Shown piece by piece: positions 1 to 64,000 of a stretch of 64,000 nt of DNA. The stretch covers positions 6,134,520 to 6,198,519 of the forward strand of contig NC_054389.1 in assembly GCF_001625195.1 (NCBI RefSeq), read 5' to 3'. This DNA is from Drechmeria coniospora. Lineage: Eukaryota; Ascomycota; Sordariomycetes; Hypocreales; Ophiocordycipitaceae. Position numbers and translations under genes: made by a program. Numbering within the stretch: position 1 is the first letter of the stretch; each line of letters opens with the position of its first letter. A model generated the notes under the pieces. The model ran no database searches and was not told the origin of the DNA. It saw only the letters and a list, made by a program, of their open reading frames with translations.

Positions 1-1332
1 CTGTCTCGGAGCCATGCCGCCGCCATGGTACACGGCCTCCCGTCCGTTTCAGCCGTGCTCTGTTCGCATGCTTTACACTTGACCGTGGGTGCTTCCGGTC
101 GGCAGAGCACCTGCGCTGCTGCCCGCCTCTCCGCTGCAGGACCGCACCGCATGCTTGTGCACCCACACTTCTCTCCCTTTGCCGTCATGGACATTGCCGC
201 CTGCCCGTGTTCCTTCACGCCGCCATCGCCCATCATGACTTGACGGGTTCTTTGCCTCGTGACTGGGGACGGCCTCCGATCTCGCGGGAGTAAGGATATA
301 TTGTCATGCTTGTCCGTCGAGGACGCAGACTTGCCGTCTTACCGCTAAGCAAAGGACGAGTTTGTCAGCGACGAGGATGCATCAGGGCAGCCAATATGCC
401 CGAGGCACGACACCGTGCGTCACGTTCCAAGTGACGTGTTTATCCAGGTTGTTCAGTCTGCTCCTTTTCCAACGAGATGGAGCTCGTTCTCATCCAATCG
501 AAACACAAAAGGCTCCCGCATACCTGCGTCCAGGCCGCCATCGGCCTGCATAACATGCATGAGCCCTACATCGCTAACGTAGCTCATCCGAGACGCTGCC
601 AATGAGGCAAGAATCTAGCGAGGAAGCACGCACACGCTCCTCCGTGCATGCAACACCGATCACCAATCCGGCTATGTGGCAAATCCCATCTTCCTTTGGC
701 TGCGGTTCGGCAAGCAGGCGCAAGGCTGCGATGGAACGCACCTGGCTTCGGGCCGCCTTCATGCAACGACCGTATGGTGGGTGGCATCAGGTCTGAATGA
801 GGATTCCCGGAGCAAATGGGTCAATTTATTCTTCCGAGAAGCACGACCGGCAACCAGAGTCGTAAGTAAGCCCGAGGCAGGGAGGCCACGTCAGAGCCGT
901 CGTGGCACACACCTGGCCTGCCGTGGTCGCCCTCGGGGCACAAGCATGCGAGCTGGTGCTTGGGTGCGCTCGACATGCGTGGATAATCTTGGACGCGAGT
1001 CGAGTGAGTGCAGGATTCCAGCATCTACGTTGGCAACTTTGGTTCTTTCCACGCTCGAAACGTCGAATCACGAACTGCAGCCACGAGATCCTCCGCTCCA
1101 CCCCGTTGTTGCTTTCCGTCCAATCCTCGTCACGCCCACCGTCATTTCTCCTCTCGTACCAGGAAGAAGCGTTGGGCCTTTGTCCAGGTGTTGGCTTCCA
1201 CCTGCCCTCGCTCGCCGACTTGGCCATGTGTCACGCCGATCTTCCCGAGGCGGGAGGAGTAGTAGCGTCATGCTGAACGCCATCCTCGCAGAGCTGCGCC
1301 CAAGGCGTCGGTGGTGGTGGGCGTCGACTGCT
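1..1332. other. No supported gene
   Basis: Only short overlapping frames are present on both strands, with no recognisable protein, no splice-site sets and no tRNA-like arms. The last few hundred bases presumably hold the 3' untranslated region of the dehalogenase gene, which ends at 1333. Confidence 0.5.
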
Positions 1333-2139
1333 TCATGGATGCCGTGACAGCAGCTGCTCGTTGACGGCGAGCAGTCCGTCTTGCTCCTCGGTGATCCAAA
1401 GGTCGACAAAGTCGCCTGCTCGGCGGTGGCGTTGTTCGTTTTCCCCCCACGATTCTTCCCGCGGCCTCTCGACGTAGATGGTCCGCAGACCGCAGGCTCG
1501 GGCGGCCTCGAGGTCACCCAGATGGGCCGCCACCATGGCCACCTCGGCAGGCTCGACTCCCAGCTCCCGCGCGGCGCCCAGATACGTGGCCGGGTCGGGC
1601 TTGTACGCGCGAAAGGTCTCGGCCGAGAGCAGCTTGTGGAAGGCCAAGAGGCCGTAGTCGTCGAGGTCTCGCAGCAGCGCGAGGTTGCCGTTGGACAATG
1701 TCGAGGTCGTGTACCTCGCGCCGAGCTTGGCAAGACCGTCGGCCGCGTCGGGCCAGGGTGCGAGGCGGTGCCAGACGAGGCTGAGGGACTCGACCTCCGC
1801 GTCGGTGTAGATGCCGTCGAGGCCCTCGGAGCGAAGCAGAGCGACGAGGCTGTCGAGGTGGTGAGCGTCCACGGTCTTCCACGCGTCGGCGTGCGGGTTG
1901 TAGGCCAGCGTAAAGGCCCTGTACGAATCACGCCAGGCTTGGGCGAAGCGGGCCCAGTCGTCGGCCGTGCGGCTCGCGAGACGAGACTGGAGGGGCGGGG
2001 CGAGATGGGAGGAGAGCTTGCGATGGGCGCGAAGGATGAGCTCGTCGGTGACGGAGGTGCGCCAGTCGACGACGGTGCCGAAGACGTCGAAGACGAGGGC
2101 CTTGACGTGGCCGAGGGCGTCGGCGGAGCTGGCCTGCAT
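1333..2139 (-). CDS. Type II haloacid dehalogenase-like hydrolase (HAD superfamily)
   Basis: A single-exon gene of 268 aa. The start chosen is the first in-frame ATG (2137-2139). The longer open frame upstream begins only with a non-ATG codon and is basic low-complexity sequence. HAD motif I is FDVFGTVVDW (nucleophile Asp near residue 20), motif II is the STLSNGN stretch, motif III Lys lies in YKPDP, and motif IV is HLGDLEAARACGLRTIYVERP-like with its Asp kept. This order and spacing match L-2-haloacid dehalogenases (haloalkanoate + water to hydroxyacid + halide). Many fungal members act on other small phosphorylated or halogenated substrates, so the substrate is not known. Length is normal for the family. 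It is probably cytosolic, as no targeting signal is evident. Confidence 0.88.
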   Translation of the reverse strand: MQASSADALGHVKALVFDVFGTVVDWRTSVTDELILRAHRKLSSHLAPPLQSRLASRTADDWARFAQAWRDSYRAFTLAYNPHADAWKTVDAHHLDSLVALLRSEGLDGIYTDAEVESLSLVWHRLAPWPDAADGLAKLGARYTTSTLSNGNLALLRDLDDYGLLAFHKLLSAETFRAYKPDPATYLGAARELGVEPAEVAMVAAHLGDLEAARACGLRTIYVERPREESWGENEQRHRRAGDFVDLWITEEQDGLLAVNEQLLSRHP

Positions 2140-3674
2140 CGCGACGGCAACGTTGGACGCGTCGGCCGACGTGCGGGCTGGTCGGCGAGATGGCGGACGT
2201 GCGATGGAGGAGCAGAGCGGGCGATGTCGTCGGCGAGTTACGCACAAGACGACGCCACGGTTGCGGCGGACACGATGGCACGCACGCCACTTGGGTCTAG
2301 GACGGGCCCGGCCCGAGGACGCGGGAGGGCACAATGCCAGAGGGCCAGGATCTCATGTGAAAGACACCCTCACGCTTGGGGCGATGAATTCGACGGACCG
2401 TCCAGATGGAGCGTCGACGTTGCCCGAGTTGTGACAAGGCGGACAAGGGGAAGCTGCGTATAGGGTAGGCCGACGGCGGAGGATTGATGCTACGCATGGG
2501 GCATGGTGACGGCATCGGACGCCTCGCGAGGATTCGATGTTGTGCGAGTGTGCTGTACTCTGTAATTACTCTGCCACCGTGCTGCGGTTGTACACACCCA
2601 TCGATGGCTACAGCAGCTTGTAGTGGATTTACGTTGGCAGTGCGTGCATGGACCACCGGCCTTGGCCTTGGATGCAATACTTGCACTTGTGTGAATACTT
2701 ACACTCCATGATGTTGAACACGACAGATGCAGGGGGGGGGGATTTCTGGCATCAGTATATAGACTGAGATTGATAGTGTTGGATATCCATTGCATCCAAG
2801 CATAAACACTGCGTTCTATCGAGGATAGGGAGGTGCTCCCGGGCCTCGAGGTCCAGTCTTGCCGCCAGCGATGTGCTGGGGGTAGCGTATTGCGTTGCCA
2901 ACCTAACATATATACACGCTTATATAGTATGAACTTGCTAGAACTCTAGTACGGGATGACGCAAGCACCATGTGCGCCGACATCAGCATTTACATGTAAT
3001 TACTTGTAGTTGCTTGTAATTACTCCGTACATGCATTGACCTGCACCGACGCCTATGCCCGATGTCAGGATACAATATTGATAGGAGCGTTGATCACGTG
3101 ACCATACACAGGACCGCTGAAGGAAGGGGACCATGTAAGCTACGAGAGCTCCCAGACGCAGAAAGGGGAGGCTCTCTAGAGATAAATGTGCTCATCGCCT
3201 TCGTCCTTATAGCTAGCTACCCGTGACTGGCGTTCTAGCTACTAGGCCTCGTCCCATTGCGACTACACCCGTTCTGAGCCGCAATACCCTGCAGCAACGG
3301 CGTTGAACGAGACGGGAAGCTCAGCAAAAGCAGGGAGATGAAAGAATCACAATGAGATCGAGTACATACATGTATTGTTCTTTATGTGTAAGATCATGTA
3401 ACAATACTCGCCACAAGCACTTGCATCTTGCACAGCCGGGAAGTGGTTGGAAAAGGAGGATGGAGGCATCTCGGGGGGAGACGATCCGGTCCCGACGAAG
3501 CGCAGCCGCACAACGATCGACCCGACCAACCTCGTATTGTACCGAGTAAGTACAGGCACTATTACCTGCGCGCGTGCCTGCAATAAGCAAGTACAATTGC
3601 CTACACTTGCAGCACAGGTTTACTGTAGGCACGCAAGCACAAGGAGTTGTACAGTACAAGTAGCGATTAATGCA

Positions 3675-3782
3675 TGCACATGGCCCAGTATAACTGTGCT
3701 GCACTAATACAGGTTATGAACAGCGCTGCACATGGCCCAGTATAACTGCGCTGCACTAATACAGGTTATCAACAGCGCTGCA
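3675..3782. repeat. Tandem repeat, 52-bp unit, 2 copies
   Basis: A 52-bp unit beginning TGCACATGGCCCAG at 3675 recurs at 3727 with very few differences. It lies inside a GTAC-rich island. Confidence 0.85.
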
Positions 3783-6255
3783 GTTGTACTGTAATACTCC
3801 GTAGTTAATCCGTACATACGCAAGTACTCACCGCAGCGCTCCATTGCCATCCCAGACGGAGCACTTCATCCTCTTTTCTTTTCCCTCCTCAGTCGGCATG
3901 GGTGGCCAGCAAAGGCGCTCGCGGCGCAAGCCTCGACGACGACGGGCCGATGGGGGTCGCCTCGTCCCACGCTGGTCAAGCCATCGGCTGGCCGCCCCCG
4001 AGCCGGCTGACAATGATTCCTCCCCGTCGATGGTTGATGCGACGGCGCGGTGGCATCTCTGCCATTGTCGATCATGGCCCGTCCCTCGTTAGCCCAGGCG
4101 TCTTGCACAAGCGCTGCATGTATCAGCAAGTGCGTGGGTACTGCATACACAGCACTGGTAGGTGAACATGTAAGTATTGATATCTGCTACAGTATTACTA
4201 CGTTAGCAAGTACGGAGTGGCAGCGAGACTCCGTATCCATCCAAGTGCCGCAAGTCAGAACTCATGCAACGGAGTGTTGCATGCAATACTACTACAGTAC
4301 TTACACCTACTTACTTGCTTACATGCACACCCGCAGTACATGGCAATCCTCGTGCAGTACCCCGTACGCGTACTCGTGCCACTACGAGCATCACTTGCCC
4401 AGGACGTGTTGGCACGGCGGGAGCTCTCGTGTTGGATGGACCTTGACAATCCGATCAAGACATGCACCCGTGCAGTGATGCCTCGTCGTCTAACCATTTC
4501 GCCGCAGCCGAGCCACGATGCCCTCCGCCACGACGAGTGTGATGAAAGGGCCGAGTGGCACCGTAGGTCTTTGAAGCAGGCGTTGCTCCGTCGTGGCGAG
4601 GCGCGAGCAGGTCGAAAAGAAATTCATTCAAGGCCCTTGGCAGGTCCCACCAACAATGGTTGTGAAACATTTGCGCAAGGATATGCCCACCCTTCGATTT
4701 ACCAGAATACTGTACAGTACGTGCCATCCCCTACCGCACAGCCGGCGATGCCGTTTTTTGGTGGAATGAAGAAAAAGGACGTTTGCCGGTCCTTCCAGAG
4801 CGTTTGGGTTCGTTTCGGTTCGTTTCAAAGCCAAGCTTTCGATGCCGAGTACGAGCGTCTACCGTGCACCGACAAATCATGCCGTACACGGAGATGCGCG
4901 CATCCACCTTTCCCGCGTCCTTGCTCCCGGTTCCTGCTCGAGAGAGACGGGGTCAATCTGGAGAGGACATGGCTGGCCAGCGCCAGTGCGGCGGCCCCAT
5001 CGCGCCTCCATACGGATTACATTCGTCGTTGAGGCAGACCAGACCAGACCGGGGAATCAGAGACATACATCACCGAGCCAGCTCATTCGACCAGCGAAAT
5101 GCCGAAGGGGGTGAGGCAGCATGACGGGTCCGACGTGTGAACGATGGCCGTTCCACGGATGGGCACGAAGCAAGCCTCGCCGCAACACGCTTGCCCTTTC
5201 GCTCCTGTGCCACGCAGCACGGAGAGCCGGCTCCCAGCAGGTGATGGGTGCTACCAACGAGCAAGGCGACGCTGAACAAGGGACGAGCCAGCCGGTACGC
5301 TCGCGAGCGATCATGACCCCCGCTCGTGTGGTCGGTGTGGTGTCTCGGCCGGCCACGGCATCGGTGCGAGCCCGAACCCTTTCCGTCGCTGCCCGTTGCG
5401 CACCTGCACCTAGTGCAAGCACCTAAGTAAGTAGGCCCAAGCAAGTACGGAATAAGCAGCTGTCAAGTGCAACGACGCAGCAAGCGCTTGTAGTCGTTGC
5501 ATGAGCACTTCATAACAGCATACCAGGCCCGTGCTGGTACTGGCACTGTACAGCAAGTACACGTGGATGCCATCGAGCAAAGCGGACTGGGAAATTTTCG
5601 TCGTCCGCCCCGAACGGAGTCCTCCGTACGGAGCACCTCCTCGGGAGTTGCTGGCTGGGCAAAGGGTCAGCAATGAACCCCGCCGCCCCTCCTCGAGCAG
5701 GGGTCACGGCTGCAATCCCGGCGTCGAGGCGAACGAGTGGGCACCGTCGAGTTGCAGGCGAGTTAGACAAGGTCTTTCGAAGCAACGCGTTTCGGCGAGG
5801 ACTGGACGTAAATCCAAGCACTTGCATGTATCCGTACTCGCATCACCTTTTCACCTACGGAGTACTTGCTGCAAGTATACAGTAGACCTAGGCCTACAGT
5901 ACACTCACATACTCGCACGTGTACTTGCGTACTCTGTAATTACTCGCAGTCCTCCGTACACCTGCTGTCCCTGGGCGAGAACTCCGCATTATTTGCCGAT
6001 GCAAAAATACTGGGGGCCGAAGGGATTGCTTTGTCCTGGGCCGAGGCCGAGGCTGGCAGGCTCCCTCGGAAGCCAACGTCGCGCCAACGTTTGATTTGGC
6101 CGAGATGGATGTCACGCGGCGTGCTTGCGGGCGAGAACGCTTGATGAAGCTCGCTCTGGGAGGGAATTGCTGCTAGGGAGTTGCTGCTGGGGAGTTGCTG
6201 CTCCTCGTCGACTGCCGCTGCCATGCCGTCCTGATCATTTCCACAAGCAGCGACG

Positions 6256-6346
6256 TGCATGGACATACACTCCTATACTGTACGTGTACGCAAGTGCATG
6301 CACATACACTCCTATACTGTACGTGTACGCAAGTGCATGCACATGG
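6256..6346. repeat. Tandem repeat, 39-bp unit, about 2.3 copies
   Basis: A unit beginning ACATACACTCCTATACTG at about 6263 recurs at 6302. The end of each unit (GCAAGTGCATGCACAT) also precedes or follows the pair. The copies look identical, which suggests recent duplication. Confidence 0.85.
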
Positions 6347-6780
6347 ATGCTTTGAATACGTTTATATATGCAAGCAAGTGTACATTACATGTACTTGCGT
6401 AGTTGTGCTCGCATCCTGCCTGCACACCTGGCAGGGCACCTATTTATACAGGCAAGTGCACTGAGAGAAAAGGCGAGTGCGCTGTTCGACGGCGACGCTG
6501 CTTGGCGCAAGGATGCGATACGATGTGACTGTGCAATTTGACATGATGCCATGCCGTTGCTGACGGGCCATCGACGTGCGGCTCCCGTGCTCGAGGGGAG
6601 GGCCAGACTGCCTCGTTAGCACCGGCCATCTTGCTCGTATCCGCTAGTGCGGAACAAACTACGACTCACGAGCACAAGTGCATGTACTTACTTATGCATG
6701 GGCAACATGTATGGGCACAAGCAAGTAATGATTAGTACAAGTTATTACGGGCACAAGTACGATACGAGCACAAGTATTGT

Positions 6781-6812
<32 letters not shown>
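6781..6812. repeat. (ACGAGC)n microsatellite
   Basis: Five contiguous hexamer copies of ACGAGC within a GTAC-rich island. Confidence 0.9.
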
Positions 6813-7007
6813 TTGCGAGCAGTAATAATACTGCACACACGTCTCTCCGTCATGCTGCGCGTGCTTGTACTGTACGTGCAGGCAGCGTCTCAACATGCCT
6901 CCCGTCAGCATCAGGCACGGCCCTTCTGTAGGCGAGGCAAGCACACGAGGGGTATCCGTGGGGGACGACGATGGCGTGCGGCCCAAGCTGAGGAAGCCGA
7001 ATATGAT

Positions 7008-7142
7008 GTGACGGGATGGGAAGGGAAGGGAAGGGAAGGGAAGGAATGAGATGCGATGGGATGAGATGCGATGGGAAGGAAGGGAGGTGATGGGCCGAGA
7101 TGGGATGTGACGAGATGGGATGTGACGTGACGGGATGCGATG
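7008..7142. repeat. Polypurine GGGAA/GATGG tract
   Basis: An almost pure G/A strand over more than 100 bp, beginning with repeated GGGAA pentamers and degenerating into GATGGGATGTGAC-type words. Such mirror-like purine runs can form non-B DNA; no gene overlaps it. Confidence 0.75.
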
Positions 7143-7659
7143 GGCCCAGAGGCGTCGCTCCTCTGCGTCGTCCTTGTCCGCCCGCGATGCCTCCCGCGAG
7201 CTGCAGGTGCAGGTAGTTGTACAGTAGTCGCAGACTGCCAACGCGCGAGCAGGTACGGCTACCCCGGCAAGCACATGCATGCAGATTTCATGCCCAACGA
7301 GGCCATCATGGGCCAAAGAAAAATCGCATTCATCCTTTGTGATCTGTCGTCTCTCCGCCGTCGCCCTCGGTCGTCCCCTCGTGCCCGGCTCATGTCGGTG
7401 GAGGAGTCACAGCTCGGCCGATGCTGGTTGGCGGCGGCGAGAGGGTGCCATTTTGCCTCGGCATCCTGCATGGCCCCGTGGTCGAGAGGCCTTGGTCGAG
7501 AGGCCGCCGCGCTGACGGTGGCGAGTGGATGGCTGGGTGGGTGCTTTGGAACTGGGCACTCCGCCGCTCAGTGCTCCGCATCGCAGGAGAGGATGGGCGT
7601 GTCGTCGGCGATGTCGGTCGTGTCGAAAAGTCGTGCTTGGGTTGGCACTGTAATTACTC

Positions 7660-8560
7660 CTTGTCCGCGTCTGGTGTCGAGATCACGTGCATCGAGTCGT
7701 ATGCAGAAGCGTACGGAGCACGCAGCGCGCTTATGTCGGTCCTCCATTCAGCGAAGCCAGTCGACGGATTACCATGGTACTACGGATACTTGTACACTGT
7801 ACGGGTACAGTAGGTGGATTCTATTAGTACCAGTACCTGTACTGTAAGTACTAATGCAGCGTACGAGTGTGCGCAGCGTAACGGAGCACCCCCAACACAA
7901 GTGCTCACCCTGCAAGTAGTACTACTGTCCTTGCGTGCAGCGTAGGTGCTATGGCTTCACGACGCATTCACAAGGCAAGGTACAGAGTACGGAATAATAC
8001 AAGGCACAGCTGTTACGGTGCACTGTGCATCCTCGAGTCGGGGCCGCACTGTGCATAGCTGCGGTCGTCTTCGCCAAGTACGATGTACAGCACTCGTCGG
8101 CACTAAGAGTGGAGAGCTCTGTAGAGTGAGTACTCTGTACTTGCTGGTCATTGGTACTAAGAAATTGTCTGCTGCTAGAATGACCACCAAGTACTCCGTA
8201 CTCCGTACGGTAGTAATAATTACGGAGCACAAGTGCTGTAAGTACGAAGTAAAAAATACTGCACACTTACTTACTACCTAGTAGGTACTTTGTAGGTAGG
8301 TATGTGGGTGTACGGACTGTACGAACACAAGCCAGTACCAAGTACTCCGTACAAAACAGCAAGTACCTAAGTACTGTACAGTAGGCTGGCAGGTTCGAGT
8401 GCAAACACTCCGTACAGTACATGTACATGTACTTGCCTAGTACGGAGTGCTCCGGGCTCTGTGCTGTACGCTGTATTACTAGTACCAGGCAATAGGTGTG
8501 TACTCGGAGCAAGTACGGTGCTTGTACTGTACTGTACGGAGTACAGTGACTGGCTACTAA
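7660..8560. repeat. GTAC-palindrome island
   Basis: A dense mosaic of GTAC-centred words. GTACGGAGTAC, its halves CTCCGTAC and ACGGAGCAC, AAGTACTTG, ACTGTACAGTA and TAGTACTAA recur every few tens of bases, with no fixed period and on both strands equally. It is the clearest of several such islands left of the Num1-like gene. Confidence 0.75.
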
Positions 8561-9589
8561 GGTACCATCACTCCTCCCGTGTCAATTGGTGAGCACTCGC
8601 GTTGCCCACCAGGTACGCGGTGGGTTCTCGGACCCCTGCGCGGCGCAAAATTACGAATCCAACCCGCCCTCCAGCGCTCCGATTCAACGACCCCCAGGGA
8701 CCGGCCGGCGCTGATTAGCTGCTGTCCTCTGCTCCCACCTCGCCCTAGCCTCCATCCATCCGCCCTAACCCCCATCTGTCCGCCCTAGCCTGCTCTGCCT
8801 GTCCGCTCTGGGCTCTGCCAGGCCCCAACGGTCGGTCGCCCCAGCGGATGCTTCCCGGCAAGCCGCTGGAACCCACCATGTTTTGGCACCGAACGAGAAG
8901 ACTTCTCCCGCCGACCACCGTGTTGGGGTTCCTCCTTCTGCCAATGGCTTGCCTTTATCCGCCGCGACGCATCCCCTCGCCCCCATCGTGAGCCGGGAAG
9001 AACCCGGATTCTCCTCTTCTACTTCTTTCCAGAAGCGGCTCCCGGGAAACGACGCCGGCTGGGCTCGGCCGTACCATGCCCGTCTGTCGTTGTTCGAGTT
9101 TCTGCCGAGCAAGGAGGTGAGAGCATTAGTACCGCAGGCTCAAGGTATTATGCCGTAAGTAGATGCCGCGCGTGAACATGGACATGCCCTTGGGGTGATG
9201 CTCAGAGTACGGAGCAGGCCATTAATGCACCGAACCATCTGCCGATACGAGTTCTTCGACGGGTGCTCATCCTCGCGTGGCCAGCGACCACCCAAGTCCC
9301 GGCCGATGCTTGCTGATCCCACCGACGAGTTCGTGCCGGGCGAGACGAGGACCTACCTGCACCGAGCGTCCATTCGAACTCGCCCTCGGCCCCGTGGCGC
9401 TTCCAGGGTTTGCTTCATGGCTCGTGGCCATCATCACATCACACGCCGTCGACGAGAGGCCGCTCACCTTCTGTCCTCCGCTTGCACCCGCCATCACACC
9501 GGACGACAAGGGCACTCGGTCAACTCGAAACGAGCCAGCACAGCCCGTCCGTGTCCGTCATCCGTTGGCCGGCGGCCGAGATCGAGGTG

Positions 9590-10230
9590 GGGACGGTAAT
9601 TAGGTACTCATTACCTACCATGTACTGTATTACATGGACAAGCACGCGCCTGGCTTGCCCTTTATCTTTGTGCTCCTGCAGTGTGCTCCGCGTGCAAGTA
9701 GGTGTACTTTGTGCAAGTAGGTGTGCTTGGAATAGAGGGACCTGCTTCCCGTACGGAGCTCGAGCGCTCCTCGTGCTGCGCAGTGCTCCTCGTGCTGTCG
9801 GTTTTACTGTACCAGGTTGGGTACTAAGGGACTTGATGTGCTCTACTTACAGAGTACGGAGCGCTGCTCTATGAGCCAGTGTACGGTAGGTGTACAAGTC
9901 GGTCACCGTATGAAAGTACAAGTAGTAACGCTGTGCAAGTATTCATGTGTCAGACGAGGATGGATGCTGCAAGCATTACTCCCTGTACTTAGTTGTACAA
10001 GTACGAGCATGAGCAGCAGTGTTCCGAGTGCTACGTTGCGGAACGCGAGCGCGACTGCAGGCTGGTACCTGTACGCTCGTCTACCTGGGCGCCGCATCCA
10101 TGTCCGCTTACACTACCTCGAGGTGCGCTCGTACTTGCCTATGCTCTCGCGTCCTCGTCTGCACTGTGCTTGTATCTGCTTGCACGAGTGCAAGTACTTG
10201 CATGTACGGGTACTTGCCCCCCCCCCGGTG
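9590..10230. repeat. GTAC-palindrome island
   Basis: The same word set as the 7.7-8.6 kb island (TACGGAGC, CAAGTACGAGCA, AAGTACTTGCATGTAC). It ends abruptly at a run of Cs near 10218, where the GC-rich leader of the next gene starts. Confidence 0.7.
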
Positions 10231-10300
10231 CGCTCGCTCGCGCTGCCGCTGCAGGTTCGTCGTCACCCCGTTGGGAAGTAGTTGTAGGTACCGCGAGGGC

Positions 10301-11641
10301 CCGGCCATCTCGCCTTCTTCCAATTTCCTCTCTGGGGCGCCAGTCGTCGACAGGAGCTCTTGGACCTCTTTCTTCCTGCGTCCTCTCATCCCTCTTGCTC
10401 TCCCTCTCTCCCTCCATTTTTTCGCTGCACCACCATCGCAGCCAACGACCGGTCGTCCTCAACCGCTCCCGTCCGTGCGACGAGCTGTGCCATTTCGGCC
10501 TCCAACGAACGGCCCAGCCGCGCCCGCCGTGTCTCACCTCCTTCGTTGTAAGTCGAACTCGCCACAGGGCACTTCCGCCTCCCGCCAGTCCCTGCGTCGG
10601 CGGCCGCAGCCGCTGCACGACCGTCGACGACGCCGGCCCAGGACGACGCCCGCTCGCCCGTGTGCTGACCGAAGCCGTCCAGCTTGCCTCTTTCGCCGTC
10701 CTCATCGCGCTCGACGCCTTGTCCTTCCTTCGTCTCGCTCCGTCCTTCCCTCTACTTGGCTTTCCCCCGGCTCTCCGACTCCCGTGATGCTGCGAGTAGC
10801 TTGCTTGCTCGAGTGAGGCACCGTAGCGAAACCGTCGACGCAACGTCCTGGGGCCGGCATAAAAAGCACATTCGCCCAACCGTCAACACGGCCCACCCGA
10901 ACCGTCCATTGCCGGCTGCTGCTGGACGATACCCGTCGAAACATTGCATTCTTGCTTTTAGGGATCGGCATTCATCCATTTTCGAAACGCTTCCCTTCGC
11001 TGCGGCGGCGCCGAGCAAAGCAACGAGTCGCCGAAACTTGGCATCGCATCCCCGTCCCCGCTCCGCACTCGGTACTTGGCCCAGCCATTCACGAGAGTGA
11101 GACCACCCTCACCCCCCCCCCGGGGCAGTTGTCGTCTTGCCACCCCTGGCCTGCATGGAATACCTCGCACCCGGGTTGGCGCTCGTCGAGCTTGGCTAAT
11201 GGTCGCTGCAGAGTGCAGAGTTCCAACTCGAGCGCTCAGCCCAAGACAAGCTGCGACGCTTCCCTGACCCGACGGCCGGAGGCCTGGACCTGTACTTGGC
11301 CGTGCGTATATATGCATCTTGGCTGCCGCCGCCGCATCGTACGCCCCGTCGTCTCGTCGTCCGCCGGGAGGGTCCTTGTCGCTTCTGCCGAAAGCGAACA
11401 TCTCGCCGACGGCAGCAGACGCAACCACGCTGCACGGCAGATGCCTAGATGCGTCGTCGGCAAGTCGCTGTCATTTCTCGGCGGCAAGCTTCGCTGTGAG
11501 CGGCCCGAGTGCATGAGCCCGTTGCGTGTCACCGACTCCCCTTTCCCCCGGAAACCCCTCACGAAATCGGCTGGAATCTCGCCTTGACCGAAGCAGAAAC
11601 CCCAGCGCCGTCGTCGGAAGCCGGCCATATTTGCCCTTGCC
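10301..11641 (+). other. Pyrimidine-rich upstream and leader region of the Num1-like gene
   Basis: CT-rich sequence (10360-10430 especially) typical of fungal promoters and leaders, with no conserved protein. A possible 5'-UTR intron runs from GTAAGT at 10548 to CCAG at 10682 (135 nt), with a GCTGACC branch-like site at about 10664. It would be spliced before the ATG at 11642. This is inference from splice motifs only. Confidence 0.4.
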
Positions 11642-14600
11642 ATGGCTGCCTGGGAGATGGATGACGACCGCACGACGGACCTCGCCACCGGTTCGTCGCC
11701 CATGGTCCCGGACCTACCCCCCTTCGGCACGCCTTCCGGAGCCTCGGAGAGATTGTCCGGCGACGCCGTGCCATGTCCCGGAAGGCGCTCGTCTCCGGCC
11801 CACGCATCGAGCGACGGCGGCGAGAAAAGGCGCTCCAGGGACGTGACGACGGACGAGAGCATCAGCATCCTAGACCCCCGCAGATTCACGCCCACCCTGC
11901 ACGCCAACCTCGTGTCCGAGATTCTGGCCCTGAGGCGGGACCAGGCCGAGAAGGCGACGCAGATCGAGAGTCTCGAAACCACGCTGCACGCCGCCAGGCA
12001 GGAGCGCGACCGGCTCCAGGACAGCCTGAGGAGCACGGCCAAGGAAGGTCGCTCCCTGAAGCGCCAGCTCTCCCTGCTCGAGGGTGGAACCGCGTCGGCC
12101 CTCGGCGAGTTCGCCCGCGAGAGAGATGAAGCCGTCGACTTCGTGGCTGAGACCAAGAGGCGTCTGGAGGCGGCCCAGAAGAAGATGCGGTGCCAAGAGG
12201 ACGAATCCCGACGCCTTCACGACCTCTGGGCCCTCGAAAAGGGCGGCTGGGAGGACGAAAGGCGCAGGTTCGAGCGCAAGATACACGTCGCCGAGAGTCG
12301 CCTAAAGACCGTCCTCGACGAGGTGGCCGTCTACCAAGCTGTTCGGGAGCACAGGGCGGGCACCCAAAGCGGGACCGCCAGCGCGCGCGAGAGCGAAGGG
12401 GAAGAAGCCTTGCACGGCCTGGACGCCCGGAGCGTCCGGACCGTGAGCAGGACCAGCAGTGTTCGACGCTCGCATCGTCATGGCGTCGGCCACGCCTTTG
12501 GTCCCGACGGCCGCTCGCTGGCAGACGAGCTCGAGTTCGACGACGACGAGACGGATCTTGACGGTCGCGAAAGCGCCCCCTCGAACCACGCAAGCCCCGG
12601 CAGGCGCCGTCGCGGCGACGGCCGAGACGGCGTCTCGAGCAGCATCCACCACCGGATGCCGAGTGTGGAAGGCTTGAAGCGCCCCGGCAGCGTCGTCCAC
12701 GGGAGGCCGTTCGCGGCCGAGCCGCTCATGGCGCCGCTGGACAGCGACGAGGATGAGGAGCGGGAGCCGGAGGCAACCGTCGTCGGGTCCATCGACGCCC
12801 AACCTACGTATACGGACTCGGCCGTCCAATTCTCGCCTCCCTCCTCGCCCCCCTCCTCCCCCCCTCCTCGCCCCCGACCTCGCCGCCAAGCTCGCCGGCA
12901 CCCGAAGCCGCCGCCGCGAAGCCGGCCACGGCCGAGCTGGCAACCCGTACGAGGATGCCCGAGCTCGACGGCCCCGCGGGAGGGGATTCGGAGATTGAGG
13001 CGAACCAGAGGCGGAAGCGCGTGCAGGTTCGTCGGCCCGTCCTGATCCTGGCCTCGCCGAAAGCCGACATCCGCATGGTCTCGGCCGCGTCCCAGACCAT
13101 GGAGCCACCGTTGAGCCCGCCAAAGACACCCGAGTCGTCTTGCATGGGCTCGGAGTCGCCGCCCGGGACGCCCGGCGTTCTCATGGTGAGCTGCTCCATG
13201 CAGACCGAGGAGCCTGCCGTCGTCGGTGGTGAGCCGGAGGAAGCATCCCTCGCCGCCCAGCCCTCGCCGCCGTTGCCCATCCCGAGCATCAGCATCCAGC
13301 CTCCCACGAGCCGGCCGACGACTCCACAAGCGCCCCGGCTGCCTCAGCACTTCCAAGACTTTGGTTGCCAGGTGAACCTACCCACCTCTGACAGCGTCGT
13401 CGACGCCTCCGTCCAGACGGAGGGTATACAGGTCGACAAGCGGCTGGCCTTGCTGCCGCCGCACCTTCGGCCGTCGACCATTTCCTCGCGGCCGACGTCT
13501 CCGAATCGAACCACCAGCTCGGAGCGGGACGCCGACTTCACGCCGGTCCCCGGAAACCCGCCCGCCCGCAACCCCCGACGGCTGAAGGGCGGCCGAGCCC
13601 CTCGCGCAATGCCGCCGTCCCCCCCGCTCGACGGAGACGACGACGAGCCCCGCGACGACAGCACCCTGTCCAGCCGCCGAGGGGCGCCGACGAGACCGTC
13701 GCACCACTTCACGAGCATCTTTGCAGGCTTCGACACGGCCAGCTCCGACGAAGCCGACGATTTCGACGGATACCAGAGCGACTCCGAGTATCGCACCGCC
13801 CTGTCGGCGCCTAGGCCGAGGTGGATCTCGAGCCGGCAGAAGCAGGGACCCTTTGGCGCCGGCACGAAGGTGCCAGGTCCAAACTCCCAACCGTGGGCTG
13901 GAGGCGTCGCCAAGGCTGCCGGCGAGACGACGCGGGACGAGACGGAACCCCTTTCAAAGGGGCATGACGGGAAGCTCAGCAGGACGTACGAGAAATCGCC
14001 GCCGCCGCCACCCCCGGCGTTGGGCCGCGCCGGCGTCATCCGAAGGGCTGCCGTGATCCAATGCGGCATCGCCATTCGGCAAGGCCGCACGAGGAGCCCC
14101 AGTCTTCCAGATCCCAGCCGTCCCCCGTTCCCGATCCCGACCCGGGCAAGCTCCAGGGTGCCCGGCGTCGGTGCGGGCACCCCGAGCGACGGCCAGCAGA
14201 GCCCGACCCGACGGGACGGCTGGCCTCGGAGGGGAAGCAGCCGCTCCTCCTACCAGGGCCACAACGTTCGCAAGGTCCGGTCCGCGATGGCTCTTCCGCA
14301 GGAGCGACGCGATCGAGCACGCGTCAGCTCCTCGCCGCCTCCGCTGTCGCCGTCGACGGAAGCGCCGGCGAGCCCCGGCTTACCGCCCCTGCCCCTGAAC
14401 GACATCACAACGCCGCGTACCAGGGACGGCGACAGCAGCCGCCGCAGGGGACACCGCCATGAGCCGTCGACGAACACGGACATGACCTACAACACGGAAC
14501 CGACATCGCTGACGAGCGGCTCGCAGAGCCCCGGCGTGGTCGACGCCATCGCTCAGACCATGGTCGGCGAGTGGATGCTTAAGTACGTCCGCAGGCGAAG

Positions 14601-15783
14601 GTCGTTCGGCGTACCCGAGGCCGCGGGCAAGGACGATTCGAGCAACGACCGTCACAAGCGGTGGGTGTGGCTGGCGCCGTACGAGAGGGCCATTCTCTGG
14701 AGCGGCAAGCAGCCTTTGAGCGGCAGCGCGTTGATGGGCAAGACGGGCCGCAAGCGTAAGCGACCGACCCCCCGCTCGAGCTGGTGGATGGAAATGCTGA
14801 CATGCGCAGTGACGATCCAATCCGTCCTCGACGTCAAGGACGACAACGCCGCGCCCAAGATCATGCCGCACGTCTTCAACCGGTCCATCCTGATCCTCAC
14901 GCCGCAGCGCGCGCTGAAGTTTACGGCGCGGTCGCCGGAGCGGCATTACCTGTGGCTCACGGCCCTGTCGTTCCTCGCACACTCATCCCATGCCGTTCCG
15001 GATGTCCTTGCCGGACCACCGGCATGGCGTCGGGCGAACGGCCAGCGGGCGCATCCGGATTTCGAAACGTCGCGAGCCAAGCTCAAGCGCGGTGGCATCA
15101 GGGATTCGATTCGGCTCGCAAAGGGCAGGTCCGACGGGTCCAAGGACGCCCCGGTCGGCTCATCGAGCATCCCCAGCGTCCCGTCTTCGCGCATGGGCGA
15201 TGCGGCGCACCTTCGGCTCGCTGGCGGCCGCAGCCGAGAGCAGCTGCGGGAGGCGGCCGAGCCGCCGATCATCCCGCGCTTCACCGAGCGAACCGTGCAG
15301 GCGACGGAACACGGCCGGAAGCGAAGCAACACGGGAGGGCTCGTCGCCCCGCCCCTGTCGTTTCGTGGTTTCTCCGGGCCAGCGGCCGGCGGTGGAGCGC
15401 ACCACCACCTGTCCGTCGGCATGGCGAGCGGACGGGGCGGGACGGCAGGCTCGACGGAAACGCATCAACCGCGTGCGTCGGGCAATACGGAATGGGGCGT
15501 GAGCCGGAAAGCGTCTCAACGCACTCTGGCGGCGTCCTCGAGTCCGGCGGGCAACTTTTTCGACGCCGTCGGCACGGTCCGCATGGAGGCTTTTATCGGC
15601 CCCCTTGCCTTCTCGCCGACCTGCGACCATGCGGATGAGCTGGACGAGGTTCGGCAATCGACGAGGAGGCGAAGCAAGGAGCTTCGGAGGAGGAGCAGCC
15701 GCAGCATTCGGGAAGAATGCCTCGGCCGAAGCAGGACGGTCGAGGACGACTTTTTCAACGACGACCCGTTCAAGGGGTTTTGA
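11642..15783 (+). CDS. Num1/ApsA-family cortical nuclear-migration anchor, PH domain (frame break in C-tract)
   Basis: A large protein of about 1,360 aa that anchors dynein and organelles to the cell cortex. The N-terminal half (11642 to about 12860) holds the conserved block SILDPRRFTPTLHANLV, followed by a long coiled coil of the ApsA type. The second half carries repeated acidic/Ser-Pro-rich stretches with ASQTM, SMQTEE and ASVQTEG motifs, and ends with a C-terminal PH domain (about 14560-14990) of the Num1/Mcp5 type that binds phosphoinositides. One intron, 14756-14809 (54 nt, GTAAGC...GCAG, branch GCTGAC), lies inside the PH domain and gives GRK-LTIQSVLDV. The reading frame shifts by one base between about 12838 and 12876, within C6, C7 and C5 runs: either a missing C in the assembly or a real lesion. 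The protein sequence fits the family well on both sides of the break. Confidence 0.85.
14756..14809 (+). other. Intron in the Num1-like gene
   Basis: 54 nt, GTAAGC donor, GCTGAC branch site, GCAG acceptor. Its length is a multiple of three and it has no stop, so a naive reading would retain it and insert 18 foreign residues into the PH domain. Confidence 0.85.
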
Positions 15784-16920
15784 GTTCCGGGCCGAGCGAG
15801 CATCGGCCCGCTCCACGAAACGGGCTACTTTCACATGCTCTGCGGCGCAGCGTTTTTGTTTCCTCGGGTTGGGCGAGCTGCTGCTCCGTGCCGTTGCACT
15901 CGCTCCCAGCGAGCGCTCCCCGACGACCTAGCTTGACAGACCCTGCGCGGCCGGCACGGAGGTTCCTTTGCTAGCTTACCACTTGTTGTATCAGCGTGGC
16001 CATGGACCCTGGGAGGGCCGTTTTCTCCCATGCTCTTTCGTCGTAGCCGCGCTCGACGCGCCGCTACCTGCCGTTCTGTCATACACCATCTTTGCCAACT
16101 CGACTCCGATCCAGCGAGCGGGCTTGGGGGAGAAGAATGTAGCATGTTTGATTTAGTAAACGCCAAAATATTCGAATGCGCCAACACGTTTCCTCGGCGA
16201 CGGAGTTTGGGAATGGCGAAGGCTTTCCTCGGCGGATTGGGTGTTTTTGGAAGACGCGCGTGAATGTGTACGCGTGCGTGTGTACGCCCGGCGATGACAT
16301 CGGGCAACGTTGTGAAGTGCAACCTCTTGGTGAAGCTGGCCGTATGGGAAAGATGGCTCGTGCGGTCAAGAACGATGGCTGGCCAGGTGCTTACCATGTG
16401 TTTGCGGTTAGGAGGAAGTCCGAGATCCAAACGACTTGTGCGAGGTGAGAACAATGATTCGACGAAGGAGGCACGGCGGTATGGCGAGGGGCTTGGCGCT
16501 TATCCTCAGCTCCGGTCCCGGAATCGACAATCCTCCAACAGCCGTAGGGGTAAAGCAAAGCCTCATAATACCATGGCTCTCCTGGCCAGGGGCGGTAGTA
16601 GTGGTGCAAGAGATGATGACAGGAACGTGCATGATATTGCGACGTAGGATCGCATCGCATCTGGAGATGGGCAAGGTAAGCTTATCAATATTGCCGGATT
16701 GCCTTGGCTTACAATGGAGGGGGGATTGTAATATCGGAGCAAGAGAAGAGAAGATCGACGTGCCTCTGTCACTGTGTTTGATGTTGACCTGGCCTTGCAC
16801 TCATGTTCGCAGAAGCGAGTCGGAGAATGCGGGATCTCTATTCCAACATACACCGTTCCATCACGAGCGAAGAGAATAATGACGGGATAAACAAGCAGCA
16901 CCCCCCATGCCAACTGTCTC
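15784..16920. other. Convergent intergenic region, no gene recognised
   Basis: Probably the 3' untranslated regions of the Num1-like gene (+) and the small gene at 16921 (-). Short frames on both strands resemble nothing known. A GTAAGCTT donor-like site on the + strand near 16675 has no convincing partner exon. Confidence 0.5.
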
Positions 16921-17469
16921 CTATACGTGAGGCACTCGCAAGATAGTCCCTCCATCTGCTCTGGGCGCATCGGTTAACCCCCCCGAATGATGGAAGACAC
17001 AATAATAGATCACAGGCCGGACCGGACCTCTAACGGCCGGCCCGACTAGGGTGGAAGGTAAACCTCCATCCTCGCAAGCATGGGCACTGCCGACCCTGGT
17101 TCCTTTGATGCTGTAAAAGGCAAGTGTTATGACGTTTTGAGTCTCGGTGGGATCCTTGCTCGATTTGTGAGCCTTTGCTCCCCTATCAACATTAGTTAGC
17201 AGAAGGCCAGAAACAAACAAGCGACGAGATTCCCTCACTGAATTTCATAGGATGCCACATCCTAGCGCTGCAAGGAAAGGTCAGTCCCCGAGCTTCGGAC
17301 GAACGGAGTGCTTGCTAACCTGGCTCTCGATGGCGGATGCAACACCCTGGACATTTCCCACCCATTTCGGCCCGTCCTTGTCGTTCAACTGAAGGACATC
17401 CTCCAGCGAGACTCTGCCTACTAGTCTCAGCAGCCTTCGGGCCGTAGTGGAAACCCCTCGAGCCGACAT
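16921..17469 (-). CDS. Small three-exon gene, unknown function (144 aa)
   Basis: Recovered from splicing. Exon 1 is 17469-17320 (50 codons, begins MSARGVSTTARRLLRLV, then EDVLQLNDKDGPKWVGNV). Intron 1 is 17319-17262 (GTTAGC donor, CTGAC branch, CTAG acceptor). Exon 2 is only 23 nt (17261-17239). Intron 2 is 17238-17183 (GTGAGG donor, GCTAACTAA branch, TAG acceptor). Exon 3 is 17182-16921. All three join in frame. An earlier TTGCAG acceptor for intron 1 would give an immediate stop. An AT-rich TATA-like AAATAAATA lies near 17590 and the first ATG downstream is the one used. The basic, hydroxylated N terminus could be a mitochondrial presequence. I do not recognise the family, and the C terminus could change if a further intron exists. 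Confidence 0.55.
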
Positions 17470-18570
17470 GGGAACCTTTGTGAGAGGGAGGCGGGCTTGG
17501 CAAGAATGGGAGAGCTGATGCTGAGGGTGTCCCGATGGTGAATGATAGACTCAATGACCCCAACCGCGACGATTGCACGGGTATTTATTCATTTCCAGTT
17601 CGCACACCGTTCATGGTTGGTTGGCAAGATGGTCGGAGGTTTAGAACCGACTTGACGATCCGTCCCAGGGTCATGAGGCGGCAAGCGAAACGAGAACCGA
17701 CGGCCAAACCGACGGCCGAAGCGGTGCACAGCGGCAACTGTCACCATCACTTATCGAATGAGAAGGCCGCGAGCATGCTGTGCCTTGCCATCTGGTGCGA
17801 GAGAAGCTCCATGGCGCGGAAGCGAGCCTCCTCGGCCACGGGCGTGCACCGGTCGCGCCCATGCAGGCCTGGGGTTGTGCGCTTAACGGTGCACAGGTTG
17901 CTGATGCCGTACCTCAATGGGCATGTACATGCATGTACCGATAATTGCATGTGCATGTATATTACTGTACGGCGCACAGGGGGGAGGTATTGCTGCCGAT
18001 GCTACTAAACACTATTACAAGTCCTCCGACGGCGAGTGTGCAAGCATGAGGTGCGCTCGAGCTGCTATTAATTACATGGCATGTACTTACTCCGTACGGA
18101 GTACACAACAAGTACAGTACATGTTTCATCGTGTTGGCCGAACAGCCATGATGAACAGGTACTTAGTTGTACTTGGGATCGGCAAAGCGTTGCTTAGCGC
18201 CGCCAGAATCACAAGGGGGCCGATGTCTAATTACTTGTATACTCGCATGTACACCTACCTCCTTACACCGGACTGTAGGAGCGGAAGCACAAGTCCGGAG
18301 TACATGCATGTACTTGCTAGCATACATGCAGTTGCAAGTACGGAGTACAAGCACAGCAAGTACCTGTAAGAGTGAGTTGCATAAGCACTGTACGCGCCCT
18401 AGTTCCCGTTGTGGCCTAACAACGAATTACGTCAAAGTACTTGCATGTATTACAGCAAGTAATTAAGTAGAGTTACTTACTTGCACTTGTACTGCTCTTG
18501 CGAGAGCAACAACTCGCCAACCAACGGACCCTTCCTCATTGCGCCGCCTTCAGCAATCGGACTGACTGCA
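17470..18570. other. Divergent intergenic region with GTAC island (about 17920-18490)
   Basis: The left part is the likely promoter of the small minus-strand gene. The right part is an island of GTAC words (CCGTACGGAGTAC at about 18092, AAGTACGGAGTACAAG at about 18335) ending about 80 nt before the kinase ATG. No coding sequence is supported. Confidence 0.6.
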
Positions 18571-20192
18571 ATGACTGCGATGGCATTGCACCGGGCCACT
18601 CTCCGACGACCTCTTGCCGGCGTCCTCGTTCCTTTCGTCCCACGGCGCCCTCTCCTACCTCAGCATCACGACGTGGCCATGGGCCCTACGTCAAGAAGGT
18701 GCCTCGGCTGCCTTGCCGCCAAATTTAGGCGGTCGGTTCCGCGTCCACGGTCAGAGGCGCGAGCGTTTCCCGTGAGCGGATTCGATGCCATCAGTCAAGA
18801 TCAGGCCATCGAAGAAGAAACGATACCGGAGTACAAGGCGGAATACTTTTATCCCGTTCGTCTCGGCGAAGTCTTCCACAACCGGTTTCAAACCGTAGCC
18901 AAACTTGGCTATGGCTCCTCGTCCACGATATGGCTCGCGCGCGACCTCTGGTGAGCAACCGGTGCATGGGGTCGCGGCGCGACCTTCGCTGACGTGCCAG
19001 AAATAGCGAGCATCAGTACGTGGCGCTCAAGGTGTACATTCACAACTCGGCTCGGCACCGCGAGCTGCCCTTTTACGACCACCTCGACAAGTTCCTCCCC
19101 AGCAAGCACCGTGGGGCCCGAAAGGTCAGAAAGCTGCTCGCCTCTTTCGAAGTCGACGGCCCCCGTGGCAAGCATGTCGCTCTTGCCCTTCAGGTGTCTC
19201 AGATGAGCATCCGCGACATGGACACGGTGTTCATGGACGGAAACGGATTCAACGAGGGGTTCGTCCAAGGCGCCGTCATAGAGCTTCTCGAAGCCCTCGA
19301 CTTCCTGCACACCGAGGTGCAGTGCGTACACACCGGTAAGTGAGGTGGTGGGTGAGGTGACGGCGGACCGCTCTCATCATGGCGTCGGTTCATGCGCGGA
19401 TCCGTTGCTGAAATGAGGTCAGACGTACATCCCGGCAATCTCCTGCTCGGGCTCGACGATGATTCGCTCTTCCAAGCGCTGGAGGAGAACGAATTTTCTA
19501 GCCCCGTCCCTCGGAAGCAGCTCGAGGACCGGGTCATCTACCTCTCCCGTCTGATGAAGCCCAAGGCCGGGCCGCTGCTGCTCTCCGACTTTGGAGAAGC
19601 CAGGCTCGGCCCTGGCCCCCATGCTGGGGACATCATGCCGATCATGTATCGGGCCCCAGAGACGCTCCTGCGCATCCAATGGGGTTGTCCGGTCGACATC
19701 TGGAGCGTCGGCCTCACCGTACGTGTTCTGGTCGATTCCGCCGTGCCCGTCGATTGAGCGAGCGAGTCGCTGACCTGTCCTCGGTTGTCGCAGGCATGGC
19801 AGCTCCTCGAAGGCAAGACGCTCTTCACCGCCCGCAAAGAAGATGGCAGCTTCTCGGACGGAGTTCACTTGGCCGAACTTATCGCCGCGCTAGGACCACC
19901 GCCCCCCGGACTCCTTCGTCGGAATCACAAGAGAGCGCTCGAGTACTGGGATGAGCATGGTACGTTGTCCCGGTACGATATGTATCGCCCGATTTCTAAC
20001 ACTCCAATCTCTCGCTCAGGAAACTGGGGCGAGTTTGTACCGATACCGAAGGAGAGGACCCTCGAGGCAGCCGAGACCAAGCTCAAGGATAGCGCCAAGT
20101 TCCTCCGATTCATCCGCAGAGCCCTTACATGGGATCCGGACACTCGCCCCACGGCCAAGCAACTTTTGCAAGACCCGTGGTTGACAGAGTAG
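18571..20192 (+). CDS. SRPK-like protein kinase with atypical catalytic loop
   Basis: Five exons: 18571-18950, 19007-19335, 19423-19718, 19794-19959, 20020-20192. They give 447 aa, all phase-consistent with GT...AG introns of 56, 87, 75 and 60 nt. The fold is a split kinase of the SR-protein-kinase type: P-loop [15 protein letters not shown], Lys in VALKVY, an insert, DFG in [22 protein letters not shown] and a C-terminal [22 protein letters not shown]. The catalytic loop reads HTDVHPGN, so the usual catalytic Lys (HRDxKxxN) is His. This kind of change is familiar in an expanded fungal lineage of SRPK-related kinases, and activity is uncertain. The Arg-rich N terminus ([14 protein letters not shown]) could be a mitochondrial presequence. 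Its substrate is unknown. Confidence 0.85.
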
Positions 20193-20829
20193 ACATGGCC
20201 AGATTATCGCCGTGCCGCCCGAGTGGCTCCGTCTCCTTGTCAATTTGGTGGACGGACGTAGGTGTACAGTACTGCGCTCGGATACAATGAGCCCCCCCCC
20301 CCAAGCTTTGCTTGAAGGCATGGCTACTATTGCATGGCCACTTTAACACGAGAGTGCCATGCAACGAACAAGGACGCTCCAGACTCGTCCAGATTTCGCC
20401 TTCACTTTGGGCCAGCTTCGAAATGGGCCGCCCAAAGCAGAGGCGGCGGCGACAACGCTCACTTCGCGTCGCAGGAGAGACCGTACGCCGAGACGATGGA
20501 TGTTTCGTCCTTTTACATGACCGCATCGCCGGGGTTTCTCCGGAAATCAAAGATATGGCAAATCATGCGCCTTCATTCACAGTATCGCATCGTTTCAGGA
20601 AACGCTCAATCAATCAATGTTCGCGCAGCGGGCACTTGATATTGTATCTACTTCAAAAACACCAGGAGTTGGAAGGTAATGCCATGCTGAATCAACTCGA
20701 CCTGTGTGTGGTCGTTGCCTGCACTATGTACAATAAAACAATTCACGCTTCGCCATGACAAGTCAAACATGGAAGTCGATCGCCACGGCAGGCAATGGCC
20801 CCGAAAAAAAACAGACAGATGGTCGGCGC
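20193..20829. other. Convergent intergenic region between kinase and transporter genes
   Basis: It contains the 3' ends of two converging genes, with a C-run near 20291. No further gene is visible. Confidence 0.6.
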
Positions 20830-22461
20830 TTAGCGTCTTCGGCTGTCGACGCGCTCGACCATGACCTCCTCGAACCGCTTGCCGTTCTCCTTGTCGAGCG
20901 ATATCGTGTCCATCTCGACGCCGTGGTGGCCCGGGACGCTGAGCTGGTCGACCGAGGTCGACTTGAACTTGCGGGCGCTGATGTGGTTCTCGAACAGGAT
21001 GTCAAGCTCGCCAAAGGTGCGGCCCTTGGGCTCGGGCAGGCGGAAGTAGGTCCAGGTGGCGCAGAGGCCGCAGGAGGCGGCCCAGAAGAAGCCGGACTTG
21101 GCACCCCAGTTCCAGGCCGAGGGGTTCAGCATGAGCGGGGTGATGACGTTGGCGACGATGCCGACCAGGTTGTAGAGGTTGCGGGCGAGGACGACCGACT
21201 TGGTGCGGAGACGGGTCGACGTGAGCTCGGAGACGAGGGAGTAGCAGACGGGACCGACGGTGGCGTCGTAGGTGAAGGTGTAGACGAGGAGCATGGAACC
21301 GATGGCCCACTGGGCGGCAACGTTCTCGCGGCCGGCGAAAGAAGCGAAGCCGATGCTCAGCAGGAGGGTGAACATGGCGACCTGGCCGCCAAAGTAGAGG
21401 GTCCGACGTCCGAAGCGGCCCATGAGGAACCAGGAGAGGATGGTGCCGACGGCGCCGAGGGCGTAGCCGGCGAGCGTCATGTTGAACGAGTTCTCGGTCG
21501 CCATGCCGGCCTGCTTGTAGAAGTATGTGGAGAAGCCCATGAAGGAGGAGCCGCAGAGGTTCTGGATGATCCAAGTGCCGCAGACGATCTCGGTTCGGCG
21601 GAGGTTGACGCCCTTGAAGAGATCGAGGTAGGAGGTGCCGGCCTGGAGATCCTTCTCCATCTTGTTGGTGTGCACCATCATGGCGACGGTCTCGTCCGGC
21701 TTGAAGTCGAGGCCGGTGTTGCGGGTCGTCAGGCGGGCGAGCGACTTCTTGGCGTCGGCGATGCGTTCGCGCCGGACGAGCCACCAGGGGGACTCGGGCG
21801 CGAGGTAGATGCCGATGATGAGGGGCACCGGCCAGAACCACTGGAGGGCAAAGGGGATCTTGTAGCCCCACTGGTCGTCGCGGGTAAGCATGGCGCGGAG
21901 GACGCCGGAGGCGAGGAGCTGGCCCATGACCCAGCAGAGGTTGACGTAGGTCGTGAGGTAGGCGCGGAGGTGAGTCGGGCAGACCTCGGCGGCGTAGGTC
22001 GTGGTCAGGGTCTGGAAGACACCCCAGGGGATGCCCATGAGGATCTCGCCGATGAGGAGCTGGACGAGCGTCTCGGAGAAGAAGATGATGAAGATGAAGC
22101 AGATGCAGGCGAAGAGGGAGCCGATGAGGGTCTTGCGGTAGCCGAACCGGTCGGCGATGATACCGTTGACGAAGAGGCCGAGGATCTCACCGACGAGCGC
22201 GCCGTTGGAGAGGCCGGACTGCCAGGCCGGCGTGAGCTCGTAGGTGCCGTCGGGCAGCCGCTCGCCAAACTTTCGCTGGAAGGGCGGGTAGGCGAACAGG
22301 TTGCTGAGGAGGACGACGTCGAACCCCTCCATGACGATGCAGGTGGAGAGGAAGATGGACCACAGACAGGCCTTCTTGTAGAGCTTGAAGGATTGGATGA
22401 AGCTCATGTTGCGCTCGGCCGCGGTGGCGGCCGCCGCCTCCTGGGAGGTTACGTCCTTCAT
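20830..22461 (-). CDS. MFS sugar transporter, alpha-glucoside/oligosaccharide:H+ symporter type
   Basis: An intronless 543-aa member of the major facilitator superfamily, sugar porter family, with twelve predicted membrane segments. Diagnostic elements are the DRFGYRKT loop after TM2, PESPWWLVR after TM6, GRFGRRTLYFGG between TM8 and TM9, and the PEPKGRTFGELD motif after TM12. The sequence resembles maltose/alpha-glucoside permeases and the Metarhizium raffinose transporter group, so uptake of plant or insect oligosaccharides across the plasma membrane is the likely role; exact substrate is inference. Start ATG is at 22459-22461. An AT-rich TTTAAATATC TATA-like element lies about 200 nt upstream (near 22664). 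Confidence 0.92.
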   Translation of the reverse strand: MKDVTSQEAAAATAAERNMSFIQSFKLYKKACLWSIFLSTCIVMEGFDVVLLSNLFAYPPFQRKFGERLPDGTYELTPAWQSGLSNGALVGEILGLFVNGIIADRFGYRKTLIGSLFACICFIFIIFFSETLVQLLIGEILMGIPWGVFQTLTTTYAAEVCPTHLRAYLTTYVNLCWVMGQLLASGVLRAMLTRDDQWGYKIPFALQWFWPVPLIIGIYLAPESPWWLVRRERIADAKKSLARLTTRNTGLDFKPDETVAMMVHTNKMEKDLQAGTSYLDLFKGVNLRRTEIVCGTWIIQNLCGSSFMGFSTYFYKQAGMATENSFNMTLAGYALGAVGTILSWFLMGRFGRRTLYFGGQVAMFTLLLSIGFASFAGRENVAAQWAIGSMLLVYTFTYDATVGPVCYSLVSELTSTRLRTKSVVLARNLYNLVGIVANVITPLMLNPSAWNWGAKSGFFWAASCGLCATWTYFRLPEPKGRTFGELDILFENHISARKFKSTSVDQLSVPGHHGVEMDTISLDKENGKRFEEVMVERVDSRRR

Positions 22462-24571
22462 GTCGAAGATGGCGTTGCCGATGGTCGGTCGACGGAGGAG
22501 AGAGAGGCAAGGAAAGGAATCGAGAAGGCGAGTGCTTCGCTAGCAAAACATACGTCCACGCAGGCGCACGTTTCGTTCGTTCCGTTCAGCGGGAATGGAG
22601 GGGAAGATGGATTTGAATATGGATCACGACAAAAAAGTTGGGGCAACAGCGGGCCGGCTTGATATTTAAAGCAACACGACATGGAGTCACTCGGGTCGGT
22701 CGAGGAAGCATGACGATGCACCGCGAGCAGGACTAAGGGCAAGGAGGTGACCCTGAGACTGATTAGTTTTCATCAGACGGCTAACCGAAAGGATGCATCT
22801 GTGTGGAGGAAGATGGGGGAAGAGGGGAGGGGGGGGTGGTATGGGGGGCCCATGGGTCATGTTGGGAAAGGATTTTGAGGTTGTCGTGAGTAAGGGGGCA
22901 TTGCGGACGAGCTGGACAGGCCGTGTTGTTGGATGTCCCCTGTTCCAGCATTGTATAGCAATGAGAGGGAGTGGACGCTTGGGGTGCCCCGGCTGGCAGG
23001 CATGGTCAGGGAAGGGAGGCGAAGGGTCGGTCGGATTCCACTTCATGGGGTGGCCTGTTCCCTGCAGCTGCGATGCGACTGGAACGAAAGCAGGGCCGTC
23101 GCATGAAGCAATGTGCGCTATCCCAAACGGATGAGCCTACGGTTAATGCGTGCGGGCGAGAGCGTGTGTGTGCTGGGCAATATGTGTGTGCCTGAACTGC
23201 TAGTAAGTGGTAATAATACCAGGAATTCATGTACACCGGCTGGACCGCCGCACCATATTATACAAGTACGGACCAGGAGCCCTATACTCCGTACTTGCAG
23301 CACACCTGCATCGAGGTGTATCACTTGCTTGCATGCGAGTACATGGAAGTAAGTAAGTAAGTAGTCGTAGCTGTACTGGTACGTGGGTGCGGGCAAGAGG
23401 ATGGGGGTTCCCCATCATGAACGAGGGGACCTCGGTGGACTCAGTCGGTCTCCCACCACCCACCCCCGAGTACAAGCAATTACTTACGTGCACACTCGTC
23501 CTGACAGGCAGAATTCCACCCAAGTGTCGATGGGGGTGGGGAGGGAGGGGCACACTAGAGCGTTGGGTTGTGGCGTTTCAAACCGAGTCCGGTGTCACCT
23601 GGATCGGATGGATGGCATGGGACGGGGCATTAACGCAGCTGGGACGCGTCCTTGCGATGTAGGCCCATCCGCATCCCACCCACCCCAGCTTCGTCCTCTT
23701 CCCCACGGGGGTTCAGGAAAGAGGAGGCGAGGAGGAGGGGGAAGGAATAGGGGGGGGGGCGCAGGGGAAGTCGATGAGGCGAAAAAAAAGGAGACGAAGC
23801 GTTGGATGGATCGTGTGATGGATGAGGAGGGGATGAGGGGTCCTTGACGTCGTTACGGGTTCGTCCGAGACAGGTTGGAAATTTCAGACGAGAAGAAGCG
23901 TGGCGTGGCAGTTGACGGCCTTCCACCCATGTCCTCCCACGCGCATGCACGGCACTTGTTTGATTGTTTTTGGCCCTCTCCCTCTGTCCCTCTCGCCGCG
24001 AGCGCTGCCTGCCGCCGCAGACGGAGGCAGAGGCGGCCGAGGCCGTCGTCATTCGATGAGGAGGGGCGCGCGCATGAATCCTTGGTGCGTTCGAGCGCCC
24101 AAAGTCGAGTCAGTGTGGAGCCGAGAGGTCGACGGGGAGCGGGTTGGGCTCGTATTATATGCGTCACGTGTCGGTGCTCATTACTTGCATACGAGCACTT
24201 ACATGGTTAGCAGTGGCCGAGAGGGCCGGGGGACATGGATGGTAGGTGGATGTTGATGAGTAACAGATAATATTATTACCTGTATGAAAGTGCAACCACT
24301 GGCGGTGCGCACGTAAGAAAGCGCGAGCACCTGGTATTATCGCCGCTGCCTTTATGAGCCCAGGCATATATTGGCAGCCTCCATGGACATGGGATGGAAG
24401 CACTTGTATGCTGCATGAACGACGAGGCAGACGTCCCAGGCACTTGTGACGATGGCACCTCATGTTCCGTTTCGACAACATCAGTGTCACTCTGCACGGC
24501 AGGGCTTCGAGAAGGACGGTCGAAGTCTCGGACAGAAGTTGTCACGAACGTGCGGGGGAATGTAAGGAAGG

Positions 24572-24625
24572 GATGGATGGGTGGGTGGATGGATGAATGG
24601 ATGGGTGGACGGATGGATGGGGGTG
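24572..24625. repeat. (GGAT)n-type degenerate microsatellite
   Basis: Runs of GGATGGAT/GGGTGGGT/GAATGGAT without strict period. Similar tetranucleotide tracts occur at about 39961-40012 (CCGT units) and 50555-50632. Confidence 0.85.
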
Positions 24626-24839
24626 CATGGCCAAGGTTGGGCGCCGGCGTACATGTACGCCGGTAGTGCAAGCACCTGCATGGATGACAGATGGCACGAT
24701 GGCATGCGTGCATGGGGTTCATGGGGTCGGCTGCTGTTGATGGGACGCATCGGCTGAGTCGACGGTCGAAAGTGCCGACGAGGAGTCCCACGAGTCGGCG
24801 CCGGCTCTTGCTGGCCTGCCCCGGCGAGGTGGGAAGGGC

Positions 24840-25610
24840 CCGGGGCGAGCAAGTACTGTACGTACCAGGGACTCGCGCCAGCCAGGCCCCCCTGCCGACG
24901 GCGCGGACGCAAGGTAGCGAGTACGCGTTTCGAAGTAGACTGTACTCGTTCCTGTGCATGGATGTAGAGCTAGCGTTGGTGTTGGGTACGACGAGGAGAG
25001 GTATCGTGTACCGCGAAAGAGGCAGCCAAGTCAGCGACTTGCACGACTCGTACAGGTACATGAGCACTCCAGACGAGCACTGTACTTGCACCTACGGTTG
25101 GGCACCGGGCGCGACAGGTGCAAGTACAAGTACTTTTGGCACTTGAATGCGCGGACCGGATACTTGGACCCATAGTAAGTACTTGTACAACTACAGTACG
25201 GAGTACAGTACATAAGTACAGAAATTAAGTACAGCTTGCGCCCATTGTCAGCACTTGTACGACCACAACTTGCACCTGCAATTACGTACCTAAGTACTAG
25301 GTATGCACTATTAATGGACTGTGCATGTACTTACTTACAGTACACCTACTTGTACTCCGTACAGGTACAGTGCATGCAAGTATCGATACCTGAACACGGT
25401 GGCCAACTCATTGCCTCTGCTTCGACGTACGGAGTACATGTACAAGTAATTGCTTGGAAATCCTGCTGCAAGTACAAGTACAAGAACCAGTAAGTACTAA
25501 GTACAAGTGCATGTACAATTACTCCGTACTCTGTAAGTACTGTACTGTACTGTACTGTACTGTAAGTACACACAAAAGTGCATGTACATGTACATGTACT
25601 TACTCATTCT
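24840..25610. repeat. GTAC-palindrome island (densest in the window)
   Basis: From about 25180 to 25600 nearly every 10-15 bases contain GTAC, e.g. ACAGTACGGAGTACAGTAC, AAGTACAAGTACAAG and a perfect (ACTGT)n/GTACT run near 25535-25565. It is not a simple tandem repeat, because spacing varies. Confidence 0.8.
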
Positions 25611-27676
25611 GCACGTCTCATGCCCCGGGCCCCGCTCCGTTACCGTCCTGGATCCACAGCGTCGGCAGGAAACGGTGGCGGCTCGCCGGCCGTCGCAGCC
25701 CAGCGCGCTGCTGCAGCGCCCACAAACGGTAGCGAATCTTCCTCGCCCATCATCGTCTTCGTCCCAACAAAGCAGTCTCGGAAGGGCGGCGCAAGATCGC
25801 AGAAAATGCGACGTCGTCCTCGCGAATCGCACATGATGTCATGCATTCACCTGCAGCTGCACGCGCCCACCGTCACGTCACGCATGGCACGGAAGCTCGC
25901 CTTGCCGAGTGTTCCTCCGCCGCCGAGCGAGTACATGCACCTCGCATTCTTTACGCAGTGCAGCAACACAGGTACAGGTACATGCGAGCAGACACATGCA
26001 GGTGCAGCTACGCAAGGACAAGCACATGTACACATGTACGAGTACTTACGAGCAGTAGGTGTAAGTACTGTACGGTACGAGTACGCAGGTATTGTACAAA
26101 CACCAGGTATTAGGAGTACGCACACATGTAACGTCATGGTACATGTTACTGCGCCTACCTACTACCAGGTACCTACTAAGTACCTACCTTCGGCAAGCAT
26201 GCCCTCTCGCACGAGCATCCTCCGTCGTCCTGTGCCTCCGTAGCATGGGCTGAACGGCTTGCGTCTGCCTCCTCTGCCTTCGATTCGTTCCCACGCCAGC
26301 GGTGCGTGTGTGTGTCAGATCAAGTATAAGCAGGATCTCGATCGGATCTTCGGCAAGCATGGAGGGGGTGACGCCAAACTGGCACAGCCCCTGAAACACT
26401 GGTGAGCATGGAGCACATGGCATGCAGCACGATGCACGCGTGCCGCCGGCGTACCTCGACGGTGCCGAGCGCCGCGTGGGTGCATTGTAGCACCTGTGGG
26501 TGGTGCGCCGGAGCACCTCGCAGGCGCTATGACGTCCTAGAGCCCGTCTGAGGTGTGCGCTGTGGTCGCATGCCGTCGTCCAGCATGCACACCGGACGGT
26601 GCACCTCAAACTTGCCCTTTGCACCATGCGCTGCGGACTGTCCCTGCAGGTGTGCGCTTGCTTACTTGCGAGCAGGCATGCGCCGGTACGTTTTGCATTC
26701 CTTGCTTCCTCTCTCCAGTCATGCGCCGGCTCGACTCGTCTTGCAACAGAACGGTTACATGTTGAGTAGGCGCATGTACAGCATCATCGAGTCTATGGTG
26801 CTGCTGTCCCTAGCACCGCTGTTCAGTGCTAAGTACTGTATCTATAGTAGTACCAATAACGTAGGTGTGTGCTGGAGCTGCTCACATACAGTACAGTAAG
26901 TAGATTGCTCAGGGTTAGTACATCTAAGTGCCTAGTACTTACGGTACTCGGTACGTGTACTTGTGCATCATACACGTGCCGGACGAGAACGCAGAAGCAC
27001 GCTTCAGCGTGCACCTACTGTACACGGGCTGTAAGTAATAGTGTGCTCCCAAGTACAGGCACTTGTGCTGCGGCCGTCCAGTTCCGCATGCCCACCATAG
27101 CCCTGCACACTGCCAGTGAGGTCCTCAGGCGTAAGAAGCCTCAGCAGCTAGAGCCCGGTCATTGGAGAATCAATCAACAAACAACAATCTTCGGACGTGG
27201 TGCCAAGTCACGCCAAGCCAAACGCCGACGTGGGATGGCACTCCTCGTTTCTACAAGTATTAATAATTGCTGTACGACCGATTGATTGTAATTACCACCC
27301 CCCGCCCATGTCGTGCCATCGGTGTAAGTAGACAGAGCGGCGGAGGGTACCACGTGCTGCCTGTGGGCGTACGTCGGAGCGCTGTCGGAGCGCTGTAGGG
27401 TAGGCAGGTAACCATGGTCGGAGGCGGGTTGAAGCCGTGCTGGAGCTGAACGAACTCTGTGGCGTCACGGGCGAATGCCTTTCCAGCAGCAGGCAGGTAC
27501 TTTCCAAATAAAGCCACGGCATGCGCATGGAGCGCTCGTGCTGGTAGGACGCATATTTTCCGTCTCAATTTTGCCGCCTTTTCTGCCACTGCCAATCGTA
27601 GATGCTTGCACGTATTATGCCTTGCTCTGCGTCTCTCGCTCTCCGTGTTCCGCAGTGGGCGTACAGGTATTATGGT

Positions 27677-27744
27677 GGGGTGGCAAAAGTGTCGGTTCAC
27701 TTTGTACTGGTAGCGCCACCAAAATTGAACCGTCACTTTTGTCA
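27677..27744 (+). repeat. 68-bp inverted-repeat (MITE-like) element, copy A
   Basis: Starts GGGGTGGCAAAAGTGTCGG and ends CGTCACTTTTGTCA. Its two ends form an imperfect inverted repeat (TGGCAAAAGTGTCGGTTCA against TGACAAAAGTGACGGTTCA, 17 of 19 matching). Copy B lies 270 bp to the right in the opposite orientation. No transposase is nearby. Confidence 0.7.
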
Positions 27745-28014
27745 GGTGGTGACTCTAAGTACTTATGGAGTACTTGATCACGGTTCGCATGAGTGCGTTG
27801 CACTCCGCACCAGGATGTGTACTGTACCTGTCCTGTGAGGTAGCATGTTGGGGCCCAAGGACGAGGGCAACAGGGCCCTGTGGTACCCCGTACTGGTCCG
27901 ATAGTGGTAGCCTGTAGTTGTGCTCCGCACTCCGTAGCCCGGTAAAATACAGTACATGTGTTACAGCCAACTTACCAACGTGCCCTAACTTGCAGGCACC
28001 CAGCTACAGTCGCT

Positions 28015-28082
28015 TGACAAAAATGACGATTCAATTTTGGTGGCGCTACTACTGCAAAGTGAATCGACACTTTTGCCACCCC
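28015..28082 (-). repeat. 68-bp inverted-repeat (MITE-like) element, copy B
   Basis: The reverse complement of copy A with six differences over 68 bp (about 91% identity). It ends roughly 270 nt before the start codon of the OTU protease gene, so it lies in that gene's promoter or leader. Confidence 0.7.
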
Positions 28083-28348
28083 ACTCTACTCCACCCGTGC
28101 TGTCAGCAACTCGTGCAGAGGCGGTGCTCTGTGCCCCTTCGTCGACAACCACCGTCGAGCTCGTCATCTTTTTTTGCCCGCTCAACCTCCCCCCTCGGCT
28201 CCAAACAACCCATTCTCCGCGTCGCCTCGGCCTCGGACCGGCCTCGTGCCTCACGCACCGAGCACCATCTTTGCCCTTGCTGCTTCCCTTCGCCACGATC
28301 GAGACGATAGACGGCGAGCGAGCCAGTCCAGGCCGGCCCCGGAGCGAC

Positions 28349-29380
28349 ATGGAGGGCGAGACGTTGGACCACCTCCAGGCGCGGCACCGCAAGGAGCTCA
28401 AGGAGCTGCAGGGTCGCATCACCAGCAAGAAGAAGAACGCGACGAAGAAGACGCGCAAGGGCGTCAACGACGAGTGTGCCGAGATGGAACGCCGGCTGCG
28501 CGAGAAGCAGGCGGCAGAAATCGCCGCCGAAGTTGGCGAGACGACTGAGGGCGCCGAGGACCCGTTGGCCGACGAAGCCGACGCCGAGAGGGGTACCCAA
28601 AGGGCGGAAGATGAGACGGCCGAGAGGCGGACGGAGAAGCTGTCCCTGCGCGACGGCAACGGTGCCGCTGACGCCAACCGCAACCTCGACGCCGGCGCCC
28701 CCTCCCCCCGCCAGCCGCCGGTCAAGAGAAATCGGCAAAAGGAGCGGCTCGCGCGCCGGGCGGCCGAGCAGGAGGCGGCGGCCGAGCGTGCCGAGCAGGA
28801 GGCCTCGTCCATGACGGATCACCGCGCCCGCGAGGGCGAGTTCATGAAGAGCACCTTTGCCGCCTACAGCCTCGTCGAGGAGGAGGTGGCGCCCGACGGA
28901 CACTGCCTCTTCGCCGCCGTCGCCGACCAGCTGGGCCGGAACGACATACCCCTCCTCGACGGCCCCGCCTCCCTCTCGGCCGGGGAGCCGGCCTACAGGC
29001 TCGTCCGGAGGGCCGCCGCCGCCTACATGGAGGAGCACGCCGACGACTTTGCCCCCTTCCTCGACGAGGACCTCGCCGCCTACGTCGCCAAGATGCGGGA
29101 CACGGCCGAGTGGGGTGGCCAGCTCGAGCTCACGGCGCTCGCGAGACGCTACGGCGCCGAGATTCGCGTCGTCCAGGACGGCCGCCTCGAGACCATCGGC
29201 GACGAGGGCGCGCCGCCGCCAAGGAAGACGCTGTGGTTGGCCTACTACAGACACGGCTACGGCCTCGGGGAGCACTACAACTCGTTGCGCCCGACGGCCG
29301 CGACGACGGCGGGGAAGACTCCGGAGAAGACGGTGGGCAAGACGGTGGGCGAGACGGTGGGCAAGACAGTAGTAGGGTAA
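28349..29380 (+). CDS. OTU-domain deubiquitinase (OTUD6/Otu2 type)
   Basis: A single-exon gene of 343 aa. Start ATG at 28349-28351 follows a CT-rich leader. The N-terminal third is charged and helical (LQARHRKELKELQGRI, then RNRQKERLARRAAEQE), as in OTUD6B and yeast Otu2, which associate with 40S ribosomes. The OTU cysteine-protease domain begins near residue 165. It has PDGHCLF with Asp183 and Cys186, a conserved WGGQLELTALARRY block, and catalytic His309 in EHYNSL. It removes ubiquitin from target proteins. After the OTU fold the protein ends with an unusual KTVGKTVGETVGKT tail encoded by a 12-nt tandem repeat. The downstream methyltransferase gene converges on it, 222 nt away. Confidence 0.92.
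   Translation: MEGETLDHLQARHRKELKELQGRITSKKKNATKKTRKGVNDECAEMERRLREKQAAEIAAEVGETTEGAEDPLADEADAERGTQRAEDETAERRTEKLSLRDGNGAADANRNLDAGAPSPRQPPVKRNRQKERLARRAAEQEAAAERAEQEASSMTDHRAREGEFMKSTFAAYSLVEEEVAPDGHCLFAAVADQLGRNDIPLLDGPASLSAGEPAYRLVRRAAAAYMEEHADDFAPFLDEDLAAYVAKMRDTAEWGGQLELTALARRYGAEIRVVQDGRLETIGDEGAPPPRKTLWLAYYRHGYGLGEHYNSLRPTAATTAGKTPEKTVGKTVGETVGKTVVG
29324..29372 (+). repeat. 12-nt tandem repeat in the OTU protease 3' end
   Basis: About four copies of AAGACGGTGGGC, each encoding a KTVG-type tetrapeptide, with a G/A variant in one copy. In-frame expansion or contraction would only lengthen or shorten the C-terminal tail. Confidence 0.8.
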
Positions 29381-29602
29381 GCGGCCGCTTGCGAGGGAGG
29401 CGGCACCTTGGCCCCTGACCCGCACGCGACCCATGGCTTCTTGCATTCGCTCGCTCGACTCTCTCGCCTCCTCCTCCACACCCCTCCTCTGGCGATGCTG
29501 CACCTCCGCGCACCACTGCACGCCATCTCCCATTCGCACCCCACGTCATCCCCGATGCGCCCCTCCCGCCGAACCTTTCCTTTCCCTTCCTCTCCTCGCC
29601 CG

Positions 29603-30570
29603 TCACCGCGTCCAGACCGAGATAAAGTCCAGCACGGTGCCGTCGTCGGCGGTGCCCGCCTTGTGCGTCCGCGTCGGCTTGATGATGCTCAGTCGGTACA
29701 GCGCATCGTCGCGCGGCTTGGCGCACGGCGTGTAGACGACGGTGCCGTCGGCCTCGTACTCGGGCTCCTCCCCGGGCGTCGCGAGCAGCGCCTCGTAGAG
29801 CTCCGGGTTGAGCCCCCACGGTGGGCCGGGGTCGGAGAGCGGCTTGCCCGACGGGAATTCGAGGCAGACGAGACGGCCTTTGCTGTGGACTAGGTTGGCG
29901 ATGCGCTTGGCCCAGCGGGGACGCGCCTCGGGCGGCAGTGCGCAGAGGAACTGCTCGAAAAGTCGTCGTCAGAAACGGCACGCACCCGTGCGATGCGTCG
30001 TCACGCAGCTTCGCGCCGCCCACTCACAGTGTAGTCGAATATGAGATCGAACTTGCCGGTCCCGTCGGTGCCTATGCCGTCGGACCAGCTCTCGTCGAAA
30101 AAGTCGCCGACGAGCCAGTGCACGGCGCCCCTCTCGACCCCCTCGGCCGGCTGGTACAGGCCGTCCTTGTCGGCCGCCTCGCGGTTCTCCTGCGCCATGC
30201 GCACCGCGTCCGAGCTCGAGTCGAGCCCCCAGACGTCGTAGCCAAAGGAGCTCAGGAGCAGCGCGTCGTGGCCGCGGCCGCAGCCGGGCACGAGGGCGGT
30301 GCGTCGCGGGGGCGCCTCCGCGGCCTTTCCGTTCGCCCCACCCTCGTGCTCCTGCGCGGGCGGGACGAGGTCGGTGCGGTCGGTGAGGAGGTCGGCGAGG
30401 GCGAGCGACGGGCCGGCGCGGTCCCACGGCGTGAAGCTCTCCTTGTACAGGCCGTCCCAGCGCGAGACGTGAGCGTCAAAGGGGATGTCGGCAAAGGACT
30501 GTTGCAGCCGATTGCGGTCCTCGGCGGAGACGAGCCGGGGCGTGTGCGTCGTGCCGGCGGCGGCGGACAT
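29603..30570 (-). CDS. Thiol/thiopurine S-methyltransferase family (TPMT) enzyme
   Basis: Two exons, 30570-30028 and 29950-29603, with a 77-nt intron (GTGAGT...GCAG, CTGAC branch), give 296 aa. The start is the ATG at 30568-30570. It has the TPMT-family layout: N-terminal WDGLYKESFTPWDRAGPS, SAM-binding motif VPGCGRGHD then YDVWGLDSS, acidic motif GDFFDESW, then [25 protein letters not shown] and FPSGKPLSDPGPPWGL. It transfers a methyl group from S-adenosylmethionine to thiols or related small nucleophiles; fungal and plant relatives act on thiols, halides or thiocyanate. It probably has a detoxification role, and the exact acceptor is unknown. It is expected to be cytosolic. Confidence 0.9.
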
Positions 30571-33518
30571 GGCGGCGGCGGTGGGATGTTGCGTGAAGCT
30601 GCACGGGCGCGTAGGAGCTGGGAAGGGAGCCGGCTGGGCCGCTGGCGATGAATTTGCTGCTATGATGATTTTTGACTGGCCTCCCCGCCGTGTGGGTGAG
30701 CGGGTGGATTCGATCGGCCGAGCGATCAGCTGAGCGGATCAATTGCGTCCCGAGCAGGAGTAAGTAGGCAGGCACAAGCTCTGCTGCGACGGTCCGGGAC
30801 GAGGAATGCGGGAGGATACAAAACCCAGCAGGACAAGCTGGAATAGATGCTCGGTCGTCCGGTACGGAGGGGATGGAGGTCGTTGAGCTGGCCGCAACGA
30901 AGCAGGCCGTAGCTTTTCCGGCTGCTGCGGGGCCCTTTCCCATTGCAGCGGAGGCGAGCAACGCTCTTTCCGGACACACGGGACGGAGCTCAAGTGATGA
31001 TGTCAGCATCGCTGCGCTTCGCGGCGGCGCTTCGCCGGGTTAATGCCAGTGTACAAGTACAACACGGTACGGGGTTGTGCCCTCCCCAGTACCGCATTTT
31101 CGCCCGCGCTCGTACCGGCAGATGTACCGTCAAGTACAAGAACATTCGTCGACTTTATCCCGCTCTGGACTAGTCTCTGTTGGGAATTTAACGGTACAAC
31201 GTCCGTACATACTCCCTGCATGTACGGAACATGTGCTACTAACAAGCAGGTTCGTAGGCCGGAATCGAGGTTGAGCGGAGCAAAAGGATATACTTGGTTT
31301 AGGTGTGAAATGAACGAGGGCATTCGCGTCGTGCAAGAAACTACATGTGCATGCAAGAAAATTCCACATGGAAAGCAGGGTGGGTGTTGATAATCGACAC
31401 ATAAGTACTGTACTACGCGCAGAAGTACACACACTTAAAGCAAGTACACCTTCTGCCGGTACTTGTACTCGGGTACGTGGGTGTGGGCGAGTGTGCTTGT
31501 AAATAGCACGACAAGTGACACATGGCGCCGACGCAAAATTACGCAGGAATAATTTTAGGTTTTGTTATTCAGAGTCCTTAGTACGACAGGATCCATCTCC
31601 CTGAGGGACTATTCCCAGTGTCCAACCTGTCCTTGCCACGACCTGCTCCGCACCTGAGGCGTCGATCGAGGCACTGTCGCGTGGGGTACTGTGCATATAG
31701 TATATACGAGATGTGACTCTTTCTAGAGGCACTGTATGAATCCGCAGCTCACCATGTTCACGTGACCAAACTTTTTCGGCGCGGAGCATTTGGACCGCGA
31801 ACGGATAATTGGTCAGGATTAGTACGGCACGGTACGGAGAACTTGGAGGTGGGTTGGCATTCTGCCCAGGTAGTACAGTACATTTGCTCAACGGTACATA
31901 CTGTACTATGCGCTCGGCACAGGTAATCGGCGAGGCCGACGTTGCCACGCCGTTGATTGTCATGGTAGGTATATTGTATTGTGTCCCTATCCATATCCAC
32001 GTCTGCGTCCTGTTCAGTATGCAATCCGCATGATTTGTCACTCTCCGATGCCACCATGTATGTGTATGAAGTATCAGCCCCTTGCTGTATTTCCCGACTT
32101 TGCTGCGTACGCGAGTGTAGCCTCTGGAAAATTCGCCAAGTGAAGCAAGCGGCGGAGGGTACCGCGCACTGTGCTGCACAGTGTGCCCGCAAGTACGGAC
32201 CAACTCCTTACGATTATGCGGGGTAAGTTACGGAGTATACGGCGCACCGTTACGGAGTATACGGCATATGTGGGCCCAAAATACCCGAGCTTTTACCTAT
32301 TCTGGGAAACACACCAACTTCATGCCGCTCATAGCCCAGTACGGTTCGGACTACTCCGTTCACTCACTCCAGTTCACGCACAGATTCTGCAAAACATGTC
32401 CCTCGGATGTGTGCATGCAGTGCGTGTGCATGCAGTGCAGTTACAGCACAGACTTGTCGTACACGCAGCATGTCACATAAGAACAGGTGACACTTTCTCT
32501 ACGTCTGTAGCCGTACCGTAACGTAGTTCGAGGACGGACATTCGGCGCCACGACGAACCAAGGTCGGGGCTGAGCTGAAACAATGCCTTCGCGTTGTAAA
32601 ATGACGTCCTAAACGGTTCGGAGCTGGCCACGGGCGCCCCAGCTGAGCTTCCCCGCCCGTCGGTAGACCGAATGCTCCATATCTCGCGATTCTGCATGAT
32701 TTACTCCTCAGTCGTACGCGCCATTAGCACAGGTTCTGCCAGCTGAGGTCCTCCATTATGCTAGTAAAGGGGCTGGCGTGCCCGTTACCTACGTTATCTC
32801 CAACAGGCTACCGGCGCCACGGCCGAGCTTACTTGGTGGCTCGTAGGCCTTGCCGATGGAGAACACCGTCCGCTCGCTCCTCGCCGTCGACGCCACCCTC
32901 CCACGCATCATGCCGCCTTGGGATTCGGCACCTCTCTTAGGGCAGGGGATAAAGTTTTCCGGCTATTCTCGCACACCATCAGCGCCGCCGCTAGCTTGCC
33001 TGGCAATGGATCCCTCCAACGACCATGGATTTTCTCGCTCCTCTGAGCTGCCGTCCTTTCGCGCTCGTGGCCTACGCCTGTGGACCAGCATCTTGGACAG
33101 GGGCATCATGCTTTTTGCCGAGGACCTGCCCTTATCTGGGGGAGGAATCAGAAGGGCACGACGGCTACTGCGCAAGAGCCTAGCGCCGTCCGCCACCAAA
33201 AGAAACACGAGCGAGCGACGGCAAGCCGTCTGGGGACCCCGAAAATACGTTCTGTTTCGTGCGAATATCCCGTTAGCTGCCTAAAGTCATCAAGCGGCTC
33301 TTCCGCGTCAACCATCCAATCGAATCGAGGCCGAACGATCGAAAGGTATATATCACCTTCGTTGCTCTCGTTCGGATGGACTTGCCAACCGCTTGAATCT
33401 CATCGGCTTCCGGCTGCTTCGTTCCTTTGCTCTCTCTTCACTCTCTTTCACTCTCTTTTCACACTCTCTTCACCTTCGTTTCACCTTTCATCATTCTTTC
33501 CTTTTGCTATTGCCTGCC
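30571..33518. other. Intergenic region with GTAC islands; promoter of the secreted repeat protein
   Basis: Islands of GTAC words lie at about 31040-31480 and 31830-31920. Two near copies of GTTACGGAGTATACGGC lie at 32227 and 32249. A 212-codon minus-strand frame (31565-32203) has no recognisable domain and a GTAC-derived composition, so I do not call it. From 33300 on, the sequence is a clear promoter (TATA and CT-tract). Confidence 0.5.
33347..33353 (+). promoter_or_regulatory. TATA box of the secreted repeat-protein gene
   Basis: TATATAT lies 166 nt before the ATG at 33519 and is followed by a long CT-rich tract (about 33418-33510). This arrangement is typical of highly expressed fungal genes. 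Confidence 0.6.
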
Positions 33519-35699
33519 ATGAAGCGACCTACCACCCAGAACGCCATTGCCCTTGGCGGCTTCCTCGGCCTCGTCCAAGGAAGTTCCCCCCAACGCCCCA
33601 TGGTAATTGTTGAGCATCAGTTGATTGACTTGGTCTGCTCGGGATACACCTCCACTACTACCGGATTCAGGACCTATACGTCTTATCCCGGTGACGTCGG
33701 TCCCACTGATGGAAGTATCAAATTCGTCCAATCCGGTTCGGTTGCGGGGACATCTACTGTCCTCCCGCCGGCCGACTGCGGCTCTGCCTGTGTAACTTCC
33801 ATTCACGTGGTTGAAACGGGTACTCCCTCGGGAACCAAACCTTCTGATGACTCGAACTCTGGAACCAACCCTTCGGATGACTCGAACTCTGGAACTGACC
33901 CTTCTGATGACTTGAACTCTGGAACTGACACTTCTGGTGGCCTGGACTCTGGAATCAACCCTTTGAATGGCTTGAACTCTGGATCAACTCCTAAGAATGG
34001 CTTGAACACGGGCTTGAACACGGGCTCGAACTCGGGCTTGAACACGGGCTTGAACTCGGGCTTGAACACGGGCTCGAACTCGGGCTTGAACACGGGCTCG
34101 AACTCGGGCTTGAACACAGGCTTGAACACGGGCTCGAACACAGGCTCGAACATGACTCCGACTGGAAAGAACGCGGCCTCGATCACACCATCTGGCGTTA
34201 CTACATCGTCCGTCACCGGACCTGTCGCCGGAACATCAACCATTGCGAATCTCTGCACCGCTAATCCTTGCTTGACGACACTGGTTGTTACTGCTACACC
34301 GACTGGAAAGGCCTCGATCACGCCATCTGGTGTGACCACATCGTCCGTCACCGGACCTGTTGCCGGCACGTCGACCATTGCGAATCTCTGCACTGCTGAT
34401 CCTTGCTTGACGACGCTGGTCGTTACTGCTACGCCGACTGGAAAGGCCTCGATCACGCCATCTGGTGTGACCACATCGTCCGTCACCGGACCTGTTGCCG
34501 GCACGTCGACCATTGCGAATCTCTGCACTGCTGATCCTTGCTTGACGACGCTGGTCGTTACTGCTACGCCGACTGGAAAGGCCTCGATCACGCCATCTGG
34601 TGTGACCACATCGTCCGTCACCGGACCTGTTGCCGGCACGTCGACCATTGCGAATCTCTGCACTGCTGATCCTTGTTTGACGACGCTGGTTGTTACCGCT
34701 ACACCAACAGGAAAGAACTCGGCCATGATCACACCATCCGGTGTGACCACATCGTCCGTCACCGGACCTGTTGCCGGCACGTCGACCATCGCTAACCTCT
34801 GCACTGCTGATCCTTGCTTGACGACGCTGGTTGTAACTGCTACGCCGACATCGACGCCGGCTTCTTCTTCGTCGTCCTCTTCTTCGGCGCCTGTGGATCC
34901 TGTTAATACGGAACCCCCGAAGCCCCTTGACTGCTCCGTTTCTGGATACCTCGTGAAGAATGCAGACGGACACGGCGCCAATTCAATGTATGGTGTCTCT
35001 TTGGGGTCTGGGAAGACAGTTCTCATCAACAAGAACATTTGCCCGACCGCCAAGAACATCAACGCTTGGGGATACAACGTCATCGATAACTTCCTTTACG
35101 GACGGGCCATCCCCGTTGGCGGATCGGCTCTCCCGCGACTGGTTCGCATCGGCGCTGGAGGCTCGTGCGAAATGCTCAATGATACGCTGCCCTTCGACAC
35201 TGTCATCGGCGACATCACCCCCGATGGTCACTACTACACATTCAGCAACCCCAACTGGGCCGACGTGGACCTTTCGAACAGCAAGGGTGCTCGTTTCGGA
35301 AAGGTTGTCCAAACTGGAAAGGCCGCGCTCAGCAGCATTGGCGATTTCGGCTTCGCTGACTGGGCCTACGTTCCGAACAGTGGCAACTACCTGTGGGCTT
35401 TTGCTGCTACACCTGCTGCGACGCAAGCATCGACCTGGTTGATCAAGTGGGATTACGTCAATCACACGTGGAGCAAGGTTCGCGCCTTGGGCAAGATGAG
35501 CAGCAACCAGTGGGGATCGATCTACGCTACCGAGGACGGATATCTCTACGGCTCCGAGAACAAATCTGGCGATATTTGGAGGGTCAAGGTCAACAGCGAC
35601 CTGCCAGCCCAAAGGGTTGGGCCCGGCCCGGCCGCTTCGTTGAACGATGGCGCCAGATGTGTCAATGCTCTGAACCCTATTGTGGGCGCTACTCAGTAA
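33519..35699 (+). CDS. Secreted Ser/Thr-rich repeat protein with C-terminal DUF6923-like domain
   Basis: An intronless 726-aa protein. Start is the ATG at 33519 (MKRPTTQNAIALGGFLGLVQG, a plausible signal peptide). In-frame codons upstream translate the CT-rich leader. Order: signal; a short Cys-containing domain (to about residue 105); SDDSNSGT-type acidic repeats; a GLNTG/SNSG low-complexity stretch (about 160-210); five copies of a 45-aa unit (SITPSGVTTSSVTGPVAGTS... with one LCTADPCL Cys pair each); a Ser/Pro linker; and a roughly 260-aa C-terminal domain (CSVSGYLV...). I read the last as a DUF6923-like, propeller-type domain. No GPI-attachment tail is present, so secretion rather than anchoring is likely. 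It is probably an adhesin-like or surface-matrix protein; function is inference. Confidence 0.8.
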   Translation: MKRPTTQNAIALGGFLGLVQGSSPQRPMVIVEHQLIDLVCSGYTSTTTGFRTYTSYPGDVGPTDGSIKFVQSGSVAGTSTVLPPADCGSACVTSIHVVETGTPSGTKPSDDSNSGTNPSDDSNSGTDPSDDLNSGTDTSGGLDSGINPLNGLNSGSTPKNGLNTGLNTGSNSGLNTGLNSGLNTGSNSGLNTGSNSGLNTGLNTGSNTGSNMTPTGKNAASITPSGVTTSSVTGPVAGTSTIANLCTANPCLTTLVVTATPTGKASITPSGVTTSSVTGPVAGTSTIANLCTADPCLTTLVVTATPTGKASITPSGVTTSSVTGPVAGTSTIANLCTADPCLTTLVVTATPTGKASITPSGVTTSSVTGPVAGTSTIANLCTADPCLTTLVVTATPTGKNSAMITPSGVTTSSVTGPVAGTSTIANLCTADPCLTTLVVTATPTSTPASSSSSSSSAPVDPVNTEPPKPLDCSVSGYLVKNADGHGANSMYGVSLGSGKTVLINKNICPTAKNINAWGYNVIDNFLYGRAIPVGGSALPRLVRIGAGGSCEMLNDTLPFDTVIGDITPDGHYYTFSNPNWADVDLSNSKGARFGKVVQTGKAALSSIGDFGFADWAYVPNSGNYLWAFAATPAATQASTWLIKWDYVNHTWSKVRALGKMSSNQWGSIYATEDGYLYGSENKSGDIWRVKVNSDLPAQRVGPGPAASLNDGARCVNALNPIVGATQ
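34000..34155 (+). repeat. 15-nt based minisatellite (GLNTG/SNSG coding)
   Basis: Runs of GGCTTGAACACG and GGCTCGAACTCG words encode alternating GLNTG and GSNSG pentapeptides within the secreted protein gene. Confidence 0.85.
34176..34850 (+). repeat. 135-nt coding tandem repeat, five copies
   Basis: Units begin at 34176, 34311, 34446, 34581 and 34722. The first three spacings to the next unit are exactly 135 nt and the fourth is 141 nt. Units 2-4 are nearly identical at the nucleotide level, while units 1 and 5 have diverged. Confidence 0.92.
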
Positions 35700-37005
35700 A
35701 CATCGGCTGGGGCTGTTGCGACGTCATCATGGCTTGTCGTTGTGTGCTTCTTCAGGACATTATTCAGTTTAGGATTTTGGGTACTGGCAGAAGTAGGTTT
35801 TAGATTCAAGATTTTTTTAACTTTCTTTTCATTCATTCTATTTATTTTATCTTTTAGTTTTTTTGAGGATGCCTTCCTCCATGCCGTGCCTTGCATCCTA
35901 GTTCCCATCGTTTCCATCCTTCTCCATGGTCATGCTCACAAATGGAGTTCCGAGCTTGCCTCCAATATCCCTCCTCGTTTCGGAGGATTCAGAGGTTGGG
36001 CGGAGCGACAGATGCCAGCCTTGTGCATGTCCGCAACTCATCTACCGCTCTCACCACCTGCCGTTGATGCTTTCCCGCTCCCCGGAGGGTGGGAGACGCA
36101 CCAACTAGCTACCAAGGCCAGTTGACTCTCTATTCTCGGGCTTTGTGATGAACTTTGCTGCGACCAAGACGTTTCGGGATGCGGCCTGCTGGACTCTCAC
36201 AACGAGGCTCCGCCGATGAGCCCGAGCTCTCCGGGTTGGCAGCTGCGGCCTCCTTTGGCGCCCGGGGGAGACATTTCCAGAGCAGAAATCATGGTGCAGG
36301 TTCTGCCGAGGCCGGAACCGCTCTTGCAATGTCTGAAATGTTTTTTCGGCCTACTAGGAGGTGCTCTTTAGTTGCAGCCCGAAGTCGACAAGGCTTGGCG
36401 ACCATGATCAACGCGAGCGGCCGCATACGGGTCTCGTGACATTTGCGCGCCGGTCGAGACTGATAAGGTGTGCAAGGCCTCTCCCCCTATGACATCCAAT
36501 AGTTGCCGGGGGAATCCTCCGGTCCTCGTCGGCATGTCGGTGGTACGGTGCGGCGGAGGAGTGATGGAGGAGAAAAAAGAGGGGCGGAGATTCCGCACAA
36601 ACTTGAAATAAAATGGCCGCGACCGCGTGCCAGTGGCGAGAGAATTGCTTTAGAAGGTCGTTGGACATGTCTAGAACACAAAGATATATCTCCCCTCTTC
36701 CTCACTCCATGCTCCACTGTGTCGTTTTTGCTGACCGTTGGCGGGTCGTTCCGGGTGCTTGGGAGTAATCCCACCACCGTCGGGAGCCAACGGCTTGTTG
36801 CAGTCAGTCTGCAGCCTTTCGTCGTGGATTTCACCTGGAATTGCTCAACAGGACTACGAACCAAACCCCGTGCAAGACGCGTGAGTTTACAAAATAGCAG
36901 GTCCACCGAACTATTTTTTGCTGTTCATTTTCTCCCTTGATGTTTCAACTGGTATCCAAATTCCGTTGATGACTCTTTGTACGGTACGAGAGAGTATCAT
37001 CGACA

Positions 37006-37102
37006 AGAGAGTATGATATGACAGGATATGATACGATAGGGTATGATACGACAAGGTGTGATGCGACAGGGGATGATGCGACAGGGTATGATACGATACG
37101 AA
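37006..37102. repeat. 15-nt minisatellite, about 6 copies
   Basis: Degenerate TATGATACGACAGGG units (variants TATGATACGATAGGG, TGTGATGCGACAGGG, GATGATGCGACAGGG) in tandem. Confidence 0.85.
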
Positions 37103-37839
37103 GGATATGTCCGATGCAATTTGGATGCAGTTATATGCTTTGTGATACTGTTCCACAAGCACAACAGGCTTCGTCGGCGATGATGGTGGTGAATCTACTG
37201 CCGGCTGTTGAATTATACGCCGGCATGAAAGGCAAAGCGTATGGTTTGGTGACGCCGGATGGCCAATGTGCTTGCATTCGATGGGCAGCCCTCATTCCAA
37301 GCACCCCCGAACGGAAAAAAAATCGGCCACTGCCTTCCCCTCCGTCACCTTATTCCTTGCCAGCCAGCATTGGGCACCGGCTGACGTTGCCGTCCATGGA
37401 TTCTGAGCCTGGAGGTGTTGGCTGCGGCTCATGGTACACTCTGCTACGTCTTACGCATCAAACACGGAGGTATACTTGACACGATGGTACACATGTGCAC
37501 GGGACGCACACGTACGTTCCGACACGTCCCAGGCGGACGCGGCGGTGGGTTGATGACGACATGTGACAAGGCGGTCGCAGCCGAAGCTCTCGAGGAGTCG
37601 GATGGAAGGCCAACAGGAAGGAGGGCTGTGGCGAGCACCAGGCCCAGTGCTTCGCTGGTACGAATCTGACGACGGGGATATTTTCAAAGGTGCGAGCGAC
37701 CTTCCAGTAGAAATTGGTAGCATGCATTCCGATTTGTCGGGCATGCAAAAGTTTTATGTTTTCATTATTCCAGGGTTTGGTCTGTATCAGTTTGGTAGCC
37801 AACGTTTGAAGTAATACAAAGTACACCGACTTGTCGATG

Positions 37840-39560
37840 CCATTATATGTACGTACAGTGCAGTGCAGTCCTTGTACCCGATTTGTCCTCCTCCGTACGC
37901 GGCAAATGGTAATTATCTGCACTGTGCGCGGAGTACAGGGCGATTGCATCACGTGAGTGAGTCGACAGGCATGAGTACGTAAGTATATTTGATACGAACC
38001 GCTTCGGACAAGTACAGTAGGCGTCCTTGTTGATACGTAATTTGTTGTACATGTACTCCGTATTTCTTGGTGGTTATTTATGCAGCCTAGGTAGGTGTAC
38101 TGTACTTGTCAGGTACGAGCAGTGCGGTATCAACCTTGGGTGTTGGCATAAGTACTTGTATGTACAGATACCTGCGGTCGGCCACCAACATCGGCAAGTA
38201 GCGTAGGAGTGTTCAACAGTACAAGTAGATGCACTTGGCAGAGCGACTTTGAAGTAGCTCGTACTAATTGGATGGTACGCGTATTGAAAGTAGGGATACG
38301 GAGTAGTATGTACATACTAAGTACTTAATACTTACTGCACTTACACTTGGTACTTACTTAAGTACTGGGTTATATATGCAGATGATAACCTTGCGACTCG
38401 TGGGGTGACGACGCCAATCTAGGTGTAACAGCACGTGCCTACTCAGTACATGTATTCCGTACATTTCATGTGCCAACTCAGTAAGTACTTACATGTACTC
38501 CATACAGTTCATGTACCCCGTACCAGCACACCTGCAAGTGTACATGTGCAAGTACCGGCATATCTACAAGTACACGTGCAAGTACCAGTAGAAACACATG
38601 CACGCCGTACGGAGTACATGGATAACTACACCGACTTAGTTGTACAGTACGTACATGTACCTGTAGATGTGAATGCATCGCAAGTACTCCGTAAGTAAGT
38701 ACCTTTGGCGCGCTGCTGCAGCACCCCCACATCCTTACAGCACACCCACTTGCACGGAGCACAGTACTTACATGTACTTACGCTACACCGCCCAAGTGGA
38801 TATGGATCGCTGGGTCCTGGCGCGGATGAATCCTTGCCGAGGCACAGTCGCCAGTCGCGTCACCCGCCCCTCGACCCGTCGGGCAGTGCATCGCAGGCAG
38901 AGACGACGGGCGAGAAATACTCGGACACGTGATGGCTTGCCCGAGACAGAGGCCGTCGCCGCCTCCACACCACAGTTCGTTCCGAATGAATGCGAGGACA
39001 AGTACTTGCTTACTGTAATACTCGGTACGTTGACAGATTATCGGCCGGTGTGCAGTGGGTGGGAAAAACTGCAAGTACATGTACAGCACCCCGTACAGTG
39101 CACGTAATGCGTCGCAACAGCTTGCACGGTACGGAGTAGACGCTGGCCGCTCTCCAAGTACAGTGCAAAGTACTCGGTAATGCAACAGTACTTGTGCTCT
39201 GTACTTGAGCCACTCTGGAAAGCGGCCGTTGTACTGTACATGGATGTACACCCACATCGCACGACAAGTACATGTACAGTGCACATACGGAGCACATTGA
39301 GCACGAGTTCGTTCAGTACATGTACAGTCAAGTAAGTGCAGTAAGTCAATACTCCATCAACGCATTAATACCATGATGACACACCACCACAGTAGTTAAG
39401 TACATGTGCATGTACGCTCTCGCAGGTACAGACTTGCACTCAGAATGCACTGGCTGGTACATTTGCAGCGTACAGTGCACCTTGCGCCGTACTGGACTGT
39501 ACATGTACATGTGCGGCAAAGTACACAGTACACGGACGATACACCGACCTCGCGTCATAC
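37840..39560. repeat. GTAC-palindrome island, longest in the window
   Basis: Repeated GTACATGTAC, GTACGGAGTACATG, AAGTACTTACATGTAC and CAAGTACCAGTAG words with irregular spacing. A GC-rich unique stretch (about 38800-38990) interrupts it. Confidence 0.75.
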
Positions 39561-40919
39561 TCAGCGCAGGCCGAACAGACAGGGCAAACTTAGTTAGCAG
39601 AACCCCCGCCGTACTGGCTGCCGCTTGCGTCCTGACGTTGGCAAAACCAACGCGTGCTACTCCCTTCTCGGCTTGGCTCCTTCGAACAGTCTTCTGTCGG
39701 AAGAGTCAGTTTCCACTCGGTTTTGCTCGTGAAGGTGAAACCAAACCAATGAGACGGCTTCTGTCCGGCCAGTCCTTCGCCCCCCCCCCCCTCCCCATCC
39801 TCTATCTCGCCCAGTCCTGGGCCCTTTTGCCTTTTTCTTCCCGTTTGCTTTGGCGAGCGACCCCATACTGCATGACCCCATACGGCAATGGTTACTTTAA
39901 TTCTATCCTCCTCCCCCGCTTCCACGTTCCATCGCCGACGGCCCATCCCCAGATTCCCACCCCCATCCATCCATTCATCCGTCCGTCCGTCCGTCCGTCC
40001 GTCCGTCCGTCCGTCGTCGACTCTCGACTTGCCGTCCTCCAGTACTGTGCTCGTATCTCATCGTCGTCGCTATCCATCCACTTGTCGTTCCTTTGCCGCC
40101 GTCGTCGACCGTCGCCCCCTTCCCCTCGGATTCCGCTTCTCGTCCTACGCAGGCCGAAGGAGAATCGAAGGAGAAGTGGAAAGCAAGAAAGAGAGACGGA
40201 GAGAGAGATAAAGAAAAAGGAAAGAACAAAGAAGAGAAGAACGAGAAAGAAAAGGGCAGGATGATCTAGTTCGTCTCGGTTCGAGCCAGTCAACCGCAAC
40301 GACCTCGTTTGCAGCAGGCAAAACGCTTCCTTGCCGCGCTCTCGGCACGGTCCCCATCTTGTCAGACGGCACCCTCCCACTCGCACAGATACATGTACTT
40401 GCAGCAGAACGCGGACCGCTTTCGCCATCGTCAAGGCCGAGGCATCACGGACTCGGCACCACCCACCGTCGCTCGCCCTCGCCGAGACCCTCCACGAGGC
40501 GGTCGAATGCTTCCCGTGCCATTCCGCCCGCCACCGTCGCCGCCGCTCTGAGCCGCCTCGAGATACGCACCCTCCCTCCTTGTCATCCATCGACTTCTGT
40601 CCGTCTCTTTATCCTCGAGAGCAACAGCCATCCCTTTGACCTTACATCTCCTTCCACGACGCACACGCGCCAACGCACGCACCCGCCGACACCCCCACAC
40701 GCACCGCACCGCACCACACCAGCCGCACGCACGTTGCCCCCTTTGGTCAGCCTCGTCGCAGGCCAGCAAGTATCGTCTTCCGCCTGCTCCCTTGCTTCCT
40801 CTTCACCTTCCAGCCGCAACGGTCCGTTCGAAGCCGCCGAGCCGAGCAGTTTCCTCTACCATCTGCCCGATCCCGGCCAACCCCATCACGCCGTCAGTCC
40901 GGACAAACAGGCGGCGGCC

Positions 40920-41183
40920 ATGAACGGTCCCATCACGTCGCCTCTCGGCTCCCGGGCTGCGTCGTCGGCCATGTCGACCGTGTCGTCGACCCGGCCTTCG
41001 CCCGCCAACGTCGCCGCTCACCCGTCAGCCTCGGCCTCAGCACCAGCGCCGGCCTCGGCCCCGGTCCAGGCCGAGTCGCCGTCGACCGATGCGCTGCTCA
41101 AAGACTTCACCCTCGTCGCCGAGGCCGCCAAGCGGGCGCAGGTCGCCGTCATGGTCCGTGACTTTGAGAGCTGCGGCATATAA
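40920..41183 (+). CDS. Small conserved-looking protein (87 aa), unknown function
   Basis: A single exon starting at MNGPITSPLGSRAASS. The first 50 residues are Ala/Ser/Pro-rich and probably disordered. The last third (ALLKDFTLVAEAAKRAQVAVMVRDFESCGI) is a compact amphipathic helix that looks like a short conserved fungal motif. The frame stays open far upstream, but the sequence there is a CT-rich leader with typical UTR composition, so the internal ATG is preferred. No membrane segment or known domain is present. That this is a real gene rests on composition, the conserved-looking tail and promoter-like upstream sequence. Confidence 0.6.
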   Translation: MNGPITSPLGSRAASSAMSTVSSTRPSPANVAAHPSASASAPAPASAPVQAESPSTDALLKDFTLVAEAAKRAQVAVMVRDFESCGI

Positions 41184-42466
41184 CCGACGGCAGCCGACAG
41201 CCCGAAGGACAACAAGCATCCGGTTGCGCCGCGGCCGAATGTGGTACTCGATGCCGTTTCTGACTGACCGAGGGAATCGATGCAAACTGTCTCTAGCAAC
41301 CACGGAGCAGCGGCTGCATGCACCAGCATGGCAAGGGAAGCAGTCAGCGTGCCTCCGAAGCTCGCTGCTTCCCCCCTCCCCCTCCCCCTCCTCCAGTTCC
41401 TTCTTCATTCCATTCCATTCCATTTGATTTCCTTTCCATTTGTTTGGGGCGCAGCAGGCATGTACACAATTATACCTCATGTTTTTGCTACTTCCTTTTC
41501 TTCTTCAAAATCTTGTCTTGTCTGTCCACTAGAACGCATGGCCGGATCGATGTACCTATCTCGCATCTCGGACGGGCGGGCTTACGCCCGTCATTTGCCG
41601 GCTTTGTTGCAAGGATATACTCATCTTGGAGTCAGCTCCTGTGAAAATATACGAGAATTGTCGAGCCGGACTCCGGTCCCCGCTCGAACCTGAACATGAC
41701 TTTGCAGCCATTGTTACACATGCGAGTGAAGGTAGCTGTCTGCTGTACATGTCGGAAATGCGCACCTTTACGTGCCCCCGTGCAGCGGCCCTGAACGAGT
41801 GTCCCGCCATACAGGCAGCGCAGAGGACCCATGCATCGATACTAGGTGCTGCCTCCAGAAGTTCTCATCTCGCCAAACACATCGAGGCACATACTATCGT
41901 GCAGGCGGTAGCAACGCGTTCGTGCCATGTGCATGCCATATTGATGATGGAAGTAATCGTGCATGTACGAGCACGACGTGATTCCGACATCGCTGAGAGC
42001 GCAGACAATGCCCGCCTAAAAATGCACTGTGCGCACTGCGGTTTACGGATATCGATCGAAATCGATCCAAACGAGTTCACCATTGATATCAATCACTATC
42101 CGTACAACATGCAAGGTATCTTCTGTACGACTTCGTACATTACAGGAGGGGGTTCGCCTAGATATAAGCACTTGTGCTCTGTCCTCCGTACAGTACGTAC
42201 TGAGATTGTCGAGTTGTATGCACTGTGGAGATCCCGGTCCGCGATTCTGCCGACCATGCAGACAGACCCTCTTCACTCCACCACGCCGTTTCGGCCGCCA
42301 GCGCGTTGACCAGAGCCGGACCGAGACACGCCTTCTGGGTGAATAAGAAAAACGAAACAGACCCTTCGGCCAAAGAGGCTGCGTGAACGCCGTCGTCTGC
42401 CTGCCACCAAAGCTCCCCTTCAGGGCAACCGAGTAGAAATCCTCGCCGCCCGCTCACGCCATCGCC
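41184..42466. other. Intergenic region, no gene recognised
   Basis: It contains the 3' end of the small gene with a CT-rich stretch at 41370-41430, and then the promoter of the Sam35-like gene. An open frame at 41626-42309 (+) begins with a non-ATG codon and shows no domain or codon bias I can defend. Confidence 0.5.
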
Positions 42467-43510
42467 ATGGCCGCTGCGGCCGAAGCACCGGCGGCGACTC
42501 CAACCGCCGCCGCCGAGTCGCGCGGAATCTTCGCCGTCCCTCGCCCCGTTCGCGACCTCTTTAAGCGCTTCCCGCTGCATGTCTATCCTCCCGAAAAACT
42601 ACCGGCACGCGCCCCTGACCGCGCGCGCCCGAGACCGTGCCTCTACGTCTTCGCAACCGACGAAGCCGCTCGCTCCGGGCTCCCGAGCTACAACCCTTCG
42701 TGTCTGAAGTGGCAGGTGAGCCGTCGTTCCCACGTCTCTCCCGTCCACCTTTCATGGGGCGGCGGCCTGATGCGGAGTTGATAGACGTACCTGAAAATGG
42801 CCGGCATCGACCTCGAACTGGTTCCGTCCAACAACCATGCCTCGCCGTCGGGTGCCTTGCCCTTTCTCCTCCCTCCTTCGTCCGACCCGAGATCGGATGC
42901 CCCCTTGGCTGGCGGCAAGATTGGCCAATACGCCCGAGACCACGCAAGCGGCTTGGCGGACACCTCGTCTCCCCGATTCGAAGCCTACCTTTCTCTTTTG
43001 ACGCAATTCGTCCGTCCCGCCTGGGTAAGTTCGTCCCCTTACCACGGAGACCCTCCCCGTTGCATGGCCGAACCGCCGGCTGACCTTGCTATGCCCCAGC
43101 TTCACACTCTCTATCTTCTTCCCGACAACACTGCGCTCCTCGACGCCCTATACCTTCCGTCGAACCCTCTCCTGCGCGCACCCCTCCTGCATACCCTTCG
43201 CTCCGCCGCCACCGACGAAGTTCTCAAAGCCACTCGGAGGCCGCTTCTGTGCCAGACCCGACTCCTCTCGGACGCCGAGACGGCATTCCAAGCCCTGTCC
43301 ACCCTGCTCGACGACAACGAGTGGTTCTTTGGTGACCCGAACCCCGGCTTGTTCGACGCCGAAGTGTTTGCTTACACCTACTTGATTCTGGATGCCAGCA
43401 TGGGTTGGTCGGATGAGAGCCTGTCGAAACGTCTGACTGCCTTTGGCAATTTGGTCGAGCACAGGACTCGGCTGTACGAGAGGTGTTGGGGGACCAAGTC
43501 AAGAGCGTAA
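42467..43510 (+). CDS. Sam35/metaxin-like mitochondrial outer-membrane protein (SAM complex)
   Basis: Three exons, 42467-42715, 42785-43024 and 43100-43510, with introns of 69 and 75 nt (the second with a GCTGAC branch). They give 299 aa. It has the metaxin layout: an Ala-rich N terminus, then RDLFKRFPLHVYPPE, LYVFATDEAARSGLPSYNPSCLKWQTYLKMAGI (thioredoxin-like GST N-domain), SNNHASPSGALPFLLP, and a helical GST-C-type domain ending NPGLFDAEVFAYTYLILD...LVEHRTRLYERCW. In fungi this protein family (Sam35, alongside Sam37) forms part of the sorting and assembly machinery that inserts beta-barrel proteins into the outer membrane. The second intron is a multiple of three and open, so unspliced translation would hide it. 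Confidence 0.8.
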
Positions 43511-44360
43511 AGATCGGGATCCGGCATGTGCTCACTCAACAGACCGTCATGTCGTTGCCGCGGACGGATGGATCCCAGACGGGGAATCAAATCCACACGA
43601 GCTATGGATCGCTGAATGACGCGATGGTGCTGCTCTTGCGACCGACAAAAGTTCCGTGAGCTTCCATCCCACAACATCTATCATCATACACAAACACAAA
43701 CTCCCATGACTGGATGGTGGCCGTGGAGTTTCCCTGTCGAGATGCGTCGCCTCTGCCGGTAGAGAAATCACCGTTGCCGCGGATGCCATGGCAGGCATGT
43801 ATGTCTGCCGCGTGCAAGGACGGTCATGGCTGCCGACGGATGTCAAGTTCAACCTACGGCGGAAACCGTTGTTTGTTCGGCCCTCGCAACTTGGCGGGCC
43901 AGCCAGGAACACAAGGTGGAGAGGCATCGGACCTTTCGATGTGGTCGGCAACGACGATAGCCTGAATATGAAATAATTCACATCGGGCCAGAGTCCATGT
44001 GATCGATCAAGTGAAGCTCCTTTCCAAGTGACCAAAGGAGTTGACTATTAATTCCATGTCGCTCGTTCCCCTACGCTGAATTTGAATTTTGACAAACTTG
44101 CATTGTCCACCACGCTCATCCATCTTTCTTGAGGGGCCATGGGTCAACGCTAACCAGATGGTCGTCCGATCGCCTGCCGCCGAGCCCATCGCCCATCACT
44201 TGCAGCAAAAGCCAGGCACGACGAGGACTAGCATCCCCTTTCGTTAAAATGCAGTCTCGGTCCCGGAGAGGAGACCAGGCTCGACGCCGGAGAGCAACAG
44301 CCCTTGCACCGGCAGAGTGGAAAGTGCAGCTCGACGGCTGAGCTCGCTTGGAGTGGCGCT
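43511..44360. other. Convergent intergenic region, no gene recognised
   Basis: It carries the 3' flanks of the Sam35-like (+) and Gid1-like (-) genes. A 162-codon minus-strand frame (43547-44035) has no recognisable domain. Confidence 0.5.
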
Positions 44361-46711
44361 TCAGGAGTGCGTCGACGAAGCAGAGTCCTCCATCATATTC
44401 TCCAAGGAAACGAAGGCGGCAGGACCGCCGTCTTGCCTCAGGTCCTCGAGCAGCACGCTCGTCTGCGCATACAACTTCTCCAACGAGGCCCGGGACGACT
44501 TACCGAGAGAGGCTGCTCAAAGGTTAGCCAGCCGGACATGCAAGTGGCTGCTGGGTAGTCAAGGACGACAGGACGTACATAGGATGGCCGAGTTCAGTTC
44601 CTCGGCTACGACGGACCGCCCTTTCCTGTCCAGCAGATGGCTTACCTGCGGCTCCTTCAGCGGGTTCGAGTATGCCACGAGCGCCCAAATTTCTCCAAGG
44701 GCCGCCGTCACCTCCTTTCGTGGATCGGCGGCGTACTCGGCCCCCAAGGTCTGGCCATACTCGAGCATCGTCTTCTCCAGCACGTGCAGCTCGGCCTGCT
44801 GCTGCGAGCCGTCCATGTCCATGGGCTCTTCCCACGTCGTGGAGCCGTTGCCGTCGACGTCCATGTCCCTCGGTGCCGACGCCGGCCTGCGGCCGTTGCT
44901 GGCCGTCGAGTCGTTGTTCATCCGTATCTGGGCAGCCTTGCGCACCATCTCGATGAACTTGCGACATCGGAGTTTGAAGTGCACCTCTTCGTTGTCTTGA
45001 AGAACTTGGGGATAGTATGCGTTTGTGTACTTGAGCGCTCGCTCGATGTCACCTTCCAGGACCGCTCTCCGGATTCCTGCATGAAGAGTGAGACCTTGTT
45101 CCTAGAGGGGGTCGGGTTGGGGCCTGCCTACGCTGTCTGTTGTTGGCGTCCTCGTCATCCTTGATGTTGAGGCCGTCCACTTTGAGATTCGGGTCCAGGT
45201 TGAGGGCCTCCTTCTGCGCCTTGACGTCTTTGGCGAACGCCCTGGCCGTCTCGACGTAACCATCGTGCTGGAGGAACTGCAGAACTAGCGACTGGATGAG
45301 GTCCGTCTCGTTCATGCCGGGCTCCAGCTGCAGCGTATCCGTACTTTCGATTTCCGTCTGAACCAACAGCCGTTGCTCCTGGTGTCCACGTCAGCACCCG
45401 GCCCGAGCGAAAAGGCAGGACCGGACAGTTGCCAAGCACGTACACGCATCATGTCGTCAATGTTATATACGAAAGGGGATTGCCCGAAGTTGGCCAGAAC
45501 CTGCTCGCCCGACTTTTTGAGCGTAACGGTGGGGTACATTTTGCTTCGATCTACGTCGGTGAAGGCGACGCCTGCTGCGCTGTTAGCATCGGAATTTTCC
45601 CCAGCTCCCCTCCCCCCCAAAGCCGGAGCGTAGCGTACCAAGGTTGACGCCGTTCCTGGTGAAAAAGGCAGTGTGATCCCGAAAGTTGACACCGCAACCG
45701 ATCACGTCGCCGACGTCAAAGCTTGAGGCGTACGTCCGTCCCAAGTTCTGGCCGGCATATGTTCTGCCGTCGTCGCCGTGGTACCCCCAGGACTCGGGCT
45801 CCCAGCCCACGGCTCGTGATAATGATGTGTTCTTGGCGGAGAAACCAACCGCTATCGTGATGCTGACCCATGCCCGTCAGCCGATGCCAGAATGTCCCGC
45901 CCAAGCGCACTTACTCATCCCGCTTCCCATGCAATATTTGTACCTCAAAGTAATACAGTCCACCATCGGACGGCATGTAATGATCTGCCCGGACGCCGCC
46001 AGCTTCGTACTCCCGCTCGTGGTGATTCTTGGACCCGGTATACTTGATCGTGAGGCCGTCCGACTGCACCTCGATGCCCTGTCCAATCTCATCCTTGTTC
46101 CATCGTGCGGGAAGCGGTGCCACGGAATCTTCGCAGCCAGAGGCAGAGGGTCGTTCAATGACATTGTGCGTCATGCCTCGGTGGGCAGCCGGAGGCAGCG
46201 ACGGCTGCGCAAAGGCGGCCGGGTTCGGCCCCGAGCCATTTCCAGCCGGCCTCTGCGATTCTTTCTGGCCCTGAAGCTTCGTCTTTTGTGCCTCCTGCAG
46301 CTGTCGGATGTAAGTAGAGCCTCGCAGGTACGACGGCACAAAGGCCTGGTCTTGCGATGCGAAATCTTGGCCGTCGCGGTGGGCCGTAAACAGGTCGAAG
46401 GCTCGGGAGAAGGATGGCAAAGGACTGCGGTCGCTCCATACGGTCCTTGGGCCGTCGTTCATCGGGTCGCTGATGCCAATGTTCATGCCGGCCGCAAAGC
46501 CTGGGAAGGAAACGGCATGGTCATCCCTGACGGCGCTCACGACGGGTGCGGGGGCAGAGTGCAGGTGAAACTGAGCGTTCGCACCGGAGCGAGCCAGGTC
46601 TTGGGGAGCGTAGGGTTGGGCGAGCCGACTCTGACCTGTGATCCTGGAAGAGGACGCAGCTTCGGGCGGGCCAGACGAGTTGTTGGGGCCACGGCCGAAC
46701 GGGCTGTCCAT
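44361..46711 (-). CDS. RanBPM/Gid1 (Vid30)-type subunit of the CTLH/GID ubiquitin ligase
   Basis: Six exons: 46711-45915, 45862-45639, 45571-45444, 45378-45132, 45076-44579, 44512-44361. They give 681 aa, with introns of 52-67 nt, all phase-matched. An N-terminal disordered region of about 200 aa is followed by a SPRY domain (IKYTGSKNHHEREYEAGGVRADHYMP through GWEPESWGYHGDDG and NFRDHTAFFTRNGVNLG). Then comes LisH (NETDLIQSLVLQFLQHDGY), CTLH (IRRAVLEGDIERALKYTNAYYPQVL...LRCRKFIEMV) and a CRA domain that runs into the C terminus. This order is diagnostic of RanBP9/10 and Gid1. The complex recognises and ubiquitinates gluconeogenic enzymes and other targets when carbon source changes. It acts in cytosol and nucleus. 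Confidence 0.93.
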
Positions 46712-49342
46712 GATGGTACGAGGGCCGGCGGGGATGGGAGTCGATCGAAGGCGCGGGTGCAGCTGCTGGAGCTTCCAGGAGAAGCCTCAGTCAACCTGCC
46801 GCTTGCTTGTGAGCAAGCTGACGGGCGGCTGTGAGACGACCTCGGTGCTGCTGGTGTTGACGAAAGGCCGGCTACGACGCCGACGGAGTCGGGTTGTCGA
46901 CAAGTAGGGTCGAGGTACGGGCTGCAGCGAGCGACGAGACGGGCAATCGACGAACCGGCGCAGAGAGAGCGGAGGGCGATGATCTATAGGAGGGAGGCGG
47001 AGATTGGCGGGAGGCGGCGAGATTCTGAGCCTGGCTGCCTGGGTATCTGCTCGGCGGTGGCCAGCAACGCAAGCAAGGGGCGATAGACGGCAGATGACTG
47101 GCTCGTGACGGATGAACAAGAGAGCAGTCGGATGCGGGCGGGCACCGAGCCGTGCTGGCAGTATGAAGCAATGTCGGGCCGGAGGCTTGGTTGCGGCTCG
47201 GGCGCCAGACTTCTGGTGATAACGGGGATGCGAGGAAGGGCAGGCTGGCGGAAGATGCTGTCATCGATGAGGTGACGAAAGATGGTGGGTGGGTGGGTAG
47301 TAGATAGGTAGGTAATTACTAGGTGAATGGCCCCGACAGAGCAGTGACTGCTACCGTTAGTAACCTAAGTAGTACCCCGTGAGTGCCTACCAGCTAGCCT
47401 TTTCAAGACTCGTTAGAGTACTTGTGCTGCATTACTAGCAAGGCACCGAATCGGCCACACACATCACGCGGTCAGCGGCGGGGATGGAGTTGGCGGGTGG
47501 GCGGGTGGCACCTTTGGAAGTGCTGCAGTGACCCAACCGACGGTTTCAGTGGCCGGATCGACGCTCGTCAGTGGTTGCGTTTGCTGAACAGGGCCACTGA
47601 GGAGGCCTGCTGCCTCTGTAGCTCGGGCCGCAAGGCGTCATCCGCCCTCCAGAGGCCCCGACGCCCCCGCACGTATACTGGCTTAAGCGTAGGCGTTAGT
47701 ACTTAACGCACAGCAACGGTAATACATGTACTTATCCGTACGCGAGTGCAGTGCATGTATCCGTACACCTACTCTGTATCCGTATTACAGGAGACAAAGG
47801 GAAGAATTTATGGGGGATACCAGGCCCGATCGAACGAGACACAAGTAATACTATTACTCCTAAATCTACACAACGAACCAGCGTGTACGGAGAACCTTTA
47901 ATAACTACTGTGCTTACATGTACATGTACAACTACTGTACACTGTACCGCTCCTACACCAATGAGCGTGTCAACTTGGTCATACCCTGGCAGTGGCACCA
48001 ATACGGAGTAAGTACATGTATTATGGAAGTACTCTGCACATGTATTCGTATTCCTTTATGCAAGTACGGAGTAATACACCCACCTGCAGTACTCCCTCCT
48101 CCGTACAGTACTTACTGTACAGGACACCTAAGTACTGTAAGTACACCTACAGCGCTTAAGTACTTGTATTATAGCACAGTGTACATGCAACAAATACAAT
48201 GGCACCGAGCAGACGGTATGATGGCTACATACTCGTTTTGGCATTTGCACATGTACTTACAACTACACGGTCATGGAACCACTTCACAAAAAATTACTCC
48301 GCTCGCTTTGATCGGGTACACCGTTTCTCAGGCTCACTGCTGATAAGCCTCGTCAGCCTGCCGATGAAGTCAAGCCAACACGGTAGCCATGCAGCAATTG
48401 CCCGATCAGAAGCCTGATGGAGCGCTGCGCAGTCATGCCCCTCCCCTCGTCCAACGGCAGCCAGTCGGAAGAGCGTCATCCTAATTCGCTAGCAAAGGCA
48501 AAAAAAAAGGCTGACTAATCGCCTGCAAGTTGGCGACGACCTCGCGCCGACGTCGTTCAAGTGCGAAACGATGCCCGCTATAGGGAGTAGAGCATTAGCC
48601 CTACCGGCAGCCAAGGATGGCCCCATAATGCATCACTGAGGGCGAGAAAATAGGGGATGCATCCTTGGTGTGATTTTTTCTTCAACAAAATTTGCCATGC
48701 GGGATTACGGCATTGGCAAAGCAGACGAGTCGATGCCAACGAAATCTTGCGAGCGACGTCCACACGCCAGTTTCATTCGCGGCCCTTCGCTTAGACGGCC
48801 AGTTGGAGGAGTGCACCTTGTACTTGTAGTTCTGGAATGGCGTCAGATAAGCGGCTGACCCCACCCACCGATGCCAATGTTTGCTTTCGCAGTGCATGGT
48901 ATGTATCAAGAGCAACAAGTCAACAAGGCTGCCTCGTGCGTTGCGACGGTCGGGGCACAGTCTAGCTTGAAAGGACAGCTGCGATGCAAATGCTTGGGTT
49001 GAATTCTTGGTCCCGCCAGTCCATATGAAGCAGAAACAATGAGTGAGCGCCAGAAATACCATTACTGTACAAAATAACTCGCTGTCCTCATCCTGTACTC
49101 CCTGCGGCCCGTCCTCGACGACGAGCCAGTGCCCTGTTCCAACGCCAGCGACAGTTCCGTCGCAAGGACAAAGACCCACAAAAAAACTTATGAACAATAT
49201 TCGACCAAAAGAAAAAGGTCCGCACGGCCATCACGACTGGTCCTCGTGACCCGGTGCAACCTGTAACATTGGTCTGAGGCCTGGGCTCGGTTGGTCTACG
49301 ATGCGGGAAGTGGATGGAGATCGGCCGGGTGAGGGGCTGCCT
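46712..49342. other. Intergenic region with GTAC island (about 47690-48260)
   Basis: 46712-47280 is the probable promoter and leader of the Gid1-like gene. It is followed by a GTAC island and then by unique sequence. A 171-codon minus-strand frame (48682-49197) shows no domain. The right end is the 3' side of the Ies4 gene. Confidence 0.5.
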
Positions 49343-50315
49343 CTATGACGCCGCCGCAACGGCCATGGGAACGGGTGACGACGCGTTCATGCTGGGGAGG
49401 CTGCGCATTTCGACGTCGGCGCCACTGTTGCTGATGTTCGCGCTGAGGGCACCATCTCCGTTCTCCTTGTTCTCTTTGCTGCTGCTATTGTCGGCCGATG
49501 GCGCAGCGGAGTCGTCGTTGCTAGACTCGGGAGCCTTGATCGAGAGCGTACTCCATCGAGGGACCTCCCAAATGACACCGGTAAAGCTCTTGAGAGTGAA
49601 GCCGCCGCGAGACCATTTGCGGCAGGGTTTCCCGGATCGGTCGAGCGCACGGAGGCCGGCGTTGATGGCGCCCTGATTCGCCTTGGGACCGAGTTTGTGA
49701 CCACCCCCTCGACCGGCAGAGTGATCTATCGTGCCATCCTCCCTACCAGCATGTTAGCGTCCGTGACAGGGTGCGACGAGAGAAGTCGCCGTCGGTCGCC
49801 TACGACGCGGATGGAGAAGGGGGGGGGGGGGGAGAGCGGAGGAAAAGGGGAGGCAGAGAGCAGGAGAAGGGGAGGAAGAGAGCGAGGGGGGCGAAAGAGA
49901 CGTACAGCCGAGGCTTCTTCTTGGGGCCAGGCTTGCCCCTTGGCTTTGGGGTCCCGTCCATGGCGGTTGCCGCCGAGCGCTTGGTTCCCTTCTTCTTGGG
50001 CCCTTCGGTGGGAGGTCCCATCGTCGACGGGGCTGGGGTTCCGTCGGCCGCTGGCGTTTCCGCATTCGACTCGGATGCATTTTCGCCGCTGGGAATGGCC
50101 GGCGCGGCCGTTGCTGCTAGAGTGGGAGAATTCGTAGGCGAGGATTTGACATCCTTGGATTCGGATGAATCCTTGACCGAAGGAGAGTCTTCCTTGACGG
50201 AGCCGGGGTCGACGATCGCACGGAGCCGTGAGGGCGACACCGTCAAGGTGACCAGCATGGCAGGCTTGCCGCCCGACTTGCGTCTGCCGTCTGCAGGCCG
50301 GCCGGAGGTAGGCAT
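49343..50315 (-). CDS. INO80 chromatin-remodelling complex subunit Ies4
   Basis: Two exons, 50315-49906 and 49742-49343, with a 163-nt intron (GTACGT...GTAG, GCTAAC branch). They give 269 aa. Family-defining blocks are AMLVTLTVSPSRLRAIV near the N terminus, then a disordered Ser/Pro region, KPRGKPGPKKKPRLEDG (AT-hook-like, across the splice junction), KLGPKANQGAINAGLRALDRSGKPCRKW and GFTLKSFTGVIWEVPRW. These match the INO80_Ies4 domain of filamentous fungi. Nuclear. It supports nucleosome remodelling at promoters and DNA-damage sites. The intron holds a long G-run (about 49818-49831) and is much longer than the others in the window. Confidence 0.9.
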
Positions 50316-53300
50316 TGTGCGAGAGCGATGTTGTGGTGTGGCGGCGAGAGCGGTGGCGGGTTGCGTCGCGATTGACCGGCGTCACCGAGATGATGGATAG
50401 ATGGCGGACGGGAGACGGGGTGCGACGGTGGCGACGGTGGCGAGCGAGCGAGGGAATTACGAGCACACGAGCACGAGGAGTCGGTCGTCAGAAGGAGGAG
50501 CGAGGTGGTTGCTCGAGATTTAAGTAGCCAGGCGTCGATGAATGAAGAAACAAATGGATGGTCGGATGGATGGGTGATGAATGGAGAAAGGATGGGTGAA
50601 TGAATGGATGTATGGATGGATGGATGGATGGGGCGAGGCAAGGCGGTTCGGACTGGCTCTTGCTGATGCCTGGTCCTGGTGACTGGCCTCTGCAGCGGTT
50701 GGTCTCTGCGGTGTCTGGTGATGATCCGTCGGCCAGGTCAGGTCCGGTCAGGGGTGGCGATTTTCTGGGTTTCTAGCAGCCGTTGTCGACGACGAAGATG
50801 ACGATGATGCACATGGCCACGGCGTTGATGGAAAACTGGAACGGACGGGGGGGGATGCGGAGGCAGGGAGGGAGGAGGGAGGCGGGATTTTCATTTTCTG
50901 GGGGGCGCTGCGTTGTCTCGTAGCTTCGGGTTGGGGCCTTGGTCTCATCCTGACAATTTTGGTGCCAGAGGCGGCGCACAACGAAACGATGTGGGCAAAA
51001 AAGGTTTGTCTGGTGGACAGACGACGCTGGCGGCGCGGATGCAGGCGCAGGCAAGCTGAGCTGGTGAGGGCCAGCAGAGGAGCGAACGAGCCAACCAAAC
51101 ACGGCCGAGCATGGCCAAACGCGGTCAAGGGGGGTTCCAGAGCGGCCTAGCTGCTCAATTTGCAAAGGCACCAAAAAGGGGACACGCATTATCCCAGCTT
51201 CCGGGGCCGCTGGCCAATCAGAGGAGGAGATTGGGAGGTAATCTGGCTCGCATGCGGTACGGAGTCCGCCGCAGGAGTACTTGAGTAAGTACATACAAGT
51301 ACTGTACACGTCCAGACTCGCAGTACATTATCGTGAACACTTCCCGCAGGAGTGCTAAAGTACCGTACAACGGGCACCTTGCAAGCCATCCTTTCATCTG
51401 CTCGGAGACCTACTGGGTAGGTGTGCAAGTATGAGGCGTGAATACTGCATAAATGGGCTCTCGTATCGTATCCTTGCAGTTTACTTTTGTTCTTCCCCCA
51501 ATTCATTGTACATTTAGTCCCTACTCGTAGGTGTACTGCAAGTAAAGATGTACATACGACGGAGTATACGATACAAGTTAAGCCCAAGATGTACACTTTA
51601 TGGAGTTCTGAGAGCGGTACCTTCCTTCCGAGTTCCTGCTTGGGTCGGTTCGTAATTTGCCATTGCCTCCCCCGTACTTACTCGTACGACTGGTCGGTCG
51701 TACCTGCCCACAACAGTTGGGGCATGTTGTGGAGGGCATGACCATCGATCGCTCCTGCTGGCTGGCTGCCTGTGCGTCTGTGCAGGTGTAAGTACTGTGC
51801 GAGTGCTGCAAACTCCATCGCCAACATCGACTCCTTCGTTGCCTTTCGCTTCCATTGCCGAATGGCAGCAAATTCACGTCGTCCTTGTTGCATATCGGCA
51901 TGCCCTCGCAGCAGCGCCTTGACGACCCTTCAGACCTAGTGCCGGGACGCAGTCAGTCTCATCGCGGCCGCCATTTCGACGTGGCCTGCGACTCAACGCT
52001 GGGGAGAGGACAGCGCGGGGGCACTAAATTACTACCCATCTGGTGATGAGTGGAATGTCCCCTCAGACCACTCCTCGGCACGGCACGCGCTTGGTGCAGG
52101 GACGGTTTCGCTGCCATCACATTCGACACAGAAAGGCCAGCGGAGGAATTCCCCGTCCACCTCATCCATACACAATGCCCAAATTCCAATGGCTCACGAC
52201 GTCCTATGAACCGGCCACGACCCTTATTTGATTCTGTCGCTATTTTCACCCTCCTCCTGCGAGCCAACATCGGGGAACCAAGGCCAGGTCACTAACCGAA
52301 AGGAGGAATTTTATCCTCGGCAAGCCAATGCATGACGCTTCCCTGCTTGTCCTCAAGCCGATGGCACCAACCAAGACTTGCATGATTCAGTCCTGCTGCC
52401 AAGGAGCCGAACTTGGTACACTCCAAACCTCAGCACGAGTACTCGCCTACATGTAGAGTTTGACGAGTCTCCACGTGCCATCTCCTTGACGCATTCGGAT
52501 ACCAACGTCGATGATGGCCTCGGTTGTATTGGAGATAGGCGCGTCGTTCGGTGATCGTTGCTACCCTACTGTACTGGAATTCGAGCTGCCCGCCGTGGAT
52601 CGCGCCTGGCTGTTTTGCAAGTCCGACTCTCACGTTGCCTGGAGTACGTTTCACTGCGAAATGTCCGATCTGAGGCCTAAGTCGAGAGAGATTCATGCAG
52701 GTCGATAAAGTTTTTCGGATATTCAAATGCCAGCAGCTCCCGAACAAACTCGAGTTTGGTTGAACGAGGCTACCCTGTTGCTTCTTTCACAATCACGATG
52801 CTCATTCCTTTCTTCACGTTGTCCTCAAACTTTCAGCCTCCGCATTGCCCCTCGGTGCTGCCGACTTGCACATAAATAGCACTCCCCGATCGGACTGCGA
52901 CGGCGATCTCCATGTACGACAGCCGCGGATATGGACCATCGATTCCGCATTGAGAAGCGAACTGTGTGGGCAACCTCGAGGTCAAGTTGCGACGGTCCAA
53001 GTTGAGCATCCGAGCTTCTCGATAGTCCTGCTGGGATGACGTAGGCGGAGCACTGGGACATCACCCTGCTGCTGGCCGTGGTGAAGGAGAAAGTCTAGAC
53101 CAAGCCAGGCATAGACGAGAATGCTGCAATGTGGACCTCTTGTTATCACCAAGTCACAAAGGGTCGATGGCACAGACAACGAAATCGCATGGTGAATGAC
53201 AACCCGCTGTTGAAAAGAAACTCTAAATGCGCACCGGAAGAAGCTGTTGCCACTGCGCAGCAGCAAATTGTGGGATGTAACTCTCTTCCTCCGGCAGTCA

Positions 53301-53863
53301 CATTGTCGATATCGTTTACGCCACGAAAGAGTTTCCATGGGTCGCACAATAAGCCGACTCTAGGGGAGTATGGTGGTCCTGCCGAGCCGTTTCAAGACGG
53401 TCTGGGCGCGAACAACAGAAGGCAGCGCTCCGAAGATGACTCGTTACAGAGTACTGATAGACGATGAAGCGGATGGGGGCCGCCGTGGAAGTGTGACCTT
53501 GTCTTTACGGGGGACCATGTGACGGATGAGTTGGACGAGTTGCCGTCCCACCAGCGATACGAAGATTCGAGCGACTGAATAATGCCAAAGGGATGGAGGG
53601 AATTTATAATACGAAAGGGAGAAATGTGGCAATCAAGTACGACAACTTCGCACCCTTGACATCGGATCGATTCGGATTTCGCGTCTCCCTGCTTCCAGTG
53701 CGAGACAGATGGGAGATGCGGCATGCGGGGCTCTCCTGAACAAAATCGGCACAGGCAGAGGGCAAGCCATAGATCTGGCGATATGGCATTGCATCTTCAC
53801 TTGCCGTTGACGAGCCAAGAGCTGCAGCAAAGATTGGCGAAGCCGGTCCGGTCTCGTGTGTCG

Positions 53864-53884
53864 TGGCCGGAAAGATTCCGGCCA
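53864..53884. promoter_or_regulatory. Inverted-repeat motif TGGCCGGAA-N3-TTCCGGCCA
   Basis: Perfect 9-bp arms around AGA. It contains CGG and CCG half-sites of the kind bound by dimeric zinc-cluster regulators. It lies about 700 nt upstream of the IDO start codon. Confidence 0.4.
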
Positions 53885-54361
53885 TCGCTCCATAAATGGC
53901 CGGGCAGAGTCGGCACCATGTGGGGCGATTTCGTCGCTCGTGCCCGGCCCCTCCTTGTGCTCATGCGCCTCGTCCTAACCTCACAGGTGTCATGGCTGGT
54001 GCCGCGACAATAAGCAGAAGAAGGCATGCTTTGGCTAGTCCGGAGCTCGTGGGACGCTTGTCAGCGCCAGAAACGGCAGAGCAAGCGGCAGGGGGAGGGC
54101 GACACGGAGCATCGATCAGGCACGGTGACCGGGGGCCGCCGGCCTACCGGACGCCGCATCTTATCAGCGTATCAGCGGCAGCGGGGATGACATCTCCCGA
54201 CAACAACCGGACAGGTGCGCTGGTGACGGGCGGGGAGGGTTTTCGTTGGGTTTCTGTTACGTGTTCGCCTCGCAACGAACAAATGGCGCCTTCCTGCAAT
54301 CGAGCAAAGGGGGCGCTCTCGGACTCGTATGGTGCTGCCATCGTGACCCGATCCCCGCTTG

Positions 54362-54387
54362 CGTGGCCGGAATGCATTCCGGCCACG
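54362..54387. promoter_or_regulatory. Perfect 26-bp palindrome with CCGGAA...TTCCGG core
   Basis: Half-site CGTGGCCGGAATG followed directly by its exact reverse complement. It shares the GGCCGGAA/TTCCGGCC arms with the motif at 53864 and lies 200 nt before the IDO ATG. Regulation of IDO is inference. Confidence 0.45.
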
Positions 54388-54587
54388 GAGTACTTAGGCG
54401 GCGGCGCGAGCCCGGATCGTACCTCTCGATCCTGCTTCCCCTTATCCTGCCATATCCAGAGCACGTTGGAGAAATACAGGTTGAAGCTTTGTCGGATTCC
54501 ATCCCGTCTGAAGCTCGGTCCGTACGAAATTTGCCCGCAGAGATATCGAATAGTCAGCCCATACTTCAGCCCTTGCTCACTCTCAAG

Positions 54588-56166
54588 ATGGGTTCCATGG
54601 CCACGACGCCACCCTTCGAGGTGCTCACGGATGCCCGTCCCGAGGACCACTCCCTGCCGGCGTTCATGGTGTCGACCACCCGGGGCTTTCTCCCCCGCAT
54701 GGACCCCATCGTCACCCTTCCGCCCGAGTTTGACGCGCTGGAGTCGATCCTCCAGCGGATGCCGGTCAAGACGGCCTCGGGAGCACCCGGCCTTCTCGCC
54801 TTGGGTAAGCTTGGAGACGAGGTCGAGGGCGGGTTCCCAGACCTCACGGCGGCCATGGATCGGTACAAGGACGATCTGCCGCTCATGAACGCCCTGTACC
54901 GGGACTACTCCTTCCTCGCATCGGCCTACCTGTTGGAGCCGTGCCACGGACGCTTCGTCAAGGGGGAGGGGTACGGCCTGGGCAGGCAAATGCTTCCCCG
55001 GAATGTTGCGCAGCCAATCGCTCGATGCGCTGAGATGTACGTCTGCTCGACGCCCCCTTTGGCCGTCCTTCCCCGTCGCCCGTCCTGGCCCCTTGCCCTT
55101 TTGCTTGCGAGTGGTGAAGCTGAGATTTGAGGCCCCCAGCTGCGGCTTCCAGCCGTTCATGGAGTACGCTGGCTCGTACGCGCTGTTCAACTACCGGCTG
55201 GAGGAGCCGGCGGCAGGTCTGGAGTACAGCAACCTGCGGCTCATCCGGGCCTTTGAGCACGGGCTGGACCCGGAGTCGTCCGAGGCCGGCTTCGTGCTGG
55301 TGCACATCGACATGGTGAGGAACTCGGGCCCGCTCGTGGCGGGAACGGTGCAGTGCCTCGACGTGGCGTCCAAGAAGGCCTCACTCGAGCGCAGCTCCTT
55401 CAACGAGGGTCTCGGCAACATGCTGGAAGCCATGAAGAAGATCAACGGCGTCATGGAGACCATGTGGGGCAAGTCACGGCCGACCGAGTACACGAGCTTC
55501 CGGACCTTCATCTTCGGCATCACGTCGCAGTCCATGTTCCCCAACGGCGTCGTGTACGAGGGCCTCCACGACAACAAGCCACTGTCGTTCCGGGGCGAGA
55601 GCGGGGCTAACGATTCGATGGTGCCGCTCATGGACAACTTTTTGCAGGTGCCGATGCCGGACACACCGCTGACGGAGATTCTCCAAGATTTTCGCAAGTA
55701 CCGGCCGAGCAATCACAAGACATTCCTTGCTCACGTCAAGGAGCGTTCTCTCGCGCTCGACCTCAAGACACGGGCGTTGGCAACGTCCAAGGAGGCGAGG
55801 GAGGCGTTGCAGAGCGACGATGAGCGCGAGCTGCTGCGGGCGACGCGCAGCCTCTGGTTGCAGCTGCTCAACGAGGTGCGAGACTTTCGCTGGCGACACT
55901 GGTGCTTCGCGCGCGAGTACATCCTCAAGCGGACGACTCACCCGACGGCGACGGGTGGCAGCCCTATCGTGACCTGGCTGCCGAACCAGCTCGAGGCCGT
56001 GCTGGCCGAGATGGAGGCCATCGGCCGGATCTCGCGGGAAGAGGGCGACGGTCGGGGGCTTGGGACAACGTGCGACGACATCATGGAGGCGGCGTTGCGT
56101 CAGCGGGAGACGCTGCGTAAGGAAGTGGACAAGTATTGCGCCGAACGCGGCGTCACACGCACGTAA
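54588..56166 (+). CDS. Indoleamine 2,3-dioxygenase
   Basis: Two exons, 54588-55036 and 55140-56166, with a 103-nt intron (GTACGT donor, GCTGAG branch-like site, CCCAG acceptor). They give 491 aa. Acceptors nearer the donor either break the frame or lie only about 15 nt before this one; the site chosen gives CAEI-CGFQPFMEYAGSYALFNYRL. This heme enzyme opens the indole ring of tryptophan to N-formylkynurenine, the first step of the kynurenine route to NAD. Visible motifs are FRGESGANDSMVPLMDNFLQ, the proximal heme ligand His342 in RKYRPSNHKTFL, and the C-terminal RHWCFAREYIL...ATGGSP. Start ATG is at 54588 (MGSMATTPPFEVL). It is probably cytosolic. Confidence 0.92.
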
Positions 56167-57250
56167 GCGTAGGGAGAGCAGAAGGCAAACGGGCTCAGCT
56201 GCGTGGTGATGGTGAGATGTTGCTGATGATGGTGATGGGGGTGTTGGTGATGGTGATGGTTATGTTGGTTGTTGGTGCTGGCGATGATATGATGGTGCTG
56301 GTTGTGACGGCGATGCTGATGCTGACAGGGACGACAAGGCTGTTGCTTCCGGTGTCGATGTTATTGTCAATGTTCTTTTGATGTTCTTGTCGATTAAGCA
56401 GGAGATGCCGACATTTATTGTCCTTTCTCTCGTCCCTGTTGCCGATGTCGTGGATGATCTTTTTTCACGAGGGTCATGTGGTTTATATGGGAGGGGCTGT
56501 TGTGCTGGAAGGCTCGACGCAGACATGGTGATTAATGTACCTACCTGCTACGTGTTCAATAAATCACTGGCAACCCACGGCCTGGCACCTTCTCATCTAC
56601 TTGTACTCCGTACGGAATTTGACAAGACCTTCAGTTGAATCTACGAAACGGTATCCCCGAAATCACCTCGAATGGACGCCTAATAATAGTATTGAAGTAC
56701 TCCTGCCGAACCCCCTCATCGGCGGCCAAACACCGAATCGGCTCAATGAATAAATAACGACTGAAGGATGTTGCACCGCTTGAAGGCCAGGGGTCCTCAA
56801 GGGAAACATGTCTGCCTGAGGTTGACAGCCCAGGCCCAAGTGATCACAACCAACCAACGGCCGTCGGACGCCTCGTGGAGGGTGCTCGGGCAACCTGTTG
56901 GTCCACTCGACCATGGCCCGTCGCCCGAGATATCATTTTCACACCAGATAGGGCAATGGCCGGCGTGGGGGATTGCCGTCCGTTCAACACGTGAGGCGCC
57001 AGGGAGATGGCTCTAGCCAACGGCATGCTACGCTGGGGTTACGCAGCATCTCTGGGGGGTGGGGTGGTGAGTCGTGACTGGGGAATGCCTCGGCAGGGTC
57101 TCAACGATGCTGACGCTCCTGCTCTTCCCTTCCTATCGACCAGTCGGGACCAGGGCAGAAGCCGAGCGGATCGAGGAGTAATGAGGTAGCCAACGGATGG
57201 AACGGTGACGGTCGAAATCACGAAGACGAGCAAAACATCGACGTTGGGGG
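56167..57250. other. Intergenic region, no gene recognised
   Basis: 56215-56380 is a degenerate GATGTTG/GGTGATG trinucleotide-like stretch in the IDO 3' flank. The remainder is the presumed promoter of the membrane-protein gene. Confidence 0.5.
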
Positions 57251-58534
57251 ATGACGACCATGGCTCCCTGGACGCTGCTGGCGCTCGTGTGGACTGCCGC
57301 GTGGGCGGTCGTCGGATACGGATACGATGACATATTCGCATCGATTCCGCTTACGCCTGACGGCATGACGGCCCGGTACTTGATGCCCGATCTTGTGCCG
57401 GGCGTGCCGTTGGCAAAGAGAGATGGCAGCTGCGGCGACGGACGACACCCATGTACGTTGCGTGGATGAATGGTCTTTATTTTCTTGCCTCGATGGTGCA
57501 GCAGCGACTGACTGGCTGGTTGGTTGGGACCAGGTCTTGATACCCATCACAGCGACCGTTGCTGCGAGAACACGCAGTACTGCTACGTCAACAGGGTTGG
57601 TCTCCCGCGCTGCTGTCCAATCGGCTCCAACTGCATCAACGACTCCAGCTGCCAGAGCACAGCCTACCAGTGCACGACCGACATCACGATCACGACGACG
57701 GCAGCCGGCGGCACTGTTGGCCCACTTGTCCTGTCATCCCAGGTCGGCTGCTGCAGCCGCCGGTGCCCGCGGACGAGCCAATATCTGTGTGCCGACGACC
57801 TCGGCGGCAAGTGCTGCCCCTACGGCGCCGAGTGCAGATCCGACGGCAACTGCGTTTCGACAAGGACGGCATCGACCTCGGTACCGGCCAAGTTGACGCC
57901 CGTCCCCGACGGCTGCACCACCTCGCAGCACAAGTGCGCCGATGGCACCGGCTGCTGCGACCTGTCGATGCACTGCACCGAAGTCACGGGCACCGCCTAC
58001 TGCGCACCCACCGACGCTCATGCCGACAACGCCGCCCGCGATGGAGACACCAGGGCCAGTGTCGGTGTCGCCATCGGCGTCGGCGTCGGTCTAGGGGGCG
58101 GGCTGTCTGTCGGTGCCGCCGCCTGGCTCTGCCTGGCCCGGCGAAGGAAGCGTCGACGTCGAGCGAGCAAGACGGCGTCACTTCCGATGGCACCACCAGG
58201 GGAGCGAGGGGCGGATCCGTCGTTGGAAATGGCAGAGCTCTCGGAAGCGGCCGCGTCACCCTCGTCGCCGCTGGATCGATCACTCACGGAGCCGCTGAGC
58301 GCCATGTCTGGACTCTCGCCGGAGTTCCACTCGGCCGGCCCGGCGGCGACTCCAGGTCCTCGCTGGGCGGGCGCGGTATCACCAGCGCCGCTAGGGGTCA
58401 ACGCCGTCGCAGCGCCCGTCGTGATGGACTTGACGACGACGACGACGACGAGCCAGGCAGCACAGGTGACACCGGAGACGATAGAAGGACGATTCGAACT
58501 CTACGGCTGCTCGCCAGCTCACTCATCTCCATAG
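57251..58534 (+). CDS. Cys-rich single-pass membrane protein, unknown function
   Basis: Two exons, 57251-57452 and 57534-58534, with an 81-nt intron (GTACGT...CCAG, CTGAC branch). They give 400 aa. The signal peptide MTTMAPWTLLALVWTAAWAVVG is followed by an ectodomain with three similar Cys clusters: CLDTHHSDRCCENTQYCYV...CCPIGSNC, CCSRRCPRTSQYLCADD...CCPYGAEC, and CTTSQHKCADGTGCCDLSMHC. Next come a Gly/Val-rich transmembrane helix (about residues 246-270), a polybasic stop-transfer (RRRKRRRR) and a Ser/Pro-rich cytoplasmic tail of about 120 aa. The CC...C spacing recalls granulin-like folds, but I do not claim homology. Orientation suggests a cell-surface receptor or wall-associated protein; function unknown. 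Confidence 0.8.
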
Positions 58535-58876
58535 ACCCAACGGGGGGCCATGGCACGACCAGCGAAGGGCACAGAATGGAATTAAGATGGATGCCGTCAC
58601 TTGTACTGAACGAAAACGCCTAGCTATAACGACTGTACATGATGCCTGTATACATGATGGCAAACGAAACTCCTACCCGTCCAAGCTGCCGATGAGAGAC
58701 GCAACAAAGGGCGCGGCGCGGTTGGGCCCGGCCGGCGGGGAGCCCACCTCCCAGCACCATGTCTGTTCGCGACGCCATGTAGTGCAAAAAAAAAACCCCA
58801 CCCACAAGAAAGGACAAGATGGTAACGGAGAGAGAACGGAGAAGAAGAGATGCGACGGCCCAGAGCCGGGACGACA
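58535..58876. other. Short convergent intergenic region
   Basis: It separates the membrane-protein and Cdc14-type genes. It contains an A10 run near 58787 and no coding signal. Confidence 0.6.
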
Positions 58877-59875
58877 CTAGCACACGACGCCGCCAAAGGG
58901 CGCGCAGTTCCGCAGGTCCTTGACCAGATCCTCGACGCTGCTCAGATGGCGGCTCAACAACTGCTGCTTCTCGGCCGTCGTCCGCGTCAGGCCGCCGCCG
59001 GGCCGCTTGCGCTCGGTACCGCCCGCCGGGCCGCCTGCAAAGGCGCCGGCGAGTTTGCTCGGGCTGCGCTGCAGCATGGCGGGTACGGAGTCGCGCTGCC
59101 CGGCGCGGGGGATCGACGGCGTCTCGGGCATGAGGTAGCAGTAGAGGAACTCGACGAGCTTGAGCTTGACCTCGCGCGACGTCGAGCGCGACTTGAAGAG
59201 CGAGGTGACGGTGAGTAGGCCGTCGAGGGCTTCAAAGGTGCGCGTGTTGGTTGGCGTGTCGATGAGGGCGACGACGAGGGTGAGGAGCGTCGCCGATTGG
59301 ATGGCGGGGCAGTTGAAGGGTTCGAGGAGGTCGAGGAGGAGCTGCAGCAGGGTCGACGGGTTAGCGTGCGCGAACGAGTCCGTATGGTTCATGCCGTCGC
59401 GAGGCAAGTCGCGCAAGGGAGGGACAACGGCGAGAGTTGAGACGGGACCTACGTTCATGTTTTGCTCGCGCGAAAACAGGGCCTTGCTCGGCGGGTGCAG
59501 CAGCAGCGCGCCGTGCATGAGGTCGAGGGCGCTCAGGATCAGCAGGTCATTCTGGCCGTCGCTGCCCTTGGCCATGAGCCGGTCGAGCGTGCCGATGAGT
59601 CGCAGGGCCACGTTCCACTCGAAGCCCTCCTGCAGCTTGAAAAACTCGCGAAAGGCCGGGTCGTCGGCGAGACGCGCCAGGTCCTTGCGCGGCGACGAGT
59701 CGGCTCCCTCGTCGCCGACAGCGTTGCCGCTGCCGCTCCGCGACCGGGCATGCTGGGGTTGGCCGGAGAGGCAGATCTGGGCCAGGAGGCCTTCGACCTG
59801 CCGCAGACCCTTGCGGACCTTGGGCCCGTCAAAGGAGGAGAGGTTGTCGAAGGCGAGCGAGAGGAGGGCCTCCAT
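58877..59875 (-). CDS. Cdc14-type septation initiation network protein (Sid1-binding, not the phosphatase)
   Basis: Two exons, 59875-59453 and 59341-58877, give 295 aa. The intron, 59452-59342 (111 nt, GTAGGT...CTGCAG, GCTAAC branch), is open and a multiple of three, so it hides in a naive reading frame. Its removal joins FSREQNMN to LLLDLLEP. The protein is the helical Cdc14 family of fission yeast and filamentous fungi that binds Sid1 kinase in the septation initiation network. Conserved blocks are MEALLSLAFDNLSSFD, KLQEGFEWNVALRLIGTLDRL, FNCPAIQSATLLTLVVALIDTP, REVKLKLVEFLYCYLMPETPSIP and a C-terminal VEDLVKDLRNCAPFGG. It acts at spindle pole bodies and septation sites to control cytokinesis. 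Confidence 0.9.
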   Translation of the reverse strand: MEALLSLAFDNLSSFDGPKVRKGLRQVEGLLAQICLSGQPQHARSRSGSGNAVGDEGADSSPRKDLARLADDPAFREFFKLQEGFEWNVALRLIGTLDRLMAKGSDGQNDLLILSALDLMHGALLLHPPSKALFSREQNMNVGPVSTLAVVPPLRDLPRDGMNHTDSFAHANPSTLLQLLLDLLEPFNCPAIQSATLLTLVVALIDTPTNTRTFEALDGLLTVTSLFKSRSTSREVKLKLVEFLYCYLMPETPSIPRAGQRDSVPAMLQRSPSKLAGAFAGGPAGGTERKRPGGGLTRTTAEKQQLLSRHLSSVEDLVKDLRNCAPFGGVVC

Positions 59876-61119
59876 GGTGCGAGTTGTCGCTCGTTTGCCT
59901 GTTGCCGTCGGATGTGGGCGCGGGTGCGGTAGGCTTGCTCTCTCGTATCGGTTCACCTGCGCCCGCTGACGCGCACGTTTCGTACCGCACTTTCGTTCTC
60001 CTTCCTTTGTCCTCCAAGGAAGGGATGAAATCGTAGATGGCCGCGTGAGAGGGCGGAAGGGGGGGGGGTGCCGAGTATCCCGTGGGATGTTGACGTAAGT
60101 GTGAGGGCGGATGAAGGCTATACTGTAATTACGGCAGATGGACTATATAGCGAGGCATCGGCGTATCGGCGGGGGTGGGTGGCGGATATCGAACAATAAA
60201 CATCAACCACGATTTGAAAAAGATGGAGCGAGCGGGTACGGATGCATACTTGCAAGTGTGAGCTACTTGCGAATGGCATCGACAGACGGCACGGGCAGCT
60301 GGCATGCCAAGAGGTGCTTGCCAGCCTCGGGGTTGCTTTGGCGGAAGCGGTTGACGGGGCAACGGCGGGTGTGCGGGGACGGGAACTCGCAGGGGGCGAC
60401 GCTACAGTGGATGCCGCGGGCGCAAGTGCCGAGGTCTGCACGCACTGTGCGTAATTGTTGATCAACTACGGAGTACGGAGCACTGTACTGAAGTACTTAC
60501 AGCACAGTACTTAGTTGTACATAGTTTTCGGTACTCTGCTCACCGCCCTCGCACAGGGAAGAAAAAAAAAGGCATGACAAAGTACTCCGTACTTGTAGTA
60601 TGTTTGCGGTTATTACCCTGTTTGCCCTATGCTAGCTGGGGGAATACGACGCATGAATAAATGAAACCCTCGTTATGTTTCGGATTGCCAGGAAGATGGC
60701 TGACCTTGGACAAACTGTGCTTGGGTGGCGCGGAATGCTCCCAAGTTTTCTTACGCCGACACAGACTCTCACTCGTCGTAGGGTACAGTGCGGAATACAG
60801 TCCAAGCACCCCCGAATGCAGTACTTGCTTGGAGATAGATGCACCAGTATGCATGTGTGAACTTGTCTTGAGGCACTGTATACTATTACTGCCACCTGTC
60901 CCTGCATTCCACAGGGACGATATTCTACAAATACTGCGGCCTGTAGGTGATTCGAGGTGTGCTCGTACTGTGATTCTTGGTGCATACAAGTCAAGTACTG
61001 TAAGTACGTACTTAGTAACAGGTAAGTACTGGTCACACTATACAGTTCGTTGCCGTATTCGATAGGAGCATACTCCGTACTTACGTCTCAATAAATAAAA
61101 TAGCCTTAATTTCTACAAA
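59876..61119. other. Intergenic region with GTAC island (about 60450-61080)
   Basis: The left part is the promoter of the Cdc14-type gene (G-run at about 60060). The right part is GTAC-word sequence leading into the LTR at 61120. No coding sequence is supported. Confidence 0.55.
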
Positions 61120-61418
61120 TGTTATGGTATCGGGCTAAGCCCGACTGGATGACGTAAGATGAGGGGTAAAACAGACTCACCCAAAGGGCACACACAGAAA
61201 GGAAGCCCTACGGAGAAGCAGTCCTTTCCCCCTTCGTCTTTTAATAAACTTCGTTGTGATTTCTAGAGCAGCTGCCTAGTGACTCCGTAACACTAGTAGT
61301 GCCCGTCCTGCTGTTACTAACAGCTTCGATTGATTTCTGGATTGGTTGTATAGTCCGTATTACTACACTTCCACTACGCCTCTTCTTTATCTTTGTACTA
61401 TTGTGTACGAAGATTTCT
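61120..61418 (+). mobile_element. LTR-like sequence of a probable copia-type retrotransposon
   Basis: About 299 bp beginning TGTTATGG, with a hairpin TATCGGGCTAAGCCCGA and AATAAA/TTTAATAA boxes. It is followed at once by GAGGTTATGAGCCC. That sequence complements the anticodon stem-loop of initiator tRNA-Met (GGGCTCATAACC), the half-tRNA primer known for copia elements. Boundaries are inferred: the left end from TG and the right end by comparison with the second copy, which ends ...TTTCA. No gag-pol is present, so this is a solo or truncated remnant. Confidence 0.6.
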
Positions 61419-61433
61419 AGAGGTTATGAGCCC
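61419..61433 (+). other. Primer-binding-site-like sequence, copy 1
   Basis: GAGGTTATGAGCCC directly 3' of the LTR-like sequence. The same sequence occurs in reverse orientation at 61767-61781. Confidence 0.55.
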
Positions 61434-61597
61434 AGCAGGAATAACCCAGTTTCTAGACCTTCTTTGGTGGAATCCATTTTGGGAATACAAATACAATTTA
61501 GTTAGTAACTAGAATATTTTTCGATTTTCCTTTATACTACGGAGTAGTAGTACTAGTAGTTCGGTCTTCCACTAGTAGTACTAGCAGGGATTAAGCA

Positions 61598-61741
61598 GAA
61601 ATGCTTTAGGAGATACAATAGTAAGTAGTACTTGTTGTAGGTGTTAGCAGCTGGGTGCGATAGCTGAAATGCTTTAGGATATACAATAATAAGCAGTACT
61701 TGTTGTAAGTGTTAGCAGCTGGGTGCGATAGTTGAAATGAT
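61598..61741. repeat. 68-bp tandem repeat, about 2.1 copies
   Basis: Units beginning GAAATGCTTTAGGA at 61598 and 61666, with the start of a third at 61734. They lie between the two inward-facing primer-binding-site sequences, so they are probably the leader of a retroelement. Confidence 0.85.
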
Positions 61742-61766
61742 TTCCTGGAATTAGTGTAGTCCTTCC

Positions 61767-61796
61767 GGGCTCATAACCTCTTGAAATCTTCGTACA
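61767..61796 (-). mobile_element. Second LTR end plus primer-binding site, inverted
   Basis: The reverse complement matches 61404-61433 at 29 of 30 positions. Read on the minus strand, it follows the Hog1-like gene directly and provides LTR end (...GATTTCA) then PBS-like GAGGTTATGAGCCC. Confidence 0.65.
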
Positions 61797-62017
61797 TGAA
61801 TCACAATTGTGATACATACCACAAGCCCTTCCTCTCCTTCGCCAGAAGCTTCCCAACGCCATTGATAAAGTGTGTCTGCATCAACGGCATCAACCGTGTG
61901 CGCGCCTGCCTGGTTTCCGCACCAGGCGCTCGTCGCTCGTCACCCCGTACCGACCGGTATCCAACACACCTCTACCGTCGACCGCTGCCCGTAAAGCGGC
62001 TGCCCGGCTATGGGCCG

Positions 62018-63101
62018 CTACTGGTTTATTGGCTCGACGCTGTGGTAACTGAGGATCTCCGAGTACATCATAATCTTCCAAGTACAGGCGGGTCGGCGTC
62101 GTTGAAACTCCAGTCAAACCTTTCATCGGCCACCAACTCGTCGGTGGGGTCATGGTACGGAGCGAGGTAGTCGTGGGAGAGGGCGCGTACGGCCGTTATC
62201 CGCGTCGAGGGGTCGAAGGCGAGCATCTGCTCGAGGAGGTCGATGGCTGACTCGTCGGCGTTTTTAAACATGCTGCCGAGGGACTGTCGCTCGCGCTTCC
62301 GTTCTTAAACATGCTGCCGAGGGACTGTCGCTCGCGCTTCGGCAGAGACTTGACGAAGTGCATCTTGCTATCGCTCGCGATGGCACCGATTACATCATCC
62401 GGGGGCTTGCCGAGCAGCTTGGTAATAATAGCAAACTGCCTTTTGTCGTCCTTTTCCGGGTATAGGGATTTTCCCTCGAGCATTTCGGCCAAGACGCAGC
62501 CCGCGCTCCAGATATCGACCTCAACGTCGTACTTTTGCCACGTGAGCATGACTTCGGGGGTCCGGTAATACCGGGTCGAGACGTAGCCCGTCATCTGGGG
62601 ATCCTGGACGCGGGCAAGACCGAAGTCGCAGATCTTGAGATCGCAGTTCTCGTTGACGAGGATGTTGTTCGACTTAAGGTCGCGGTGGACGATGCCGGCC
62701 GAGTGCAGGTACTTGAGGCCGCGCATGATCTGGTAGAGAAAGTACTGGATGAACTGCTTCTCGAGCGGTCGCGAGGTGATTAATCGGTACAGGTTGGCGC
62801 TGAGGAGCTCTGTGACGAAGTAGATGTCCTCGAGGGGGGAGATGAAGATGTTGCGGAGCGAGATGACATTTTCGTGCCTCATGTGCTTGAGGATTTTGAG
62901 TTCTCGGTATGTGCGCCTGGCGAGGATAGGGTCGCTGAAGGGCTCTATGATCTTCTTGATGGCCACGTTCTGGCTCGTGAGCTGGTCACGGGCGGAGCAG
63001 ACGACGCCAAAGGCCCCCCTGCCAACGGGCTGGAGATCCGAGTACCTGGACGTGATCTCAAACGTCGTGCCGAAGATCTGGGCACTGACGAACTCGGCCA
63101 T
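62018..63101 (-). pseudogene. Intronless, frameshifted Hog1-type MAP kinase copy (retropseudogene)
   Basis: From ATG at 63099-63101 one uninterrupted frame runs to about 62290 and reads as a stress-activated (Hog1/MpkC) MAP kinase: [16 protein letters not shown], glycine loop [47 protein letters not shown] with the TGY activation motif, then [17 protein letters not shown] 36-bp direct duplication (62264-62299 and 62305-62340, period 41) then throws the frame, giving a stop at 62196. The expected continuation ([16 protein letters not shown]...FDWSFNDAD) follows in another frame. A second small deletion near 62080 shifts it again before [10 protein letters not shown], ending at 62018. Hog1 genes of filamentous ascomycetes normally carry several introns and none is present here, so reverse transcription is the likely origin. 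Catalytic residues are intact, so decay looks recent; a truncated product could still be expressed. Confidence 0.85.
62264..62340 (-). repeat. 36-bp direct duplication (41-nt period) inside the Hog1-like copy
   Basis: Identical 36-bp blocks at 62264-62299 and 62305-62340, with a 5-nt spacer CGTTC. Since 41 is not a multiple of three, the duplication is itself the frameshift. Confidence 0.92.
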
Positions 63102-63259
63102 GATGAAGGTATGACGAGGGTAGGATAGGGTCGCGATTAGGAAAGTCGGAGACGTCGCGTCGTCGACACCTGCTACTACTAGCTGCTGGGTGCAGGGAGG
63201 GAAGGCCAGCAATGAGGGAGCAGGAGGCGGGCGCGGTGGAAGTTGCGGATGCGATGAAA

Positions 63260-63313
63260 TATACAACCAATCCAGAAATCAATCGAAGCTGTTAGTATCA
63301 GCAGGACGGGCAC
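63260..63313 (-). mobile_element. LTR fragment directly upstream of the Hog1-like copy, inverted
   Basis: The 54-bp reverse complement matches 61299-61352 of the LTR-like sequence at 53 of 54 positions. It ends 158 nt before the Hog1-like ATG and is oriented so that LTR transcription would run into the kinase. Confidence 0.75.
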
Positions 63314-64000
63314 CGGTTAGTAACTGGGCAGAGAACACAGAATTGAAGAAGTCAAATTGTAATATCAGAATGCAATTCACAAAGGAGTGTGTGTTCTTCT
63401 TCCTCCCTTCCTTCCTTCCTGCTGCGATATTCTATCTAAGAGACGTACAGGAAAAGTAGGACCATTTTATACCTGTGAGGTAGTACCTCGATCAGTATAA
63501 TGTGCACGTGTTGTGATTCTGGCTGCTTCCAGACAATGCATCTCCAAACGATCCGCTTGTACGCAATGCAGTTCCAAATACTCTGGTTGAGGCATACTAC
63601 TAGTTGCATAGTTTGTGTATGCAACTGGTAGACTTGGTTGGTATTAGCCTTCGGTCGCTATAGTGCAGTAGTCGATTAGGCTAGTAGTTATAGGACGCGC
63701 CATAGGCGTAGGCCTTGTAAGCGAATGTGAGGTGCAGTACCCGCACTAAGTGCGGATACTGGCGGATCTTTTGACAGTTTGGTCATTTGGCCTAACGGTT
63801 AACTGGTCTATTGTCCATATGGGCACATCTCCCTATATTACTTATGTGTTACAGTATCCTTCCTACTAGGACACAGTAGCTAGGTCTACTCGGACTAACC
63901 CTAATCCGAGGCCTTATGCAACTAATCGTATGATTAGTGTGACAGTACGGAGTGCTTACTGGTAGTAGACCAAAATAATAGACTGGGTCCAGGTATCTTT
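63314..64000. other. AT-richer repeat-like flank with candidate LTR promoter
   Basis: A TATAAAA box on the minus strand at 63465-63471 points toward the LTR fragment and the kinase copy. A hairpin with arms ACTAGTTGCATA/TATGCAACTGGT lies near 63598-63630. No protein is recognisable. The sequence looks like degraded U3 or other retroelement material, but no second full LTR copy is in the window to prove it. Confidence 0.4.

Follow-up and report, generated by a model that had tools for sequence, protein, structure and literature searches.

We analysed a 64,000-nucleotide stretch of DNA (the window; C1:6134520-6198519) from a fungal genome of 32.8 Mb in 28 contigs, and all comparisons of the locus were made within this one genome. 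On the minus strand of the window, the end of a copia LTR holds a copy of a spliced Hog1 mRNA beside the site at which reverse transcription of the element starts. It is a readable, broken fossil of a capture event, and its parts are as follows (window coordinates, with L064 a further copy of the same element).

63260..63671, minus strand: copia LTR, part of U3 and the presumed start of R/U5, aligned to positions 427-840 of the L064 LTR
63260..63313, minus strand: 54-nt LTR block, 98% identical to 61299-61352 on the opposite strand
63257..63259, minus strand: TTT at the 5' junction, where the parent and the LTR both read GTC
61790..63256, minus strand: copy of the spliced Hog1 mRNA with 5'UTR, whole CDS and 3'UTR (the aligned 3'UTR count given below includes the shared overlap)
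62196..63101, minus strand: remaining open frame of the Hog1 copy, 301 codons and then a stop, with a Pfam Pkinase match
62259..62340, minus strand: 41-bp tandem duplication that breaks the Hog1 frame
61790..61797, minus strand: 3' junction microhomology, GTGTACGA in the parent and in the plus-strand LTR copy, ATGTACGA in the chimera
61779..61789, minus strand: LTR end resuming after Hog1, AGATTTCAAGA
61767..61778, minus strand: primer-binding site (PBS) GGTTATGAGCCC, directly after the LTR end
61456..61766, minus strand: 5' leader, colinear with other copies of the element, holding a 68-bp tandem repeat (61594-61729)
61299..61446, plus strand: uninterrupted LTR end, PBS and short leader of the same subfamily as the chimera and inverted to it
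61120..61292, plus strand: solo LTR of about 173 bp (TGTTA...TAACA), separate from the copia LTR

An earlier, sequence-only reading of this DNA had described a kinase frame set between two blocks of LTR, and this arrangement holds. Positions 63313-63260 are the reverse complement of 61352-61299 (98%), and in a second block the 40 nt at 61796-61757 are the reverse complement of 61443-61404 (90%). These blocks lie 51 bp apart in the plus-strand LTR copy (61353-61403), and the Hog1 sequence lies between them on the minus strand, where it replaces about 51 nt of LTR relative to the plus-strand copy. An LTR end with a PBS-like sequence, previously placed as one block at 61796-61767, is indeed present, but its boundaries had to be redrawn, with the LTR ending at 61779 and the PBS occupying 61778-61767. 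The stretch that had served as the reference LTR, 61120-61418, proved to be a composite of a foreign LTR of about 173 bp (61120-61292) and a copia piece that begins at 61299. Most of its listed matches stop at query position 171-183, and 61120-61292 is a separate, repeated LTR of about 173 bp. By its sequence the plus-strand copia piece spans 61299-61421, and its PBS begins at 61422. The solo LTR belongs to another, abundant repeat family, with at least 44 matches among the 40 of 289 candidates that were scored, for a query that also contained copia sequence.

The Hog1 copy and its parent gene

A genome search with the minus-strand sequence of the locus (63320-61760) returned the locus itself and one further Hog1 gene, C3:9030150-9032166, which matches exon by exon (E = 1.2e-294 for the best Hog1 match). 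The other matches to the kinase region are to other kinases, at 70-78% identity over 76-289 bp. The protein of the parental gene is nearest to sordariomycete Hog1 (93% for Colletotrichum tofieldiae and 92% for Madurella fahalii). Eight introns of 49-111 bp divide the parent gene; spliced alignment recovered six, all GT-AG, and inspection of the sequence by hand added one GC-AG and one further GT-AG intron. All eight are exactly absent from the copy, in which we find no intron scars, and the copy includes UTR sequence (155 aligned nt of 5'UTR and 232 of 3'UTR). The absence of all eight introns demonstrates an RNA intermediate. A segmental DNA duplication of Hog1 is ruled out, given that the eight introns are gone while the UTRs are retained. 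The copy carries no poly(A) on its 3' side, where the 3'UTR is joined straight to the LTR end.

Copy and parent differ at 103 of 1430 aligned sites (13 of 155 in the 5'UTR, 74 of 1043 in the CDS and 16 of 232 in the 3'UTR). The Hog1 frame had been read as running intronless from 63101 to 62018. It is intronless, and there are UTRs at both ends, but a stop at 62196-62198 closes it after 301 codons because of the 41-bp tandem duplication; a 4-bp deletion near 62086 follows. One explanation of the locus is that it carries a functional kinase retrogene driven by the LTR. In line with this, there is a TATAAA in the LTR at 63471, the sequence from 63465 to the Hog1 ATG at 63101 is free of other ATG codons, and the 301 open codons retain their Pkinase match; a hybrid transcript starting from the LTR TATA box is possible. 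However, the C-terminal part has been lost through the frameshift, and the substitutions argue the other way. In the first 267 codons we observed 37 amino-acid changes against a neutral mean of 37.9 (95% range 31-44), obtained by scattering as many substitutions, of the observed spectrum, at random along these codons, and the same neutral simulation gives P = 0.14 for zero stops. Pairwise dN/dS, which includes changes on the parent branch, is 0.59 over 347 codons and 0.63 over the first 267. Among the 46 amino-acid differences, 41 fall at conserved residues, departing from the residue common to the parent and at least four of five chosen fungal Hog1 proteins, and there is no difference (0 of 46) at which three or more of the five agree with the copy; these were five of six such proteins, P0050 being omitted with part of its kinase domain missing. 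The changes therefore occurred mostly on the branch of the copy. We consider a functional retrogene very unlikely. Judged by its truncated frame and by its substitutions, which look neutral, the Hog1 copy is a retropseudogene.

Two further accounts of the sequence changes found no support. Purifying selection on the copy is at odds with the neutral-like changes and the broken frame. RIP as the main source of the changes is unsupported by the 71 transitions and 32 transversions; the C>T changes in the copy are spread over contexts (CpG 10, CpA 8, CpC 5, CpT 3).

The copia family and its other LTR ends

Both pieces that flank the Hog1 copy belong to one LTR family, and not to unrelated repeats. 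They represent a single LTR element in the same sense, with LTR sequence on one side (63671-63260) and LTR end, PBS and leader on the other (61789-61456). The first piece aligns to the L064 LTR, as given above, and the second, over 61787-61456, to that element's LTR end, PBS and leader; the outer U3 of the chimera's LTR is missing or too diverged. A stretch at 63688-63838, 92% identical to stretches in L059 and L002, adjoins this truncated outer end. L064 has two LTRs (933 bp) that are 98.4% identical. The LTRs of L061, L063 and L064 start with TGTTAAAA and end with AAGA, and their flanks show the 5-bp target duplications GGTAC, TATAC and TTAAC. The open frame of L064 matches RVT_2 (Pfam), and that of L063 matches gag_pre-integrs and Pol_BBD above the cut-off and rve below it. 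Because of RVT_2, gag_pre-integrs and the 5-bp target duplications in three copies, the family is classified as copia, on domains read in L063 and L064, which are copies other than the chimera locus. These domains agree with an integrase placed ahead of an RVT_2-type reverse transcriptase.

At the chimera and in other copies, GGTTATGAGCCC directly follows the LTR end. We take this sequence to be complementary to the anticodon arm of initiator tRNA-Met, a PBS of the copia half-tRNA type. The later internal region and the 3' LTR were not found, at the sensitivity used, in the window plus 8 kb downstream. The element at the chimera is truncated, and therefore no target-site duplication can be defined around it. 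Two other features of the family were seen in passing: some copies (L044, L047) have extra units of the 68-bp tandem repeat of the leader, and L061 carries, at 962-1461, a second copy of about 250 bp of the LTR end beside the LTR.

We then compared the interrupted LTR end with other copies of the family. Of 54 loci tested against the plus-strand copy, 17 aligned above the score limit and the PBS was readable in 14 (L042, L044-L047, L049, L050, L052-L054, L056, L057, L059 and L060). In all 14, the LTR is continuous between the 54-nt block and the PBS, any gaps there being about 14 nt at most. L018 and L024 align beyond the LTR end without an insert and have no readable PBS, and the alignment of L021 stops at 61394. 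This test of LTR continuity left out L001, L009, L016, L028, L029 and L041, the last being the locus itself.

At up to 3 mismatches, the genome contains 120 matches to the PBS pattern, 100 of which were listed. When 60 sites fetched by place were compared with one single LTR, 9 of the 60 passed, because the LTR subfamilies diverge, and an all-against-all test was used instead. In this test, the 295 nt upstream of the PBS were compared at 76 other sites (the 60 fetched by place and 16 from earlier loci), with the chimera and its plus-strand twin compared too. The best partner reaches an identity of at least 0.77 at 75 of the 76 sites, 0.70 for the twin (whose LTR end was set here at 61413, 8 bp short of 61421, with the conclusions unaffected) and 0.58 for the chimera. 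The one exception among the 76, L123 (0.71), contains a solo LTR rather than a host gene. No host insert was found upstream of the PBS at the 76 other sites compared, of 120 genome-wide. From these comparisons, the interruption of an LTR end by host sequence is unique among the sites examined (76 of 120, and the loci above). L123 (C3:8300750-8301070) is a case in which a member of the solo-LTR family of about 173 bp is inserted in a copia LTR; it is bordered by CTGGC on the left and CTAGC on the right, a possible 5-bp duplication with one mismatch.

The junctions and the origin of the insert

On the 3' side of the insert, read on the minus strand, the parent has GATTCGTGTACGAGATTCCC, the LTR ATTGTGTACGAAGATTTC and the chimera GATTCATGTACGAAGATTTC. 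No match between the 350 genomic nt after the parental Hog1 stop and the LTR end at 61299-61443 (145 nt) is longer than GTGTACGA, the one 8-mer that they share; 0.028% of the 32,550 junction pairs share 8 nt or more. It is again the sole 8-mer between 1,595 nt of Hog1 (the spliced message plus 150 nt) and the 30-nt LTR-end piece, which was taken in this second test to end at 61413, a choice that does not affect the conclusion. The chimera retains 7 of these 8 nt. The 3' edge of the insert lies 11-19 nt from the PBS, eleven further nt (61789-61779) standing before it. On the 5' side, the LTR has TGTATAGTCCG, the parent CTCGTCCATCGC and the chimera TGTATATTTCATCGC. GTCC is common to the LTR and the parent here and the chimera reads TTTC, so that no microhomology survives in the chimera at the 5' junction; this is either the decayed remnant of a 4-nt match or an untemplated addition of TTT.

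The sense orientation of the copy, the microhomology 11-19 nt from the PBS, the skip of about 51 nt and the lack of poly(A) point to a switch to Hog1 mRNA during minus-strand synthesis, and back. We propose that a copia-type LTR retrotransposon made this Hog1 retropseudogene when its reverse transcription switched to the Hog1 mRNA and returned, and we put the probability of this at roughly three in four. The sequence-only reading had likewise suggested that an mRNA was captured through two jumps, off the LTR and back to it. The missing introns, the element's sense and the absence of poly(A) bear it out, as do the 8-nt match of parent and LTR close to the PBS and the continuity of the LTR in the other copies read.

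The proposed course of events would be as follows. In the virus-like particle, a tRNA on the PBS would prime the minus strand, and 11-19 nt of U5 would be copied. The growing end, the complement of GTGTACGA, would then pair with these 8 nt where they recur in the 3'UTR of a Hog1 mRNA packaged in the particle, and the message would be copied to about its 5' end. Synthesis would resume on the element RNA some 50 nt upstream of the point of departure, possibly with three untemplated nucleotides, and the chimeric cDNA would be integrated or recombined into the genome. The Hog1 copy would afterwards have decayed without detectable selection, and the locus would have been truncated and rearranged.

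Some observations count against this proposal. In the standard copia cycle, one strong-stop DNA is the source of U5 in the two LTRs, so that the Hog1 insert would be expected in each of them, which weighs against an account by the standard cycle. A second Hog1-bearing LTR is not seen, as the genome search shows only one Hog1 copy besides the parent, and the nearest LTR end of the same subfamily (61299-61446) has no Hog1 insert. The undefinable target-site duplication, the lack of surviving 5' microhomology and the retention of 7 rather than 8 nt at the 3' junction are further points against it. One form of the proposal deals with part of this: a template-switched LTR-Hog1-LTR cDNA may have entered by homologous recombination with a resident LTR, not through integrase. 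Such an entry explains why one LTR has the insert while another lacks it, and why the rest of the element is missing, but it needs an extra step for which there is no direct evidence. We regard it as a tentative possibility, and since it is a sub-case of the switching account its probability is already contained in the one given above.

The main rival places the event at the DNA level, with a Hog1 cDNA from a retrotransposon reverse transcriptase patching a double-strand break in a resident copia LTR, where microhomology end joining would remove about 51 bp of LTR. This accounts for an insert in one LTR alone, for the 51-bp loss, for the microhomology and for the extra TTT, and the capture of Ty1 cDNA at breaks is described for yeast in the accessible text of PMC7175516. 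On the other side, a patch does not predict a sense-oriented insert whose 3' edge is 11-19 nt from the PBS; by our own post hoc estimate the chance of such an edge is about 1% if breaks are uniform over the 933-bp LTR. We consider the patching of a break unlikely. Still less can be said for an ordinary LINE-type processed pseudogene that landed by chance in the LTR. The copy is intronless, as such a pseudogene would be, and LINE-made chimeras are known in Magnaporthe (PMC2104539, accessible text), but its edges show neither poly(A) nor a target duplication, about 51 bp of the target are missing and parent and LTR share 8 nt at the junction. We hold this origin to be extremely improbable.

The twin of the chimera raises a separate question about how the whole locus arose. 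With up to 3 mismatches allowed, the subfamily's 30-nt LTR-end/PBS pattern has just two matches in the 32.8 Mb, at 61404 (+) and 61796 (-), and a reversed control of the pattern gave 0 matches in the same 32.8 Mb. The pieces at 61299-61446 (+) and 61456-61796 (-) stand head to head, with Hog1 in the minus-strand piece only, and the similarity of the plus-strand twin stops about 25 nt after the LTR end. It is conceivable, if rather doubtful, that a single aberrant copia reverse-transcription reaction made the entire locus, with both switches during strong-stop synthesis of the minus strand, the first of them no more than 19 nt from the primer, and the twin at 61299-61446 produced by yet another switch. 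If true, the locus would preserve, as a natural fossil, a jump of strong-stop synthesis onto a host mRNA in a filamentous ascomycete.

Relation to known systems

The type of mechanism proposed for the Hog1 copy is already known from plants, from animals and, through Ty1, from yeast; the copia case in a filamentous fungus is new within a limited search. That literature search, with most subscription papers outside it, found no copia capture of a host mRNA in filamentous fungi. To our knowledge, few natural captures allow both switch points to be placed at single-base resolution. Here, one genome contains the intron-bearing parent, the element family and the primer site, and it is this combination of parent, family and PBS that lets us infer the step at which the template was left, after 11-19 nt and at an 8-nt match. 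The locus also suggests that the message of a signalling kinase can be packaged and copied, though this copy is now broken.

Within filamentous ascomycetes, the accessible text of PMC2104539 describes tripartite chimeric retropseudogenes made by a LINE in Magnaporthe with double switches. The Hog1 locus resembles these in its double template switching, its filamentous ascomycete host and the chimeric retrocopy left behind. The Magnaporthe chimeras, as presented there, are LINE-driven and have 14-bp target duplications, whereas the present element is a copia that is putatively tRNA-primed, with no target duplication seen. Retrocopies of ribosomal-protein genes are mentioned for fission yeast in the part of PMC8232201 that is accessible. 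Fungal Helitrons capture genes as well (PMC4905642 and PMC10799480, accessible parts), and there too a mobile element carries host gene sequence. In those accounts, however, capture by Helitrons acts at the DNA level with rolling-circle movement, and at the present locus a spliced mRNA copy lies in an LTR.

LTR-mediated retroposition is reportedly the subject of Tan et al. 2016. For plants and animals, accessible sections of PMC5408686 and PMC8232201 describe template switching at microsimilarities between an LTR element and a packaged mRNA, yielding LTR-flanked retrocopies, and plant LTR elements with captured genes are surveyed in PMC3726574 (accessible part). The Hog1 locus shares with LTR-mediated retroposition in animals and plants, including maize Bs1, a copy of a spliced host mRNA, flanks from an LTR element and microsimilarity at the switch point. 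It differs in that the insert lies inside the LTR, at most 19 nt from the PBS, whereas theirs lie in the internal region, and in its fungal host, its truncated element and its lack of a second LTR.

In yeast, Ty1 makes retrosequences and its cDNA is caught at breaks, according to the accessible text of PMC7175516. The Ty1 retrosequences and Y'-Ty1 cDNA of Saccharomyces cerevisiae are like the present case in that a fungal element of the copia superfamily copies a cellular RNA and the cDNA enters the genome. The yeast Ty1 cases are mostly induced or experimental. In contrast to these, the copy at the Hog1 locus arose naturally, in a filamentous ascomycete, from a host gene with several introns, and it has since decayed.
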